Part shown: piece after piece, positions 1 through 64,000 of the stretch
Layout: the number at the start of each line of letters is the position of its first letter
Numbering within the stretch: position 1 is the first letter of the stretch
Assembly: GCF_902498805.1 (NCBI RefSeq)
Contig: NZ_LR701577.1
Coordinates: 62,001-126,000, forward strand
Source of the DNA: Imperialibacter sp. EC-SDR9
Lineage (GTDB): Bacteria > Bacteroidota > Bacteroidia > Cytophagales > Cyclobacteriaceae
Direction of reading: 5' to 3'
DNA: 64,000 bases
Program-made: the position numbers and the translations under genes
Notes under the pieces: model-generated
Told to the model about the DNA's origin: nothing
Databases searched by the model: none
What the model saw: only the letters and a program-made list of their open reading frames with translations

Positions 1-637
1 CGGCGCCATCCCAGGCAAAACTCAAGGCACCATAAACGGCCTTCGCTATTGGCCCTGTTGCTCTGTCTCTTATAGTAGCAAAATCGGGAATTAGACCTAT
101 GTACCAGAAAACGAGGGATACAGAGAAATATGTACTAATAGCGAAAAAGTCCCATAGCAGCGGTGAGTTAAAATTCACCCAAAGCGATCCGAAAGTGTTC
201 GGGAGTGGAATAGCCCAGTACATTCCCAACCACGGACGGCCCATGTGCAAAATAGGGAACATCAAGGCGCAGATTACAGCGAAAATAGTCATCGCCTCTG
301 CCGCTCTGTTGATCGACATTCTCCACTTCTGACGGAAAAGCAAAAGGATGGCAGAAATCAGCGTTCCTGCGTGACCAATACCCACCCACCATACGAAGTT
401 TGTGATATCCCAAGCCCAACCAACGGTCTTGTTAAGACCCCACATGCCTATACCATCCCAAACGGTGCGGTAAACAGCATATCCGCCAACGATGAGAAGT
501 GCCAAAGCAAACGTAAAGGCCACCATCCACGTTTTGGTTGGCTTCTGCTCTACCCTGGAGCAAATGTCTTCGGTAACATCATGGACGGTCTTTCCATTGG
601 TTACCAGAGGTTTTCTTACTGATGCTACTGCTTGCAT
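1..637 (-). CDS. actC: Alternative complex III subunit ActC (NrfD/PsrC-like quinol-binding membrane protein), partial
   Basis: Reading the minus strand from ATG at 637 gives 212 codons that remain open to the window edge, so the C-terminal part is missing. The product starts MQAVASVRKP and shows at least four hydrophobic helices (about residues 37-59, 77-101, 112-133 and 161-184) with the many tryptophans typical of NrfD/PsrC proteins. In alternative complex III this subunit sits in the inner membrane, binds menaquinol and passes electrons to the ActB/ActA cofactors. It follows actB with a 10-base gap on the same strand, the usual actA-actB-actC order, which makes the assignment strong. Whether actD, actE, actF and the oxidase genes follow cannot be seen. 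Confidence 0.9.
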   Translation of the reverse strand, partial: MQAVASVRKPLVTNGKTVHDVTEDICSRVEQKPTKTWMVAFTFALALLIVGGYAVYRTVWDGIGMWGLNKTVGWAWDITNFVWWVGIGHAGTLISAILLLFRQKWRMSINRAAEAMTIFAVICALMFPILHMGRPWLGMYWAIPLPNTFGSLWVNFNSPLLWDFFAISTYFSVSLVFWYIGLIPDFATIRDRATGPIAKAVYGALSFAWDGA

Positions 638-647
638 AGTATCGATC

Positions 648-3600
648 TTAGGCTTGATTATCAGTTAATTCTTTATTTCTAATCTTGGTGAAATACCAAA
701 CATTTGGTTTCACGCCGATTTCCTCGAGCACATTGTAAGCTCTTTCTTCTTTCACTTCAGTGTCTCCTTCTTCAGTAGCAGAAAGGCGAAGTAGCTGAGA
801 AATTCTGCTGTTAGAGTCTTTCATATCACCAAATACGATGGCTTCCGTAGGACATGCAGTAGCGCAAGCTGTTGAAATCTCTCCATCAACAGGGCGTCGG
901 CCTTGCTTTTTGGCATTTAGCTTACCAGTCTGAATTCTTTGCACGCAGAAAGAACATTTTTCCATTACACCACGTGCTCTAACCACCACGTCAGGGTTCA
1001 ACACCATTTTACCAAGCTCATTGTTCATGGCTGTGTTGTCAGGAAACTGACGGTTGTCGTGGTATTTGAACCAGTTAAAGCGACGTACTTTGAAAGGACA
1101 GTTGTTGGCGCAATATCTTGTGCCGATACAACGGTTATAGGTCATTTGGTTAAGACCTTCTGTGCTGTGGGTGGTGGCAGCAACCGGGCAAACAGTCTCA
1201 CAGGGAGCGTTGTTACACTGCTGACACATCATTGGCTGGAAGGTTACTTCAGGGTTTTCAGATGCTTTTTCCAGCATGCTCAAGCCTTCCATCGACTTGT
1301 CTTCTTTGTTTCCCTGGCTGCTGTAGTACCTGTCGATTCTCAACCATGCCATTTCACGACGGTTGACAACTTCTTCTTTTCCTACAACCGGAATATTGTT
1401 CTCTACCTGGCAAGCCACTGAACAAGCAGCGCAACCAGTACAGGAGTTGAGGTCAATCACCATGCCCCAATGGTGGTTGTTGTATTCATGGCCTTTCCAA
1501 AGAGATACCGCATTAGGTTTCTTAGGGCCTGAATAGCTCGATATCATTGGCTTGTAACGGCCGGCAGATGCATCCGCTTTGTATTCAGCAAGTGTAGCCT
1601 CCTGAATAACTGTCTCACGCCCCATAAAAGTCTGGTGCGTTTGTGTCTGCGCAATTCTATAGCTTTCTCCTGTTGGCTCGATGGTTACGCCAGCAACAGA
1701 ATAAACGATTCCTTCACTATTTGAGCTCAACAATGCAAAGGCATTCACCCCAACACCATCAGCTACTTTGCCTGCTTTCGTACGGCCGTAGCCAAGGGCT
1801 AATCCAACAGTGCCAGCTGCCTGGCCTGGCTGAACCACTACTGGCAATGTGACGGTTCCAATACCGGCCTTAACATTCACCTTGGTAGTAAAGCCTTCCT
1901 TCATCTCAATGCCCAGTTCGTTGGCAGTGGATTGAGACATGCTGATGTAGTTTTCCCAACAAACCTTAGAAAGTGGATCGGGCATTTCCTGCAACCATGG
2001 GTTGTTAGCCTGCTCCCCTGCTCCTATCGCTATACTCTCATAAGTTACCAGCTCTAAACCAGTACCTTTCTTGTATTTACCAGCTATTTTAGTACCAGCA
2101 GCATTTACATCGCCTGAAAACTCTACAGCACTCATCGTAGAGGTTGCATCACCCTCAAACACGCCGTTGTATAGACACTGATCCCAAAATGTCTGGAAGT
2201 CAGCAATCTCAGTTTGGCTGGCAAAATGCGTCTCTTTCCAATTTTCCTTGATGAAATCAAGATATGAAGTGGACACATTGCCCCAGGTTAAGAAAGACTG
2301 TTGTGCCTGGCGTGTATTAAATATATTGCTGATGGCAGGCTGCGAAAGGCTATACTGCCCTTTGGCTGGCTCAGCATCGTTCCATGATTCCAAATAGTGA
2401 TTATCAGGAGCTACATAAGTCACCTGAGAGGTGGTTTCATCTACTCTATCGGAAGTTGATAGTGTAAATTTGGCCTTAGCAAGGCTCGAACCAATTACTG
2501 CACCTTTAGGGTGGTCGTATACCGGGTTACAGTTGAAGAAGATAACGCCGCTCACCAATCCCTGAGACAGGTCGGTGACGAAAACGTCCATCATAGCGTC
2601 GTCTCCCTGTTTCGTCATCACAGGAGCATCCCAGCTAAGCGTGCTTCCGTAGTTACCAAGCAGGTTATTAATTGCATTGACAACAGTTTGAACACTGATG
2701 TCATTTTCACCCGACACCACAATCGATGATCCCTTGCTGGCCCAAAGATCATTAGCTGCCTTGGTCAAAGTGGCAGTATCATCAACTTTGGCCACTGAAA
2801 TGGCCGGTGCTCCTGCCTTAGCGGCAATGAGGTTGTATAAGTTGCCTACATAAAGACCAACCTCTGAAGGACGGATAGGCGACCTGTAGTCAGCGTTTGC
2901 TCCCGTAAGGGAAAGGTTGGATTCAAAGCTATAAAGCCTTGACATTTCTTTCTTCTTAGGCCCAAGTTTCCTGGTCTCAGCAAATTGCTTCGAAAAAGCC
3001 ACCGGGTTCAACCATGTTCCCAGGAAATCAGCTCCAAAGGAAACAGTGGTCTTTGATTTATTGAAGTTGTAAGATGGTAAAGCACGAATACCAAATGATG
3101 AAAGATTAGCATTCAACGCTCCGCTATATGACGACGCATCGTAAGTAATTACCTGAGTGCTTGGGTAAGCTGCTATGAATTTAGCAATGGCCTTCTTTGT
3201 TGAAGGGCTTACGATACTATGGGTAACGATTTTGATTTGTCCGCCAGCCGCTGCAATCTCTCCTAGCTTGGACTTTACCTCAGCATCAAGCGCATCCCAG
3301 GTGACAGCCGCACCAGACTTCATCGGGTTTTGCAGCCTTTGCTTGTCGTAAAGAGAAAGCACACTTGCTTCTACCTGAGCAGTTGTTCCCCCGCCTGAGA
3401 ATTTCGAAAGCTTATTACCTTCAATTTTGATAGGCCTACCCTCTCTTGTTTTAACTACCACACTACAGTAGTCGCTACCATTGATGTAGGTAGAAGCATA
3501 GTAGTTGGCAACACTAGGGTCGACATCCACTGGCTTATTAAGGTAGGGTATCGCCTTCCTTATCGGAGCCTCGCAAGCTGCCAAAGAAACGGCGGCGACT

Positions 3601-3761
3601 CCAAATCCCATCAATTTCAGGAAATCACGACGTGAGTTTCCATTTTCATTTTCACTAATTGGGAGATATTCTGGAAATTCTTTGTCAGCATTCTTAACGA
3701 ACTCAGGGTCGTTCTTCAGTTGCTCAATTCCCTTCCAATATATTTTAGTATTTTCTTTCAT
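648..3761 (-). CDS. actB: Alternative complex III subunit ActB (molybdopterin-oxidoreductase-like iron-sulfur protein, TAT signal)
   Basis: The 1037-residue product combines a large N-terminal domain related to molybdopterin oxidoreductases with a C-terminal ferredoxin-like region. Near residues 44-49 is a twin-arginine motif (RRDFLK) followed by a hydrophobic stretch ending in LAAC, so the protein is TAT-exported and possibly lipid-anchored at Cys63. The C-terminal region has four cysteine groups (CTGCAACSVAC, CQQCNNAPCETVC, CIGTRYCANNC and CSFC...CATAC) expected to hold the iron-sulfur clusters that relay electrons from quinol. Family knowledge says ActB has lost the molybdenum cofactor. 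It lies 25 bases after actA and 10 bases before actC in one operon. Confidence 0.95.
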   Translation of the reverse strand: MKENTKIYWKGIEQLKNDPEFVKNADKEFPEYLPISENENGNSRRDFLKLMGFGVAAVSLAACEAPIRKAIPYLNKPVDVDPSVANYYASTYINGSDYCSVVVKTREGRPIKIEGNKLSKFSGGGTTAQVEASVLSLYDKQRLQNPMKSGAAVTWDALDAEVKSKLGEIAAAGGQIKIVTHSIVSPSTKKAIAKFIAAYPSTQVITYDASSYSGALNANLSSFGIRALPSYNFNKSKTTVSFGADFLGTWLNPVAFSKQFAETRKLGPKKKEMSRLYSFESNLSLTGANADYRSPIRPSEVGLYVGNLYNLIAAKAGAPAISVAKVDDTATLTKAANDLWASKGSSIVVSGENDISVQTVVNAINNLLGNYGSTLSWDAPVMTKQGDDAMMDVFVTDLSQGLVSGVIFFNCNPVYDHPKGAVIGSSLAKAKFTLSTSDRVDETTSQVTYVAPDNHYLESWNDAEPAKGQYSLSQPAISNIFNTRQAQQSFLTWGNVSTSYLDFIKENWKETHFASQTEIADFQTFWDQCLYNGVFEGDATSTMSAVEFSGDVNAAGTKIAGKYKKGTGLELVTYESIAIGAGEQANNPWLQEMPDPLSKVCWENYISMSQSTANELGIEMKEGFTTKVNVKAGIGTVTLPVVVQPGQAAGTVGLALGYGRTKAGKVADGVGVNAFALLSSNSEGIVYSVAGVTIEPTGESYRIAQTQTHQTFMGRETVIQEATLAEYKADASAGRYKPMISSYSGPKKPNAVSLWKGHEYNNHHWGMVIDLNSCTGCAACSVACQVENNIPVVGKEEVVNRREMAWLRIDRYYSSQGNKEDKSMEGLSMLEKASENPEVTFQPMMCQQCNNAPCETVCPVAATTHSTEGLNQMTYNRCIGTRYCANNCPFKVRRFNWFKYHDNRQFPDNTAMNNELGKMVLNPDVVVRARGVMEKCSFCVQRIQTGKLNAKKQGRRPVDGEISTACATACPTEAIVFGDMKDSNSRISQLLRLSATEEGDTEVKEERAYNVLEEIGVKPNVWYFTKIRNKELTDNQA

Positions 3762-3786
3762 GTTGTCCCAGGAGATGATTTTTCAA

Positions 3787-5103
3787 TTAATAATGACACT
3801 TAGCACACTCCAAACCACCGTTGTCTTCGACGGTCATTGGCTTTTTGCTCTTCTTTTCGTGGAGCTCCACTAGTTTGTCATAATAAGCGTTATCCTTGGT
3901 ATTTATTTGTGTTTCTCTGTGGCAGTTGATACACCAGCCCATTGTTAACGGAGCGAACTGGTACACTACGTCCATTTCCTGAATCTCTCCATGGCAAGTC
4001 TGGCATTCAAGCCCTCCTACCTTCACGTGCTGCGAATGATTGAAATATGCCAGGTCGGGCAGGTTGTGCACCCTCACCCATTCGATTGGTTGATTGTTAT
4101 CAATAGCATTGTATATTTTTTGAATTTCTGGAGACATGCCTGTTTGACCTCCCACGTTTTGAATAACTGTATGGCAATTCATACAAATATTGGGCGATGG
4201 GATGTTGGCTGACTTGCTGGTTCTCACCCCCGTGTGGCAATAGTTACAGTCAATTTCCATTTGACCGGCGTGCAGCTTGTGGGAGAATGCTATGGGCTGC
4301 GCAGGCTGGTATCCTTGCTGCACTCCCACAGTGAACAGACCGTCGATAACACTCTTAAGCACAATGGCTGTGAAAATAAATACAGCAAAGCCCATGAAGG
4401 TGTTTCCTTTGAGGGTCTTACCCAGGTCGAACCTGTTCTGAACGACATCTTTGTCCGCTTCATCCAGGTCATCCTTTTGAGCAAGGTATTTTGTTAAAAC
4501 TGAAACTATCAGTACAAGCACCAATAGGATCAAGGCCAATACTATCAGAAGGCCTATCAATATAATGTTGATATACTCTGATGGAACGCCTGAACCACCT
4601 CCCTGAGCCACCTGACCATCGGTCGTAGTAGTGGTAGGGTCAGCCGTTTCAGCCGGTTTTGTAGATTCCGCCTTCAAATAAGCAACAACTGATAAGATTT
4701 CTTCGTTTGAGAAATCAAACGAGGTCATTTGAGTCTTGTTGTACTCATTGTAAAGCTTAACGGCATAGTCGTCGCCGCTTTGGATTACCTTTTGGGAGTT
4801 CTGTACGAAGCTGATAATCCATGGCAAAGGTCTGCGAGTGTGAATATCACGCAAGGCCGGGCCCACAACCCGATCATTTATTGCGTGGCACACTGTACAG
4901 TTTTGTTTGAATAATGCTTCTCCGGCTGAGATAACCGCCGGGTCAGAAGGAATGCCGTCGTCCGCTCCGCCTGATGCAGCTTCACCGTCCTGAGCAAACG
5001 CTACAGTAGCGGAGAATATTAATGCAACGAGGGATAGACAAAAGGTGCGGGTTAGGTGTCTGCTTTTTTCCTTGAAAGGAGAGAATTTTACAGGTTTTAG
5101 CAT
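3787..5103 (-). CDS. actA: Alternative complex III subunit ActA with fused monoheme cytochrome c domain
   Basis: The 438-residue product has a signal peptide ending near residue 38 (TVAFAQ) and six CxxCH heme motifs at about residues 69, 286, 307, 367, 391 and 433. The first belongs to an N-terminal monoheme cytochrome c domain with a plausible axial Met near 126. Two membrane helices follow (about 178-206 and 236-258), and then the pentaheme domain typical of ActA. Electrons from quinol oxidation pass through these hemes toward a terminal oxidase or soluble cytochrome. It is the first gene of the minus-strand act operon with a well-formed promoter 30-60 bases upstream. The single-heme domain may do the job of a separate ActE; that is an inference. 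Confidence 0.9.
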   Translation of the reverse strand: MLKPVKFSPFKEKSRHLTRTFCLSLVALIFSATVAFAQDGEAASGGADDGIPSDPAVISAGEALFKQNCTVCHAINDRVVGPALRDIHTRRPLPWIISFVQNSQKVIQSGDDYAVKLYNEYNKTQMTSFDFSNEEILSVVAYLKAESTKPAETADPTTTTTDGQVAQGGGSGVPSEYINIILIGLLIVLALILLVLVLIVSVLTKYLAQKDDLDEADKDVVQNRFDLGKTLKGNTFMGFAVFIFTAIVLKSVIDGLFTVGVQQGYQPAQPIAFSHKLHAGQMEIDCNYCHTGVRTSKSANIPSPNICMNCHTVIQNVGGQTGMSPEIQKIYNAIDNNQPIEWVRVHNLPDLAYFNHSQHVKVGGLECQTCHGEIQEMDVVYQFAPLTMGWCINCHRETQINTKDNAYYDKLVELHEKKSKKPMTVEDNGGLECAKCHY

Positions 5104-5132
5104 CTTTTGTGTTGTACCTTTTAGAGTCCTTG

Positions 5133-5162
5133 CAAATCTAATATGGGAGTCAATCTTTTCAA
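5133..5162 (-). promoter_or_regulatory. Bacteroidota-type promoter of the act operon
   Basis: On the minus strand TTG (5162-5160) is followed after 19 bases by TAGATTTG (5140-5133), matching the Bacteroidota housekeeping pattern TTG-N19-TAnnTTTG exactly. It would start transcription near 5127, about 24 bases before the actA ATG at 5103. Confidence 0.65.
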
Positions 5163-5330
5163 AAACTTATTTAGAGGTAAATTTTTGTCCGATTTTGAAC
5201 TACTGTGCAATAATATCTAAAACCTTTGAATACCAATTAATTAAAAGGCCTTATCAATGAAAAAATGATCTATTTAGAATAATTTTAAATTAGGCCGGGA
5301 TTGAACATTTTGAGGAGGGGTTAAAATAAG

Positions 5331-5360
5331 AAAAGAGAGGCAAATAGCCTCTCTTTTTTA
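5331..5360. terminator. Terminator downstream of tRNA-Cys
   Basis: A perfect stem AAAAGAGAGGC / GCCTCTCTTTT with the five-base loop AAATA and a T-run. It lies just downstream of the minus-strand tRNA-Cys and is symmetrical enough to work in both directions. Confidence 0.75.
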
Positions 5361-5363
5361 TTG

Positions 5364-5434
5364 AGGTCGAGAGCGGATTCGAACCGCTGTAGGAGCTTTT
5401 GCAGAGCTCTGCCTAGCCACTCGGCCACTCGACC
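5364..5434 (-). tRNA. tRNA-Cys (GCA)
   Basis: The minus strand folds into a 71-base cloverleaf. The acceptor GGTCGAG pairs with CTCGACC, the T-loop is TTCGAAT, and the anticodon loop CTGCAAA is closed by GAGCT/AGCTC, giving anticodon GCA. The discriminator base is T (U73), as expected for cysteine tRNA. The 3' CCA is not encoded. Confidence 0.95.
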
Positions 5435-5504
5435 ATTTTTGGGACTGCAAATCTAGAAATTATCTATATCAGTCCAAATGTTTCAATGGTAAAACAATCA
5501 AAAT

Positions 5505-5531
5505 AAAAAAAGGTGCCGAAGCACCTTTTTT
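5505..5531 (-). terminator. Terminator of rpsA
   Basis: Stem AAAAAAGGTGC / GCACCTTTTTT with a CGAA tetraloop, 12 bases after the rpsA stop codon. The A- and T-tracts on both flanks allow function on either strand; by position it ends rpsA. Confidence 0.8.
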
Positions 5532-5542
5532 CTATTGTTCAG

Positions 5543-7498
5543 TTATTCTGATTTCTCATCAGCGGCGTCGGCTTCATCAGCCTTGGCTTTTTTTGCTTTT
5601 GGCTTGGCTGCTTCAGCTGCGGGCTTTTCTTCAGCCTTCGCTTTCGCCGCTGGCTTTTCTTCCTCAGCCTTTGCTGCTGCCTTTGGCTTTGCTGCCTCTT
5701 TCTTAGGTGCAGTAGCCTTGCTTTCCATCTGCTCTTTCAATGCTGAAAGTGCTTCAAGATCACCAAGGGTTGTTTTCTCAGCATCTTTGTTGATTCTGTC
5801 AACAGCCTTCGACTTTCCTTTCACATCTTTCTTAGCAGGAGCCGCCTTTGGTCTTTCCTGAGGCTGTGGCTCGCTAAAGATAGCAGTATGAGAAAGAGCA
5901 ATGCGCTTCTCATCTTTAGAAAACTCCATTACCATGAAGTCAAGTGTTTCTCCGGCTTCAGCAACTGATCCGTCTTCCTTAGTAAGGTTTTTGGTAGTTG
6001 AAAATCCTTCAAGACCGTAAGGCAATTCAAGGATCGCTCCTTTTTCGCTCTTATTGATGATCGTACACTTGTGAACAGATCCTCTGGTGAATACAGTTTC
6101 GAAAGTATCCCAAGGGTTTTCTTCAAGGTGCTTGTGGCTTAGCGCCAGTCTTCTGTTGTCAACGTCAAGTTCAAGAACAACTACTTCAAGCTCGTCTCCT
6201 ACTTTAACGAATTCAGATGGGTGCTTGATCTTCTTGGTCCATGACAAGTCAGACACGTGCACAAGACCGTCGATGCCTTCTTCAAGCTCAATGAACAAGC
6301 CGAAGTTAGTCAGGTTACGAACCACGCCTTTGTGCTTGGTACCTACTGCATAGCTAACAATAAGGTCTTGCTTGGTCCATGGATCTTCAGAAAGCTGCTT
6401 GATACCAAGTGACATTTTGCGCTCGTCTCTGTCGATAGTCAACACAACCGCTTCGATTTCATCGCCAATGCTGATGAAGTCTTGAGGGTTGCGCAGGTGC
6501 TGAGACCATGACATTTCAGATACGTGGATCAAACCTTCAACGCCAGGAAGCAATTCAAGGAATGCACCGTAATCTGCTACGTTCACAATCTTGCCTTTCA
6601 CTTTAGAGCCAATTTCGATCTCTTTGCCAAGTGAATCCCAAGGATGTGACGTAAGTTGTTTCATACCCAGAGAAATACGCTTCTTCTCATCATCGAAGTC
6701 AAGTACAACCACGTTGACTTTTGCGTCAAGCTGAAGTACTTCTTCCGGATGATTGATACGTCCCCAGGAGATATCAGTAATGTGCAACAGGCCGTCAACA
6801 CCACCAAGGTCGATGAACACACCAAAGTTGGTCATGTTCTTGATCACACCTTCGAGTACCTGACCTTTTTCAAGGTTGTTCAGGATTTCAGCCTTTTGCT
6901 TCTCAAGATCTTTTTCGATCAATACTTTGTGAGATACTACCACGTTGTCGTTGGTGTAGTTGATCTTCACAACTTTCACTTCCATTTTCTTGCCAACGAA
7001 CACATCGAAGTCACGAATTGGCTTCACATCAATTTGTGAGCCTGGAAGGAATGCCTCAACACCATAGATGTCGACGATAAGACCACCTTTGGTACGGCGT
7101 TTCACCATACCTTCGATTACTTCATCGTGCTCATAAGCGTGTTGGATCGTTTCCCATGCCTTAACGATTTTAGCTTTTCTTCTTGAAAGAACAAGCTGCC
7201 CGTTGGCATTTTCCTGCTCCTCAATATACACCTGTACTTCGTCACCAACTTTCAACTCAGGTCTGTCACGAAATTCAGACAGGGCCACAAGTCCGTCGGA
7301 TTTGAAACCGATGTTAACGATTACGTCACGGTCAGTAATACCTACAACCGTTCCGTTGATCACTTCTTTTTCAGTGATCGAGTTAAGAGTGCCTTCATAG
7401 AGTTTCTCCATTTCGGCACGCTTTGATTTTGAATAGCCTTCGCCAAATCCTTTGGCTGACAAGCCTTCCCAATCAAATTCTACTGCTGTTTCTCCCAT
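5543..7498 (-). CDS. rpsA: 30S ribosomal protein S1 with long Ala/Lys/Glu-rich tail
   Basis: The 651-residue product has six consecutive S1 (OB-fold) repeats between about residues 45 and 545, each with the GxVxxxTxFGxFV/ID-type pattern. S1 binds mRNA at the 30S subunit and helps initiate translation, a role likely to matter more in Bacteroidota because most of their genes lack Shine-Dalgarno sites. After the last repeat comes a tail of about 90 residues dominated by Ala, Lys, Glu and Pro, so the protein is longer than the 557-residue E. coli S1. The gene stands alone between a terminator and a 250-base upstream region with two promoter-like boxes. Confidence 0.95.
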   Translation of the reverse strand: MGETAVEFDWEGLSAKGFGEGYSKSKRAEMEKLYEGTLNSITEKEVINGTVVGITDRDVIVNIGFKSDGLVALSEFRDRPELKVGDEVQVYIEEQENANGQLVLSRRKAKIVKAWETIQHAYEHDEVIEGMVKRRTKGGLIVDIYGVEAFLPGSQIDVKPIRDFDVFVGKKMEVKVVKINYTNDNVVVSHKVLIEKDLEKQKAEILNNLEKGQVLEGVIKNMTNFGVFIDLGGVDGLLHITDISWGRINHPEEVLQLDAKVNVVVLDFDDEKKRISLGMKQLTSHPWDSLGKEIEIGSKVKGKIVNVADYGAFLELLPGVEGLIHVSEMSWSQHLRNPQDFISIGDEIEAVVLTIDRDERKMSLGIKQLSEDPWTKQDLIVSYAVGTKHKGVVRNLTNFGLFIELEEGIDGLVHVSDLSWTKKIKHPSEFVKVGDELEVVVLELDVDNRRLALSHKHLEENPWDTFETVFTRGSVHKCTIINKSEKGAILELPYGLEGFSTTKNLTKEDGSVAEAGETLDFMVMEFSKDEKRIALSHTAIFSEPQPQERPKAAPAKKDVKGKSKAVDRINKDAEKTTLGDLEALSALKEQMESKATAPKKEAAKPKAAAKAEEEKPAAKAKAEEKPAAEAAKPKAKKAKADEADAADEKSE

Positions 7499-7511
7499 AA
7501 AAATAAAGGTC

Positions 7512-7613
7512 CAAAATTACACTGTTGCAGCAGGACCAGCCCACAACAATATTTAGTTTAAACTCATCCAGAATGCCCGGAAGCCCATTCACCCGAATGG
7601 GAGCGCAAAATTA
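7512..7613 (-). promoter_or_regulatory. rpsA promoter boxes and leader hairpin
   Basis: Two TAATTTTG boxes (minus strand 7613-7606 and 7519-7512) match the Bacteroidota TAnnTTTG element; neither has an ideal TTG at the right distance. A transcript from the distal box would begin with a perfect hairpin CCCATTC-GGGT-GAATGGG (7601-7584) about 85 bases before the ATG. A structured leader on an S1 gene suggests autoregulation, but this is inferred from position only. Confidence 0.4.
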
Positions 7614-7751
7614 GACATTTTTCACTAAGATTAAAAATAGGTGTATTAATAATGCCTTAGTGCCTCCACGCCAGGAATAATTCTTCTTTGAAAAGAGAAA
7701 CATAAGTAAGTATTTCGAGCTTACTCAGTTTTAACCCATTTGTAAAAGTAT

Positions 7752-9437
7752 ATGAAACCAACCATTCTACTCATTGTTATCGGCCTGGCCTTTACAGCGT
7801 GCCAGGAAACCCCCAAGGCCGACATGGTCATTTGGGGAGGTAATATTTACACCGCCGTGGGCGGACAGAAGGCAGATGCTGTGGCTGTAACCGGCGACTC
7901 TATTATATATGTGGGTAGCAAAGATGGCGCTGAAGATATGGTGGGGCCGGAAACTCAGGTGATTAATCTTGAAGGCAAAACGATGACACCGGGTTTTATT
8001 GAATCTCATGCGCATATTATGGGCGTGGGTTACAACCTGATGAACGTGGATTTGATGGCCACAACCAGTTACGAGGAGCTTGTGGCACAGGTGAAAAAAG
8101 CTGCAGACGAAACCCCGGAGGGTGAGTGGATACTTGGCAGAGGCTGGCACCAGGACAAATGGATAAAGCCAGCGGAGAGAATGGTCGACGGCTTTCAAAC
8201 ACACCATTTGCTAAGTGAAGCGGTTCCGAATCACCCGGTGTTTCTTTCGCATGCGAGCGGACACGCTGGTTTTGCCAATGCCAAAGCCATGGAACTTGCC
8301 GGCATCACCAAAGACACGAAGACACCAGACGGCGGTGATATCTTCCGTGACATCAACGGCGAGCCTACGGGACTGTTTAACGAGACGGCTCAGGGGCTCA
8401 TTAGGGCTGCTATTCCTGAAACCACTATCGAAAAACAGCAAAGGGCGCTTGAGCTAGCTGTTGAGGCGTGTTTAGAATTGGGCATTACCAGTTTCCAAAA
8501 CGCTGGAGCGGGCAAAGATGATATTGAGCTTTTCAAGCAGTTTGCTGAAGAAGGAAAACTCAAAATAAGGCTCTACACAATGTTGAGCGGGCATGACCAG
8601 GCTCTGCTGGAGGAATACTACGACAAGGGGCCTGAAATCGGGCTTGGCGACAATCACCTGACGGTTCGTTCGATCAAGCTGTACTCAGATGGTGCGCTCG
8701 GTTCAAGAGGTGCCTGGCTGCTGGAAGAATACAGCGACATGCCGGGGGTGTTTGGCCACAATGTGACGCCAATGGAAGAAATAGAGAAAGTGACCAACGA
8801 AGGGCTGGCCGCTGGCTTCCAGATTTGCACGCACGCCATTGGTGATCGGGGTAATCAGGAGGTACTGGATATCTATGAAGCCGCTCTGAGGAACAACCCT
8901 GAAAACGCCAAAGATTCACGGTTCAGGATTGAACATGCACAACACCTCGACCTGGCCGATATCCCAAGGTTTGCGGAACTGGGCGTGATTGCAGCTATGC
9001 AAGCCATTCACATGTCGAGCGACAGACCCTGGGCCATAAACAGGCTGGGCGAAAAAAGAATTGTGGATGGCGCCTACGTGTGGCAAAAGCTTTTGCAAAG
9101 TGGTGCTAAAGTGATCAATGGAACCGATGCGCCGGTGGAACCGCTTGCCCCACTCCCCTCCTTTTATGCATCGGTGACTCGCAAGACACTGAAAGGAACC
9201 CCTGAAGGCGGTTATGAAGCTGACCAGAAAATGACCCGGGAGCAGGCCCTGGTTTCTTACACGCTGGATGCTGCTTATGGCGCTTTTGAGGAGGACATCA
9301 AAGGGTCTATTGAAGTGGGCAAACTCGCTGATTTCACTGTCTTTGATAAGGATATCATGACTATCGACGAAAAAAACATTCTTGACACTCAGGTGATGAT
9401 GACCATTGTGGGTGGAGAGGTGCTATTTGAAAGATAA
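7752..9437 (+). CDS. Exported amidohydrolase, YtcJ-like (amidohydrolase family 3), lipoprotein
   Basis: The 561-residue product starts with a lipoprotein signal (LAFTAC, Cys17). The rest matches the YtcJ-like metal-dependent amidohydrolases: an N-terminal beta-sandwich strand set (IWGGNIYTA), the metal-binding HAH in ESHAHIMG near residue 85, SDGALGSRGA in the middle, an HAIGDRG His and a C-terminal TDAPVEP aspartate. These enzymes hydrolyse amide or ester bonds of unknown small substrates, here presumably in the periplasm. It is transcribed alone and ends at a strong terminator. The substrate cannot be predicted from sequence. Confidence 0.85.
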   Translation: MKPTILLIVIGLAFTACQETPKADMVIWGGNIYTAVGGQKADAVAVTGDSIIYVGSKDGAEDMVGPETQVINLEGKTMTPGFIESHAHIMGVGYNLMNVDLMATTSYEELVAQVKKAADETPEGEWILGRGWHQDKWIKPAERMVDGFQTHHLLSEAVPNHPVFLSHASGHAGFANAKAMELAGITKDTKTPDGGDIFRDINGEPTGLFNETAQGLIRAAIPETTIEKQQRALELAVEACLELGITSFQNAGAGKDDIELFKQFAEEGKLKIRLYTMLSGHDQALLEEYYDKGPEIGLGDNHLTVRSIKLYSDGALGSRGAWLLEEYSDMPGVFGHNVTPMEEIEKVTNEGLAAGFQICTHAIGDRGNQEVLDIYEAALRNNPENAKDSRFRIEHAQHLDLADIPRFAELGVIAAMQAIHMSSDRPWAINRLGEKRIVDGAYVWQKLLQSGAKVINGTDAPVEPLAPLPSFYASVTRKTLKGTPEGGYEADQKMTREQALVSYTLDAAYGAFEEDIKGSIEVGKLADFTVFDKDIMTIDEKNILDTQVMMTIVGGEVLFER

Positions 9438-9442
9438 AAATT

Positions 9443-9466
9443 AACCCCGGCCAAAAGCCGGGGTTT
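9443..9466. terminator. Terminator between convergent genes
   Basis: Perfect 9-bp stem AACCCCGGC / GCCGGGGTT with loop CAAAA, five bases after the amidohydrolase stop. It serves the plus-strand gene and possibly the convergent FAD-oxidoreductase operon. Confidence 0.75.
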
Positions 9467-9501
9467 AACTCTCCACCTACCAAACTACTGAAACTTACTT
9501 T

Positions 9502-11151
9502 TCAATTTTGTGGCGTGCTATGGGTCAATCGCTGACCATCCTCAAGCAATTGCTTTTTCAAAGCGTCGTAATTGACAGCCTGCACGCTTTGACTGTTGTC
9601 GATGGCCAATGCAGCTGCTGTGGCTGCCGACTGGCCCAGTACCATGAACACAGGCTCCATTCTGATTGAGCCAAAAGCGATATGGCTGGCAGAAAGCGCC
9701 ACAGGTACCAGCAGGTTGGTAGCCTGGTCTTTCTTCGGCACAATGGAACGGTAGGATATTGGATATGGAGGAAAACCTCCCACCTCTACATTGCCTTCAT
9801 TTTTCACCATGCCATCCACTACTATGCGCTGACAGTTGTGGGAGTCCATGGTGTATGCAGCTAATCCTATGGGGTCAGTTATCACTTCCTCCCCAACACA
9901 GTTGGCTTGCGTCATGACATATTCTCCGATCATGCGGCGTACTTCCCTCACATACAACTGCGGCGACCAATTGCCGTTGCTGGTGTATTCATCTTTGGGG
10001 TAGCCCCAGGTTTTCATTTCTTCCCGAAGTTCCGCTGGCACCCGTGGATCAGAAGCGTAGAAATAAAGCAACCCCTTTGTGTAGTCCACATGCTCTTTCA
10101 CGATGGCCTCCCTCTCCTCGTAGCTAGCCTCTGGATAGGCATGACTCATACCGATCATGTCAGTAGAAAACGCACCCCTGTTGTTAATGTCTGTCTTCTC
10201 ATTGGGCATGTGGCTCCAGATAAAGTGGTTGTTCAGCTTTCTCCTGTCTGGCAAGGCCTCCAGAAGTCTCAACAGCAGTTCATATCTGGCAGGGTCGTAG
10301 TTGTCAGGCTCGGTGATTGGCACCATATTGTCCTGATTAGTCGTAAGGCAAATCCTGAAGTTGTATGTCTGCACCAAATCGTCGCCGCTGCCTTGTTCTT
10401 TCAACTCTGCGTCGGTTATGCCCCATAGCAGGCCGCTGGTTGGGTCACCTTTTTTAACGTAGGGGTCGATACCGTCGGGAAATTGATGCCCATCCAATAA
10501 CTGCACTCCATTATAGGTCTCACCATAAACACTGTTAGCCTCACGGCCTACATGGTAGCTCACTCCTGCATCGGCCATCAGATCCCCTTCGTAGGTGGCA
10601 TCAATAAACATTTTGGCTTCGTAGACTGTGCCGTCTTCCATCACAATTTGCTCAATGACCGCACCATCCATTGTGACGCCGGTCTCTCTATTTAGTCTTT
10701 TGTACACCAGCTCAATCTTCTCTTTTGCTATCATCTGTTCATAAACCTTCATTGCTGCCGAAGGCTCAAAAGTCCACATAGTAGGCTCACCTTCCACTGT
10801 GCGGGTTTGCCCACCATCCATATAGGCGGATGGCTCCTGCCATTTCCAGTTGGCGGGGTCGTTGTAATGGGTGCGGATATTGGCATAAAACTCCCGTGCT
10901 ATGCCGCCGATGGCTTGTTTGTTGCCAATATCTGTTTGCCCCAGTCCGCCAGTAGTTAAGCCGCCAATGTGTTTTGATGGTTCGATAAGTAGTACCTTTT
11001 TGCCCATTCTGGACGCCTGAATAGCCGCTGCAATGCCGCCGGAGGTTCCTCCGTACACAACAATGTCGTATCCTGACGACTGTTCCTCGCTGGTGGAAGA
11101 AGAACAAGAAAAAATGAAAACTAAGGCAAGTAATAAGATGATATTTTTCAT
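9502..11151 (-). CDS. FAD-dependent oxidoreductase lipoprotein (FAD_oxidored family), copy 2
   Basis: The 549-residue protein has a short lipoprotein signal ending in FIFSC (Cys16) and then a Rossmann FAD-binding start (IVVYGGTSGGIAAA) with the acidic residue at the end of strand 2 (LLIEPS). The region IDATYEGDLMADAG and the C-terminal FGSIRMEPVFMVLGQSAATAAALA are typical of the FAD_oxidored family, often annotated near polysaccharide-degradation genes, where the reaction is mostly unknown. It follows its paralogue at 11175-12848 by 23 bases, so the two form an operon and arose by tandem duplication. Both products carry Sec lipoprotein signals and no twin-arginine motif. Confidence 0.85.
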   Translation of the reverse strand: MKNIILLLALVFIFSCSSSTSEEQSSGYDIVVYGGTSGGIAAAIQASRMGKKVLLIEPSKHIGGLTTGGLGQTDIGNKQAIGGIAREFYANIRTHYNDPANWKWQEPSAYMDGGQTRTVEGEPTMWTFEPSAAMKVYEQMIAKEKIELVYKRLNRETGVTMDGAVIEQIVMEDGTVYEAKMFIDATYEGDLMADAGVSYHVGREANSVYGETYNGVQLLDGHQFPDGIDPYVKKGDPTSGLLWGITDAELKEQGSGDDLVQTYNFRICLTTNQDNMVPITEPDNYDPARYELLLRLLEALPDRRKLNNHFIWSHMPNEKTDINNRGAFSTDMIGMSHAYPEASYEEREAIVKEHVDYTKGLLYFYASDPRVPAELREEMKTWGYPKDEYTSNGNWSPQLYVREVRRMIGEYVMTQANCVGEEVITDPIGLAAYTMDSHNCQRIVVDGMVKNEGNVEVGGFPPYPISYRSIVPKKDQATNLLVPVALSASHIAFGSIRMEPVFMVLGQSAATAAALAIDNSQSVQAVNYDALKKQLLEDGQRLTHSTPQN

Positions 11152-11174
11152 AAAGATTGTAGTTAGTCGGTTGT

Positions 11175-12848
11175 TTAGATGTCTTCCATTGTAAGCTTCT
11201 GAGTGTCTTTAATAAGTTGCGCCTTGAGCTTCTCATAGTCTACTCCCTGCACTGGTACATTGTCAGCTATTGCCTGCACAGCAGCAGTGGCAGCACTCTG
11301 CCCCAGGATCATGAAAACTGGTTCCATTCTGATAGAGCCGAAGGCAATATGCGTGCTTGATACACAAACAGGCACCAGCAGGTTTTCACATTCATTGGCC
11401 TTTGGTACGATAGCGCCATATGAAATACTGTAAGGCTGTGGTGCATGGACTCCAATGTCGCCTTCGTTTTGGACAAAGCCGTCTGCAGTTACGTACCTTT
11501 GAGAGTTGTGAGCATCCAGGGTGTAAGAGCCCATCCCCACTGGCTTAGGCACTACATTGTGGTTCAGCACGTCGTGCTCAGTCATTACGTGGTCTCCTAT
11601 CATGCGTCTTGCCTCCCGCACGTAGATTTGATGAGGCCAGTTGCCATTGTCGGTAAATTCATCCTTTGCGAGGCCCCATTGGCTCATCTCCTTACGAACC
11701 TCTTCAGGTACATTGGGATCATTCGCCAGGTAATACATCAAGCCCTTTTGATATTTCTCGTGCTCAGCAATGATCTCCCTTCTTCTTGCGTAGCTGGCCT
11801 CGGGGTAGTCGTAGTTCATACCAATAAAATCTGTGCTGAAAGGGCCATGATTATTGGTGTCGGTCTTCCTATTAGGGATGGGGTCGAATTTCTGAAATGT
11901 TTCGCCCCAGCCGGCAGCATACACCCTGGCCAGCAATTCGTATTTTGACGGGTCATAGCCTTCCGGTTTGGCAAAAGGCACACGGCTGTCGGGGTGGTTG
12001 CTCAGGCACATACGAAAGCAATAAGCCTGTATCTTGTGGTCGCCAGAACTATTAGGGCCAGGCTTGTCACTTGAAATGTAGGGAAGAAGCCCGCTTGATG
12101 GGTCTCCTGGTACCACATAAGGGTCAATATTTTCTTTAAAATAGTGGCCATGATGAAATACACCAGCCTGCACACCATTCCACTCTTCGCCATACGCACT
12201 ATTGGCCTCACGGCCTACGTGAAAGCTTACACCAGCACTAGCCATGAGGTCGCCCTCATAGGTGGCGTCGATGAACATCTTCCCGGTAAATGCTTTACCG
12301 CTAAGCGTTTTGAAAGAAATAATCCTACTATTTTCCTTCACCAAGCCGCCTTCCCGGTCAAGCCATTCGTCTCTGTAAATTTCGATTTCATTTTCAGCGA
12401 TAAAATCCTCAAATACATTCTCGGCAGCATGAGGTTCAAATATCCACATGGTTCTTGAGTTGCCATCGATGGCTGGCGTTCCCTGCCCTTTGTTGCCATA
12501 CTCCGACTGCAGCTGCCATTGCCAGGAGTCGGGTTTTTGGTAGTGCTGGTAGAGCCGGTGGTAAAATTCTCTTGACAAGCCTCCTATCACTTCTTTTCTG
12601 CCAGTGTCAGTGAAGCCCAGACCACCAGACGACAGTCCTCCGAGGTGGATATCGGGAGACACAATAATGACCGTCTTTCCCATTTTCTTGGCCTGTACGG
12701 CGGCGGTTACGGCTGCGGAGGTGCCGCCGTAAATGATAATATCAGCCTTGTACACTCCGGTTGGGGTATCACATGCACTTACTAGCAGGGCAGTGATCAA
12801 AAAAACACTGCGTGTTAGGCATAATTTGCGGCTTAGGAATACTGTCAT
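11175..12848 (-). CDS. FAD-dependent oxidoreductase lipoprotein (FAD_oxidored family), copy 1
   Basis: The 557-residue paralogue of the next gene has a lipoprotein signal (LLVSAC, Cys26), an FAD-binding motif (IIYGGTSAAVTAAVQA) and the same IDATYEGDLMASAG and FGSIRMEPVFMILGQSAATAA blocks. The two copies align along their full length. An exported flavoprotein oxidising a sugar or polyol is a reasonable family-based guess, but no substrate is shown by the sequence. It is the first gene of a two-gene minus-strand operon, divergent from murB across about 165 bases. Confidence 0.85.
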   Translation of the reverse strand: MTVFLSRKLCLTRSVFLITALLVSACDTPTGVYKADIIIYGGTSAAVTAAVQAKKMGKTVIIVSPDIHLGGLSSGGLGFTDTGRKEVIGGLSREFYHRLYQHYQKPDSWQWQLQSEYGNKGQGTPAIDGNSRTMWIFEPHAAENVFEDFIAENEIEIYRDEWLDREGGLVKENSRIISFKTLSGKAFTGKMFIDATYEGDLMASAGVSFHVGREANSAYGEEWNGVQAGVFHHGHYFKENIDPYVVPGDPSSGLLPYISSDKPGPNSSGDHKIQAYCFRMCLSNHPDSRVPFAKPEGYDPSKYELLARVYAAGWGETFQKFDPIPNRKTDTNNHGPFSTDFIGMNYDYPEASYARRREIIAEHEKYQKGLMYYLANDPNVPEEVRKEMSQWGLAKDEFTDNGNWPHQIYVREARRMIGDHVMTEHDVLNHNVVPKPVGMGSYTLDAHNSQRYVTADGFVQNEGDIGVHAPQPYSISYGAIVPKANECENLLVPVCVSSTHIAFGSIRMEPVFMILGQSAATAAVQAIADNVPVQGVDYEKLKAQLIKDTQKLTMEDI

Positions 12849-13014
12849 TTTAAAAATGTTTGATGTGACGAAGTATGCATGAGGGAATGATCCTGGAATA
12901 AACCCAATTTCAAGTTTTTTCAGACTTACACCAATGGTTCTGCTGCAAGTGGTAAAAACTTATCCCTTCTATAGATGCGGATGATAGTTAAGCTTTCCTA
13001 ATTTTAGGTTCGCT

Positions 13015-14031
13015 ATGAAAATCGAAGAAAATAAGAGTTTACATCCCTATCACACGTTTCACCTTGATATCAGAGTCAAATATTTCACTGAAGCCAAATC
13101 GGTTGACGAGCTAAAGGAAATCATCAATTCAGAGATTTTCAAAAGTAATTCTCACCTAATTCTTGGTGGCGGCAGCAACGTTCTGTTCACGAAAGATTTT
13201 GAGGGTCTGGTAGTAAAACTTTCGTTGCCAGGTGTTCAGGTGCGAGAAGAAAGTCAGGATGAGGTAATTATAAAAGTAGGAGCTGGCGTGGTGTGGCATG
13301 AGTTGGTGATGCAATGCGTGGCGAAGGGCTGGGGAGGCATCGAAAATCTATCGCTGATCCCGGGGACGGTAGGTGCGGCGCCCATGCAAAACATTGGGGC
13401 TTATGGCGTGGAGATCAAAGATGTATTTCATAGCCTCGAAGCTTTGGAGGTTGAATCTGGCAAAACCAGAACGTTCAATAACAATGAATGTGAGTTTGGC
13501 TACCGGGAGAGCGTTTTCAAAAAGGGCCTAAAGGACAAGTTCATCATTACATCGGTCACTTTTGTGCTTCAAAAAGAGGCTAAAGTCAACACGACGTACG
13601 GTGCCATTAATGAGACGCTGGCAAGCTGGAATATCGAACACCCTACTATAGCCGATGTGAGCAGGGCGGTCATTCACATCCGCCAATCAAAGCTTCCCAA
13701 CCCTGATGAAATTGGCAACGCAGGAAGCTTTTTTAAAAATCCCACTATATCAGGAGAGACTTATGAGCGGCTCAGAAATGAGTATTCGGACATGCCAGGC
13801 TATCCGCAGGAAGACGGCGCCATGAAAGTACCTGCTGGATGGTTGATAGAAAAAGACGGATGGAAGGGAAAAACTATCGGGCAAATTGGCGTACATAAAA
13901 ACCAGGCACTGGTGCTGGTGAACTATGGCAACGGCAGTGGGCACGACATCTGGGAGCTGGCCCAGCAAATACAGGCTTCTGTAAAAAAGCGATTTGGTAT
14001 TGAACTGTCGGCCGAAGTGAATATTGTATAG
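13015..14031 (+). CDS. murB: UDP-N-acetylenolpyruvoylglucosamine reductase MurB
   Basis: The 338-residue protein carries out the second step of peptidoglycan precursor synthesis, reducing the enolpyruvyl ether of UDP-GlcNAc to UDP-MurNAc with NADPH and FAD. Visible motifs are the FAD-binding LGGGSNVLF, the family block SLIPGTVGAAPMQNIGAYG, YRESVFK, and GNAGSFFKNP with the catalytic serine near residue 240. The length fits the type I family. The ATG at 13015 lies only eight bases after a TAATTTTA box, so the message may have almost no leader. The gene converges on aguB with a six-base gap. Confidence 0.95.
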   Translation: MKIEENKSLHPYHTFHLDIRVKYFTEAKSVDELKEIINSEIFKSNSHLILGGGSNVLFTKDFEGLVVKLSLPGVQVREESQDEVIIKVGAGVVWHELVMQCVAKGWGGIENLSLIPGTVGAAPMQNIGAYGVEIKDVFHSLEALEVESGKTRTFNNNECEFGYRESVFKKGLKDKFIITSVTFVLQKEAKVNTTYGAINETLASWNIEHPTIADVSRAVIHIRQSKLPNPDEIGNAGSFFKNPTISGETYERLRNEYSDMPGYPQEDGAMKVPAGWLIEKDGWKGKTIGQIGVHKNQALVLVNYGNGSGHDIWELAQQIQASVKKRFGIELSAEVNIV

Positions 14032-14037
14032 GCTAAT

Positions 14038-14928
14038 CTATTTGCCCCACCGCTTCACAATGTCTCCATAAGCATCAATTCTTCTGTCTCTGAAGAAAGG
14101 CCAAATCCTACGAACATCCTCTGCCCTGCCTAAATCAACATCCAGCACGACATTCTCAGCCAGATCTGAGGGGCTTATATACAAAAACTCTCCCTGTGGG
14201 CCGGCTACGAAGCTATGCCCCCAGAACCGACTACCGCTACCCACACCGCTAAAGTCGGGTTCAAAGCCTACTCTGTTCACACTTACCACAGGCAAGCCAT
14301 TGGCGACAGCGTGCCCTCGTTGGGAAATGATCCAGGCGTCTTGTTGGCGTTTTTGCTCTTCTTTGGTGTCGTGCGGATCCCAGCCAATAGCTGTCGGGTA
14401 GATCAGCAAGTCAGCACCCGCCATCGCCATCAGTCTCGCTCCTTCAGGATACCACTGATCCCAACAAACCAATACTCCCAGCTTTCCAACAGAAGTTTCC
14501 ACTGGATTGAAGCCCATGTCTCCTGGAGTGAAGTAGAATTTTTCGTAGTAACCGGGGTCGTCAGGAATGTGCATTTTGCGGTAGGTTCCAGCAATAGTTC
14601 CGTCTTTTTCCAGCACCACGGCAGTGTTGTGATACAACCCAGGCGCCCTTTTTTCAAATAGGGATGTCACTAACACAATGCCCAGCTCTTTAGCAATGAC
14701 ACCGAACTCTTCTGTGGAGGGGCCCGGAATGCTTTCGGCCATATCGAACCGGTTGACGTCCTCCGCCTGGCAAAAGTAGACGCCTGTATGGAGTTCTTGC
14801 AACACCACTAATTGTGCACCTCTTCTGGCACATTCCCTTATGCCGGCAATGCTCTTAGCCACATTGTCTTTTCTCACTTCGGAGCAAGATTGCTGCACGT
14901 AGCCAACTTTCAGTATTTTCTCTGCCAT
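14038..14928 (-). CDS. aguB: N-carbamoylputrescine amidase AguB
   Basis: From ATG at 14928 the product is 296 residues of the nitrilase superfamily. All three catalytic residues are visible: Glu in LQELHTG, Lys in YRKMHIPDD and Cys in LVCWDQWYPEGAR. The enzyme converts N-carbamoylputrescine to putrescine, CO2 and ammonia. An upstream in-frame ATG at 15024 would overlap aguA by 76 bases and add a non-family N-terminus, so the start 20 bases after the aguA stop is preferred. Together with aguA it makes putrescine from agmatine. Confidence 0.93.
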   Translation of the reverse strand: MAEKILKVGYVQQSCSEVRKDNVAKSIAGIRECARRGAQLVVLQELHTGVYFCQAEDVNRFDMAESIPGPSTEEFGVIAKELGIVLVTSLFEKRAPGLYHNTAVVLEKDGTIAGTYRKMHIPDDPGYYEKFYFTPGDMGFNPVETSVGKLGVLVCWDQWYPEGARLMAMAGADLLIYPTAIGWDPHDTKEEQKRQQDAWIISQRGHAVANGLPVVSVNRVGFEPDFSGVGSGSRFWGHSFVAGPQGEFLYISPSDLAENVVLDVDLGRAEDVRRIWPFFRDRRIDAYGDIVKRWGK

Positions 14929-14948
14929 AGTTTTTCTGGTTTTGAAAT

Positions 14949-15968
14949 CTATACAACTACTCCCACAGGGTATTGCATGGTTACACAATGTAAGGAGCCA
15001 TGCTGGAGGATCAAAGGCCTGCAATCGATCCCCACAATTTCGTGCTGAGGAAAGGCCTTTTGAATGATGGCTGCCGCCTCCTGATCTTTAGGCGAACGGT
15101 AAAACGGAACCAAAACAGCCCCATTGATGATGAGATAGTTAGCGTACGTAGCAGGTAGACGGTTACCATCATCGTCAAATGCCACATCGGCCATCGGCAG
15201 TGGAATCAGCTCATAAGTGATTCCGTTCGAATTGGTCAGGTTTTGCAACTCTGCCTCCATTTTTTTCAACGCCTGGTAGTGCTCATCGGCGGTGTCATCG
15301 CATTTCACATACAGTATTTTATTGCCAGGCACGAGCCTCGCCAGTGTGTCAATATGTGAGTCGGTATCGTCGCCTGCCAGGTACCCATTATTCAGCCAAA
15401 GTACTTTTTTAACTCCAAACAACTCTTTCAACTTGTCTTCCACTTCCTGCTTCGACAGGTGTGGGTTTCTGTTGGGAGAAAGTAAGCATTCAGTAGTTGT
15501 GAGCAGCGTCCCTTCTCCATCAGATTCAAAAGAGCCTCCTTCGAAAGCCAAACCCGCATGCCGCATGGGCACTTTTCCAAAGATTCCTCTTTCGTGAAGT
15601 CGCCCGGAAATCAGATTGTCTTTGTCAGCAGCAAATTTCAATCCCCAGCCATTGAAAACGAAATCCAGCAAAACCGGTTTTCCGTCCTCCTCAATGCTGA
15701 TAGCACCATGGTCTCTGGCCCAGGTATCGTTGGTCGGCAACTCTACCAAAATCAGGCCCGCTGACTCCGAACCAATCTGCTTTCGCACAGCCTCGCTGTC
15801 CTTGCACACCACCACCAGCTTTTGCCGTTCCAATATCTCTCTGGCTATCGCTACAAAACATGGCACCACAATGTCCATGTCCTCAGCCCAATCGCTCTCT
15901 TCATGTGGCCATGTTAGCTGCACCGCACTTTGCTGTTCCCATTCTGCCGGAAGGCGTCTGTTTATCAT
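14949..15968 (-). CDS. aguA: Agmatine deiminase AguA
   Basis: The 339-residue protein belongs to the agmatine deiminase / Porphyromonas-type peptidylarginine deiminase family. It shows WPHEESDW near the N-terminus, NDTWARDHGAI, FNGWGLKF, the DDTDSHIDTLARLV His/Asp block and a C-terminal GSLHCVTMQ with the catalytic cysteine. It hydrolyses agmatine to N-carbamoylputrescine and ammonia. aguB follows after 20 bases, so both steps are in one operon. No arginine decarboxylase is in this window. Confidence 0.93.
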   Translation of the reverse strand: MINRRLPAEWEQQSAVQLTWPHEESDWAEDMDIVVPCFVAIAREILERQKLVVVCKDSEAVRKQIGSESAGLILVELPTNDTWARDHGAISIEEDGKPVLLDFVFNGWGLKFAADKDNLISGRLHERGIFGKVPMRHAGLAFEGGSFESDGEGTLLTTTECLLSPNRNPHLSKQEVEDKLKELFGVKKVLWLNNGYLAGDDTDSHIDTLARLVPGNKILYVKCDDTADEHYQALKKMEAELQNLTNSNGITYELIPLPMADVAFDDDGNRLPATYANYLIINGAVLVPFYRSPKDQEAAAIIQKAFPQHEIVGIDCRPLILQHGSLHCVTMQYPVGVVV

Positions 15969-16016
15969 GGTGCAAATATAGATTTCTGGAAATTAAATGA
16001 AGAATAAACAAGGGAG

Positions 16017-16170
16017 CTCAAATAACAAATAGCAAGCATCAAAACTCAAATAAAAACGGAGCGAAGAAACACGAAACTCCAAAAAGCACTGCACAACCAT
16101 GCTTACTACGGCAGGCTTATATTTGCCATTTGGAGCCTTGGTGCTTAATTGAAATTTGAGTTTTGGTTCT
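16017..16170. repeat. Intergenic inverted-repeat element
   Basis: In the gap between aguA and the dCMP deaminase gene, CAAAACTCAAAT (16040-16051) is repeated perfectly inverted as ATTTGAGTTTTG (16154-16165). The left side also has two imperfect direct copies of CTCAAATAACAAA near 16017 and 16045. There is no open frame. It resembles a degenerate dispersed intergenic element, but no second copy was seen in this window. Confidence 0.4.
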
Positions 16171-16181
16171 TGGGATTTCCA

Positions 16182-16664
16182 CTAAATCATGTGCGTCACA
16201 TTGGTCAATGTGCCTTCGTACTTCACGGCCTCCACACCAAACTTCCTGAGGAAGTCGATTCCTTCGTCGTTGGGAATACCCTTGTGTTCGGCGTACGACT
16301 TGAGGTAAATCACTTTCGAAATGCCCATGGTGTAGATAATCCTGGCGCAGGAAAGACATGGGGACAGCGTGACGTAAATGGTGGCACCGTCAACCGTCGC
16401 CTTATTTTTCACTGCGTATAGTATTGCATTCTGCTCGGCATGAATCGCCAATGAGCAGCCGCCTTTCGAATCCCGGGGGCAGCCTACCTCCGGCCACTCC
16501 AGATCGCAGTTGTGCGTGCCCGCTGGCGGCCCATTGTAACCTATAGAAATGATCCTGGTTTCCTTGGTAAGCACAGCCCCCACATGCCGCTTGATACAAT
16601 GAGACCGCTTGGCAAGGTTCACTGCCAATTCCATATAAATGTCGTCAAATGCGGGTTTTTCCAT
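16182..16664 (-). CDS. dCMP deaminase family protein
   Basis: The 160-residue protein is a zinc-dependent cytidine/deoxycytidylate deaminase. The HAEQNAI motif provides the zinc ligand His and the catalytic Glu, and SPCLSCARI supplies the two zinc cysteines. The insert YNGPPAGTHNCD is typical of dCMP deaminases (ComEB-like). The expected reaction is dCMP to dUMP for thymidylate supply. It is a single gene with its own upstream region. Confidence 0.88.
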   Translation of the reverse strand: MEKPAFDDIYMELAVNLAKRSHCIKRHVGAVLTKETRIISIGYNGPPAGTHNCDLEWPEVGCPRDSKGGCSLAIHAEQNAILYAVKNKATVDGATIYVTLSPCLSCARIIYTMGISKVIYLKSYAEHKGIPNDEGIDFLRKFGVEAVKYEGTLTNVTHMI

Positions 16665-16780
16665 CAGGATGAGGGGCCTTGCCAGGTTTTGAACTTTTAC
16701 CGGAGATATTTGGTTTAATTAACACTGATTGAACACCTTACATTTCTGTGAGGTCAAATCTTTTGGTTTAGGTTAGGTGG

Positions 16781-16810
16781 TGAAAGGAGGTACTTAGTAC
16801 CTCCTTTTCA
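16781..16810. terminator. Hairpin downstream of the sorbosone-dehydrogenase-like gene
   Basis: TGAAAGGAGGTAC and GTACCTCCTTTTCA form a long stem with a three-base loop, 19 bases beyond the minus-strand stop at 16829. The following T-tract is weak, so termination is likely but not certain. Confidence 0.5.
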
Positions 16811-16828
16811 TTTTACTTTCTTTGCCGC

Positions 16829-18007
16829 TCAGGCCTTATAGGTAACTCTGTAAATCACCCCAGCCTTGTCATCAGATATAAGCAATGAACCGTCAGGCAT
16901 TACCTGTACGTCTACCGGACGCCCCCAGGCTTCCTGCTCTTCTTCATCAAGCCAGCCATCTGCAAAAGTTGAATAATTAACGGCTTTGCCGTTTTCTACT
17001 TTCACCAACCCTATTCTGTAACCAGACTTCTTGCTCCTGTTCCATGAACCGTGCTGTGCAATGAATATGCTGCCCTTGTATTCTGCAGGGAACATATCGC
17101 CATTATAGAATCTAAGACCGAGCGGCGCTACGTGAGCACCAAGCTTTTGAGCTGGAGCTACGAAGTCAGAACAAGAAAATTTGGATCCGAACTCCGGGTC
17201 AGAGATATCTCCGGCGTGGCAGTAAGGGTAGCCAAAGTGCATCCCAGCCTCCGTGGCTTTGTTTAGTTCGCAGTCGGGCATGTCATCACCCAGCATGTCT
17301 CTACCATTGTCGGTAAACCACATATTGCCTTCAGCATCCCAGGTCATGCCTACAGTGTTTCTCACACCTCTGGCAAAAATCTCACGGCCCGTACCATCCG
17401 GGTTCATTCTGGTGATGGTGGCGTAAATTTCTTTCTCGCTTTCGCAAATGTTGCAAGGAGCGCCAACTGGAACATATAGCTTGCCGTCAGGGCCAAAAGT
17501 GATGTATTTCCAGCCATGATGCTCGTCGGTCGGGTAGTCGTCATAAACAACAACCGGCTCACCTACGGCTTCAAGATTTGCCTCCACATTTGGGTATTTC
17601 AAAAGTCTGCTGATCTCACCAACGTACAAATCACCATCTTTGAAAGCTACCCCGTTAGGTGTCTTCAGGCCAGAAGCGACAACAATTGTCTTATCCGCTT
17701 TGCCGTCCTTGTCGGTGTCCTGAATGGCGTATATTTTATCTCCACCCCGGTTACCTACATATATCGTCCCACTCGGGCTGATCGCCATGGACCTGGCATT
17801 ATCTATGCCACTGGCATAAATTGAAATTTCAAAGCCCTCAGGTAGATTGATTGTACTAAGGCTATCGCCATCATTGGTCGTTGCGCTATCAACAACCTCC
17901 TCCTCTGATGTAGCGGCCTCCTTAGATGACTCCCCACAGGAAGAAATTGCAACTGACAATACACCTGCTACAAGGTAAAAAGCTAGTCGAATTGGTTTCA
18001 ATATCAT
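16829..18007 (-). CDS. Glucose/sorbosone dehydrogenase-like lipoprotein (six-bladed propeller)
   Basis: The 392-residue product has a lipoprotein signal (VAISSCGESS) followed by an acidic linker and a soluble-quinoprotein-type beta-propeller. Family blocks include ARSMAISPSGTIYVGNRGGD, DEHHGWKYITFGPDGKLYV, GVRNTVGMTWD and FIAQHGSWNRSKKSGYR. Members bind PQQ and calcium and oxidise sugars in the periplasm. The pair of cysteines in PCNICESE and those near DCELNK/YCHAG/KFSCSDF may form disulfides. The substrate is not known. It is a single gene, divergent from the ABC-F gene. Confidence 0.85.
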   Translation of the reverse strand: MILKPIRLAFYLVAGVLSVAISSCGESSKEAATSEEEVVDSATTNDGDSLSTINLPEGFEISIYASGIDNARSMAISPSGTIYVGNRGGDKIYAIQDTDKDGKADKTIVVASGLKTPNGVAFKDGDLYVGEISRLLKYPNVEANLEAVGEPVVVYDDYPTDEHHGWKYITFGPDGKLYVPVGAPCNICESEKEIYATITRMNPDGTGREIFARGVRNTVGMTWDAEGNMWFTDNGRDMLGDDMPDCELNKATEAGMHFGYPYCHAGDISDPEFGSKFSCSDFVAPAQKLGAHVAPLGLRFYNGDMFPAEYKGSIFIAQHGSWNRSKKSGYRIGLVKVENGKAVNYSTFADGWLDEEEQEAWGRPVDVQVMPDGSLLISDDKAGVIYRVTYKA

Positions 18008-18120
18008 GATTACGGTTATTTTTTCAATCTGAACACATAGTTAGCCAATTTGGTTGAGAAATAACCTGAAAATTGACAAAAGGTCTTTGTCAAAACTTTC
18101 GTTATTCGTCGTAAGGGCTC

Positions 18121-18128
18121 TAAATTTG
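18121..18128 (+). promoter_or_regulatory. TAAATTTG box immediately upstream of the ABC-F start
   Basis: TAAATTTG matches the Bacteroidota -7 element and lies only four bases before the ATG at 18133. If used, the transcript would be essentially leaderless. The -33 element is weak. Confidence 0.4.
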
Positions 18129-18132
18129 CCGA

Positions 18133-20064
18133 ATGATCTCAATCAATAATTTGAACTACAATATTGGCTCAAGAGTGCTTTACGACGGAGCCAACCTGCA
18201 TATAAAACCCAAAGACAAAATAGGGCTTATCGGTCTTAACGGAACGGGTAAGTCTACACTGCTCAAAATGATTGTTGGTGACCTTACTATCGACGGTGGG
18301 GACATCAGCCAGAGTAAGGACTGCACCGTAGGCTTTCTTAACCAGGATCTCCTCTCTTACCAATCTGCTGAACCCATTTTGGACGTGGCAATGAAAGCCT
18401 TCGCCGAGGCTGTGGACATTCACCACAAAATAGACAAGGTGCTGGCAGAAATGGAAGCCAACTACAGCGACGATCTGGTAACGAAGCTTACCAAACTTCA
18501 GGAAAGATTCGAGGCACTGGATGGCTATGCTATTCAATCAAAGGCTGAAGAGATATTGGAAGGTATCGGCTTTAGCACCAAAGACCTTACCAGACCGCTA
18601 AAGGAGTTTTCTGGTGGATGGAGAATGCGGGTGATGCTGGCAAAGCTGCTGCTTGAAAAGCCTTCCCTGCTCATGCTCGATGAACCTACTAACCACCTTG
18701 ACCTTCCGTCCATTCAATGGGTAGAAAGCTACCTGAAAACCTATGAAGGAGCGGTGATAGTGGTTTCTCACGACAGGCATTTCATCAACAACACGGTAAA
18801 CACGATTGTGGAGGTAAGCAATGGCAAACTCAATCTTTACAGCGGCAATTATGACTTTTACCTGCAAGAGAAGGAGCTGAGAAACGAAATTCAAAAGAAT
18901 GCTTTTGAGAACCAGCAGCAAAAGATCAAGCAGACGGAGAAGTTCATTGAGCGATTCAAGGCCAAGGCTACCAAAGCCCGCCAGGTGCAGAGCCGTGTGA
19001 AGGCACTGGACAGAATGGATAAGATAGACGATGTGCTGGATGAAAACGCAAAAGTCAACTTTCGCTTCAACTTCAATAAACCCAGCGGCCGCCATGTCAT
19101 TCAGCTTACTGATGTATCCAAAAGCTACGGCGATCTCGTCATTCTCAAAAACACCAATGCTCACATCGAGCGAGGCGATAAAATTGCTTTGATCGGAGCC
19201 AACGGCAAAGGAAAGTCCACTTTGCTGCGTATCATAGCCGGCACGGACAAAGTGAATGGCAAAAGGGAGGAGGGCTACAATGTTATCAAGTCGTTCTACG
19301 CACAGCACCAGTTGGAGGCCTTGAACATCGAGTACGAGATTCTCGAAGAAATGAAAGCTTCAGGAACGGACAAAACGGAAATGCAACTGCGAAGCGTGCT
19401 GGGGTGTTTTCTTTTCTCCGATGAAGACGTTTTCAAGAAAATTAAAGTCCTTTCCGGAGGTGAGAAATCAAGAGTAGCGCTGGCCAAAACGTTGATTTCT
19501 GAAGCCAACTTCCTACTGCTTGATGAACCTACCAACCACCTCGATATTCAGTCGGTAAACATCCTCATTCAGGCGTTGCAGCAGTATGAGGGAACGTTTA
19601 TAGTCGTATCCCACGACCGCTACTTTGTGACAGAAATCGCCAATAAAATCTGGTACATCGAAAACAACGAAATAAAGGAGTACCCAGGCACCTATGAGGA
19701 GTATATGTGGTGGAAGGAGAAGCAAGCGGCAGTGGTGCCCTCCGTGCAGCCCCAGGTGAAAAAAGAGGAACCTAAGCCAAAACCAGCGCCGAGCCAGGTC
19801 AATAATCTATCGATGGAGACCCAGAAGGAGCTAAAAGCCCTGCGCAAAAAAATGGATGGAATCGAAAATGAAATTCTCGAAACCGAGCTAAAGATCGAAG
19901 AAGCAGAAAAAGAGCTTGCCTCGCCCGAGGTATTCGAATCGCCCGATGCTCTGGCCCAAAGCAACGAAAAATACCAACTAATCAAAGCGGAGCTTGAAAG
20001 GCTAAATGACCAATGGGAGGAAACCGGAATGAAAATTGAAGAGCTGGAAAAGCAATTGGCCTGA
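18133..20064 (+). CDS. ABC-F family ATPase (Uup-like)
   Basis: The 643-residue soluble protein has two ABC ATPase domains: Walker A GLNGTGKST and GANGKGKST, signatures FSGGWRMR and LSGGEKSR, and Walker B LLMLDEPTNHLD and LLLDEPTNHLD. Between them lies the ABC-F interdomain linker (about residues 240-320), rich in Lys and Arg. The last 100 residues are a Pro/Lys linker and a coiled coil, as in Uup. There are no membrane helices, so it is not a transporter; ABC-F proteins bind ribosomes or DNA repair intermediates. It converges with the sodium-channel gene with a one-base gap. Confidence 0.92.
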   Translation: MISINNLNYNIGSRVLYDGANLHIKPKDKIGLIGLNGTGKSTLLKMIVGDLTIDGGDISQSKDCTVGFLNQDLLSYQSAEPILDVAMKAFAEAVDIHHKIDKVLAEMEANYSDDLVTKLTKLQERFEALDGYAIQSKAEEILEGIGFSTKDLTRPLKEFSGGWRMRVMLAKLLLEKPSLLMLDEPTNHLDLPSIQWVESYLKTYEGAVIVVSHDRHFINNTVNTIVEVSNGKLNLYSGNYDFYLQEKELRNEIQKNAFENQQQKIKQTEKFIERFKAKATKARQVQSRVKALDRMDKIDDVLDENAKVNFRFNFNKPSGRHVIQLTDVSKSYGDLVILKNTNAHIERGDKIALIGANGKGKSTLLRIIAGTDKVNGKREEGYNVIKSFYAQHQLEALNIEYEILEEMKASGTDKTEMQLRSVLGCFLFSDEDVFKKIKVLSGGEKSRVALAKTLISEANFLLLDEPTNHLDIQSVNILIQALQQYEGTFIVVSHDRYFVTEIANKIWYIENNEIKEYPGTYEEYMWWKEKQAAVVPSVQPQVKKEEPKPKPAPSQVNNLSMETQKELKALRKKMDGIENEILETELKIEEAEKELASPEVFESPDALAQSNEKYQLIKAELERLNDQWEETGMKIEELEKQLA

Positions 20065-20065
20065 T

Positions 20066-20866
20066 TCAGCCCTTCACTTTTTTCTCAATTCTTGCTACCT
20101 GTGCTTTTAGCTCCTCCAGAAGGTGCTGAAGCTCCACATTTTCTTCGTGCACAAACTCTTTGAGCTTTCGCTCTTCCTCGGCTATATCATGCTGGTGTAG
20201 CTCATTCATGGTGTTCACCACAATAGCGATAAAAATATTGAGCGTAGTGTACGTGGCAAGAAGTATGAATGGAACGAAAAAAAGCCAGGCATGAGGAATT
20301 TCTTGCATTACAGGCCTGGCTATGCCCGAGGCCCAGCTCTCCAGGGTCATTATCTGAAACAGCGTAAACATGGAGGCTCCAAGGTTACCAAACCACTGTG
20401 GAAACTGCTCTCCATAAAGGCTGGTGCCAATAACAGCGAAAATGTAAAAGATGATCATTACCAGCACACCTATCCAGCCAATGCTGGGAATTGATTTTAG
20501 CAGGGCCTCTATAATAATTCTCAGCTTCGGTACATTCTTCAGTAGCCTTAAAGTACGAAGAATCCTGAGCGTACGGAGAATAGACAAATTACCGGCTGAG
20601 GGGATCAGCGCAAGTAGCACGATGGAAAGGTCAAAAATATTCCAGGCTTCGCCAAAGAATTTGGCCCGGTACACCCCCAGCTTCACCAATAGCTCGACCA
20701 CAAAAACTCCTAAAATAACTTCATCGAGCAGGTAAAGCCAATCTCCGGTAAAAGCCATTATGGCGGGAGATGTTTCAAGCCCAATTGTGATTGAATTCAG
20801 TACGATAAGTCCTATGATGAAATACTGAAAACGATCACTTTCAAGAATCTTCTTTACTTTTTCCAC
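20066..20866 (-). CDS. Bacterial voltage-gated sodium channel (NaChBac/BacNav family)
   Basis: The 266-residue protein has six membrane segments. S4 (about 95-110) carries four arginines at every third position (98, 101, 104, 107) plus Lys110. The pore loop contains TLESWASG (174-181), the filter of NaChBac-type sodium channels. The last 45 residues are charged with heptad spacing, matching the tetramerising C-terminal coiled coil. The channel opens on depolarisation and admits sodium. The start codon is GTG at 20866; an in-frame stop lies 15 bases upstream. A TACTTTTG box at 20914-20907 may be its -7 element. Confidence 0.93.
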   Translation of the reverse strand: MEKVKKILESDRFQYFIIGLIVLNSITIGLETSPAIMAFTGDWLYLLDEVILGVFVVELLVKLGVYRAKFFGEAWNIFDLSIVLLALIPSAGNLSILRTLRILRTLRLLKNVPKLRIIIEALLKSIPSIGWIGVLVMIIFYIFAVIGTSLYGEQFPQWFGNLGASMFTLFQIMTLESWASGIARPVMQEIPHAWLFFVPFILLATYTTLNIFIAIVVNTMNELHQHDIAEEERKLKEFVHEENVELQHLLEELKAQVARIEKKVKG

Positions 20867-20960
20867 TCTGCAAACTCTTTAATATTCAACATGCACTAAG
20901 CGGATGCAAAAGTAGTTTCAAAAACTGAATCATGAACGCATTTCTTGTAAAATACATGTT

Positions 20961-20989
20961 TTGTTAAAGGGAACTTCTTTTTATTTTTC
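20961..20989 (+). promoter_or_regulatory. Promoter of the YwqK-like lipoprotein gene
   Basis: TTG (20961-20963), 18 bases, then TATTTTTC (20982-20989), close to the Bacteroidota consensus. It gives a leader of about 17-20 bases before the ATG at 21013. Confidence 0.45.
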
Positions 20990-21012
20990 GATCTGAAAAA
21001 ATCTGATCAAAA

Positions 21013-21597
21013 ATGAAGGCAACTATTATCAATTCCATCTTTCTTGCAGGACTTTTTCTTGGTTGTTCGCAATCACAAACGGTGAGTGACGGGCCAGCAT
21101 TTGCTGACCTCCCCCCCAGCGCAGTACGAACACCCTACCCTGGCAATGAATCTCTTGTGAAAGTACATGTGCTCGACATCAACGATAAGATAATAGCGGA
21201 GGGCGACTACTTGAATGGGCAAAAGGAAGGGAGCTGGACAGAATACTATCCGACGGGCGTGGTGAAAATGGTTACCAGCTATGTAAAAGGCAAAAAGCAG
21301 GGCCCGCAGGTGATTGTAGATGAAAATGGGCAGGTGACTGAAAAGGCCTATTTTTTCGATGGGCAGTTGCATGGCACCTATGTTAAATACAACAGAAAAA
21401 ACATAAAGGAAGAACGTGCCTATCAGTTCGGTAAGCTAAATGGTATGCTAAGACTCTATCACGACAATGGCAATCTGATGGAGGAGAGCCCCTACGAGAA
21501 TGGCGTGAGGGAAGGCATTGCGAAATGGTACAATACCGACGGCGAGGTAACAATCGAATACCTGTACAGAAATGGGGAGTGGATCAAAGACGAATGA
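21013..21597 (+). CDS. MORN/YwqK-repeat lipoprotein
   Basis: The 194-residue product has a lipoprotein signal (LFLGC, Cys18) and then tandem 20-24-residue repeats of the MORN/YwqK kind, for example GDYLNGQKEGSWTEYYPTG, YFDGQLHGTYVKY and PYENGVREGIAKWYNTDGE. Proteins with such repeats are often called YwqK antitoxins in databases, but there is no toxin partner here. The repeats probably form a surface or periplasmic beta-structure. Function unknown. It converges with the gene ending at 21602. Confidence 0.75.
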   Translation: MKATIINSIFLAGLFLGCSQSQTVSDGPAFADLPPSAVRTPYPGNESLVKVHVLDINDKIIAEGDYLNGQKEGSWTEYYPTGVVKMVTSYVKGKKQGPQVIVDENGQVTEKAYFFDGQLHGTYVKYNRKNIKEERAYQFGKLNGMLRLYHDNGNLMEESPYENGVREGIAKWYNTDGEVTIEYLYRNGEWIKDE

Positions 21598-21601
21598 GAT
21601 T

Positions 21602-22375
21602 CTAGAAAGCCATTGATACTCCTAAATATACTCTTCGGATAGTTCTGGCTATGTTTTCGAAGCCACCGGTTGTTCCCCACCAATTGGGGATACTGGCTTC
21701 TGAATAAATATTCTGGATCTTATACCCAGACTTCAAATACACTGCATTGTTCCGACCGGCGATTTTCAAACCACCGCCAATGTGCAACAAAAAGCCACCT
21801 CTCACTTTGTCGTAATTTCCCCAGTCATTCGACCTTGCCCAGCCCAGGCCATAGCCCACGTTTGAGAAATAAAAGGGGGTTACCCGGCTTCGATAAAGGT
21901 CTCCAGTGAGGCTTAAAAACACCGGCATAATCCTGAAATCACCCGCCTGCTGGTAGCCAACACCGATGCCCGGCTGCAAAAAGCGATTGACAACATAGGC
22001 ATGGTTTGTTTCAAGATACAAGTACGGCGAAGCCGCATCCCACTGATTGGCCTTGCCAAAATCGAGGCCGAACTCAGCTGAATGCCAAAACATTCCTTTG
22101 GTTGGCATTTTTAGAGAGTGAATAATTTTCGTGTTCATCACCCTGTCGGCATCCACTATGAGGGTGTCTCCCGTAGTTCGGAGAAAAACAAAGTCCCCAG
22201 CTGCATTGTATTCAAGCACTTTGCCCCGCACCACGCCTATTTTTTCTATTCTGGCCTTGTCCTTTACCTGCATCTGTGCCATAAGCTGTGCAGACGTAAA
22301 AAAATAAAAGAGACAGCCCCACAGGAGCCATCCCTTCCGGTTGAAAATGATATTTTTAGTAGTTTGATTACTCAT
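21602..22375 (-). CDS. Predicted outer-membrane barrel-like protein, unknown function
   Basis: The 257-residue protein starts with a hydrophobic signal (about residues 13-33, ending LMAQ), followed by a small domain with alternating short strands (VRGKVLEYNAAGDFVFLRT) and then a region of alternating aromatic and polar residues (PGIGVGYQQAGDF, GGGLKIAGRN) ending in the Phe typical of outer-membrane barrels (VSMAF). I do not recognise a named family. It lies eight bases after the LVIVD gene, so the two are co-transcribed. Confidence 0.6.
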   Translation of the reverse strand: MSNQTTKNIIFNRKGWLLWGCLFYFFTSAQLMAQMQVKDKARIEKIGVVRGKVLEYNAAGDFVFLRTTGDTLIVDADRVMNTKIIHSLKMPTKGMFWHSAEFGLDFGKANQWDAASPYLYLETNHAYVVNRFLQPGIGVGYQQAGDFRIMPVFLSLTGDLYRSRVTPFYFSNVGYGLGWARSNDWGNYDKVRGGFLLHIGGGLKIAGRNNAVYLKSGYKIQNIYSEASIPNWWGTTGGFENIARTIRRVYLGVSMAF

Positions 22376-22383
22376 CTGTCAGG

Positions 22384-23733
22384 CTACAAAGCTAACACAG
22401 GTATCGTACTCAACAACTCCAGCTTTCCCTCACAGTCATACTCATATTGGTACAGGCCGTCTTCTCCTATCATCATCAGTACACCATTGAGCGGAATGAC
22501 GTCAAAAGCATGCATATTGGTGTAGTTGGCCACCAGATGGTCATCTATGGTGGTCAGATCGGTTTTATCAAAAAGCTTGAGGCCAAACTCTCCTTCACAG
22601 ATGAAGAGGCATTTGCCATCTACGCCCAGTCCATGCGGGTTTTGCATGGGGTAAGTCTGAAACGACTTTGGATTTCTTAGATCAGATATGTCGACAATTT
22701 CCAGTTGATTGGTGAAACCTTGACAAGCATTGCCTGACCTTAGTGTTACATAGGCGTAGTCGCCCTCCACTACAACCGGGTCGCAGCTTTGAATGTGCTC
22801 GTAGGTAGACAGGTGCTCAGGGGCCTCAGGATTGGCATTGTTGTAAATATGCATTCCGTTGTTTGCGCCAATGAACAGCTTATCTTCATAAGGAAACAAC
22901 GTTTCAATTCCCCAGCCAACATCTACCCTGGCACCCGACTGCGGATCGTCAAGTTGCGTGATGTCGAATAGATACAACGAACTGGCGTCGATAGTGTAAA
23001 GGAAGTCTTCATAAATGGCAAACCGGGCCATTGAACCGCCAACACCGGCGGCGGTGGTTGCGGGGGCATTGCTTGTGGAGTTGGCCATCAAAGTAGCCCC
23101 GCCAGATGAATTAAACTTTACAAAAGAAGCATCGGCAGCTTCAGCATAAAAGAACATATCTCCTCCCCCGTTCGAAGCACAATCCATTTCAGTAACCTCC
23201 TCGATTGTAGCCTCCTTATATGAAGTAATAACCCCCTGCCAGGAGTCAAAATTAAATGGAAGGTTGCTAAATGCCTGAAAAGCTCCTTCTACCCTTTTCA
23301 CCATTTTGATGTCGTTGACATTCGAGATGTCAAACACCAGTAAGTCAATATAACTGTCGGCATACAAATAGTTTCCTTTAGCAGCCATATCAAAGTTACC
23401 AGGGATGGTAACAAAAGAAAGCTGACTGGGTGACGATGGGTTGGTGTTGTCAATAATGTGAATGCCCTCACCTACTTCGTTGATAAAAAGCATCCCATCC
23501 TTGAAATAGATCTTTCCGGGCTGGTTAACAGATTGCGGAGCGCCAAATGCCACTGCGCTTCTTATTTCATCCGTTGTGGTGTATACAGGTTTGAAATAGG
23601 TATACGACCTGTCTACTTCACAGGTGTCGGTGCAACCGGTTGACAGAAGACCTATGACAATCAATATCACAATTGACGTAAAGGTAATTCTGGCAATGTC
23701 TCTAACTTCGTGGGGGTGAAATTCTGTATTCAT
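22384..23733 (-). CDS. LVIVD-repeat beta-propeller lipoprotein
   Basis: From ATG at 23733 the product is 449 residues with a charged N-terminus, a hydrophobic segment and a lipobox (LLSTGC). The body holds LVIVD-type repeats (LFINEVGEGIHIID, LLVFDIS, LYLFDI, LEIVDISDLRNPKSF), which build a beta-propeller. These proteins are usually on the cell surface of Bacteroidota with unknown ligands. An ATG 66 bases further upstream (23799) would place extra residues before the signal peptide and is less likely. It is separated from the anti-sigma-like gene by about 180 bases on the same strand. Confidence 0.75.
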   Translation of the reverse strand: MNTEFHPHEVRDIARITFTSIVILIVIGLLSTGCTDTCEVDRSYTYFKPVYTTTDEIRSAVAFGAPQSVNQPGKIYFKDGMLFINEVGEGIHIIDNTNPSSPSQLSFVTIPGNFDMAAKGNYLYADSYIDLLVFDISNVNDIKMVKRVEGAFQAFSNLPFNFDSWQGVITSYKEATIEEVTEMDCASNGGGDMFFYAEAADASFVKFNSSGGATLMANSTSNAPATTAAGVGGSMARFAIYEDFLYTIDASSLYLFDITQLDDPQSGARVDVGWGIETLFPYEDKLFIGANNGMHIYNNANPEAPEHLSTYEHIQSCDPVVVEGDYAYVTLRSGNACQGFTNQLEIVDISDLRNPKSFQTYPMQNPHGLGVDGKCLFICEGEFGLKLFDKTDLTTIDDHLVANYTNMHAFDVIPLNGVLMMIGEDGLYQYEYDCEGKLELLSTIPVLAL

Positions 23734-23911
23734 CTGAATATAATTTTTTTTAAGCGGCCAGATGGAATAGCCCAAACCCTTTGAGAATGAAAATCTCATG
23801 TTCGATGAATTTTTTCATGTCCGTTGGCAATGGAATTCGCTATGGCTATTTCATATACTAAAAGAATAGGTATGATAAAATGACACCGTTGTATAGCGAT
23901 TGGTTGGAAAC

Positions 23912-25348
23912 CTACCTCAGCTCATACCGAACGCCCGCCTGCACTCCCCATAGCCTTGGCGCACTCGCATACCCATCAGTGTTCTTGGTCAGGCTTGTGA
24001 TCGCCTGGCGGTAATACGGCTCCACAACGACTTTATAGTGGCTGTTGATTGCGTAATTAACCTCCAAACCGAGAGTCCCATTCAAATACACGCTCCGGTA
24101 AGGCGATTGGTCTCCAGATTTTGTTCTCACATCCTCAAGGTCTTTGCCTTTTATCACACTCCCGAGCAAAAACTCATTGGAAACACCGGTGTTCAAAACG
24201 ATCCCGGCCCGCCTGTCCAACAGAATCACACCGACCTTAACCGGCACAGAAATAAACTCATACGTATTGGTGATTTTCGTTCTTTCCCCATCGTAGGAGT
24301 ACTGTGAGGATGAAAACACATTCTGAATGTCATCACTCAATAAACTTACCTGATTCAACGCATAACGCTTATCGTTCGACTCGTCGTTCAACACCAGGTT
24401 GGTACTTCCGTTGCTATTGTACCTTCCATATTGAAGCCCTGTGTGCACCAGAATCTTCCTGAAAATGCGCTTACCAATGCTTGCTCCAAATGAGAAAGTT
24501 CCGCCCTGTGCATTCGACTCATTGTATGTTCTGGAAGAAACAGCTCCAACCAGCCCATTGGCGGCGTTAAAATCATTTGTCTTTAGCTCTCCACTGTTTT
24601 CCGCAACAAGAGAGGCTTCGTCTGCGCTGGCAGAAGCAAACAAGTTGCCTCCCGACCGGAAACCATAATTAGGGTTAAAAGTACCGCTTCCAACTCCGAG
24701 ACCTGCCAATAAAGGCTGATCTCCGATCTCCCTCTTTTTTCTTTGCATGGGCCGCACCACTCCATACAAGTGATTAATCTCCAGTTTCGATAAATCGCTG
24801 ACCAGCCTTTCTGAACGAAAGATGCCGGTTACAGTAGGAATGGCAGCATCAAACGTATTTTCACCAGGTGCTGAGGTTTCCTCTGCTGGAATTGCCACCT
24901 GCCGGGTTGCTTCACTACTGCTATTGCCAACTGCAGTTACCGCCAAAAAGGGCTTAGTATCCTTTTGATAAAAATCAGGTTTATCTTCTTTGTTGAGTGT
25001 GGATGTTGTGGAAGCCACTTCATTTTCCATCTTCATGTCCCTGAGTTCAGGGTTTTGTGCGACCTGAGAATTGACGACGTTCTCTTTGGTGTTGCCCGCA
25101 ACCTCATTTTCCACAAGAGAAGAGGTGCCATTGAGCAAAAGTGCTACCCCCAAACCAACGGCGACGGTTGTCATGGCGGCAGCTGCCCATCTGTAGTAAA
25201 AGATGGCCTTTCTGTACTTCCCTTCTTTTTGGGTGGCAAGCCTGGCTTCCACTCTCTCCCACACCATAGGAGACGGTGGCACGCTGGCTCCGTCAAAAGC
25301 CTGTCGCCACTGGCTTTCGAAAAATTCGTTGTTATCTGCGGCTTCCAT
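23912..25348 (-). CDS. Inner-membrane-anchored, barrel-like partner of an ECF sigma factor
   Basis: The 478-residue product begins with about 45 charged cytoplasmic-like residues (FFESQWRQAF, PMVWERVEARL), one membrane helix (about 50-71), a low-complexity Ser/Thr/Glu-rich region, and from about residue 200 a segment with alternating patterns seen in outer-membrane beta-barrels (SFGASIGKRI, HTGLQYGRY, GLEVNYAINSHYKVVVEPYY) ending WGVQAGVRYELR. Its start overlaps the sigma-factor gene by 17 bases, so an anti-sigma role is likely by position. How one protein could combine an inner-membrane anchor and a barrel is unclear. Confidence 0.6.
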   Translation of the reverse strand: MEAADNNEFFESQWRQAFDGASVPPSPMVWERVEARLATQKEGKYRKAIFYYRWAAAAMTTVAVGLGVALLLNGTSSLVENEVAGNTKENVVNSQVAQNPELRDMKMENEVASTTSTLNKEDKPDFYQKDTKPFLAVTAVGNSSSEATRQVAIPAEETSAPGENTFDAAIPTVTGIFRSERLVSDLSKLEINHLYGVVRPMQRKKREIGDQPLLAGLGVGSGTFNPNYGFRSGGNLFASASADEASLVAENSGELKTNDFNAANGLVGAVSSRTYNESNAQGGTFSFGASIGKRIFRKILVHTGLQYGRYNSNGSTNLVLNDESNDKRYALNQVSLLSDDIQNVFSSSQYSYDGERTKITNTYEFISVPVKVGVILLDRRAGIVLNTGVSNEFLLGSVIKGKDLEDVRTKSGDQSPYRSVYLNGTLGLEVNYAINSHYKVVVEPYYRQAITSLTKNTDGYASAPRLWGVQAGVRYELR

Positions 25349-25883
25349 AATTTGTACTTTCTAATTTCTCAAGTTTCTCCTGTAGCAGCTGCTTTGCTCT
25401 GGCATACTGCGACTTGGAGGTTCCCTCGGTAACACCAAGGAGCTCTGCTATTTCATGATGCTTATAGCCTTCAATAGCATATAGGTTAAATATTGTCTGG
25501 CACCCCGATGGAAGATCCTGAATCATTACCATTAAATCTTCCAGCTGAAGTCCCGCAAGCAGGTCGTGATTCGCCGATGGCTGTCGTAACTCAGCCACAT
25601 CTACCATAGGATACATATAAAGCTTGTTGCGCTGATGATTGAGCGCAGTATTAATCACGATCCGCTTGATCCAATAAAATAGCGATGACTCCTTACGGAA
25701 TGTTTTGATGTGGTTGAATACCTTCACAAACCCTTCCTGCAAAACATCTTCAGCTTCCTGCTGCATTTTGCAGTACCTCAAACAAATGGCATACATCTGC
25801 CCACTATACTTTTGGTATAGCTGATATTGCATGTGTCTGTCCTCTTTGGCACATCCCTCTATCAACTCTTCATCAGTAGGCAT
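25332..25883 (-). CDS. ECF-type RNA polymerase sigma factor
   Basis: The 183-residue protein has the two ECF domains. Region 2 (about 25-90) contains YAICLRYCKMQQEAEDVLQEGFVKVF, with the conserved DVLQE core, and region 4 (about 125-172) ends in a helix-turn-helix (GYKHHEIAELLGVTEGTSKSQYARAK). It directs RNA polymerase to a dedicated promoter set when released from its partner. The stop overlaps the next gene's start by 17 bases, which points to translational coupling with the presumed anti-sigma protein. Confidence 0.9.
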   Translation of the reverse strand: MPTDEELIEGCAKEDRHMQYQLYQKYSGQMYAICLRYCKMQQEAEDVLQEGFVKVFNHIKTFRKESSLFYWIKRIVINTALNHQRNKLYMYPMVDVAELRQPSANHDLLAGLQLEDLMVMIQDLPSGCQTIFNLYAIEGYKHHEIAELLGVTEGTSKSQYARAKQLLQEKLEKLESTNYGSRR

Positions 25884-25995
25884 TCTGTGAGTTATCGGTT
25901 TAGGTTTTGACTTTTATGACACCAGGTCTGAAAAAATGGTTGGAATTATGCAGATTTGTAGAAAATGAATTTAGTTGCCGTTCGTTTAGCTATCG

Positions 25996-27306
25996 ATGAA
26001 ACATCTCAACTACTTCTTACTCCTGGTCATTTCCTGCTTATTTTTCACTGGCTGCCTTCCCCTCGAGCAAGTTGCCAATACCAGCACTTCCGACGCAGTT
26101 TTAGAGCTCAGCGACAGATCATACGAAGATAACATCAGGTTGGTTCGCCTTTTTCCAAATTCTGGAAAAACTGAAGACAGTATGCAGCCCCCTATCATGC
26201 ATATCAGCCAACCTTCAACGCTCACACTCAAATTTGATGAAATTCTAAGTGACTTCCAGCAATACAATGCATACATCGTGCACTGTAATTTCAATTGGGA
26301 GCGATCAGCACTTACCGACATGGAGTTTCTTAACGAATACAACTCCTACCCTGTCAACAACTATCAGTACTCTCAAAGCACCATCGTTCCTTACACGCAG
26401 TACACGCTTGAGCTTCCGAAAGTAAAAAAATCAGGGAACTATGTAGTGGTAGTGTATCGGGGGACAAACAAATCTGACATCATATTAAGCAGGCGATTTA
26501 TGGTGTTTGAAGGCGGAGCAGACATTCAAATGGAGGTTCGGATTTCGTCCAGCGTAGAGGAAAGAGAAGAAAATCACCAGGTGGAGTTCTCTGTCAACTA
26601 TGGTGGACTAACGTCTACCAATGCTTACAACGACTTTAAAGTAATGGTGCGCCAAAACAGAAGGTGGGATAACGCCATTCTCAACCTGAAGCCTACCCTG
26701 GTGAGGGAAGACCAGAGCTACATGGAGTACAGAAATTTCACTCTTCAGAACAATTTCAAATCAACGAGGGAATTCAGGTTCTTCGATATCCGATCGCTGA
26801 GCTACAACGGGCGCAATGTGGGCAAAATAGAAAAAAGCCAAAATGAAATAAGGGCACTGCTTTTGAAAGACGCCTCCCGATTCAGCGAGCCCTACAGCAG
26901 AATGCAGGACCTTGATGGTAACTTCTTCATCGGTTCCACAGAGCCTAACACCAGTGATCTACAGACCGACTATGTGAAGGTGATGTTTTTCCTGGAAGCA
27001 GAAAAAATTGAAGCAGCCGATGTGTACGTAATAGGTGGTTTTAACGACTGGCAGAAAACCCCTCAGAACAGGTTGGTATACGATGACCTCTCTGGCATGT
27101 ACACGGCATCTCTACTGTTAAAACAGGGGTTTTACAACTACATGTATTGGGCAAAAGGTAACGGTATTGATCCCTACATGTTTGAAGGCTATAACTTTCA
27201 GGCTGAAAATGAATATGAAGTGTTCGTTTACTTTAAAACTCCCGGATCATTTATTGATCGCCTCGTCGGCTACCAAAGTATCATTCACAACGGCCCAAAA
27301 AACTGA
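25996..27306 (+). CDS. Type IX secretion system plug protein (DUF5103)
   Basis: The 436-residue lipoprotein-like product (LFFTGC near residue 20) matches the DUF5103 family, whose Flavobacterium member was found to plug the SprA translocon channel of the type IX secretion system. Recognisable blocks are the N-terminal AYIVHCNFNWERS, the VVVVYRGT strand before FMVFE, the middle YRNFTLQNNF with FRFFDIRSLSYNG and a C-terminal GGFNDWQ starch-binding-like domain. It stands alone and its stop abuts the stop of the convergent cas6-like gene. No other T9SS core genes are in the window. Confidence 0.8.
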   Translation: MKHLNYFLLLVISCLFFTGCLPLEQVANTSTSDAVLELSDRSYEDNIRLVRLFPNSGKTEDSMQPPIMHISQPSTLTLKFDEILSDFQQYNAYIVHCNFNWERSALTDMEFLNEYNSYPVNNYQYSQSTIVPYTQYTLELPKVKKSGNYVVVVYRGTNKSDIILSRRFMVFEGGADIQMEVRISSSVEEREENHQVEFSVNYGGLTSTNAYNDFKVMVRQNRRWDNAILNLKPTLVREDQSYMEYRNFTLQNNFKSTREFRFFDIRSLSYNGRNVGKIEKSQNEIRALLLKDASRFSEPYSRMQDLDGNFFIGSTEPNTSDLQTDYVKVMFFLEAEKIEAADVYVIGGFNDWQKTPQNRLVYDDLSGMYTASLLLKQGFYNYMYWAKGNGIDPYMFEGYNFQAENEYEVFVYFKTPGSFIDRLVGYQSIIHNGPKN

Positions 27307-28146
27307 TCAAGCCGTAGTTTCAGCGAATTCGTAAGTAACCGCTCTCTTGCTTGGATCGGCATTGGCAATGTCGAGCATGCCGAAGCCTTTGTGGCAAAAC
27401 TGCCCCAGCCCACAAGTGAAAATAAACTCCTGAACCACCTTAGGCGCATAAAGCACAAAAGGAAAGGTATAGCCTCTTATCTCGTACTTCAAATCCTGGT
27501 CGTACAGAGGGTATATCCTGGCGAACTTCTTTTGGCTTTCCCTGATCTTGTTCAAATAGTCCTCGTCAGGTACTAGCTGAAACTTGCCAATGCCCTCAAT
27601 CTTCTGAGGATCTTCTCCGGCTTGCTCCATCCTTTGAATGGTGGATTCAAAAAGGAGATCCGAGAAGGTGTCTGTTTCTGGTGAAATGAATTTCTTAGCT
27701 TCTGCGTCATACAAAGACGGCTGAAGCACTACTATAGGCGAAATGCAAATATACCTTGAGGCATCAGTTATTTCCGGATGATCCTCCAGCTCCACTGCCT
27801 CTGGCTCTAGCATTAAGTTGCCAATATCTACCTTAGGAAAGGTAAACAACACCCTGAGGAAATAGTCGATAAAAGCCTTGTTATTGCTTGCAACGACAAG
27901 CGTAACTCTCCGGCTGTAAAAATGCAAACCTTGCCTGCTTATCTTTGTCTGTCCCTTAAGGCCGCTGAAATTGTAAAAAGGGTAGTCAATAAACTCCTTC
28001 TGACCTCCTTTTACGAGCATTCCCTTAATAAGCTGAGCTAAAAGATACTGGTGATGGAAAGGAACAAACCCTCCCTTATTTTTAACTTGAAAAACGATAC
28101 GTACCCTCAATAGCGTAAAAATTATATAGAAAATAGGCCTGAACAA
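27307..28146 (-). CDS. Orphan Cas6-like endoribonuclease
   Basis: The 279-residue product has the Cas6 layout. The N-terminus RVRIVFQV...VPFHHQYLLAQLI matches the first RAMP-fold strand and helix, with His31/His32 at the usual place of a catalytic or RNA-binding histidine. The C-terminal end has the glycine-rich loop CGLGQFCHKGFG (about 245-256) that is diagnostic for Cas6. Cas6 cuts CRISPR precursor RNA, but no cas gene or repeat array is present here. A TTG at 28110 would give MRVRIVFQV and fits the family start better than the ATG at 28146. It follows ychF by 88 bases on the same strand. Possibly it processes other RNAs. Confidence 0.75.
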   Translation of the reverse strand: MFRPIFYIIFTLLRVRIVFQVKNKGGFVPFHHQYLLAQLIKGMLVKGGQKEFIDYPFYNFSGLKGQTKISRQGLHFYSRRVTLVVASNNKAFIDYFLRVLFTFPKVDIGNLMLEPEAVELEDHPEITDASRYICISPIVVLQPSLYDAEAKKFISPETDTFSDLLFESTIQRMEQAGEDPQKIEGIGKFQLVPDEDYLNKIRESQKKFARIYPLYDQDLKYEIRGYTFPFVLYAPKVVQEFIFTCGLGQFCHKGFGMLDIANADPSKRAVTYEFAETTA

Positions 28147-28234
28147 TCAAACTCTATTTTCCTAGTACTTAAAATGTTCATGAGAAAAACAATAAATTCA
28201 AAAAATTGTTCATCCCGGGGCATAAAAGAGCTGG

Positions 28235-29332
28235 TTAAACATTAAATCTGAAGTGCATGATATCGCCATCCTGCACTTCGTATTCTTTGCCCTCAATATA
28301 AATCTTACCGGCCTCTTTACAAGCATTTTCGGAGCCATATTTCTCGTAGTCGGCCAATTTTATTACCTCCGCCCTGATAAATCCACGCTCGAAGTCGGTA
28401 TGGATAACCCCAGCTGCTTTTGGCGCCTTCCAACCTTTTTCTATTGTCCAGGCCCTTACTTCCTTCACTCCTGCTGTAAAGTACGTAATCAGGTCAAGTA
28501 TATTGTACGAGGCCTTGATAAGTCTATTCAATCCCGAATCTTTCAGGCCGTACTCTTCTAGAAAGAGTGCCCTTTCATCCAGGTCTTCTAATTCTGCAAT
28601 CTGCGACTCAATAGCCGCACAAAGGATGACCACTTCGGCGTTTTCTTCTGCCACGGATGCCTTTAATTTCTCCACCCATTGGTTGCCCGCTGGCAGCGAT
28701 CCCTCATCTACATTGGCTACATAAATAACCGGCTTTATGGTGAGTAGCTGCAAATCTGCCACTGCTTCTTTCCCAGCGTCAGTCGTATCAAGCACTCTGG
28801 CATTCTTGCCAGACTCCAAATGCTTCTTATAAGCCTGCACATATCCCAGCTCGGTCCGGGCCTTTGCATCACCCGACTTCGCTATCTTCTCAAGCCGCTG
28901 AATTTTTTTATCTACGGACTCCAGGTCTTTCAACTGAAGCTCGGTGTCAATCACTTCTTTGTCTTCCACGGGGTTTACCGTTCCCGACACGTGCACTATG
29001 TTATCGTCTTCGAAGCACCTTACCACGTGAATAACGGCATCTACTTCCCGGATGTTCCCAAGGAATTTATTGCCCAGCCCTTCTCCTTTGCTGGCACCTT
29101 TCACGAGGCCCGCAATGTCCACAAATTCGATAAAAGTCGGAATGATTTTTTCGGGATGAACCAACTTCTCCAGCACCTGTAGTCTTTCGTCAGGCACAGT
29201 GATAACGCCCACATTAGGCTCAATTGTACAAAACGGGTAATTGGCCGCTTCGGCCTTAGCATTCGAAAGAGCATTAAACAGTGTTGACTTGCCTACATTG
29301 GGCAGTCCCACAATCCCACATTGCAATCCCAT
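28235..29332 (-). CDS. ychF: Redox-regulated ATPase YchF (Obg-like)
   Basis: The 365-residue protein is a translation-associated P-loop NTPase. It shows G1 GLPNVGKST, the switch region and G3 [19 protein letters not shown], the altered G4 NVDE seen in ATP-preferring YchF, and a C-terminal TGS domain ending [10 protein letters not shown]. It binds ribosomes. It lies 16 bases after the AI-2E-family permease gene, so the two are probably co-transcribed, with the Cas6-like gene further down. Confidence 0.95.
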
Positions 29333-29348
29333 GAAATATGATCAATTG

Positions 29349-30437
29349 TTACTTTTTGAATATTTGATACCCCTTAAAGCCAGCATAAACCTCAATTGTA
29401 GACACTCTTAAGATTGTGTACGTAGGGATGGCTGCTATCATTCCGGGGATACCTGCAATTGTTGCGCCGGCAAAGATAATAACAAATATTTCTAATGGAT
29501 GGGCTTTTACGCTTTTTGAGAAAATGAGGGGCTGCAACAATATGTTGTCGGCAGCTTGCACAATACCAAACACAGACAGAATCTTCACTACAACAATCAA
29601 AAGATCCTGAGAGAGGCTAATATCTCCATTAGTTGAAATGCCCACGACTATACCAAAACTGGCGCCAAGCATTGGCCCGAGGTAGGGAATAAGGTTCGCT
29701 ACTGCTGCGAATACTGCTATTGTTAAAGCATATTTCACACCCAGTATTGACAAGCCCAAAGACGCAATGCTGAAGATAGAGGCCATCTGGAAAAGCAGCC
29801 CAATCAAATAGTTGCTCAGAAGTTTTTCAATCTTAAACATCGCTGCTATAAACACCTCAAAATATTGGTTAGGTATCAGCGCAATGATTTGCCTTCTTAA
29901 AATCCCGTTCTCCAGCAAAAGAAAGAAGGTAATGAACGATACAGCCAGGAAACCAACCAAAAGCCCCCCGGTCACCGATATCAGGTTATTCAACAGGAGC
30001 GTAAAGTCAACCTCCGAGAGCAATCCAAAAAGACTCTCTCTGATCGACTCAAAAAGAAAGCCCTCCTCCTGAATTGTCAGCTTGTTCTCAATAAGAAATT
30101 GTTCTATACTATTAAAAGGCTGACTGACTGATGTAAGTACGGAGTCGTAGCTTATTTGCGAAAGCACCTTCACCTGTTCGCTGAAAAGCGGGATAAACAG
30201 CATCACAAAGAGCGTTACCACCACGATAACTATAGAAAATGAGAAAATGATGGCAATTGGCCTTGGAATTCTGTTGTTGAGAACGTGGATCTGATGAATG
30301 GTATTGGTTAGTGGCCTGAGCAAAGTGGCTAATACCAATGAGAAGATCAGATAAATAAATATGTTGGAGAAGTACCAGCTAATAAACACCAGAAAAACCA
30401 GCATCAAAAGCAGGTAGAGCAGCATTCGTCTAACCAT
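29349..30437 (-). CDS. AI-2E family membrane transporter (PerM-like)
   Basis: The 362-residue protein has the layout of the AI-2E/PerM family: paired helices at the N-terminus (about 5-40), a helix near 62-84, a soluble stretch of about 60 residues, and then four to five helices containing the family blocks NLIPYLGPMLGA (about residue 245-256) and a Pro/Gly-rich segment near the end (GATIAGIPGMIAAIP). Members export small molecules or act as sodium/proton antiporters; the substrate cannot be told. A terminator of the upstream gene ends 12 bases before its start, so it needs its own promoter. Confidence 0.88.
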   Translation of the reverse strand: MVRRMLLYLLLMLVFLVFISWYFSNIFIYLIFSLVLATLLRPLTNTIHQIHVLNNRIPRPIAIIFSFSIVIVVVTLFVMLFIPLFSEQVKVLSQISYDSVLTSVSQPFNSIEQFLIENKLTIQEEGFLFESIRESLFGLLSEVDFTLLLNNLISVTGGLLVGFLAVSFITFFLLLENGILRRQIIALIPNQYFEVFIAAMFKIEKLLSNYLIGLLFQMASIFSIASLGLSILGVKYALTIAVFAAVANLIPYLGPMLGASFGIVVGISTNGDISLSQDLLIVVVKILSVFGIVQAADNILLQPLIFSKSVKAHPLEIFVIIFAGATIAGIPGMIAAIPTYTILRVSTIEVYAGFKGYQIFKK

Positions 30438-30448
30438 GTGCCTAAAGT

Positions 30449-30479
30449 AAAAAAAGAAAGCCCTTGTATACCAAGGGCT
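30449..30479 (-). terminator. Terminator of the DUF3276 gene
   Basis: On the minus strand AGCCCTTG / CAAGGGCT forms an 8-bp stem with a five-base loop, followed by a T-rich tract (30458-30449). It lies 27 bases past the DUF3276 stop. Confidence 0.75.
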
Positions 30480-30505
30480 CGCAAAATATTGTTTGAAGAA
30501 TCAGA

Positions 30506-30853
30506 TCAATCCCACTTCAACTCTGTATCATCTTCAGAAACATCTTCGTCGCCCCCGGCCTCCATTTTCACCTCGAACTGTGAAAAATCAACGCCAGGCA
30601 GAAGTTCCGTTTTTACGTGATTAACTGAGTCATTCAACGCATCAATAAACTTATCGAAGTCTTCCTTGTACAGAAATATCTTGTGCTTTTCGTAGAAAAA
30701 CCCATCCTCCTTAAATTTCCTTTTACTTTCTGTAATAGTCAGGTAATAGTCGTTGGATTTTGTGGCTTTGATGTCGAAGAAATAGGTTCGCTTACCTGCC
30801 CTTACTTTCTCAGAATACACTTCACCTCTGCTTTTATCCTTATTCTCTTCCAC
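30506..30853 (-). CDS. PUR-like single-strand nucleic-acid-binding protein (DUF3276)
   Basis: The 115-residue protein fits the DUF3276 family of Bacteroidota, a single PUR-alpha-type repeat. It has the start GEVYSEKVRAGKRTYFFDIK, the YYLTITESKR strand, FLYKEDFDKFIDALN helix and an acidic tail (GGDEDVSEDDTELKWD). PUR repeats dimerise and bind single-stranded DNA or RNA. It is a single gene with its own terminator; a TATTTTTG box (30883-30876) may be its -7 element. Confidence 0.85.
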   Translation of the reverse strand: MEENKDKSRGEVYSEKVRAGKRTYFFDIKATKSNDYYLTITESKRKFKEDGFFYEKHKIFLYKEDFDKFIDALNDSVNHVKTELLPGVDFSQFEVKMEAGGDEDVSEDDTELKWD

Positions 30854-31094
30854 TTGATTCCGGTTTAGGTTTGGTCAAAAATAAAAGTTTATCGGAAATA
30901 CCCGATTATTTGTTGAATACAATCGTTCAAAATAGAAAATACGCAAAACACTCACCAGGATCATTCAGCCTCTTTGCAATAATGGGAATGAGTAACCCAA
31001 ACAATATTTGTTGGTTATCCGAAAAATAACAAGTTAATTCATGACAATCAATAATTAGAGACATTCACTTAGTCAATGTTATTAATTAATTCAA

Positions 31095-32000
31095 ATGAAG
31101 GTTGATTTCAGCAAGGTAAAGGAATATGGGGGGCTAGAATTTTTAGCCAGGCAAATGGTGGAAGGATTCATCACTGGAATGCACAAATCACCCTACCACG
31201 GCTTCTCAGTTGAGTTTGCTGAGCACCGACTGTATAATACTGGAGAAAGCACCCGACATATCGACTGGAAGGTGTTCGCCAGAACGGACAGGATATACAC
31301 CAAGCGTTTTGAAGAAGAGACCAACCTGCGCTGCTACATCGTGTTGGATCATTCCTCGTCCATGTATTATCCCGAAAAAACACACGGCAAAATTAAGTTT
31401 TCCGCTCTGGCTGCGGCGGCTTTGGCTTATTTGCTGCACAAACAACGTGATGCCGTCGGTCTTTTCACCTTTGCAGAAGAAATTGAGCTTCAAACACAGG
31501 TAAAATCTACGTCCAGCCATATCCAAAAGCTTTTCATTTTGCTCAATGACCTGCTGGAAAGCACTCCTACTCTCAAAAAAACCAACGTTGCTGAAGTGCT
31601 GCATCAGGTGGCAGAAAAAATCCATAAACGTTCACTCGTGATCATTTTTAGTGACATGTTTCAAAACTACGCTGACCACGAGCAAATATTTTCAGCATTG
31701 CAACATCTGAAACACAATCGCCACGAAGTGTTGATGTTTCATGTTACCGACAAGTCAACTGAAATTGATTTCTCTTTCGAGGATCGGCCCTATGAGTTTA
31801 TGGACCTGGAAGGTGGTGAAAAAATCAAGCTGACGCCATCACAGGTAAAAGAGTCGTACCATAAGGCCGTGGCAGAGTTTGCCAGCACCCTCAAGCTAAG
31901 ATGCGGTCAGCTAAAAATAGACCTGGTTGAAGCCGACATTCAGGATGATATCAACAAAATATTAACGGGCTACCTTATCAAAAGGACAAAGCTTAATTAA
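31095..32000 (+). CDS. DUF58 / von Willebrand-A-like protein
   Basis: The 301-residue cytoplasmic protein belongs to the DUF58 family. It shows FITGMHKSPYHGFSVEFAEHR, the diagnostic YNTGESTRHIDWKVFARTDR, and a MIDAS-like DHSSSMYY that could bind a divalent metal as in von Willebrand A domains. DUF58 proteins usually accompany MoxR AAA+ ATPases in chaperone or stress systems. No moxR gene is adjacent here. It is flanked by a 240-base upstream gap with no recognisable gene and a terminator downstream. Confidence 0.85.
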   Translation: MKVDFSKVKEYGGLEFLARQMVEGFITGMHKSPYHGFSVEFAEHRLYNTGESTRHIDWKVFARTDRIYTKRFEEETNLRCYIVLDHSSSMYYPEKTHGKIKFSALAAAALAYLLHKQRDAVGLFTFAEEIELQTQVKSTSSHIQKLFILLNDLLESTPTLKKTNVAEVLHQVAEKIHKRSLVIIFSDMFQNYADHEQIFSALQHLKHNRHEVLMFHVTDKSTEIDFSFEDRPYEFMDLEGGEKIKLTPSQVKESYHKAVAEFASTLKLRCGQLKIDLVEADIQDDINKILTGYLIKRTKLN

Positions 32001-32022
32001 AACGGTTCGAAACAACATAAAA

Positions 32023-32042
32023 AAAGCGGCAAAAGCCGCTTT
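32023..32042. terminator. Bidirectional terminator between the DUF58 and ferredoxin genes
   Basis: Stem AAAGCGGC / GCCGCTTT with an AAAA loop, 22 bases after the DUF58 stop and 20 bases beyond the ferredoxin stop on the other strand. Confidence 0.7.
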
Positions 32043-32062
32043 CATTCCTATATATTCGAATG

Positions 32063-32410
32063 CTATTCGTCGTGTAGCCAGGTCTTCTTGGTGGTGAGTT
32101 CTTCCACTGTTTCTCTGTAGTCAGGATCGTCCACACAACAGTCTACAGGACATACCGCTGCGCATTGAGGTTCTTCGTGAAACCCGGTGCACTCCGTACA
32201 CTTTTGAGACACTATATAATAGAACTCATCAGAAAATGGCTGTTGAGCCTCATTGCCGTCTACCACGGTTCCATCTTCAAGCTCAACCTGAGTGAGTTTG
32301 GTTCCACCAGCCCAAGTCCACTCCACACCGCCCTCATAGATAGCAGTATTGGGGCATTCTGGCTCGCATGCACCACAGTTGATACACTCATCGGTGATCA
32401 TTATTGCCAT
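32063..32410 (-). CDS. 4Fe-4S dicluster ferredoxin
   Basis: The 115-residue protein has two cluster-binding cysteine groups, [12 protein letters not shown] near the N-terminus and [22 protein letters not shown] near residue 72. The long spacing inside the second group is typical of Allochromatium-type ferredoxins (YfhL-like). It carries low-potential electrons in the cytoplasm. It is divergent from the acyl-CoA reductase gene with a 101-base gap that probably holds both promoters, so it may be the electron donor or share its regulation. Confidence 0.9.
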
Positions 32411-32511
32411 ATTGATACTTAATTTTTGATTCTACAATTACCTTTACCAAACAAAAGTAGAAATGGAATGTTTGAGTTCCAATTTATTTTTGCTTTGCAA
32501 AATAAACGAAA

Positions 32512-33522
32512 ATGAAGTTAGAGGAAAGAATAAATGCAATAGCCGCTCTTGGCGACTACTTAAAAGAGCTGGACGAGACATCGAAAAACGACCTGTTTCT
32601 GCGTGCTGCCAACGAGAACCCTTGGTTCACGCAAGAGAGCCTTCACCTGGCCTGGCAAGGCATCCTCAATTTTCTAACAAAGGAAAAACTAACCCAGTGG
32701 ACGTCTTCCTATTCATTTGCGGAAAACAAGCAAAAAAAAGTGGGGCTCGTAATGGCGGGCAACATTCCCATGGTGGGCTTTCACGATCTTCTCTCCGTTA
32801 TCGTTGCCGGGCACAAGGCGTTGGTAAAAACCAGCTCACAGGACAGTGCCCTCATTCAGTTTATTATTAATTCGCTTAACGAGATACAACCAGAACTGGG
32901 TGGGCGAGTAGCTGTGGTAGACAGGCTCAACGACATGGAAGCCGTTATAGCCACCGGTAGCGACAATTCGTCCCGCTATTTCGACTACTACTTTTCCAAG
33001 GTACCCAACATTATCAGAAAAAACAGAAGCTCTTGTGCGATCATTTCAGGTGAAGAATCTCCGGAGGAGTTGCTGGCACTTGGCGACGATCTGTTCAGCT
33101 ATTTTGGCCTTGGTTGCAGAAATGTATCGAAGCTTTATGTACCCAAAAGCTATGCATTGCCCACCCTGCTCGACGCCATTCAGCCTTTCAATCAGCTACT
33201 GGAACACCATAAGTACCGAAACAACTACGATTACCACAAGTCCATTATGCTCGTGAATGGAGAACCCCACCTTGACTCTGGATTCTCCCTTTTCCGGGAA
33301 AGTACTGACCTTGTTTCTCCGGTCTCGGTGGTGTATTACGAATTCTATGAAGACGAAGCTGCCTTGTCACAAAAACTAGTGGCTAATGAGCAAAAGATTC
33401 AGGCAATCGCTTCACGAAGAGGTCAGTATCCCAGGTCGCTTCCTTTCGGAACACTTCAAAAACCTGAGCTGTGGGACTATGCCGACGGCGTAGATACGCT
33501 TAAGTTTCTTTCCGGGTTATAA
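32512..33522 (+). CDS. LuxC-like acyl-CoA reductase
   Basis: The 336-residue protein matches the acyl-CoA reductase (LuxC) family. It shows the NAD(P)-binding VGLVMAGNIPMVGFHD, KTSSQDS, the nucleotide-fold block IATGSDNSSRYFDYYF and YFGLGCRNVSKLYVP with the likely catalytic cysteine. It is shorter than the roughly 480-residue LuxC of luminous bacteria, but this short form is common in Bacteroidota. The reaction is reduction of a fatty acyl group to an aldehyde. No luciferase genes are near. The start at 32512 follows a TATTTTTG box by about 19 bases. Confidence 0.85.
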   Translation: MKLEERINAIAALGDYLKELDETSKNDLFLRAANENPWFTQESLHLAWQGILNFLTKEKLTQWTSSYSFAENKQKKVGLVMAGNIPMVGFHDLLSVIVAGHKALVKTSSQDSALIQFIINSLNEIQPELGGRVAVVDRLNDMEAVIATGSDNSSRYFDYYFSKVPNIIRKNRSSCAIISGEESPEELLALGDDLFSYFGLGCRNVSKLYVPKSYALPTLLDAIQPFNQLLEHHKYRNNYDYHKSIMLVNGEPHLDSGFSLFRESTDLVSPVSVVYYEFYEDEAALSQKLVANEQKIQAIASRRGQYPRSLPFGTLQKPELWDYADGVDTLKFLSGL

Positions 33523-33653
33523 CGAGCTAGACAATGGGGGCACAAGAGTGAACTTTTATCCGGAACTACTACTTGTGATAAAAGGAAAGAGCAATAATTT
33601 TTATAAATCGTGCCATTGCCCATAGTTCCGTTTCTTTTACACACTAATTCAAT

Positions 33654-33661
33654 TAAATTTG
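33654..33661 (+). promoter_or_regulatory. -7 box of the aconitase gene
   Basis: TAAATTTG matches the Bacteroidota -7 consensus 26 bases before the acnA ATG. The -33 region only has TTC/TTT triplets. Confidence 0.4.
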
Positions 33662-33687
33662 ATTTTTAAGATATAAACCACAGAAAA

Positions 33688-36426
33688 ATGAGTAAAGATT
33701 TCTTTGGAATAGAGAAAGAGCTAAAAACACCTCTAGGCACACACAAATATTATAATTTGAGGGACTTGAGCAAGAAGGACGCTAGAGTGGCGAAACTGCC
33801 TTACTCTATCCGTATTTTGCTTGAAAATGCCATCCGTAACTACGACGCATTTGCTGTTACAGAGCAGCACCTTGAAACGCTTCTGAATTGGAAACAAACT
33901 CAGGGCAAAAAGGAAATTCCTTATACACCTGCGAGAGTATTAATGCAGGACTTCACCGGCGTTCCGGCTGTAGTCGATATTGCATCTATCAGAGCGGAAG
34001 TAGCCCGCAAAGGCAAAGACATTAGTAAAACCAACCCGCTTGTGCCAGCCGCTATGGTCATTGACCACTCAGTAATGGTAGAATATTTTGGCACACAACT
34101 GTCCTACGGCAAGAACGTAGACCTGGAGTACTCAAGAAACTCCGAAAGATATAAGCTCCTTAAGTGGAGCCAAAAAGCCTTCGATAACTTCACCGTTGTA
34201 CCTCCCGGGATGGGCATTTGCCATCAGGTGAACCTGGAGTATCTGGCAAGTGGTGTGATAGAAAGAGACGGCTATCTTTTCCCCGACACACTGGTAGGCA
34301 CCGACTCCCATACACCAATGGTGAACGGTATTGGCGTACTTGGTTGGGGTGTGGGTGGTATTGAGGCTGAAGCTGCCATGCTTGGCCAGCCAATTTACAT
34401 GACCCTTCCTGAAGTAATCGGCTTGAAGATCAGCGGCAAAATGAAGGAAGGCATCACTGCAACAGACCTTGTGCTGACAGTGACTCGCTTGCTTCGTGAC
34501 TATGGGGTAGTGGAAAAAATCGTTGAGGTATTCGGCCCAGGTCTTGCCAACCTTACTGTCCCCGACAGGGCTACTATCTCCAATATGTCTCCTGAGTTCG
34601 GCTGTACGGATACGCACTGGCCGGTAGACGACCAGACATTGGCGTACCTGACCAGAACCAACAGGCCTGCCAACCATGTGAGCATGGTGGAAGCCTATTG
34701 CAAAGAAAACATGCTTTGGAGAGATAACTCCGAGCAAATTGAATACACCGACGTAATCGAGCTGGATCTTGGCAGCATCGAGCCAACTATCTCTGGCCCG
34801 AAACGTCCTCAGGATAAGATATTCCTGAAAGAAGCAAAAGAAAAGGTTATTGGTGTGCTCAAAGACGTTCACAAGCGTGACTACGTGGCACCGGATCTTC
34901 GAAATGGAAGCTCATGGCTTTCTGATGGAGGGGCTGTAGCCACTGAAACTAAAACCGGTACCGGACTTCGCTCGGTAAAGATGAAATCTGGCTCAATGAC
35001 TTACGAGCTCAGCGACGCTTCAGTAGTTATTGCAGCCATTACTTCTTGTACCAACACTTCGAACCCAAGCGTAATGATTGGGGCCGGGCTTGTAGCTCAG
35101 AAGGCGGTAGAAAAAGGCCTGGACGTTAAGCCATGGGTAAAAACCTCCCTTGCCCCCGGCTCAAGGGTTGTAACGGAATACCTGAAAAAAGCGGAGCTAC
35201 TCCCCTATCTGGAAGCCCTCAAGTTTCACGTAGTAGGTTACGGCTGCACCACTTGTATTGGTAACTCAGGCGATATGCCTCCTGCTATCCAAAAGGCCGT
35301 GATCGACAATGACCTGGTGGTAGCTTCAGTGCTTTCCGGCAACAGAAACTTTGAAGCCCGCATCCACCCGAACATCAAAATGAACTTCCTGGCATCACCC
35401 ATGCTGGTCGTTGCATTTGCCATTGCTGGACGAGTCGATTTTGACATGAACAACGAACCACTGGGGCTTGACCCGAATGGTGAGCCTGTTTTCCTGAAGG
35501 ACATTTGGCCGTCTCAGGCTGAGATCAATGAGATGATGGAAAAAGTGGTTACTCCTGAGGACTACAAGAAAACCTATGACACCGTATTTGACGGTGACGA
35601 GGCCTGGCAAAAACTGGATGCGCCCACAGGCAATCTTTACAAGTGGGACGAGACGTCGACATATATTCAGGAAGCGCCTTTCTTCAAAAACATTTCGGCA
35701 GATGTGCCTGAGCCAACCAATATCAAAGGTGCCAAGGTGTTGCTTCAACTGGGCGACATGGTCACGACTGACCACATCTCTCCTGCTGGTAAATTTCAGC
35801 CGGAGCACCCTGCTGGCCAATATCTTGTCAACAATGGTGTTGAGAAGCCTGATTTTAACTCTTACGGCTCACGTCGTGGCAACCATGAGGTGATGATGCG
35901 GGGAACTTTTGCCAACGTCAGAATCAAAAATAAACTAGCCAGCAAAGAAGGTGGATGGACAAAATACCATCCAACCGGCGAGGAAATGTACGTGTTTGAT
36001 GCCTCCATGAAATATCAGGAAACAGGTACGCCGTTGGTGGTGATCGGTGGTAAGGAATATGGATCAGGATCCTCCAGAGACTGGGCTGCAAAAGGAACGA
36101 CCTTACTTGGCGTAAAAGCGGTTATCGTGGAAAGCTTCGAGCGTATCCACCGGTCGAACCTCGTTGGAATGGGCGTTCTTCCTTTGGTATTTGCCAACGG
36201 GCAAACGCAAGACACCCTGGGGCTGAAAGGAGATGAGTCTTACGACATCCTTGGCCTTGAAAAGGATTTGACTCCCAACAAGGTGGTGGACGTAGTAGCA
36301 ACGAGGCCGGATGGTTCGAAGATAGAGTTTAAAGCAGAACTAAGACTGGACTCTAATGTCGATATCGCCTATTGGAAAAATGGTGGTATTTTGAACTATG
36401 TACTAAGAAATTTCCTTAGGGATTAA
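33688..36426 (+). CDS. acnA: Aconitate hydratase AcnA
   Basis: The 912-residue protein interconverts citrate and isocitrate in the TCA cycle. It is of the AcnA/IRP1 type: QDFTGVPAVVDIA, GTDSHTPMVNGIGVLGWGVGG, the cluster cysteines in SCTNTSNPSVM and YGCTTCIGNSG, and the substrate-binding C-terminal domain with QLGDMVTTDHISPAG and GKEYGSGSSRDWAAKG. The [4Fe-4S] cluster would be supplied by the suf system at 41-47 kb. It is a single gene closed by a strong terminator. Confidence 0.97.
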   Translation: MSKDFFGIEKELKTPLGTHKYYNLRDLSKKDARVAKLPYSIRILLENAIRNYDAFAVTEQHLETLLNWKQTQGKKEIPYTPARVLMQDFTGVPAVVDIASIRAEVARKGKDISKTNPLVPAAMVIDHSVMVEYFGTQLSYGKNVDLEYSRNSERYKLLKWSQKAFDNFTVVPPGMGICHQVNLEYLASGVIERDGYLFPDTLVGTDSHTPMVNGIGVLGWGVGGIEAEAAMLGQPIYMTLPEVIGLKISGKMKEGITATDLVLTVTRLLRDYGVVEKIVEVFGPGLANLTVPDRATISNMSPEFGCTDTHWPVDDQTLAYLTRTNRPANHVSMVEAYCKENMLWRDNSEQIEYTDVIELDLGSIEPTISGPKRPQDKIFLKEAKEKVIGVLKDVHKRDYVAPDLRNGSSWLSDGGAVATETKTGTGLRSVKMKSGSMTYELSDASVVIAAITSCTNTSNPSVMIGAGLVAQKAVEKGLDVKPWVKTSLAPGSRVVTEYLKKAELLPYLEALKFHVVGYGCTTCIGNSGDMPPAIQKAVIDNDLVVASVLSGNRNFEARIHPNIKMNFLASPMLVVAFAIAGRVDFDMNNEPLGLDPNGEPVFLKDIWPSQAEINEMMEKVVTPEDYKKTYDTVFDGDEAWQKLDAPTGNLYKWDETSTYIQEAPFFKNISADVPEPTNIKGAKVLLQLGDMVTTDHISPAGKFQPEHPAGQYLVNNGVEKPDFNSYGSRRGNHEVMMRGTFANVRIKNKLASKEGGWTKYHPTGEEMYVFDASMKYQETGTPLVVIGGKEYGSGSSRDWAAKGTTLLGVKAVIVESFERIHRSNLVGMGVLPLVFANGQTQDTLGLKGDESYDILGLEKDLTPNKVVDVVATRPDGSKIEFKAELRLDSNVDIAYWKNGGILNYVLRNFLRD

Positions 36427-36458
36427 GGATTACGAATTTCAACATTAGTTTTAGCATG

Positions 36459-36485
36459 AAGCCGGGCTTATAGTCCGGCTTTTTG
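36459..36485. terminator. Terminator shared by acnA and the PaiB-like gene
   Basis: Stem AAGCCGG / CCGGCTT with a 9-base loop and TTTT following on the plus strand. It overlaps the stop codon of the convergent PaiB-like gene. Confidence 0.7.
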
Positions 36486-37106
36486 TTTTTGCGTCGGGCG
36501 GTTTTCCTCCATCAACCTGGCCAACTCATGATCGTGGGGGTTTGCGCTTTTTTTTAGTTGCTCAATGATATTGGCATGATCCTTCTCATTCCTGTTTTGG
36601 CTCAGCTTGTAGGCAGCTTCCACGTTTTCTATTTTTATTCTGAAGCCTTTGATTCCCCGCAACTCCTTCTCCCTATAGTCCGCAGTCATATCTTCATATT
36701 TACGTCCTCCCGGGATGTTCGATTCGTAACTATCCATCAGTTCCTTCACATGCTCCTCCAACTCTGGCCCGGAAAGCAGTGCGGCTGATCCGTAGATATG
36801 AACGGCCTGGTAGTTCCAGGTGGGCACATTCTGCTTTTCATACCAGGACGGCGAAATATATCCATGGCTCCCCTGAAAAATGACAAGGACCTGATCCGCT
36901 TTTTCAAGCACTGACGTTAGCTCATTAGCAATGGAAAGGTGGCCTGTCAAAAAATAACTGCCGTCCCTTTCCTCAAGCCAAAATGGTATATGGCTTGCTA
37001 GTGGTATATTTGATTGGCTTGCTATGAGAATCCCGAACGGGTTCGATTTGATGAAGTCTAAGACTTTATCAGCATCAGTCATTTGAAAATAAGGAGCTAC
37101 ATACAT
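36468..37106 (-). CDS. PaiB-like FMN-binding protein (putative transcriptional regulator)
   Basis: From ATG at 37106 the product is 212 residues and starts MYVAPYFQM like the PaiB family. Visible blocks are FGILIASQSNIPLASHIPF, GHLSIANEL, FQGSHGYISPSWY, VPTWNYQAVHIYG and the C-terminal IKGFRIKIENVEAAYKLSQNR. PaiB of Bacillus represses sporulation and protease genes; structurally it is an FMN-binding split barrel. An in-frame ATG at 37250 would run into the divergent DUF2784 gene, so the shorter start is chosen. The two divergent starts are only 35 bases apart. Confidence 0.85.
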   Translation of the reverse strand: MYVAPYFQMTDADKVLDFIKSNPFGILIASQSNIPLASHIPFWLEERDGSYFLTGHLSIANELTSVLEKADQVLVIFQGSHGYISPSWYEKQNVPTWNYQAVHIYGSAALLSGPELEEHVKELMDSYESNIPGGRKYEDMTADYREKELRGIKGFRIKIENVEAAYKLSQNRNEKDHANIIEQLKKSANPHDHELARLMEENRPTQKQKAGL

Positions 37107-37141
37107 ATCGCATACTTGATTAATGATGCAAACTAATACGT

Positions 37142-37534
37142 ATGTTACAATTTCTTGACTATTTCTTAACAGGATTTCACACCGTTTTTGTGCTGTTTGT
37201 GCTGTTTGGTTGGATACCTGAAGCAACACGGAAAGCTCATTTGATAGCATTGGCGCTCACTATTGCAGCATGGCTACTCCTTGGAATTTGGTATGGGATA
37301 GGCTATTGCCCGCTCACCGACTGGCACTGGGACATTAAAAAAGAACTCGGGGAAAAACATCTACCCAACTCATTTACCAAGTACATTTTCGATCAGGCAA
37401 CCGGGCTAAGTGCCAATAAACGCATTGTTGACATTTTTACTGCCGCCGGACTTGTGTTTGGAATCGTTATGGCTGGTGTTAAGTTTTCCCAAAAAAGAAG
37501 GATCGAACGTTTGAAACAAAAAAGGGAAGGCTAA
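37142..37534 (+). CDS. DUF2784 membrane protein
   Basis: The 130-residue protein has three predicted membrane helices (about 5-23, 33-54 and 99-114) and the family pattern CPLTDWHWDIKKELG between helices 2 and 3, ending in a strongly basic tail. It fits DUF2784. Function unknown. It is divergent from the PaiB-like gene, with a shared 35-base promoter region. Confidence 0.75.
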   Translation: MLQFLDYFLTGFHTVFVLFVLFGWIPEATRKAHLIALALTIAAWLLLGIWYGIGYCPLTDWHWDIKKELGEKHLPNSFTKYIFDQATGLSANKRIVDIFTAAGLVFGIVMAGVKFSQKRRIERLKQKREG

Positions 37535-37543
37535 CGCCTTCCC
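37517..37543 (-). terminator. Terminator of the DUF3078 gene, inside the DUF2784 3' end
   Basis: GGGAAGGC / GCCTTCCC with a four-base loop overlaps the DUF2784 stop. The T-run that follows on the minus strand (37523-37517) makes it a terminator for the convergent DUF3078 gene. Confidence 0.55.
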
Positions 37544-37615
37544 AAAAAAATTCTTTACCCAGCTAAAAAAGTATGGAGTAAATGTAATTAATTCTTTCTT
37601 AAATGCAAAAAGCTT

Positions 37616-38581
37616 CTATTTTTTCAGCTTGTCTCCCATCTTCACAGTTAACCCGATCCCGAAAAGTTGTTTGAACTGTACCCTTGGGCCGACCCCTGTT
37701 TGCACACCTGCTTCGTCGAATTGAGCGATTTTTATGTCATCATCATAAATAAGCTGAGTAATAAAGCTTGTGCTTAGCCACTCGTTTACCTTCAGGATGA
37801 TGATATTTTCCCAGTTCACATCGATGTTTTGCGGATTGTTCAAGTAGTTGGAGAACATTTCCAGCCTCGATTCAATGTTGACATTGGAAACAACCTCTTT
37901 TTTGTAGTTCACCTTCAAAAAACTACCAAGTTCAGCCCTCGCTTTCTTTCCAGCAGTTAACACTGTCACGCCGTCAGTATCAAAAACAGCTCCCTCAACA
38001 CCAAAGGCGCCTGCATTGGCCAATCTTTCGTCGTTCACAAAGGTGAACTTTCCCGTAACAGGTGCAAAATTGACTGAGAAACTGGGATTTACCTTAATAT
38101 CAACACCAGTAGCTACCAAAGCGTAGCCTGGAGCCATAAACTTTGAAATATACTCTTCATCTCCAGGGGCGGAAAATCCTGGCGCAAATTGAGTTCTAAA
38201 ATCAATCAATGAAGAGAAGTACAGCCTGCCGTCTTTTGCCTGCGACATCTTTCTACCAAACTTACTTACAATGTTTATTTTGTCATTTGTCTTTTGAAAA
38301 TCGGCGTCGCCTTGTTTGATAAGCCCATAGCCCAATTCAAGATAGTTCTCCCAGGAATTTCTATCCTTAGTATAGTTGGCAAAAGTGGTCATGTAGCCAC
38401 CAAGAGAAATAGAATTCTGGCCGCCAGCAGCCCAGTTAGTAAGACTTACCTGAGTAAAAGAAGCAGTTCCAAGGAATCCCTTCTTCCAGTATGTGGTGTC
38501 TGTTGGCGCTGCATCTTGTGCCATACCAGAGCCCAAAACCGCAAATAACAATAACATTAGAAATAGACTTTTCTTCATCAC
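37616..38581 (-). CDS. DUF3078 protein, predicted outer-membrane barrel
   Basis: The 321-residue protein has a cleavable signal (ending SGMAQ at about residue 22) and then the DUF3078 start DTTYWKKGFLGTASFTQVSLTNWAAGGQNSIS with the diagnostic NWAAGG. The rest alternates aromatic and polar residues as in an outer-membrane beta-barrel. Function is unknown; the family is common in Bacteroidota. It is a single minus-strand gene. Confidence 0.8.
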   Translation of the reverse strand: MMKKSLFLMLLLFAVLGSGMAQDAAPTDTTYWKKGFLGTASFTQVSLTNWAAGGQNSISLGGYMTTFANYTKDRNSWENYLELGYGLIKQGDADFQKTNDKINIVSKFGRKMSQAKDGRLYFSSLIDFRTQFAPGFSAPGDEEYISKFMAPGYALVATGVDIKVNPSFSVNFAPVTGKFTFVNDERLANAGAFGVEGAVFDTDGVTVLTAGKKARAELGSFLKVNYKKEVVSNVNIESRLEMFSNYLNNPQNIDVNWENIIILKVNEWLSTSFITQLIYDDDIKIAQFDEAGVQTGVGPRVQFKQLFGIGLTVKMGDKLKK

Positions 38582-38658
38582 AAATTTTTGAAATATAGTT
38601 TAACAGTTCAGCTATAAAATGCTCTGGGCTGGAAGAAAAAGCGTCAAATATGGGTATA

Positions 38659-40347
38659 TTATTTATAAGAATTCACTTTCTCATCATTTTCTTTTAAAAT
38701 TCTCCTCAAAATTTTGCCAACATTAGACTTGGGAAGTTCTTTCACAAACTCTACGTGCTTCGGCACTTTGTAGCCCGTCAAGCTCTCTCTGCAAAAGCTT
38801 ACGAGTTCTTCTGCGGTAAGGCTTTGATCCTTTTTCACTACAAAGATTTTCACAGCCTCGTTTGACTTCGGGTCAGGCACTCCTATAGCGCCTACCTCAA
38901 GCACCTTAGGGTTGCTGGCTACCGTATCTTCAATTTCATTCGGATAGACATTGAAGCCGGAAACAAGAATCATTTCTTTCTTCCGGTCAACAATTTTCAC
39001 AAAACCATCCTTGTCGATAATCCCTATGTCGCCGGTTTTGAACCAACCGTCAACAAACACTTTCGCCGTTTCATCCGGCCTCTCCCAATAGCCACTCATC
39101 ACCTGAGGGCCTTTGGCACATATTTCTCCAGGCTGGCCAACTGGCACTTCCTTTCCATCGTCATCCAGCAATATGATTTCGGTGCTCGGTACAGGCAAAC
39201 CAATAAATCCATTTCTATGAGTGCCATCCAGTGGGTTGCAGGCAAGTACCGGAGAGGTTTCACTCAATCCATATCCTTCTACCAGAGGGCAACCAGTCAC
39301 TTCCCTCCATCTTTCAGCCACTGCCTTCTGCACGGCCATGCCACCGCCAATCGCTCCCTTAAGCTTACTAAAGTCCAGCGTTTTGAAACTCTCCTGATTA
39401 AGCAAGCCGTTGAACAGTGTATTAACGCCAGTAATAATGCTAAACGGGTTCTTTTTCATGTCGGCACAAAAAGCCTTCATGTCTCTCGGGTTTGTTACGA
39501 GCACATTTTTTGCTCCCACATGAAACATCAGCAGGCCATTTACTGCAAGCGCAAAAATGTGATAAAGAGGCAACGCAGTAATGACCACCACCTCCTCACC
39601 TTCTACGAAAATTGGCTGAAACCACTGCGTCGTTTGCAAGGTATGCGCAACCATGTTACGATGCGAAAGCGTGGCACCCTTAGACACACCTGTGGTACCT
39701 CCTGTGTATTGCAGAAACGCCACGTCCTCTCCCTTGATCTCCGGCTTATCAAATTGTAGACTGGCACCTTCCTTCATGACTTGCTTTAAACTAACCGCAC
39801 CAGGAATACGAAACGGCGGGACCATCTTCTTTATACGCTTCACCACGAAGTTTACTATGGGGCCTTTGAGACCTTTCAAGAAGTCACCCAACTCAGTAAC
39901 AATGACATGTTTTATATCAGTGTTGGCTATTATTTTTTCCAGGTTGAACGCAAAATTGGCAACAATCACAATAGCCTTGGCGCCCGAGTCCTTGAATTGG
40001 TGCTCCATTTCCTTATGTGTGTACAAGGGATTGGTGTTAACTACCACCAGACCAGCCTTGATGGCTCCAAACATGACGATGGGGTACTGCAGGCAGTTTG
40101 GCATTTGGATAGCTATGCGGTCTCCCTTTTTCAGGCCCAGTTTTTTCTGCAGATAGGCAGCAAACTGTGTGGACTTCTCATCCACCTCCCTGTAGGTAAA
40201 GCCTTTGTCCATATTGAGAAACGCAGTCTGATCTGCATATTTCTTCATGGACTCAGCAAGCATTTCAACTAATGACGTATACTCATCGGGGTTAATTTCT
40301 TTGGCAACACCAGCGGGGTAGTGCTTGAACCAGGGATAATCTTTCAT
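38659..40347 (-). CDS. fadD: Long-chain fatty-acid--CoA ligase FadD
   Basis: The 562-residue protein is an adenylate-forming enzyme. It shows the P-loop-like YTGGTTGVSKGATLSH, VEGYGLSETSPV, GWFKTGDIG and the C-terminal KEMILVSGFNVYPNEIE plus PKSNVGKILRR with the catalytic lysine. It activates fatty acids to acyl-CoA with ATP. It stands alone; the LuxC-like reductase elsewhere in the window could use such acyl groups. Length and motifs match E. coli FadD. Confidence 0.92.
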   Translation of the reverse strand: MKDYPWFKHYPAGVAKEINPDEYTSLVEMLAESMKKYADQTAFLNMDKGFTYREVDEKSTQFAAYLQKKLGLKKGDRIAIQMPNCLQYPIVMFGAIKAGLVVVNTNPLYTHKEMEHQFKDSGAKAIVIVANFAFNLEKIIANTDIKHVIVTELGDFLKGLKGPIVNFVVKRIKKMVPPFRIPGAVSLKQVMKEGASLQFDKPEIKGEDVAFLQYTGGTTGVSKGATLSHRNMVAHTLQTTQWFQPIFVEGEEVVVITALPLYHIFALAVNGLLMFHVGAKNVLVTNPRDMKAFCADMKKNPFSIITGVNTLFNGLLNQESFKTLDFSKLKGAIGGGMAVQKAVAERWREVTGCPLVEGYGLSETSPVLACNPLDGTHRNGFIGLPVPSTEIILLDDDGKEVPVGQPGEICAKGPQVMSGYWERPDETAKVFVDGWFKTGDIGIIDKDGFVKIVDRKKEMILVSGFNVYPNEIEDTVASNPKVLEVGAIGVPDPKSNEAVKIFVVKKDQSLTAEELVSFCRESLTGYKVPKHVEFVKELPKSNVGKILRRILKENDEKVNSYK

Positions 40348-40496
40348 AGTTCTAATATCGTTTAAGTAGAGTTGCCAATATGACTATCGCTAGGGCATAT
40401 TGTTTACTCATCCGATATAAGCTATTAACGGCAAAAAATCAAATGATTAAGTATTGTTGCACGAAGCCTGTGGCGTGAAAGTCAATAATTGAAAAT

Positions 40497-40531
40497 AAAA
40501 AAAACCGGTAGAACGAAATTCATACCGGTTT
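40497..40531 (-). terminator. Terminator downstream of the tRNA-like gene
   Basis: On the minus strand AAACCGGTA / TACCGGTTT forms a 9-bp stem with a 12-base loop, followed by a T-run (40504-40497). It begins 30 bases after the CCA of the tRNA-like gene. Confidence 0.75.
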
Positions 40532-40560
40532 CCAAATAAACAACATTAACCCAAAAATGA

Positions 40561-40685
40561 TGGCTGTAGGAGAAGGATTCGAACCTCCACGGAGCAGTTA
40601 GGTCCACACGAGCTCTATGTGGACTTTATTCCTTATCCCCACCCCCGAGACAGGAGGGCATGGCTGCCAATTTCATCACCCTACA
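40561..40685 (-). tRNA. Atypical tRNA-like gene with a 53-base variable region (anticodon reads GUC)
   Basis: The minus strand folds as a tRNA: acceptor TGTAGGG/TCCTACA (7 bp), a 3-bp D-stem ATG/CAT with GG in the loop, anticodon stem CCCTC/GGGGG with loop CTGTCTC, T-stem GGAGG/CCTTC with loop TTCGAAT, G73 and an encoded CCA. The region between the anticodon and T-stems (40641-40589) is 53 bases and contains a perfect 7-bp hairpin GTCCACA/TGTGGAC. The nominal anticodon GUC would be Asp, but normal tRNA-Asp has a short variable loop, and position 37 is a pyrimidine. Function in translation is therefore doubtful. Its own terminator follows. Confidence 0.65.
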
Positions 40686-40767
40686 TTGTGATCTGCAAGT
40701 CAATTCATCTAATTGACTGCAACAAAATTAACAAGAGTTTGATTTTATTAAAATATTTTTAATAAAT

Positions 40768-40798
40768 TTGATAAAAAAATGTACAACACATAATTTCG
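40768..40798 (+). promoter_or_regulatory. Promoter of the Lrp/AsnC-family gene
   Basis: TTG (40768-40770), 20 bases, TAATTTCG (40791-40798), followed by an AT-rich partly symmetrical stretch (about 40807-40826) before the ATG at 40840 that might bind the regulator itself. Confidence 0.4.
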
Positions 40799-40839
40799 AA
40801 CCTCTCATAATAGTAGATTATTAAATCAGGGTAGTTAAA

Positions 40840-41301
40840 ATGAGTAAAAATTACGAAATTGATAATGTAGACTTGAAGATTCTGAACCTTTTGATGGAAG
40901 ATGCCAAGATTCCATACACTGAAATTGCCAAAAAGGTGTTCGTTTCGGGGGGTACAGTTCACGTGAGAATGAAAAAACTTGAAGAAATGGGCGTTGTTCA
41001 GGGCACCACTCTCAAGTTAGACTATTCCAAACTAGGGTACGATATTACGTGCTTTATCGGTATTTACCTTCAAAAAAGCTCTCTATATGATGAGGTCGTT
41101 GAGCGCTTGAGGGAAATTCCCGAAATTGTAACCGTCAACTACACCACCGGTAACTATAGTATCTTCGTCAAGCTTCACTGCAGAGACACCAAACATCTGA
41201 GAGAAGTGCTTCATGACAAGATTCAAAAGGTGGAAGGAATTGAAAGGACGGAAACCCTGATTAGCCTCGAAGAAAGCCTGAGCCGCCATATCAGTTTTTA
41301 G
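40840..41301 (+). CDS. Lrp/AsnC family transcriptional regulator
   Basis: The 153-residue protein has an N-terminal helix-turn-helix (LKILNLLMEDAKIPYTEIAKKVFVSGGTVHVRMKKLEEMG region, about residues 10-50) and a C-terminal RAM ligand-binding domain (about 68-150; YDITCFIGIYL, TGNYSIFVKLHC). Such proteins form octamers and respond to amino acids. It lies between the tRNA-like gene and the suf operon but is separated from suf by a long terminator-like hairpin, so it is transcribed alone. Confidence 0.92.
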   Translation: MSKNYEIDNVDLKILNLLMEDAKIPYTEIAKKVFVSGGTVHVRMKKLEEMGVVQGTTLKLDYSKLGYDITCFIGIYLQKSSLYDEVVERLREIPEIVTVNYTTGNYSIFVKLHCRDTKHLREVLHDKIQKVEGIERTETLISLEESLSRHISF

Positions 41302-41324
41302 TACCCATTTCGGAAACTATTTAG

Positions 41325-41380
41325 CCCGATAAAGGTTTTACTATGAGTGCCATAGTTTTGAAACCTTTATCGGGTTTAAT
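41325..41380. terminator. Long composite hairpin between the Lrp-family gene and sufB
   Basis: CCCGATAAAGGTTT (41325-41338) pairs perfectly with AAACCTTTATCGGG (41361-41374), enclosing a second stem ACTATG/CATAGT. A T-rich tract follows. It ends the Lrp-family transcript and lies about 45 bases upstream of the suf promoter. Confidence 0.7.
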
Positions 41381-41419
41381 TTTCATACCCCTTTTGCGAA
41401 AAAAATGACTCCTCAAGTC

Positions 41420-41448
41420 TTGGGGTAGTAATTTATGTTGTACATTTG
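41420..41448 (+). promoter_or_regulatory. Promoter of the suf operon
   Basis: TTG (41420-41422), 18 bases, TACATTTG (41441-41448): a near-perfect Bacteroidota promoter. The leader to the sufB ATG at 41481 would be about 25 bases. No recognisable iron- or cluster-sensing operator was identified. Confidence 0.6.
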
Positions 41449-41480
41449 CTTTAATTATAATCAGTCTAAATAAGTAGAGG

Positions 41481-42926
41481 ATGAGTAAGGACAACCAAAT
41501 ACTGGAAGAGCTCACCAAATCAGATTATAAATACGGATTTCACTCCGATATTGAAACTGAGTCGGCACCCAAAGGTCTTAATGAAGATATTGTCAGGTTT
41601 ATTTCTGCAAAAAAGGAAGAGCCTGAGTGGATGCTGGAATGGAGACTTTCAGCTTACCGTCACTGGTTGACTTTGAAAGAGCCAACCTGGCAAAATGTCA
41701 CTTTCCCGGAAATTAACTATCAGGACATCATTTTTTATGCTGCTCCCAAGCAAAAGATATCGCCTAAGAGCCTCGACGAAGTAGATCCTGAGCTGAGGGC
41801 TACCTTTGAGAAGCTTGGCATTTCGTTTGACGAACAAAAAAGACTTACAGGTGTGGCGGTCGACGCCGTGCTGGACAGCGTTTCCGTAGCTACTACTTTC
41901 AAGAGTAAACTTGGCGAACTGGGCATTATCTTTTGTTCTTTCTCAGAAGCGGTGAGAGAACACCCCGAACTAGTTAAAAAGTATATCGGGTCAGTAGTAC
42001 CTGTCAACGATAACTATTTCTCCGCTCTTAACTCTGCGGTATTTTCGGATGGTTCTTTTTGCTACATACCTAAAGGTGTGCGTTGCCCAATGGAGCTTTC
42101 CACCTATTTCCGGATCAATGCCATGAACACAGGGCAGTTTGAACGGACGCTGATTGTGGCTGAAGAAGGATCCTATGTAAGCTACCTGGAAGGCTGCACC
42201 GCTCCTATGAGGGACGAAAATCAGCTTCATGCGGCTGTTGTTGAGATTTTTGCAGCCAAAGATGCTGAAGTGAAGTACTCGACTGTGCAAAACTGGTACC
42301 CGGGAAGCAAAGAAGGCAAAGGCGGCATTTACAACTTTGTTACCAAGCGTGGCCTTTGCTCTGGCGACGGTTCTAAAATATCGTGGACACAGGTAGAAAC
42401 CGGGTCGGCAGTGACCTGGAAGTACCCTAGCTGTATCCTGAAAGGCGACAATTCCATTGGAGAGTTCTATTCAGTGGCTGTTACCAATAACTATCAGCAG
42501 GCTGACACTGGCACCAAAATGATCCATATTGGTAAAAATACCCGTTCCAGGATCGTTTCGAAGGGTATTTCTGCGGGCAAAAGCCAAAACAGCTACCGTG
42601 GACAGGTGAAGGTAATGAAACGTGCCGAAGGTGCGAGAAATTACTCTCAATGTGACTCACTGCTACTTGGCGACAAATGCGGAGCACATACCTTCCCATA
42701 TATCGACGTGGAGAATCCACTGGCAATTGTAGAGCACGAAGCTACGACGTCGAAAATCGGAGAAGATCAGATTTTCTACTGCAACCAGAGAGGAATAGCC
42801 ACAGAGGATGCAGTGGCGCTTATCGTAAATGGTTTCGCCAAAGAGGTGATGAATCAACTGCCTATGGAGTTTGCTGTTGAGGCTCAGAAACTTCTGGCTA
42901 TATCCCTCGAAGGCAGCGTGGGCTAA
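41481..42926 (+). CDS. sufB: Fe-S cluster assembly scaffold protein SufB
   Basis: The 481-residue protein is the scaffold of the SufBCD complex that builds [4Fe-4S] clusters. Characteristic blocks are [39 protein letters not shown], the VQNWYPG strand and the C-terminal beta-helix end with [21 protein letters not shown] and [17 protein letters not shown]. It is the first gene of a plus-strand operon whose strong promoter is 33 bases upstream. sufC follows after 83 bases. Confidence 0.97.
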
Positions 42927-43009
42927 GCAGAAACTCAGCAGACGAAAATTATGTTTTTATACGCCTGAAAATAAGGTCAGGCAAAAGTGAAAAAGAAAAG
43001 TAATTGACA

Positions 43010-43771
43010 ATGTTAAAGATAAAGAACCTTAAAGCTTCGGTAGAAGGAAAGATGATCCTCAACGGAATTAACCTGGAAGTAAAGCCAGGAGAAGTTCACG
43101 CTATTATGGGTCCGAATGGTTCAGGAAAAAGTACGCTGGCTTCTGTTTTGGCCGGTCGGGAAGACTATCAAATTGAAGGTGGAGAAGTAGAATATATTGG
43201 CAAAGATCTTTTGGATCTTTCTCCTGAGGAAAGAGCCAGGGAAGGTGTTTTTCTTGCCTTCCAGTATCCCGTAGAAATACCCGGTGTAAGCACGACCAAT
43301 TTTCTGAAAGCCGCTCTTAATCAAGTAAGAGAGCATCACGGCAAACCAGCACTCGACGCTGTTTCGTTTCTTAAATTGATGAAAGAAAAAATGGCACTGG
43401 TGGAGATCGACCAGGCGTTGCTTAGCAGGTCGTTGAACGAAGGCTTTTCTGGTGGAGAAAAGAAAAGAAATGAGATTTTCCAAATGGCGATGCTTGAACC
43501 GAAGTTGGCCATTCTGGACGAAACGGATAGCGGGCTTGACATTGATGCTTTGAGAATTGTGGCCAATGGCGTCAACAAACTCAAGACAAGAGACAACGCC
43601 ACTATTCTGATTACGCACTATCAGAGGCTGCTCGACTACATAGTGCCTGATTTTGTGCACGTTCTTTACAAGGGGCGCATTATCAAGTCAGGAGACAAGA
43701 GCCTGGCCTTACAACTCGAAGAAAAAGGGTACGACTGGATCAAAGAAGAAGCTGACACAGTTTCTGCTTAG
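43010..43771 (+). CDS. sufC: Fe-S cluster assembly ATPase SufC
   Basis: The 253-residue protein is an ABC-type ATPase without membrane domain: Walker A GPNGSGKST, signature FSGGEKKRNEI, and Walker B LAILDETDSGLD in which the usual Pro-Thr is replaced by Thr-Asp as in all SufC. It drives conformational change in SufB-SufD. ATG at 43010 is chosen over a TTG two codons earlier. It lies 27 bases before sufD. Confidence 0.97.
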   Translation: MLKIKNLKASVEGKMILNGINLEVKPGEVHAIMGPNGSGKSTLASVLAGREDYQIEGGEVEYIGKDLLDLSPEERAREGVFLAFQYPVEIPGVSTTNFLKAALNQVREHHGKPALDAVSFLKLMKEKMALVEIDQALLSRSLNEGFSGGEKKRNEIFQMAMLEPKLAILDETDSGLDIDALRIVANGVNKLKTRDNATILITHYQRLLDYIVPDFVHVLYKGRIIKSGDKSLALQLEEKGYDWIKEEADTVSA

Positions 43772-43798
43772 TTCTTTTAACCTGAAAATTCGTAAGTA

Positions 43799-45109
43799 AT
43801 GACAACCCCAAACGAATACATTAACACCGTCGGCAAGGCATTTGAAAAATTTGAGGCCAGCTTAAATGGCAGCAAATCAACTTTCCTGCACGAGCTAAGA
43901 AAAGAGTCCCTGGCCGCTATTCTCAAATCGGGACTACCCGGGCCAAAGCATGAAGAGTATCGCTACACCAACTTTGGCAAGGCACTTGAAAAGAGCATAG
44001 CTTACGAGGGCATCGTAGCCGAAACTGCCGCTGCCAGCGCCCCCACCCCTCTTGACAGTTTTGAGGGCTATAAGCTTTACTTCGTCAATGGTAAGCTGGA
44101 TGCTTCCCGTTCAGATTTGGGAGATTTAAGTGAAAAAGTTACTGTTACCTCTCTTGCATCGGCTGTTAAAGAACAAGGCGATTTGAAAGAATACCTGGGC
44201 AGCATTGTTAAATCGTGGCCGGATGCTTTTTCGCACCTCAACACGGCATTTGCGAAAGAAGGTGTTTTTATTCGAGTCAAGAAAAACACCATTCTGGATA
44301 AGCCGCTGTATATCATCCATTCAAATGACACGTCGGCTACTGAGGTGCTTGCACATTACAGAAACCTGGCAATTGTAGAAGAGGGGTCTCAACTAAAGGT
44401 GATAGAGGCTAATTTCTCCACCGGAGCAAATACTTCATATACTAATACCGTTTTGGAGATTTTCTGCAAAAAAAATGCCTCCGTAGAATGGAGTAAACTG
44501 CAGCTCGAAAACGAAACTGCGCTGCGGATTGACAATTCGCTGGTATATCAGGAAAGAGATTCCAAGTGCACAATCAATACCATCACGCTAAGTGGGCAGA
44601 TGGTGAGAAACAACCTCTACATTGCCCTGGATGACGAGAACACCGAGGCACATATGTATGGGTTGTACCTGATTGATGGAAAAACGCATGTAGACAACCA
44701 TACGTCTGTAGACCATAGAAAGCCTAATTCATTCTCCAATGAATTGTACAAAGGCATCATGGATGATCAGTCGCACGGGGTTTTTAACGGAAAGATATTT
44801 GTCCGTCAGGATGCGCAAAAAACCAATGCCTTTCAGCAGAACAATAACATTCTGCTAAGCCCCAATGCTGTGATCAACACCAAGCCTCAGCTCGAAATAT
44901 GGGCTGATGACGTGAAATGTTCGCACGGTTGCACCACAGGCCAGCTGGATAACGAACAGTTGTTCTACCTGCGAGCCCGTGGAATTTCAGAAGACAAGGC
45001 AAGAGCCATGCTTCTGCACGCATTTGCAGGCGACGTGATAGCGAACATATCCGTGGGGCCTGTCAAAGAATACCTCGAGCAGTTAATTACCGATAAAATA
45101 GAAAACTAG
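43799..45109 (+). CDS. sufD: Fe-S cluster assembly protein SufD
   Basis: The 436-residue protein is the SufB paralogue. It shares the beta-helix end (HTSVDHRKPNSFSNELYKG, FQQNNNILLSPNA, PQLEIWADDVKCSHGCTTG, LFYLRARGI) but has a divergent N-terminal half. It forms the SufBCD complex and is needed for iron loading. It is 27 bases after sufC and two bases before sufS, consistent with coupled translation. Confidence 0.95.
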   Translation: MTTPNEYINTVGKAFEKFEASLNGSKSTFLHELRKESLAAILKSGLPGPKHEEYRYTNFGKALEKSIAYEGIVAETAAASAPTPLDSFEGYKLYFVNGKLDASRSDLGDLSEKVTVTSLASAVKEQGDLKEYLGSIVKSWPDAFSHLNTAFAKEGVFIRVKKNTILDKPLYIIHSNDTSATEVLAHYRNLAIVEEGSQLKVIEANFSTGANTSYTNTVLEIFCKKNASVEWSKLQLENETALRIDNSLVYQERDSKCTINTITLSGQMVRNNLYIALDDENTEAHMYGLYLIDGKTHVDNHTSVDHRKPNSFSNELYKGIMDDQSHGVFNGKIFVRQDAQKTNAFQQNNNILLSPNAVINTKPQLEIWADDVKCSHGCTTGQLDNEQLFYLRARGISEDKARAMLLHAFAGDVIANISVGPVKEYLEQLITDKIEN

Positions 45110-45111
45110 CC

Positions 45112-46359
45112 ATGGGCAGCCCAGCTTCAACAATAGATTGGTCATTGGACATTCAATCAATACGGAAGCAATTTCCTGTGCTACATCAGGAAGTGAACGG
45201 CAAGCCTTTGATCTATTTCGACAATGCTGCGACAAATCAGAAGCCTGTATCTGTCATAAAAGCGCTGGATCACTACTATGAGACAGACAATGCAAATATC
45301 CACAGAGGCGTTCATACTTTAGCCGAAAGAGCTACCGCTGATTTCGAGGGCACAAGAAAGAAAGCAGCTGCTTTTCTCAATAGCAACGAGGTAGAAGAGA
45401 TCATTTTCACCAAAGGAACGACAGAGAGTATCAATCTTGTGGCGTCCACCTGGGGTAGAAAATTCGTAAACCCGGGTGATGAAATCATCATCAGCACGCT
45501 GGAACACCATTCCAATATTGTGCCGTGGCAAATGCTTTGTGAAGAAAAAGGAGCTGTCCTGAAAGTGATTCCTATCAATTCCAAAGGGGAAATCATCGTT
45601 GAGGAGTTCAAAAAGCTCCTATCAACTAAGACAAAACTTGTTTCTGTCGTGTTCGCTTCCAACGCCTTGGGTACTGTAAATCCTGTCGCAGAAATAATCG
45701 CCCTTGCGCATCAAACTGGAGCCATAGTTATGTTAGATGGTGCGCAGGCATCGGCCCACCTTGAAGTGGATGTGCAGAAGCTTGATATCGACTTCTTTGC
45801 TCTCTCCGCACATAAAATGTATGGCCCAACAGGAGTCGGCGTACTCTACGGCAAAAGAAGCTTATTGGAAGCAATGCCTCCCTATCAGGGTGGTGGAGAA
45901 ATGATCAGCGAGGTAACCTTTGAAAAGACAACCTACAACGCCATTCCTTATAAGTTTGAAGCCGGCACGCCGAACATCGCTGATGTGATTGCTTTTGGGG
46001 CAGCCATCGACTTTGTAAACGAGCATGGCAAAGAACGAATTGCTGCTCATGAAGAAGAACTGCTCCATTATGCGACAGCAAAGCTTGAGAATATCCCTGG
46101 GGTAACGATAGTAGGCCAGGCAGCTGATAAAGTCAGTGTTGTGTCATTTCTTGTCAACGGCTATCATCCACTTGATGTGGGAATGTACCTGGACGCCAGA
46201 GGCATTGCAGTGCGCACGGGGCATCATTGTACGCAACCTCTGATGAAACATTTGGGGATCGAAGGAACGGTAAGGGCCTCCTTTTCTGTTTACAATACCA
46301 AAGAGGAAATTGACCGACTGGCAGAGGCGGTTACCCTGCTTGCCGGTAGAAAAAATTAG
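45112..46359 (+). CDS. sufS: Cysteine desulfurase SufS
   Basis: The 415-residue PLP enzyme is a group II cysteine desulfurase. The N-terminal FDNAATNQKP, the PLP lysine in ALSAHKMYGPTGVGVLYG and the active cysteine in RTGHHCTQPLM are all present. It takes sulfur from cysteine and passes it to SufE. It starts two bases after sufD and ends one base before sufE. Confidence 0.96.
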   Translation: MGSPASTIDWSLDIQSIRKQFPVLHQEVNGKPLIYFDNAATNQKPVSVIKALDHYYETDNANIHRGVHTLAERATADFEGTRKKAAAFLNSNEVEEIIFTKGTTESINLVASTWGRKFVNPGDEIIISTLEHHSNIVPWQMLCEEKGAVLKVIPINSKGEIIVEEFKKLLSTKTKLVSVVFASNALGTVNPVAEIIALAHQTGAIVMLDGAQASAHLEVDVQKLDIDFFALSAHKMYGPTGVGVLYGKRSLLEAMPPYQGGGEMISEVTFEKTTYNAIPYKFEAGTPNIADVIAFGAAIDFVNEHGKERIAAHEEELLHYATAKLENIPGVTIVGQAADKVSVVSFLVNGYHPLDVGMYLDARGIAVRTGHHCTQPLMKHLGIEGTVRASFSVYNTKEEIDRLAEAVTLLAGRKN

Positions 46360-46360
46360 A

Positions 46361-46804
46361 ATGGCGGAGACTATAAAAGGCATTCAGGATGAAATTATCT
46401 CCGAGTTTGATATACTTGGAGATGATCGTGAAAGCAAGATATTCTACATTATGGAGTTGGGCGCTACGCTTCCAAAAATGGAAGAAAGCGAAAAAGTAGA
46501 ACACAATATTATCAAAGGCTGTCAGTCGAAAGTATGGCTCACGGCAGCGCTGGCTGGCGAAGTAATAAAATTCAGCGCCGATAGCAACACTGAAGTTACC
46601 AAAGGGCTTATCAGCCTATTGATACGAGTATTGTCGGGACAGAAACCGCAGGATATCATGCAAGCCGAGCTTTTCTTTATTGAAAAGATAGGCATGGGAC
46701 AGTTGATCGGATCCCAAAGATCGAACGGGCTTTCGTCGATGATCAAGCAAATGAAGCTATATGCGCTGGCCTTTCAGACTAAGTTGGCCGGAACAAATAC
46801 ATAA
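46361..46804 (+). CDS. sufE: Sulfur acceptor protein SufE
   Basis: From ATG at 46361 the product is 147 residues and starts MAETIKGIQDEI. The acceptor cysteine is in IIKGCQSKVWL, and the LISLLIRVLSGQ helix follows. It carries persulfide from SufS to the SufBCD scaffold. A longer frame reaching back to 46310 would overlap sufS by 50 bases and is rejected. It lies 18 bases before the DUF59 gene. Confidence 0.95.
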   Translation: MAETIKGIQDEIISEFDILGDDRESKIFYIMELGATLPKMEESEKVEHNIIKGCQSKVWLTAALAGEVIKFSADSNTEVTKGLISLLIRVLSGQKPQDIMQAELFFIEKIGMGQLIGSQRSNGLSSMIKQMKLYALAFQTKLAGTNT

Positions 46805-46822
46805 ACACAAACGCTGAGAACT

Positions 46823-47149
46823 ATGGAAAACCAAAATCAGCAGGAAGCGGATTTAAAGGAAAAGGTAATTGCCGCCATCAAAACGGTGTATGACCCGGAA
46901 ATTCCTGTGGACGTATACGAGTTGGGTCTGATCTACGAGATCAGTATATTTCCCGTCAACAACGTTTTTGTGTCTATGACATTGACATCCCCTAGCTGTC
47001 CTTCAGCCGAGGCCATCCCCAGTGAGGTGAAGGCCAAAATTGAAGAGGTAGAGGGAGTAAACGACGTGGAGGTTGAGCTTACGTTCGACCCGCCATTTAC
47101 GCAAGATATGATGAGTGAGGCCGCCAAATTGGAACTAGGCTTCATGTAA
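46823..47149 (+). CDS. DUF59 (MIP18/SufT-like) iron-sulfur maturation protein
   Basis: The 108-residue protein is a single DUF59 domain: VIAAIKTVYDPEIPVDVYELGLIYEI, the conserved MTLTSPSCPSAEAIP with the reactive cysteine, and VEVELTFDPPFTQDMMS. Such proteins help deliver clusters to target enzymes. It is part of the suf operon and may be called SufT by position, though the sequence is only the core domain. Confidence 0.9.
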   Translation: MENQNQQEADLKEKVIAAIKTVYDPEIPVDVYELGLIYEISIFPVNNVFVSMTLTSPSCPSAEAIPSEVKAKIEEVEGVNDVEVELTFDPPFTQDMMSEAAKLELGFM

Positions 47150-47220
47150 ATTAGTTTATTCATCCAGCGGCCGTTTAAGCCGTCATTCAGAAATAAATAG
47201 AACTTTAAAAAGATAAGGAA

Positions 47221-47637
47221 ATGTATCCCGAACCACTAGTTGCCCCCATGAGGACAGACCTTACCAGTGCAGGATTCACTGAGCTAAGAACCTCCGAAGA
47301 TGTTGAAAATCACCTTGAAGACCACAAAGGCACTTCGCTAATTGTTATCAACTCGGTGTGTGGATGTGCGGCTGGAGCAGCCCGTCCCGGAGTGAAGATG
47401 GCTCTAGCCAATAGTGCTAAGAAGCCTAACTTTTTAGGAACTGTGTTCGCTGGTGTAGATAAAGAGGCTACTCAGACTGCCAGGGAATATACTTTGCCTT
47501 ACCCCCCTTCGTCTCCGTCAATCGCACTGTTTAAAGATGGTGAATTGGTTCACTTCGTAGAAAGACACCACATTGAGGGCCGCAATGCTCAAATGATTGC
47601 AGCTCATTTGGTTGATGTTTTTGAAGAATATTGCTAA
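47221..47637 (+). CDS. BrxA/BrxB-family bacilliredoxin
   Basis: The 138-residue thioredoxin-fold protein carries the bacilliredoxin motif CGC in NSVCGCAAGAARPG and follows the YphP/YqiW pattern in MYPEPLVAPMR and HFVERHHIEGRNA. Bacilliredoxins remove bacillithiol from oxidised proteins. It is the last gene on this strand before a terminator, 71 bases after the DUF59 gene, so it probably belongs to the suf operon and could protect the exposed thiols of the sulfur-transfer proteins. Confidence 0.9.
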   Translation: MYPEPLVAPMRTDLTSAGFTELRTSEDVENHLEDHKGTSLIVINSVCGCAAGAARPGVKMALANSAKKPNFLGTVFAGVDKEATQTAREYTLPYPPSSPSIALFKDGELVHFVERHHIEGRNAQMIAAHLVDVFEEYC

Positions 47638-47668
47638 GGTTTCAAGAGAATAATATAAAATCATAGCA

Positions 47669-47697
47669 AAAGCTGGCTCAAAAGGCCAGCTTTTTAT
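47669..47697 (+). terminator. Terminator of the suf operon
   Basis: Stem AAAGCTGGC / GCCAGCTTT with a seven-base loop and a T-run (47691-47695), 31 bases after the bacilliredoxin stop. It runs into the 3' end of the convergent PD40/PKD gene. Confidence 0.8.
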
Positions 47698-49319
47698 TTT
47701 GTTAGTTTCACGGAAACGGTTGATGTGGTCATCAGGTACCGCACCCTGCCCTGCCATTGAAAGGAAGCCAGTGCCCTCACTTCATAGTCATTTGGAAGTA
47801 TATAAGTGTGGCTCACTTCGTTGCCGCAGGCAAAGTAACCGTCTCCAAAATCCCAATAGAACTCGGCATTGGCCGGATATGCGCCTGCCAAATGAGATTT
47901 AAATCTGGAAGCCTCATTGATTACTCCCGACACCTCTTCGTCCATTTTGAGCTCCAGAAATTCGTTCAATTCATACTCGTGGTCAATTTCATAGATTGTT
48001 CGGCTAGTGGACGCCTCCAAAATTGATAGCTTTATGTCATAGGTGCCATGAGCATCATAACAATGACTGACTGATTGCCCTTCTCCACCAAAACTATCCC
48101 CAAAATCCCAGCGGTACTTTACATCTCCATTATTACTCTCCGACTGGTACTCCAAATCGACACAGAGATTGCACGTAAGTTTGTGCGAAAAAGCGTTTTC
48201 GTTCGTGAAGATTTTTTCCGCAAGACAGATATCCTCACCAGTCAGTTCAGAGTATAACTCCTCCGACGTGGTAACAAATGAGTAAATATCCTGATTTCCC
48301 TGCTCGTTGCCAGAGACGAAGTATATCTTTTCCCCAATTGGTGGGAGGCTAAAGTGCTTGTTGTCATGCCGGTCATTAAATTGATTACCCAGGTTCTTCG
48401 GCCCTGACCATTCGTTCCAATTCTCTCCTTGTTTAACTGAATAAAAGATATCGAGACCTCCGTAACCTTCCTGACCGTCAGAGGAATAGAAAAGAAAACG
48501 GCCATCTGGAGAAAATGACGGAGAGGTATCTTCTCCAGGCGTATTCAAGGCACCAAGGTTGATAGGCGCATCCCATACTTTTTTACTTACTCTGTGGCTG
48601 ATATAGATATCTCTTCCACCCCTTGAGTCGTCCATTTCTGCAGAAATTAGCATGTGCTTGCCGTCCTCAGAGACAAAAAAGTCAGCGTATCCGGACTTGT
48701 TCTTGAAACCCTTTATAGTAAAATTGGCAGGGGTAGTCCATTTGCCATTTCGAAGTTCGGAATAGGAAAGACCCTCGCCTGAAATCTCTCCATTCTCGTA
48801 AGTATTACCCAAAATCAAATTAACGACCCCTTCTTCCACCGTAATAGAGGTGACAAAATTAGGCCCTCTGTTATTCAATGGAGGTGGCATGCGCTCAACT
48901 TTTGTCCAGGTATGCGTCTTTGGATCCCAGGTTGCAGTCCAAATATCCTCGGCGTCTTTGGTGCCTCCAACGTTGTCGGGGTGGTTGCTTCTGCTAAAAA
49001 AAAGCCGTCCTTCGCCCGGCTCTACCAGGGGCCCATGCTCATCGTAAATACTATTAACTCCGTATTCATTATTTTTCTCGACCGAGGCAATATTTCTCTT
49101 ATCTACCTTTCCAAGAGGAGACCCCGCCGGAGCGTGGTGTTTTGCACTTACCTCAGAGTCGGAGAAAATTATTTTATTTTGGGCCTGCCCAAAATGAAAC
49201 GCAGAAGCTAGAATTACGGTAAGAAAAACCCCTTTTTTAACAAAAAGGAAAGTTGTCAGCTCCGACCACTTAATTAAAGAGAACCCGAAATGGCTTTTTG
49301 AAATACAATCTGTTAGCAT
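47694..49319 (-). CDS. PD40 propeller plus PKD domain protein, exported
   Basis: The 541-residue product has a long N-terminus with a hydrophobic signal around residues 28-46 (VFLTVILASAFHFGQAQ). Residues 90-340 hold PD40-type propeller repeats (GRLFFSRSNHPDNVGG, SFSPDGRFLFYSSDGQEGYGGLDIFYS in part), followed by two PKD domains with YRWDFGDSFGG and FYWDFGDGYFACG, each closing with a SH.Y motif. It resembles PorE/OmpA-like cell-envelope proteins but lacks an OmpA domain. Function unknown. It converges with the suf operon. Confidence 0.75.
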   Translation of the reverse strand: MLTDCISKSHFGFSLIKWSELTTFLFVKKGVFLTVILASAFHFGQAQNKIIFSDSEVSAKHHAPAGSPLGKVDKRNIASVEKNNEYGVNSIYDEHGPLVEPGEGRLFFSRSNHPDNVGGTKDAEDIWTATWDPKTHTWTKVERMPPPLNNRGPNFVTSITVEEGVVNLILGNTYENGEISGEGLSYSELRNGKWTTPANFTIKGFKNKSGYADFFVSEDGKHMLISAEMDDSRGGRDIYISHRVSKKVWDAPINLGALNTPGEDTSPSFSPDGRFLFYSSDGQEGYGGLDIFYSVKQGENWNEWSGPKNLGNQFNDRHDNKHFSLPPIGEKIYFVSGNEQGNQDIYSFVTTSEELYSELTGEDICLAEKIFTNENAFSHKLTCNLCVDLEYQSESNNGDVKYRWDFGDSFGGEGQSVSHCYDAHGTYDIKLSILEASTSRTIYEIDHEYELNEFLELKMDEEVSGVINEASRFKSHLAGAYPANAEFYWDFGDGYFACGNEVSHTYILPNDYEVRALASFQWQGRVRYLMTTSTVSVKLTK

Positions 49320-49635
49320 TTATTGCAACTATTTGGTCAGTGTTTTGAAATCAGAGATTCAAAGCCATGTTTCAATCTACGATTTACTTAAAAAAATCAT
49401 TATTACCCATATAAAATTGGATTAAACCAATGAGTGGGGCAAAAAAATTGTTATCTAAAAATCAAGACGAGAGCTTTAGCACCCTCTTGTAATTCCTCAA
49501 TGAAATTCCCGACATTTATGACTTGAGGCAGCCCGACATTAACTACTCTATAACACAACGATTGGCAAAAGGTCAACGATCAGATACGTAACAAACCAGC
49601 TTCAGATCGAACATAGCGAATGAAATCCCGGCAGG
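49320..49635. other. Intergenic region with no recognised feature
   Basis: 316 bases between the PD40/PKD gene start and the epimerase gene stop, both on the minus strand. No credible open frame, tRNA, hairpin terminator or strong promoter was found; the composition is AT-richer than the flanks. Confidence 0.5.
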
Positions 49636-50559
49636 TTAAAAAGAGAACTTCTCCTTGAACTCAAGCAGTTCCTGCCTCAGGCTTTCTGGGTGAGGCATGT
49701 TGATATAATCTGCCAGCAGGGTCTCAGGGCTCACTTTTAATTCCATAAGGCTGATGTGCTGGTTAATGAAAGTATACTCAAGTTCGGGAAACATCTCTTT
49801 CATAGCATCCACTATGTCCAGAATGGGCAAGTTCTTATCAACAACATTATAGATTCCGGAGGGCACCTGCTTCAGTAAAGTTTCCTTGATAATCTCGGCA
49901 ACGTGCGTCACATGTATAAAAGCCCTGGCTTGTTTGCCGTTGCCAAAAATCTGGATTCGATTGCCGAAGTTGGCATCAAACATAAACCGGTTGATGACGG
50001 CGTCGAACCTCATGCTCTTATTGTAGCCATACACATTACCACACCGTAATATAACAGCGTCCTTGTTTGCACCCAGGCGAACCACGTGTTCCTCTCCCCT
50101 ATGCTTCGAAATACCATAGAAAGTCGACGGATCAGTGTCGGCTCGTTCGGTGGCGAGCTCCTCACTGGCACCATAAACGGCGGTACTGCTGGTGTATATG
50201 AGTTTCTTCACATTGTCCATCTCTTCAACTGCATACACCAGCTCGGCCGTTCCCCAGTGGTTCACCTGCTCGTAAAAGTGTGAGTCGGTATTGGCAAATG
50301 GCGTCGTTACCCTTGCCGCTAAATGGATCACGGCATCCACTTCTTTCAAATGCTTTCTTAGGGTTCTGCTGTCAAGCAATTCAGCTGACACCAGCTTTAT
50401 TCTTTCGTGGCCAGGGTACTTTTGACCAAAGAAAAAATTGAAGTTGCCTTTGCTCAGGTTATCATACACAATGATCTTCTCAACCTCGGGCTGTTGGCAC
50501 AAATTCCCTACCACCTGGGTTCCAATATACCCGGCTCCTCCTGTAATTAATACTCGCAT
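49636..50559 (-). CDS. NAD-dependent epimerase/dehydratase (extended SDR)
   Basis: The 307-residue protein has the Rossmann motif TGGAGYIG at the N-terminus, VIHLAA near residue 77, and the catalytic YGISK with Ser in YTSSTAVYG. The family (UDP-glucose 4-epimerase-like) modifies nucleotide sugars. It starts directly at the end of cysH (no gap), so the two are co-transcribed. The substrate is not clear; the link with cysH is unexpected. Confidence 0.85.
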   Translation of the reverse strand: MRVLITGGAGYIGTQVVGNLCQQPEVEKIIVYDNLSKGNFNFFFGQKYPGHERIKLVSAELLDSRTLRKHLKEVDAVIHLAARVTTPFANTDSHFYEQVNHWGTAELVYAVEEMDNVKKLIYTSSTAVYGASEELATERADTDPSTFYGISKHRGEEHVVRLGANKDAVILRCGNVYGYNKSMRFDAVINRFMFDANFGNRIQIFGNGKQARAFIHVTHVAEIIKETLLKQVPSGIYNVVDKNLPILDIVDAMKEMFPELEYTFINQHISLMELKVSPETLLADYINMPHPESLRQELLEFKEKFSF

Positions 50560-51216
50560 CTATTTACTGATTAGGTCGGTATGTAAACCGCATTCTGTCT
50601 TTTTCATCCCAAACCATCTGGCTTCACGTTCCTGCATTTCAGGATCCACTTTACGGGTGCAGGGCTCACAGCCTATACTCATATAGCCTTTGGCATCCAT
50701 TGGATGCCTCGGCAAATTGTGCTCCCTGATGTACTGGAAAATCATTTTGGCATTCCAGTCCAGCATAGGATGGAACCGAAACGTGTTATGCGGAGCCGGT
50801 TGCTCCACTTTCATAGCCGCCCTTACGGCGCTTTGATCCGCTCTTACTCCATTGATCCAAATGTCGTGCTCTTGAAGCAAAGCATCAGTTGGTTGCGTTT
50901 TATTGATGTAGCAGCAGTAGTCTGGGTCACTTGTAAACAATAGTTTACCATCATTACCAACCTGCATGTTTCTTGGCATGCTCGATTTTACATCAAGCAC
51001 TTTCATTCCAAACTCCTTGGCCACCTGATCCTTAAAAGCGATAGTGTCCGGAAAAAGATAGCCTGTATTGATAAAATAGACTGGGATTGAGTTGTCTATC
51101 CTGCTCAGCATATGAAGCATTACCAGGCTGTGCGTTTGAAAAGAGGAGGTTGTAAATAACTTCTTCCCCTCTGCCGTATACTCTTGAATTTTTGTTTCTA
51201 GCTCTTGAAAAGTCAC
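50560..51216 (-). CDS. cysH: Adenylylsulfate / phosphoadenylylsulfate reductase CysH
   Basis: The 218-residue protein has the paired cysteines CC (101-102) and CEPC (182-185) that bind a [4Fe-4S] cluster in APS-type reductases, and a C-terminal ECGLH with the catalytic Cys208. The nucleotide-binding start TTSSFQTHS and the INTGYLFPDT strand are also conserved. It reduces activated sulfate to sulfite. No cysD, cysN or cysI genes are in the window. It is followed at once by the epimerase gene. Confidence 0.9.
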   Translation of the reverse strand: MTFQELETKIQEYTAEGKKLFTTSSFQTHSLVMLHMLSRIDNSIPVYFINTGYLFPDTIAFKDQVAKEFGMKVLDVKSSMPRNMQVGNDGKLLFTSDPDYCCYINKTQPTDALLQEHDIWINGVRADQSAVRAAMKVEQPAPHNTFRFHPMLDWNAKMIFQYIREHNLPRHPMDAKGYMSIGCEPCTRKVDPEMQEREARWFGMKKTECGLHTDLISK

Positions 51217-51318
51217 TTCCTTACAGTTTAAAAAGTGAAACCCCCATTCCCGGAGAAAAATTCCGAAAGCGTATGAGAAAGCAAGATTAATACAAAAATC
51301 GTTTGGATTGAAAAAAAT

Positions 51319-52770
51319 TCAGAGCCAATCCCTCGAAAGTTTTTCAGCTGCAATGATCCCACTCAAAACTGTTCCCGGAATTCCCTGCCCAGGATAGGCG
51401 GTGTCACCACACAAGTAAACTCCTTTCGGCCCAAGCCTGCTGTTGACCATTTGCCAGGGCTTGATTTTCATATATTGTGGATAACCGCCCACGAAACCCC
51501 ATTTTCTTCCGGTCCACTTTTCCCAGGCCTTTGGCCCAGAGTTGTGTTTGTAAACGATATCCTTTCGTTCCAGAAAACCATGGTGCTCGAGGGTGTCGAT
51601 GATTTCCTTTTCCAAAATATCACTGGCAATTTCAGTGTCTCCAGGGTGTGGAATGTGCGTTGTGACCGACGCCACCATCAGACCCTCCACGTCCGAACGG
51701 GTTTCGTCAAGCGGGTGGCTTAAGCTTAAAAAAATGCTTTTGGATTTTATCCCACTTAACGGTGTGTGCAGGTGAATCTGGTAGTGAATAGCATCGAATT
51801 GTCTTCTAGGCCTAAAACCAAAACTAAGCTGAAAGGCACTGTTCAGCATCTGCGATGGCATATCCTTTGCTCCTCTCTGCAGCACCTGTGGAAACAACTC
51901 CCTAAGATTGTTAATTGGGATAGCCCCTATCACAAACCTGGAATCAAAAGTGCCCTTTGAGGTGCCAATAGTGTACCTCTCTCCGTCGGCTACTATCTTC
52001 TCTACCCGGCACCTCAAAGCAACTACTCCTCCCCTGCCCTCAATATAATTTACCAAAGGGTTTACAAGATTGATCATGCCCCCATCCAGATAATAATTGC
52101 CATAGTTAGTGTAGCATAGGGCTGTTGCCCCAAAAAGCACATTCACCTCCTCCATCTGATTTTGAGCAGTGATAAGGAGCTGTTCATTGACGAATGCAAC
52201 AAATCTTTCGTTCTGATCAAGCCCATATTTTCGAAGGAGACCAGCCATAGAATAAAAGCTCCACCGGGCATAAGTAAAATCGGTTATTCGTGCATTGGAA
52301 GCCAATTTTACCAGGTCAGAAAAGGACGAAGAGGGAAACTCCCTGAATCGAAGCGAGGCATCCCACACAAACCGGCTAACTTTGTAACAAAACTCCCAAA
52401 ATGGGCGTTGGCCTTTGCTTCCAAAAATCCGTTCCGCCTCCTTTATCCAGTCTTCAATAGCTTCATAACGGTTAATGACTGTTCCGTCTGCCAACACCAC
52501 CTGCATGGGCAAGGCAAGCTTTCTGGCAGATAGCGGGATGCCTGTCTTGTCCAAAAGATGCTTCAGGGGCATTCCTTCATCCAGGCCAACCAGTGTGGTA
52601 GCGCCAGTTTCAAAAACGAAACCCTTGCGCCAATACGAACTTGTGCATCCTCCTGGCAGGTAATTTTGCTCTAACACAGCCACCGTTAGTCCTTTCTGGG
52701 CCAACAGAGCAGCACTTGTTAAACCACCCATTCCACTTCCAACCACACATACATCCACTCTATTCTTCAT
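51319..52770 (-). CDS. CrtI-like FAD-dependent desaturase/isomerase
   Basis: The 483-residue protein is an FAD-binding oxidoreductase of the phytoene-desaturase/carotenoid-isomerase group: VVGSGMGGLTSAALLAQKG at the N-terminus, LEQNYLPGGCTSS, and a C-terminal GVYLCGDTAYPGQGIPGTVLSGI. Members desaturate or isomerise carotenoids or saturate retinol. The other carotenoid genes (crtB, crtY) are not in the window. It is divergent from the pterin gene run, separated by about 140 bases. Confidence 0.82.
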   Translation of the reverse strand: MKNRVDVCVVGSGMGGLTSAALLAQKGLTVAVLEQNYLPGGCTSSYWRKGFVFETGATTLVGLDEGMPLKHLLDKTGIPLSARKLALPMQVVLADGTVINRYEAIEDWIKEAERIFGSKGQRPFWEFCYKVSRFVWDASLRFREFPSSSFSDLVKLASNARITDFTYARWSFYSMAGLLRKYGLDQNERFVAFVNEQLLITAQNQMEEVNVLFGATALCYTNYGNYYLDGGMINLVNPLVNYIEGRGGVVALRCRVEKIVADGERYTIGTSKGTFDSRFVIGAIPINNLRELFPQVLQRGAKDMPSQMLNSAFQLSFGFRPRRQFDAIHYQIHLHTPLSGIKSKSIFLSLSHPLDETRSDVEGLMVASVTTHIPHPGDTEIASDILEKEIIDTLEHHGFLERKDIVYKHNSGPKAWEKWTGRKWGFVGGYPQYMKIKPWQMVNSRLGPKGVYLCGDTAYPGQGIPGTVLSGIIAAEKLSRDWL

Positions 52771-52913
52771 GCTTTGTAGGATTGTTTAATCTATTGTTAA
52801 AAAAGTTAAACAAGTTGGCTCCTCATAATGTTTGCTGACTAATTGATTCTATTAACAGGAATTATTGCACTTATTTACCAAATAAACGTTTATAGAATTT
52901 CAAATACTCCTGA

Positions 52914-53321
52914 ATGAAGGTAGCAGTCTACAGAAAAGAACATTTTAATGCAGCCCACAGGCTCAACAATCCGGCCTGGAGTGAAGAAAAGAACAGAGAG
53001 GTTTTTGGAAAGTGCAATAATGGCAATTATCACGGACACAATTACGATTTGGTGGTAAAGCTGGTGGGAGACCCTGACCCTGAAACAGGGTACGTATTTG
53101 ATATGAAAGTATTAAGCGATCTGGTGAAAGAACATGTGACGAGAAAATTTGACCACAAGAACTTAAACATCGACGTGGAAGAGTTTCGCTCGTTGAATCC
53201 AACTGCTGAAAATATTGCGATTGTAATCTATGACCTGTTGAGAGCCAGGATTGACAGCAAACTTGATTTAAAAATTACCCTTTATGAAACAGAAAGAAAC
53301 TTTGTTGAGTACCCAGCCTAG
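52914..53321 (+). CDS. 6-pyruvoyl-tetrahydropterin synthase family protein (PTPS-I-like)
   Basis: The 135-residue protein has the zinc ligands of the family (His in FNAAHRL and the pair in YHGHNY) and the catalytic cysteine in GKCNNGNYHGH. The spacing Cys-x5-His-Gly-His and GDPDPETGYVFDMKVL match eukaryote-type PTPS-I (tetrahydrobiopterin route) better than QueD, which has Cys-x3-HGH. It overlaps folE by 38 bases, so its substrate is probably the FolE product. It could still feed queuosine synthesis. Confidence 0.85.
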   Translation: MKVAVYRKEHFNAAHRLNNPAWSEEKNREVFGKCNNGNYHGHNYDLVVKLVGDPDPETGYVFDMKVLSDLVKEHVTRKFDHKNLNIDVEEFRSLNPTAENIAIVIYDLLRARIDSKLDLKITLYETERNFVEYPA

Positions 53322-53994
53322 CCAGGCATTGGACATAGACGACATGGAAGATGATCATGTGGCGACCTCCTACGAGACACCACTAAGGGCCGATGCTTTC
53401 GAGATGGATGACGATCTCAAAATGGAGCTTATTGCCAAGCACTTCAGGGAGATCATGCATATTTTGGGCATGGATCTGACCGACGACAGCCTGAAAGGTA
53501 CTCCGAATAGAGTCGCTAAAATGTATGTTAAGGAGGTATTCAGCGGCTTAAACCCAAAAAACAAGCCTACAGCAAAGCTGTTTGACAACAAATACGAGTA
53601 CAATGAAATGCTGGTAGAACGTGACATTACCTTCTATTCGTATTGCGAGCATCATTTTGTGCCTATTTATGGCAAGGCTCATGTGGCATACATTTCCAGT
53701 GGGAAGGTGATAGGCTTATCAAAAATCAACCGTATTGTTCAGTATTATGCAAAAAGGCCTCAGGTACAGGAAAGAATGACCGTGCAAATTGCAAATGAGC
53801 TGAAAAAGATTTTAAAGACAGACAACGTGGGAGTGGTGGTAGATGCCGTGCACATGTGTGTTTCTTCACGTGGAGTGGGCGACACCAACAGCAGAACAGG
53901 TACTGCACATTTCAGCGGAAAGTTTTCAGATGAAAACACCAAGAAAGAATTTTTGAATTACATCAATACGCCCAACAATCTCAATGGTAAATAG
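53284..53994 (+). CDS. folE: GTP cyclohydrolase I FolE
   Basis: The 236-residue protein converts GTP to dihydroneopterin triphosphate. The zinc cysteines and histidine are in SYCEHHFVPIYG and VHMCVSSRGV, and GLSKINRIVQYYAKRPQVQERMT is the family core (cited here only as a position, about 157-180). The first 50 residues are acidic and variable. It starts inside the PTPS gene; a later ATG at 53344 would avoid the overlap but shorten the tail. An SDR gene follows after 43 bases. Confidence 0.95.
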   Translation: MKQKETLLSTQPSQALDIDDMEDDHVATSYETPLRADAFEMDDDLKMELIAKHFREIMHILGMDLTDDSLKGTPNRVAKMYVKEVFSGLNPKNKPTAKLFDNKYEYNEMLVERDITFYSYCEHHFVPIYGKAHVAYISSGKVIGLSKINRIVQYYAKRPQVQERMTVQIANELKKILKTDNVGVVVDAVHMCVSSRGVGDTNSRTGTAHFSGKFSDENTKKEFLNYINTPNNLNGK

Positions 53995-54037
53995 TTAGTG
54001 AAGTAGCAATAAGCTACACCAAAAAAACTATTTACTA

Positions 54038-54751
54038 ATGAGTGACGGGAATGCAAAAAGCTATCTGGTCGTTGGCGGATCGAAGGGCATTGGGCTTGAG
54101 GTAGTGAAGAAGCTGCTTGAAATGGGGCATTCGGTTCACAGCATTTCAAGATCACAAAGCCCTTTGAGTCATGCTAACCTGGTGCACCATCAGCTTGACG
54201 TCACCATCGGAGACTGGTCGGGGGTCTCACTTCCTCAAGTGCTTGACGGATTTGTATACTGCCCGGGCACCATTAATTTGAAGCCATTTCACCGCCTCAC
54301 TGAGGCAGATTTCAATCTTGACTTCATTGTCAATCTCATCGGCGCAGTAAAAGCCTTACAAAAGGCCTACCTATCGCTAAAAACTGCTGACAAATCTAGC
54401 GTAGTACTCTTTAGCACAGTGGCTGTGTCGCAGGGCATGGGCTTTCATGCTTCGGTAGGGGCCGCCAAAGGAGCCGTTGAGGGGCTTGCCAAATCGCTGG
54501 CTGCGGAGTGGGTGAGCCAGGGAATAAGGGTGAACACAATTGCGCCTTCTCTTGTGGACACCCCGCTTGCCGCCGGCCTTTTATCGTCTGAGGACAAACG
54601 AACCGCTGCTGAGAAAAGAAACCCAATGGGGCACGTAGGTACTGCCCAGGAACTGGCTGAAACTGTTATTCACCTTCTCACCTCCGCTAGCTGGATCACA
54701 GGCCAAGTGATGCACCTTGATGGCGGAATGTCGAGTATCAGACCGATTTAA
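54038..54751 (+). CDS. SDR-family protein lacking the catalytic tyrosine
   Basis: The 237-residue protein has the NAD(P) motif GGSKGIG at residues 14-20, the structural Asn in CPGTINL, a Ser in LFSTVAV, and a normal C-terminus (GHVGTAQELAETV, SWITGQVMHLDGGMS). The catalytic YxxxK is VGAAK in FHASVGAAKGAVEG, so the tyrosine is replaced by valine while the lysine is kept. It may be a pseudo-enzyme or use another acid. It is third in a run with PTPS and folE, where a sepiapterin- or dihydropteridine-reductase-like role would fit by position. Confidence 0.85.
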   Translation: MSDGNAKSYLVVGGSKGIGLEVVKKLLEMGHSVHSISRSQSPLSHANLVHHQLDVTIGDWSGVSLPQVLDGFVYCPGTINLKPFHRLTEADFNLDFIVNLIGAVKALQKAYLSLKTADKSSVVLFSTVAVSQGMGFHASVGAAKGAVEGLAKSLAAEWVSQGIRVNTIAPSLVDTPLAAGLLSSEDKRTAAEKRNPMGHVGTAQELAETVIHLLTSASWITGQVMHLDGGMSSIRPI

Positions 54752-54821
54752 TCATCATTCTTCAAAACAATTCGGTCGATCTTAAAGATATAGATAGTAT
54801 ATCATTCAATATGTAATATTC

Positions 54822-55085
54822 ATGCCAAGTCCGCCAGAAGCATTTCTAATTTTTAAAACTGAGTTAAAAAGGCTTGAGCTAGAGAAAGAAAGGCTTCGAA
54901 TCCAGTATGAGCAAAGGATATCATTGCTAAACGAAGAACTTGATTACTTAAAAGAACAGATAAACTCTCAGGAAAGCATGCTTAAATCGGCTTTCGACTA
55001 TGCGTCTAAGCTTGAGCAAAGCATGAAGGCCTTCAAAGAAGACATTATCCAGGACAAAGCACGCTTGAAAGAAAGCCGCCATTAA
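54822..55085 (+). CDS. Small coiled-coil protein, unknown function
   Basis: The 87-residue product is almost entirely charged heptad-like sequence (ELKRLELEKERLRIQYEQR, NEELDYLKEQINSQES, ASKLEQSMKAF) and should form one long coiled coil. No signal peptide or membrane helix. I do not recognise a family. It is 10 bases before the next unknown gene, in the same direction as the folE run. Confidence 0.55.
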   Translation: MPSPPEAFLIFKTELKRLELEKERLRIQYEQRISLLNEELDYLKEQINSQESMLKSAFDYASKLEQSMKAFKEDIIQDKARLKESRH

Positions 55086-55095
55086 AGCCACGCCT

Positions 55096-55551
55096 ATGGA
55101 AGCTATAAGAAACTTGAAAGAAGCCGACATGGAAGCAATGGGTTTCCAGCTACGTTTCGAAAACCGCTGGGCAAGGGTTGTCTATCACCCTGGCTTGAAG
55201 GTCGTCCTTTGCCAGCTACTTTCGGACTACGTACCTATAGAACATTTTCGCTCTATGTTTCAACAAATTTCAGCTCTAATTGAAAATGGAGATTTTACAA
55301 AATTCATTTTTGATAAAAGATCACTGCGCACATTTCATCAGCCTTCAATGGAATGGTATTTTCTTTATTGGAAACAGGAAATGATGCGTTATGGATTACT
55401 TCAACATCGAAAAATACTGCCGAATCTCAACTGGTTTAAGACAGCCGTTGCCATTGAACGAGAGAAGATCGCCAGCAAAATGTCGCCAGAAGCAGTTAAA
55501 AAACTAGACATCAGGTATTGCGATAATATTCAGGAAGCTATTCAACTATGA
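55096..55551 (+). CDS. Unknown 151-residue protein, possibly STAS-like
   Basis: The product begins MEAIRNLKEADMEAMGFQL and has short strands and helices (WARVVYHPGLKVVLCQLLSDYVP, FTKFIFDKRSLRTFHQPSMEWYF). The alternation of strand and helix with a buried FIFDKR strand recalls SpoIIAA/STAS-like folds, but the resemblance is weak. It overlaps the flavin-reductase gene by four bases (ATGA), so the two are translationally coupled. Function unknown. Confidence 0.6.
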   Translation: MEAIRNLKEADMEAMGFQLRFENRWARVVYHPGLKVVLCQLLSDYVPIEHFRSMFQQISALIENGDFTKFIFDKRSLRTFHQPSMEWYFLYWKQEMMRYGLLQHRKILPNLNWFKTAVAIEREKIASKMSPEAVKKLDIRYCDNIQEAIQL

Positions 55552-56207
55552 ACAGTGCAAATGTTTCCCACCTCAGAGCTGAAGACATACTTTCCATGGA
55601 AAGCCTGGTTAGGCGCAACTTTGTCAATTCGCTAACGGGATTCAAAAGCGTGACCTTGATCGGAAGCAGAAGCTTGGAGGGAGTTAATAACCTGGCTGTT
55701 TTCAGTCAGGTGATCCATGTGGGAGCAACACCTCCGCTGATTGGCGTACTTTTCAGGCCGCATACTGTTTCCAGGCACACGTTCGAGAACATTTTGGCTA
55801 CCGGTTCATTTACCTTGAACCATTTCACAGAAAAGACCGTGCTGCAGGCACATCAAACCAGCGCAAGGTATGGAGAAAGTGAATTTGAAGCCACCGGGCT
55901 AACACCAGAATTCAACGGAAGCTTTTCTTCTCCCTATGTGAAGGAAGGTACGATAAAAATAGGTCTTGAGCTTGTGGAAGTGCAAACCATCAAAGCCAAT
56001 GGCACCGAACTCGTTATTGGAGCCATAAAAGAAACGTTGGTGCCAGAGTTTTGCATCGGATCAGACGGTTTTGTTGACCTGGAAGCTGCTCAGGTCGTCA
56101 CTTGCAGTGGGCTCGATTCGTACCACTCCACCAACAAAATAGCCCGACTTACCTATGCCAAGCCTGGAAAAATACCACAACGAATAGACAAAATCTTGTC
56201 CCATTAA
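55548..56207 (+). CDS. Flavin reductase-like FMN-binding protein
   Basis: The 219-residue protein belongs to the flavin-reductase-like split-barrel family. Visible features are NSLTGFKSVTLIGSRSLEGVNNLAVFSQVIHVGATPPLIGVLF (about residues 20-65; only the tail LIGVLFRP is quoted as family core), TRHTFENI-like HTFENILATGSFTLNHF and a later VGRRSLEGVN-like turn. It reduces or binds FMN. Coupled by a 4-base overlap to the unknown gene before it. The partner enzyme is not known. Confidence 0.8.
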   Translation: MNSANVSHLRAEDILSMESLVRRNFVNSLTGFKSVTLIGSRSLEGVNNLAVFSQVIHVGATPPLIGVLFRPHTVSRHTFENILATGSFTLNHFTEKTVLQAHQTSARYGESEFEATGLTPEFNGSFSSPYVKEGTIKIGLELVEVQTIKANGTELVIGAIKETLVPEFCIGSDGFVDLEAAQVVTCSGLDSYHSTNKIARLTYAKPGKIPQRIDKILSH

Positions 56208-56299
56208 AAAATGTGGCTTTCCACACCGGTATTTGTTGAGGGAAATACCAAGTATCCAAAAATCATCCGATTATATTAAAATTTTTCAATTTACTCAGC

Positions 56300-56307
56300 T
56301 ATTTTTG
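56300..56307 (+). promoter_or_regulatory. -7 box of the membrane pyrophosphatase gene
   Basis: TATTTTTG matches the Bacteroidota -7 element; the leader to the ATG at 56374 would be about 60 bases. The -33 element is weak. Confidence 0.4.
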
Positions 56308-56373
56308 CGCCCCTGAAATGAGCCTTAACATGTATTAAGGTCTAACAACTTTTCATTGAACTAAAAACTGACC

Positions 56374-58569
56374 ATGAACAGTATAGTGTATTTAGTCCCT
56401 GCTCTGGGGATTTTAGGATTGATCGTAATGATCATGAAATCGTCGTGGGTATCGAAACAAGATGCCGGTGATGACAATATGAAGGTATTGGCCGGCTACA
56501 TCGCCGACGGAGCCATGGCTTTCCTGAAGGCAGAGTGGAAAGTGCTTGGCTATTTCGTGGTAATCGCCGCAATTCTGCTTGCCTATTCGGGCACTCTTGT
56601 TCCTGACTCTCACCCAACCATCGCCATCGCCTTTGTAATAGGTGCGGTTCTTTCTGCATTTGCTGGCTGGGTAGGCATGAACATCGCCACAAAGGCAAAC
56701 GTGAGAACCACCCAAGCCGCCAGAACCTCACTGGCCCAGGCCTTGAAAGTTTCTTTTAACGGTGGTGCCGTTATGGGCCTTGGTGTAGCTGGTCTGGCTG
56801 TTCTGGGCCTTGGCTCACTGTTCATTGTATTGGTTCAGATTTTCGTGCCGGAAGGAGCTGCGGCTACCGGCCTTGAAATGAAAACTGCTATTGAAGTGTT
56901 AGCTGGTTTTTCTTTAGGAGCCGAATCTATCGCTCTTTTCGCCCGTGTTGGTGGTGGCATATACACCAAAGCCGCTGACGTAGGCGCTGACCTGGTGGGT
57001 AAAGTTGAAGCCGGCATTCCCGAGGACGACGTTCGTAACCCTGCAACGATTGCCGACAACGTGGGTGATAACGTAGGTGACGTAGCTGGCATGGGCGCTG
57101 ACCTTTTCGGGTCTTACGTAGCCACCATCCTTGCCACCATGGTATTGGGACAAGAAATTGATGCTTCTGCCGATGCTTTCGGTGGGTTCTCTCCCATTTT
57201 GCTACCGATGATTATTGCCGGTATGGGTCTTGTTTTCTCTATAGTAGGTACATTTTTTGTCCGCATCAAAAGTGAAACTTCCAGTGTTCAGGCAGCTTTG
57301 AACATGGGCAACTGGTCATCTATCTTCCTGACTGGTGTTGGTTCTTTCTTTCTCGTAAACTACATGCTTCCTGCTGACCTTTCCATCAGAGGTTACGAAT
57401 TCACAAACATGGACGTGTTCTACGCTATCCTGCTCGGCCTTGTGGTTGGCGCATTGATGAGCATAGTGACCGAGTACTACACTGCCATGGGTAAAAAACC
57501 TGTCAACTCGATTGTTCAACAGTCTTCTACAGGTCATGCAACCAATATTATCGGTGGCCTTTCTGTCGGAATGGAATCGACAGTGCTACCTATCCTAATT
57601 CTTGCCGCCGGCATTTATGGCTCGTTTTCGTTTGCTGGTCTTTATGGAGTAGCCATTGCGGCTGCCGGTATGATGGCCACTACAGCCATGCAGCTTGCGA
57701 TCGACGCCTTTGGCCCTATTGCAGATAATGCCGGAGGTATCGCTGAAATGAGTGGCCTGCCAAAAGAAGTTCGTGAGCGCACTGACAACCTGGACGCAGT
57801 AGGTAACACTACCGCAGCGGCAGGGAAAGGTTTTGCTATCGCTTCGGCTGCACTTACTGCACTTGCGCTATTTGCAGCATTTGTCGGTGTAGCTGGAATC
57901 GACTCAATCGATATTTACAAGGCTGATGTGCTTGCAGGCTTGTTCGTGGGCGGAATGATCCCATTTATATTTTCCTCCCTTGCTATTGCCGCTGTAGGTC
58001 GTGCGGCTATGGACATGGTAAATGAAGTGCGCCGTCAGTTCAAGGAAATTCCTGGCATCATGGAGTACAAAGGAAAGCCAGAATACGACAAATGCGTAGC
58101 CATTTCAACCAAAGCTTCGATTCGTGAAATGATGCTGCCCGGTGCTATTGCCCTGCTGACTCCGATCATTGTTGGTTTCAGCTTTGGCCCTGAAGTACTC
58201 GGAGGAACGCTAGCCGGTATCACTGTTTCTGGTGTATTGATGGGAATTTTTCAAAACAACGCCGGTGGTGCCTGGGACAATGCCAAGAAGTCGTTCGAAA
58301 AGGGCGTTGAAATCAATGGCAAGATGGAATACAAAGGCTCTGAGCCGCACAAAGCGTCAGTGACTGGTGATACTGTTGGTGATCCTTTCAAGGATACTTC
58401 CGGGCCGTCAATGAACATTCTTATCAAGCTTACGTCTATTGTGGCGCTCATCATTGCGCCACATATTTCCGAAAAACCTCACACAGCATCGATAGACCAG
58501 CAGCTCAATGAGCAAACTGCAAAAGAGATCAGCGTGAAGGTGGAGAAAGTACTTGAAAAGGTTAAGTAA
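56374..58569 (+). CDS. hppA: Membrane-bound ion-translocating pyrophosphatase HppA
   Basis: The 731-residue protein has about 16 membrane helices. The substrate-binding loops [21 protein letters not shown] and [13 protein letters not shown], and [18 protein letters not shown], are conserved. The alanine in GNTTAA (where potassium-independent enzymes have lysine) predicts potassium dependence. It couples pyrophosphate hydrolysis to export of protons or sodium; which ion cannot be decided here. It is a single gene with a strong terminator. Confidence 0.95.
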
Positions 58570-58601
58570 AACCAAGTCTCGCAAAAGCTATACAAGAAAC
58601 G

Positions 58602-58638
58602 AAATGACCCGTACCTCTTTCTGGTACGGGTCATTTTT
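58602..58638. terminator. Terminator between hppA and the convergent sensor kinase gene
   Basis: Perfect 14-bp stem AAATGACCCGTACC / GGTACGGGTCATTT with a seven-base loop, then a T-run. It lies six bases before the end of the sensor-kinase gene and can stop both. Confidence 0.85.
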
Positions 58639-58643
58639 TTGCC

Positions 58644-60962
58644 CTATTCTGTGTGCTCCTTTGGAAACTTCACCACAATCGTGGTGCCCTTGCCAACCTG
58701 GCTCTTGAGCACGATTGCGGCCCCCAGCCTGTCAGCTATTTTCTTTACAACGTACAGGCCAAGGCCGTCTCCCTGCGATAACTGACTGCCTTTGAAAAAC
58801 ATATCAAAACATCTGTCCTGGACATTTTGCGGAATACCCACTCCATTATCTTCCACAGTAAGACTTACATGATCTTTAGGCCCCTCGGTAAAGCTTATTA
58901 CGAGCACAGGTTCTACTTTTGAGGAAAATATCAAGGAGTTTTCGACGATGTTAGTGAGCACGCTTTCTATCAAGTCTTCGCTGGCATTAAAGCCTAAATC
59001 AGGGGCAATATTTACGGTGACTTTTGTACCATTGTCGGTCAATCTATCCTGAAAACCATCCAAAACCTTTTCCACCAGTTTGGCACACAAATCGCTGCCG
59101 ATATGAGTAACCGTTAATTCGGTACTGGAAACATAGCTAATAGCAATTAGCTTCTTAAGCATGCTGTCCATCCCGCTGATGACCTTATCAATCAACTCAT
59201 AGAGTTCTCCTACTTTCTCGTCAGTATTTCTATCCTCAACCAGCTGGACAATCCCTCTTAAAGTCGTTAAAGGGCGCCTCAAATCATGTGAGGCCCGGTA
59301 AAGAAAAGTGTCCAACTCACGGTAAGCTTTTTGCAGGTTAAGGGTCTTCTCCTCAACCAGCATTTCTAGCTTTGAGTTGATCAGATTGATTTGAGCATTC
59401 ACACTGCTCAGTTCCTTGTTGCGGGACTCGATAAATTTGTTCTGTTCATCTACTTTGATCCGCTTTTCATCTAGCTCATTATTTTGCGATTTAATTTCAC
59501 GCAACGCATTCTCCAGCGACTTACCCATGCTGTGAACCTGCGCACCGAGCTCACCCAAATTCTTATTCTTTGAAGCGTCCGAAAAATTAAGGTTCGCATA
59601 CTGCTGTAGCGACTTTAGGGTCTCATTGAGGTTGTCACCAACCTTTGCACTCAGCAGCTCAAGCATGTGATTAATGTCGGCCCTCAGCCTCCTTAATCTT
59701 GGGTTTGCCGCCTGCTCTTTGAGTCTTACCGAAAAAACGCCGTTGTTCACCTGCTCGATTAGAAACTGCATTTCCATAATCAGAGCTTGATCTTTTTCGA
59801 GATTAGACTTGATCCTATCAACCTCCCGATTTATCTCACGGGCCATGTCTTGCATTTCCCTGCTTCCTTTCTCCGATATCTTTTCGTAACCGGTTCGGTC
59901 GCCGTTCAAAAAAAGAAAAAAATTGATGAGGCCGCTCTTCAGCAGCATAAGAGGCCTTACTACCCATCGGGAAGTAATAGCCACCACCAGCACTACGCTT
60001 AGCACAGCTCCTAAGATGCTCATTATCAAATTCTTCCATAGCATTCTAAGATAAGGAGCCATAAAATCTTCCTTCGGCACTTCCGCAACAACAAGCCAGT
60101 CAAACTCAGGCAAAACCCTAGTCATTAACAAAATGGTTTTTCCCTCCCTTTGGAACTCTGCGATTGACACCCTGCCACTAAGTATGTCGTCTGCCACTTT
60201 ACTCAAGCCTGGCTCATTTTTAATATTTGATCCATTTGACTCAGAACTACTATACCCAATCCTGGTTGTGTCGTTATGAAGTTTGATTGTACCGCTACGG
60301 TCAACAATGTAAAGCTGACCAATGGACTGAAGGCTATCATAGGCAATTACTGAACTAAACTTATCAAGACGCATGGCCACATCAGCCAGCCCCAGCACAC
60401 TTCCGTCATCCCCAACAATCTTGTTGTTGACATAGAAAAGCAATTGCTTTTGCCGCACGTATTTGTTGATGTCTATGTTGAACTCCCGAAAGTTGTCACT
60501 ATTGAGGAATTTCTTAAAAAAAGGATCTGCAGCGTCGGTTAATTTTCTCCGAGGCCAATAATTTGAAATAATAACCGGGTTTTCAACCGGGATAATGTGA
60601 AGACTAACAATATTCTTGCTCGCCCCAATTTGGTCCAGGTACCTGAGAATTTGCGTGGTATCAGGTTGTTCGTTCCTGAGCCAGTCCTTAACAAATGGGC
60701 TGTTGGCTAAATATTTTGACACATGAATCGATTCGCTGACATTCTCCATAAACCGAACGGCAGCATAGTCAACCAACACAGGAAGCTCATTTGAAATCAC
60801 CCTTTCCGTGACCGTCTTCTTATTTTGATAAAAAGTCCATACACTTAAAATGGCACCTACAACCAAAATCAATAGTGAAATCAGCACGGTTAGTATAACC
60901 TTGAGTCTCTGTTCCCCCAGAAAGGAAAAAAAATTATATGAAGGTTCTTTTAACGAAGACAT
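58644..60962 (-). CDS. Sensor histidine kinase with extracellular sensor domain
   Basis: The 772-residue protein has two membrane helices (about 17-42 and 308-335) bracketing a periplasmic region of about 260 residues that looks like a double-Cache sensor. After helix 2 comes a linker LKSGLINFFLFLNGDRTGYE like that of some chemoreceptors, and a long coiled coil to about residue 550. The kinase core has the phospho-acceptor His559 in ASHDLRRPL, the N-box NIVENS (about 671), and the ATP-lid glycines DNGVGI (705) and GDGLGL (731). No response regulator is adjacent. Confidence 0.9.
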   Translation of the reverse strand: MSSLKEPSYNFFSFLGEQRLKVILTVLISLLILVVGAILSVWTFYQNKKTVTERVISNELPVLVDYAAVRFMENVSESIHVSKYLANSPFVKDWLRNEQPDTTQILRYLDQIGASKNIVSLHIIPVENPVIISNYWPRRKLTDAADPFFKKFLNSDNFREFNIDINKYVRQKQLLFYVNNKIVGDDGSVLGLADVAMRLDKFSSVIAYDSLQSIGQLYIVDRSGTIKLHNDTTRIGYSSSESNGSNIKNEPGLSKVADDILSGRVSIAEFQREGKTILLMTRVLPEFDWLVVAEVPKEDFMAPYLRMLWKNLIMSILGAVLSVVLVVAITSRWVVRPLMLLKSGLINFFLFLNGDRTGYEKISEKGSREMQDMAREINREVDRIKSNLEKDQALIMEMQFLIEQVNNGVFSVRLKEQAANPRLRRLRADINHMLELLSAKVGDNLNETLKSLQQYANLNFSDASKNKNLGELGAQVHSMGKSLENALREIKSQNNELDEKRIKVDEQNKFIESRNKELSSVNAQINLINSKLEMLVEEKTLNLQKAYRELDTFLYRASHDLRRPLTTLRGIVQLVEDRNTDEKVGELYELIDKVISGMDSMLKKLIAISYVSSTELTVTHIGSDLCAKLVEKVLDGFQDRLTDNGTKVTVNIAPDLGFNASEDLIESVLTNIVENSLIFSSKVEPVLVISFTEGPKDHVSLTVEDNGVGIPQNVQDRCFDMFFKGSQLSQGDGLGLYVVKKIADRLGAAIVLKSQVGKGTTIVVKFPKEHTE

Positions 60963-61127
60963 CTACCCTTGACTGATCTGTATAACTTTAAATCTACAAG
61001 TTTGTTATCGTCATTAGCAACTGACTCCGGTAAAGGCCATTCAACTGTGTGCATTTGACAAACTTTTTCAAACATTAAACTCGGAAAAATAAGTGACTTA
61101 TAAAGGGAAGATGTTAATCTTGTAGTA

Positions 61128-61955
61128 ATGAAGTATATGAAAAAACTTGTTTTTCCCTGCCTTGCATTAATTCTGCTGCTTTCCTCCTGTAAGGATGAGG
61201 AGGATAAGAAGAGCTATCTCACCTTCGACATGTACAGCCCCGAGCTGGACGTAACGAAGACAATCTGGCTCTATCTTCCCGCCGACTACCAGACAACCGA
61301 AAAGGAATATCCGGTAGTTTATTTTCAGGATGCTCAATGGGTTTTTGAAAAGCCTGAAGGGTACTCACAGGAAATGCATGTGGATGAAAATCTGCGAGCA
61401 CTTGAGAAAGAGGGGTTTGAAGGAGTGATTGTAGTAGGCATTCAAAGCAACGAAGAGACGAGAGCAGATGAATTTAGTCTATATGCCAACCCTTCGCTGC
61501 GGGCGGGTGGGAAAGGCCAGCAATATCTGGACTTTATGGTTCATACGCTAAAGCCAAACATTGACAGCCTGTATAGAACGAAAGAAGACCGCTCCAACAC
61601 TGCTATCATGGGCGCAAGCCTCGGGGGCCTTGCAGCATTCTATGGGCTCACCCAATATCCTGAAGTATTTGGAAAGGCTGCTCTTTTTTCGGCGGCTTTG
61701 CATTTCAACGCTGACTCTGTGTTCTCACAGGCTAGCCATAAGCTCGTTATGGAAGACGCTCGGGTCTTTGGAGTTGTTGGGAAAAATGAGCACAACAGTG
61801 AAGTGAATTTTCCGGCAGACAATGAGACGCTTTTCAAGGCGCTGACAAAATACATCCCATCTGAAAACGTAAACTTCACCATCCATGAAGATGGCGAGCA
61901 TAAAATTTGGTTTTGGGAAAGGGAATTTCCCAGTGCAGTACTTTTCCTATTCTAA
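61128..61955 (+). CDS. Alpha/beta-hydrolase esterase lipoprotein
   Basis: The 275-residue product has a lipoprotein signal (LLLSSC, Cys21) and an esterase-D-type alpha/beta-hydrolase fold. The nucleophile serine is in IMGASLGGLAAF and the probable catalytic histidine in EDGEHKIWFW. VVYFQDAQWVF near residue 65 is a usual N-terminal block. Related enzymes cleave iron-siderophore or other esters. It is a single gene; the substrate is not known. A TAATCTTG box ends eight bases before the ATG. Confidence 0.82.
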   Translation: MKYMKKLVFPCLALILLLSSCKDEEDKKSYLTFDMYSPELDVTKTIWLYLPADYQTTEKEYPVVYFQDAQWVFEKPEGYSQEMHVDENLRALEKEGFEGVIVVGIQSNEETRADEFSLYANPSLRAGGKGQQYLDFMVHTLKPNIDSLYRTKEDRSNTAIMGASLGGLAAFYGLTQYPEVFGKAALFSAALHFNADSVFSQASHKLVMEDARVFGVVGKNEHNSEVNFPADNETLFKALTKYIPSENVNFTIHEDGEHKIWFWEREFPSAVLFLF

Positions 61956-62089
61956 CCCTCGGAATTTTGCTGGATAAACACAGCTAACAGCTTTACTTTC
62001 CGGGAAAAACACCGTCAAAACTTCCGTTCAAGGTTTGCATATTAAATAATTATTGAAATTGCATAACGTTTGATGCACTTTGGCACTTT

Positions 62090-63166
62090 ATGAAACTATC
62101 GGAGTATCTCCTCACAACCCCTTATTACCTTTTCTGGAAGGGCAAAAAACTATTTGACTCAAGTGACCAGGTCATAGACTTTTACATAGGAGAAATGATG
62201 GACTACTTTATTATGAAGCCGATCATAAGAAAGTTTCCCCAATCCAGAATTGTTGCAAAAAACAGACATATAAAAAAGGAGCTTGAATCACTCGGAGTAG
62301 CAGCTATATCCTGGCCCTCCTTTCCTGACGTCGTTGTAATGGCCAGACATGCCATGCACGAATTTCCCATTGACAATGTGATCAAAATAGGAATGGCGCA
62401 TGGTGTGTACCAGTTCAAAAAGTTTATCGAAGCCAAAAAGTACAATGTTTTTCAGCGATTCTTTATGACCTCTGAGGAGCACATGATGATGGGTGAAAAA
62501 ATTGGTATAAAATGCGGCGTTGCCATAGGTTGTCCTAAACTGGACCAAGCTTTTAACGGAGAAATTGACGATACTTATCTTGAGGAACTAAAGGCTTCTT
62601 TGAATTTGGATTCGGCAAAACCCACCGTGATGTTCTCGGCCACGTGGGACAAGTCGGGCATGTCTGCTATTCACCTGTGGCATGATAGAATAGAAGAGCT
62701 GACCGATACCTACAATGTAATGGTGACCCTTCACCCGTTTATGAGTAAACGATTCACGGATGGCTTACGTAGCAAAAAGAGCATCGTTTACATTGACAGC
62801 TACAATACTGTTCCTTACCTGATGCTGGCTGACGTTCTGATTTCTGATACCAGTAGCATCATTGGCGAGTATTGTGCCTTCAACAAACCTATCGTATCCT
62901 TTAAGGTAGATACAGGCACGAGATTAACAGACGACATCAAGGAGCTGATAAGGTCCATTAGCATTTCCGTCCAATCATTTGATGAAGCAAAAATTGCCAT
63001 TGAAAAATCGTTAAATAACGACACCCTTGGGGCGGCCCGGGAGGCAGCCAATAAGAAATTCTTCTATGCGCTCGACGGAAAAGCATCCGATAGAGCGGCT
63101 GAAGAAATTGTAAAAGTGCTGCAAGAAAATAACCTGCACGCCGACGCATCATTAATGCAGGTTTAA
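62090..63166 (+). CDS. CDP-glycerol glycerophosphotransferase-like glycosyltransferase-fold protein
   Basis: The 358-residue protein fits the Glyphos_transf (TagB/TagF-like) family of GT-B enzymes. Blocks include IGMAHGVYQFKKF, MFSATWDKSGMS, VTLHPFMSKRF and the C-terminal LISDTSSIIGEYCAFNKPIVSF. In Gram-positives the family polymerises teichoic acid; in Bacteroidota the products are unknown, possibly surface polysaccharide decorations. It has no neighbouring glycosyltransferase genes. A clear start is at ATG 62090. Confidence 0.82.
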   Translation: MKLSEYLLTTPYYLFWKGKKLFDSSDQVIDFYIGEMMDYFIMKPIIRKFPQSRIVAKNRHIKKELESLGVAAISWPSFPDVVVMARHAMHEFPIDNVIKIGMAHGVYQFKKFIEAKKYNVFQRFFMTSEEHMMMGEKIGIKCGVAIGCPKLDQAFNGEIDDTYLEELKASLNLDSAKPTVMFSATWDKSGMSAIHLWHDRIEELTDTYNVMVTLHPFMSKRFTDGLRSKKSIVYIDSYNTVPYLMLADVLISDTSSIIGEYCAFNKPIVSFKVDTGTRLTDDIKELIRSISISVQSFDEAKIAIEKSLNNDTLGAAREAANKKFFYALDGKASDRAAEEIVKVLQENNLHADASLMQV

Positions 63167-63312
63167 GACCGAATAACAGCCTGCTCGCCAATCCAGCCAG
63201 CCCCAATTTAATTTACAATACTTTGTTCCTTGCCTTAAATAACTCTCACTTTTTTATAGATTCGTTTTGGTAGCCCTCATTCATTTTCGATCTCACACAC
63301 CGCAAAACTCCA

Positions 63313-64000
63313 TTGGAAAACCTTATCAAAGACGGCAAGCTGAGGTTTGTCAAAAAAGGCTGGAAGCCATTTGATTTTCAGGTTGATACCTGGCGGGCCT
63401 TTCTTGAGGGGAAATCTGGTTTGCTCAATGCGCCCACCGGGAGTGGCAAAACCTATGCCCTTTGGGTGCCCTGCCTGCTTGAGTACATGAGGGAATACCC
63501 AACCGACTACAGGAAACCCAGAAAGAACGGCTTGAGAATCCTTTGGATCACGCCATTGCGTGCACTGGCGAGAGATATTCAACTCGCCATGGAGGGCATG
63601 TGCACAGACTTTGAAATTCCCTGGGAAATCGGCATCCGAACAGGTGATACCAGCACTTCAGATCGGGCAAAACAGAAAAGATCAGCCCCGGAATGCCTGG
63701 TCACCACACCGGAAAGCCTGCATTTGCTACTTAGTCAGAAAGAGGCTGTCAATTATTTTAAATCGCTTACCACTATCATCGTTGACGAGTGGCACGAGCT
63801 TTTGGGCACCAAGCGGGGAGTTCAAATTGAACTGGCCTTTTCCAGGCTTCGGGCCACCAACCCGGGCAACCTCAAAATATGGGGCGTGTCGGCCACCATT
63901 GGCAACCTCGACCAGGCCCGGGAGGTATTGCTGGGGCCAACGCTATTCCCTGGCAGTGTTGCTATCAAAGCCAATATTCACAAAAAAATAGAAGTGATCT
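63313..64000 (+). CDS. DEXH-box helicase, Lhr-like (ligase-associated DNA damage response type), partial
   Basis: From a TTG at 63313 the frame stays open to the window edge (229 codons), so only the N-terminal part is visible. It shows motif I APTGSGKT, motif Ia ITPLRALARDIQ, a TTPESLHLLLS block, motif II VDEWHELLG and motif III SATIGN. The DEWH and VQIELAFSRLR pattern fits the Lhr-like helicases that travel with DNA ligase and a metallo-hydrolase in the ligase-associated repair cluster; those partners are beyond the edge. No ATG occurs between the upstream stop (63271) and the TTG. Confidence 0.9.
   Translation, partial: MENLIKDGKLRFVKKGWKPFDFQVDTWRAFLEGKSGLLNAPTGSGKTYALWVPCLLEYMREYPTDYRKPRKNGLRILWITPLRALARDIQLAMEGMCTDFEIPWEIGIRTGDTSTSDRAKQKRSAPECLVTTPESLHLLLSQKEAVNYFKSLTTIIVDEWHELLGTKRGVQIELAFSRLRATNPGNLKIWGVSATIGNLDQAREVLLGPTLFPGSVAIKANIHKKIEVI

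Follow-up and report, generated by a model that had tools for sequence, protein, structure and literature searches.

A conserved tRNA-like RNA beside an AsnC-type regulator gene in Bacteroidota and its possible role as a non-decoding carrier in asparagine synthesis

The window analysed here, a stretch of 64,000 nucleotides from Imperialibacter sp. EC-SDR9, carries a tRNA-shaped RNA gene of 125 nt on the minus strand (40561..40685), with nucleotide 1 at 40685 and an encoded CCA ending at 40561. A sequence-only reading had placed the gene correctly, and the parts it listed (cloverleaf stems, GG in the D loop, a TTCGAAT T loop, G73 and CCA) can all be seen by eye in the window copy. As judged by eye, the acceptor stem has 7 bp, the D stem 3 bp, and the anticodon and T stems 5 bp each. 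The 5' strand of the acceptor stem (40679..40685) starts with U1 G2 and pairs with 40571-40565; the D arm occupies 40660..40676, the anticodon arm 40642..40658, with the loop CTGTCTC and a nominal anticodon GTC at 40651-40649, and the T arm 40572..40588. The discriminator G73 lies at 40564 and C74 at 40563, the CCA at 40563-40561 being within the RNA. The variable region comprises 53 nt (RNA nt 45-97), and its long arm (40591..40640) is built from an outer stem of 4 bp (40640-40637 with 40594-40591) and an inner hairpin (40624-40602), whose perfect 7 bp (40624-40618 with 40608-40602) had been pointed out before, as had the 53-base length. The whole RNA scores 139.3 bits against the covariance model R1 (model span 40685-40563), whose training set included the window copy among others.

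On the same strand, a putative promoter -7 box, TAATTTTG, was found by eye at 40723..40730; the Bacteroidetes consensus for this box is TAnnTTTG, and similar boxes are visible by eye upstream of several relatives. The 5' leader contains an 8-bp hairpin (40698..40718, by eye). Downstream of the RNA, a U/G-rich 3' tail, TTTTTGGGTTAATGTTGTTTATTTG (40533..40557), for which the own genome gives a single match with as many as 3 mismatches allowed, is followed by a terminator-like 9-bp inverted repeat and a U run (40502..40531, by eye). The latter agrees with the terminator proposed from the letters; a terminator scan reported no match at 40531-40502, because the loop of 12 in this repeat exceeds the scan's loop limit of 8. 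The own genome holds a single copy of the RNA. Divergent from it lies the gene of an AsnC-type regulator (40840..41301, plus strand), named by NCBIfam and structure comparison. Elsewhere in the window, an ordinary tRNA-Cys (GCA) is encoded on the minus strand (5363-5434).

The folding energy of the single window sequence was uninformative (z = 0.12), and support for the fold comes from comparison. When 29 sequences were aligned, as the earlier reading had proposed, 98.3% of the cells were paired, compared with 50.5-61.8% for slid partners, and 10 of 29 pairs had changed on both sides. Compensatory changes were found in the long arm too: both its outer stem and its inner hairpin covary, and the outer pairing GGGG...CTCC (40640-40637 / 40594-40591), suspected from the sequence, has changed on both sides in 3 of its 4 pairs. 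Acceptor pairs 4-7 are variable and covarying, and in the D arm model pairs 10-26 and 11-25 have changed on both sides. A structure-free alignment of 130 distinct cores had 98.2% of its cells paired and 14 of 24 core pairs changed on both sides; in the controls slides gave 54-62% and shuffles at most 91.9%. The pairs of the T arm were kept in these cores, while one D pair was unpaired in 18/130 and one anticodon pair in 9/130. A tRNA fold of the acceptor, D, anticodon and T arms is thus supported by compensatory changes, and at the level of aligned sequences the gene encodes a structured RNA with a conserved class-II tRNA fold of the tRNA-Leu type.

G73 and C74 are present in every full-length copy, although the filter itself required a terminal GC, and short remnants with other ends (L054:304-415 and L083:5760-5817) are excluded from this statement. 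Only 10 of the 105 copies counted have a C following G73-C74, so the encoded CCA, real as it is in the window copy, is incidental and not a feature of the family. Remnants of the RNA, at L233, L054 and L083, are what one would expect of a decaying tRNA or a relic of a mobile element that no longer has a function. Against this stand the compensatory changes across the phylum and the retention of the neighbouring gene, as well as the searches of mobile elements: a phage collection yielded 7 records, none of which covered more than 31% of the query (E 0.3), hence no match of useful length, and a plasmid collection yielded no match to the RNA. We regard a functionless relic as extremely improbable.

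The RNA is widespread among relatives. A DNA search of 146 relatives gave matches in 117 (E<=0.01), the full-length ones 73-100% identical to the window RNA. The covariance model was then applied to 35 relatives (29 unmatched and 6 weakly matched) and recovered full-length copies in one of the unmatched relatives (G111) and in one of the weakly matched (G135), and a copy of 77 nt in G099. The other 32 showed no family match; on this recheck of six weak matches, 5 of the 117 DNA matches are therefore doubtful. A loop-pattern scan of GTDB contigs retrieved at least 119 stretches, which among the matches listed came mostly from Cytophagales, Saprospiraceae and Chitinophagales, with some labelled Flavobacteriales. 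In a phylum sample, 31 of 296 Bacteroidota genomes had a match of at least 73 bits, and two of these 31, G412 and G420, lie outside the class. Matches to R1 of about 49-62 bits over 83-89 nt were treated as ordinary tRNAs and left out of the counts, a treatment checked with ARAGORN in the own genome only and by eye at L194. Full-length copies range from 109 to 186 nt, most of the spread being accounted for by the variable arm, which is nearly gone from the 77-nt copy in G099.

A match to known models had been sought as a possible refutation, and none was obtained for the window copy with either Rfam 15, including tRNA (RF00005) and tmRNA (40500-40750, E<=1), or ARAGORN. In 8 further loci searched with Rfam (E<=0.01) the 77-nt copy at L193 was the sole tRNA match (40.8 bits), and L107 matched Thr_leader below threshold (33.5 vs 55). 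Among the 14 loci scanned with ARAGORN, of which L001 is the window copy and L225 and L233 have no full copy, the RNA was called as a gene only at L193. A search of the open-licence literature, a scope that leaves out a 2017 survey of 224 RNA motifs, found no description of the RNA, and passages of PMC8007984 and PMC9026213 contain nothing on it. The RNA belongs to an unnamed bacterial family that is wide in Bacteroidota and whose copy in the window is missed by Rfam 15 and ARAGORN.

For the anticodon loop, counts were taken from 81 distinct full-length copies that had been obtained with BLAST, the covariance model or the AsnC protein, and not with the loop pattern, since that pattern fixes GTCTC and biases the loop counts. 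The features of decoding are poorly kept in this set: U33 is present in 63/81 and a purine at position 37 in 6/81, with C at position 32 in 60/81. Other positions of the loop are nearly constant (G34 in 78, U35 in 81, C36 in 81 and C38 in 80), and so are the ends (U1-A72 in 81, G2-C71 in 80 and G73 in 81, where the filter had itself required the terminal GC). The exceptions are A34 or C34 in three copies and U38 in one; the 77-nt copy in G099 has A34. Including pattern-fetched copies (168 in all), U33 was found in 136, a purine 37 in 6, U1-A72 in 167, and positions 34, 35, 36 and 38 were kept in 164, 168, 168 and 167. The base taken as 20a, a position that we assigned by Leu-type numbering, is A in 29/29 alignment rows. 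Much of this invariance reflects kinship among the copies. In a decoding tRNA the loop would have the opposite pattern of conservation, which argues against decoding; the copies do not consistently keep the U33 and purine 37 of an elongator, and the window RNA is not called by a tRNA gene finder. The RNA is thus probably not a decoding tRNA, its decoding features having been lost, as the sequence-only reading had suspected.

The conserved bases point to aspartate. Passages of PMC9976931 give G73, G34, U35, C36 and C38 as aspartate determinants, with G2-C71 as a minor one, and the RNA carries all of them at the sequence level. GUC had been considered a misfit in a long-armed tRNA; on this count it is, with C38, what the loop conserves, and it belongs with G73 and G2-C71 to the aspartate set. 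U1-A72, according to passages of PMC9976931 and PMC4206432, confers amidation of Asp-tRNA(Asn), and G1-C72 together with U20a prevents it in tRNA-Asp; the RNA has U1-A72, no G1-C72 and no U20a, as expected at sequence level of a GatCAB substrate. The GUC anticodon, and the fact that ARAGORN calls the 77-nt copy tRNA-Asp, would also suit an extra tRNA-Asp decoding GAC/GAU, perhaps under stress. Such a tRNA would hardly lack U33 in 18 of 81 copies and a purine 37 in all but 6, nor does it account for the expanded arm or for the tandem copies found in 14 of 30 loci; with U1-A72 it would moreover be a substrate of GatCAB and place asparagine at aspartate codons. We consider an extra tRNA-Asp very unlikely.

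The long arm allows another non-decoding role, namely the donation of another amino acid, for instance serine, or of asparagine for a product other than free asparagine. A long arm with G73 would suit SerRS, as passages of PMC7609411 indicate. By eye, the arm is laid out as in tRNA-Leu and two unpaired bases precede the T stem, unlike in the own tRNA-Ser. SerRS is not known to use the anticodon, so that a serine reading would leave GUC and C38 free to vary; yet they are kept. Any donor of another amino acid also leaves the patterns of regulator, GatB and AsnB described below unexplained, and it is an unlikely reading overall.

In the NCBIfam comparison, the protein of the divergent gene scored best against AsnC (PRK11179; 175.9 bits), below the cut-off of 227, and is therefore called AsnC-type. 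The next family reached 87.9 bits and Lrp 57.4, leaving AsnC ahead by 88 bits, and the closest solved structure is E. coli AsnC (2cg4). A leucine (Lrp) reading of the neighbour was dropped on the grounds of these scores and this structure. In 60 of 108 RNA loci (58 of 104 without repeats), the first gene upstream of the RNA is of AsnC type and lies on the opposite strand; the loci are those from L031-L110 and L159-L187 that hold a full copy, with 39 further pattern-scan stretches left out. RNA and regulator are 122-245 nt apart in 59 of these 60, and each of the 60 regulators shares 55-86% identity with the window protein. Such a neighbour is missing from 48 of the 108 loci, 12 of which have less than 400 nt of upstream sequence. 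Starting from the protein, 30 regulator loci were fetched and 28 searched for the RNA, which adjoined the regulator in 15 (at least 60 bits) and was present as a remnant in one. Further neighbours are less constant, with SufB and an acyl-CoA ligase at 19 each (names by eye). At L164, L173 and L183 the next downstream gene on the same strand looks by eye like the tRNA m7G methyltransferase TrmB. Upstream of the G099 regulator (L225), the usual place of the RNA is taken by another tRNA-like sequence (GGCAGATGGCCGAGG...TCTGCC), which has a terminator and was matched by neither Rfam nor ARAGORN. An array of type III toxin-antitoxin kind was rejected, there being no common downstream gene.

The divergent arrangement has a parallel in gcvB/gcvA, where an sRNA lies divergent from its regulator, and it brings in the main rival to a role as a carrier, namely a purely regulatory role within the AsnC regulon, without biosynthetic turnover. 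The RNA could then be a tRNA-derived sponge for AspRS, GatCAB or asparagine status, or a sensor of these, or else an sRNA that acts through its 3' tail. The core motif of the tail occurs in 56 of 175 downstream stretches, compared with 2.6% after shuffling of single bases; it was not found in the remaining 119, among which inner array copies are included. A U/G-rich tail (TTTGGGTT...) often stands 3' of the last copy in relatives. At the Algoriphagus-type loci L223 and L224 a similar tail and terminator adjoin the regulator on its upstream side, with the RNA not there (by eye), so the tail may have a function of its own. A regulatory RNA predicts neither co-occurrence with GatB, nor exclusion of AsnB, nor the joining of U1-A72 to the aspartate set. 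Of the roles proposed from the sequence, the regulatory one thus stands as a serious yet rather improbable rival, behind that of a carrier. A mimic of the 16S 3' tail, based on CCUCC in the anticodon stem, was rejected, since in L182 and L184 this stem reads CCGTC/GACGG or CCGCC/GGCGG.

Co-occurrence was assessed in a single sample of 119 class genomes. An ortholog of the regulator is present in 27 of them, the line of at least 55% identity having been set at a gap in the results (55 to 49%). The RNA was found in 21 genomes, all among these 27, and in none of the other 92 under strict filters; its threshold of 3e-13 was chosen to exclude ordinary tRNAs and narrowly excludes the 77-nt copy of G099 (8.5e-13). 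GatB, by which GatCAB was judged, is present in 90 genomes, including all 21 with the RNA; the other 69 lack the RNA, which GatB alone therefore does not imply. An E. coli-type AsnB (E<=1e-100) was detected in 16 genomes, 14 at an identity of at least 69% and two at 49%, and in none of the 21 RNA genomes. Fisher p values for the RNA against regulator, GatB and AsnB were 2.6e-18, 0.0015 and 0.035, and 0.0068 for AsnB within the 27 regulator genomes, all with kinship ignored.

Three of the six regulator genomes without a match to the RNA model have an E. coli-type AsnB. G506, with GatB, encodes its AsnB (PRK09431, 784 bits) divergently from the regulator; in G526, also with GatB, a remnant RNA lacking the D and anticodon arms adjoins the regulator; G147 lacks GatB. 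The regulator tree places G147 as the sister of one RNA-bearing genome and G526 as the sister of two, both forks being starred, so that at least two replacements look independent. As for the other three, G099 has the short RNA and GatB and no AsnB, G434 has GatB with neither AsnB nor a match to the RNA, and G469 has none of RNA, GatB and AsnB.

The asparagine synthase family TIGR01536 was not decisive as a test for asparagine synthetase, 112 of 119 genomes having a match. Since 20 of the 21 RNA genomes hold such another AsnB-like protein, the RNA need not be their sole route to asparagine. The own genome has three matches, and the protein examined (633 aa) scored 493 bits against TIGR01536 (cut-off 267) and 331 against AsnB PRK09431 (cut-off 499). 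Single proteins from the own genome, G065 and G082 all pass TIGR01536 and miss the AsnB cut-off. By eye, the genes lie outside polysaccharide clusters in the own genome and G065, and apparently inside them in G082 and G152.

On balance, we lean towards the RNA being a non-decoding carrier dedicated to tRNA-dependent asparagine synthesis, a reading of sequence patterns. AspRS would load aspartate onto it through G34, U35, C36, C38 and G73, and GatCAB would take the charged RNA and amidate the aspartate to asparagine; GatCAB would accept it because U1-A72 replaces the G1-C72 of tRNA-Asp. The charged RNA could not read Asp codons, so asparagine would not be misincorporated and would be released as the free amino acid. 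All three steps, charging, amidation and release, are inferred from identity elements and genome patterns. The AsnC-type regulator would control the RNA, in the way that asparagine synthetase A is under AsnC in E. coli. For this carrier speak the joint retention of the aspartate set and U1-A72 while U33 and purine 37 are not retained, the AsnC-type neighbour, GatB in 21/21 and E. coli-type AsnB in 0/21 RNA genomes, and AsnB in three regulator genomes without a full RNA. Against it, or against its being the sole route, stand the other TIGR01536 member in 20 of 21 RNA genomes, A34 or C34 in 3/81 and U38 in 1/81 copies with A34 also in the G099 copy, and the long variable arm, which it leaves unexplained and which that copy nearly lacks. 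Passages of PMC9976931 state that bacterial tRNA-Asp has G1-C72, said to help AspRS, and this pair is missing from the RNA. Neither G434 nor G469 is explained by a carrier, and 48/108 loci have no AsnC-type neighbour. A broader proposal is more tentative, with chances a little short of even: a reusable RNA carrier and two housekeeping enzymes may replace asparagine synthetase under AsnC in much of Bacteroidota, with the variable arm assembling AspRS and GatCAB or speeding release.

The carrier proposed here would resemble the tRNA-Asn/AspRS/GatCAB route of Deinococcus, Thermus and Bdellovibrio in its use of U1-A72 for GatCAB and in the attachment of aspartate first (passages of PMC4206432). 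In those passages that route is seen in species without AsnA and AsnB, and the described synthesis uses tRNA-Asn, which serves translation too. Unlike it, the RNA has an aspartate-type loop, lacks decoding features and often adjoins an AsnC-type gene; with such a loop, an AspRS of the discriminating type would be enough, and the route would supply translation with no Asn-tRNA. If the carrier reading is true, a tRNA has been turned into a metabolic cofactor that combines an aspartate loop with the GatCAB pair. Among 18 of 547 genera, the same passages report Bacteroidetes that have AsnRS, GlnRS and GatCAB and lack an asparagine synthetase, and a carrier would suggest how these could make asparagine with a single AspRS. 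A broad RNA family is added whose window copy is unmatched by Rfam 15. In the divergence of the regulator from an asparagine-making gene, the locus would be akin to the AsnC-asnA pair of E. coli and the AsnC-type-AsnB pair of G506, except that here the divergent gene is an RNA.

By the model, the nearest ordinary tRNA of the own genome is tRNA-Leu GAG (56 bits). The RNA resembles class-II tRNA-Leu in the sequence of its D arm, its 3-bp D stem and the layout of its variable stem; in its D arm, and in the two bases that separate the variable stem from the T stem, it follows the own tRNA-Leu and not the own tRNA-Ser, as judged by eye. It differs from tRNA-Leu in U1-A72, its own anticodon loop, a hairpin domain inserted in the variable arm, and G73 in place of A73, which passages of PMC9976931 list for bacterial leucine identity. 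With allo-tRNAs and selC-like tRNAs it shares a long variable arm and odd anticodons, GUC being among theirs; in these the acceptor stem is longer and the T stem shorter (8/4, 9/3; passages of PMC7609411), and an allo-tRNA, which had been suggested earlier, is unsupported because the stems here are 7/5. Some copies carry further elements. A palindrome, CCCGATAGCTATCGGG or close to it, appears as if inserted at L023 (an array), L163, L036, L047 and L102, its sites being the anticodon arm of two tandem copies, variable arms, or the space between copies. A GGGTTGACCAC motif in the variable arm is common to long-armed lineages (L079, L068, L166 and others).
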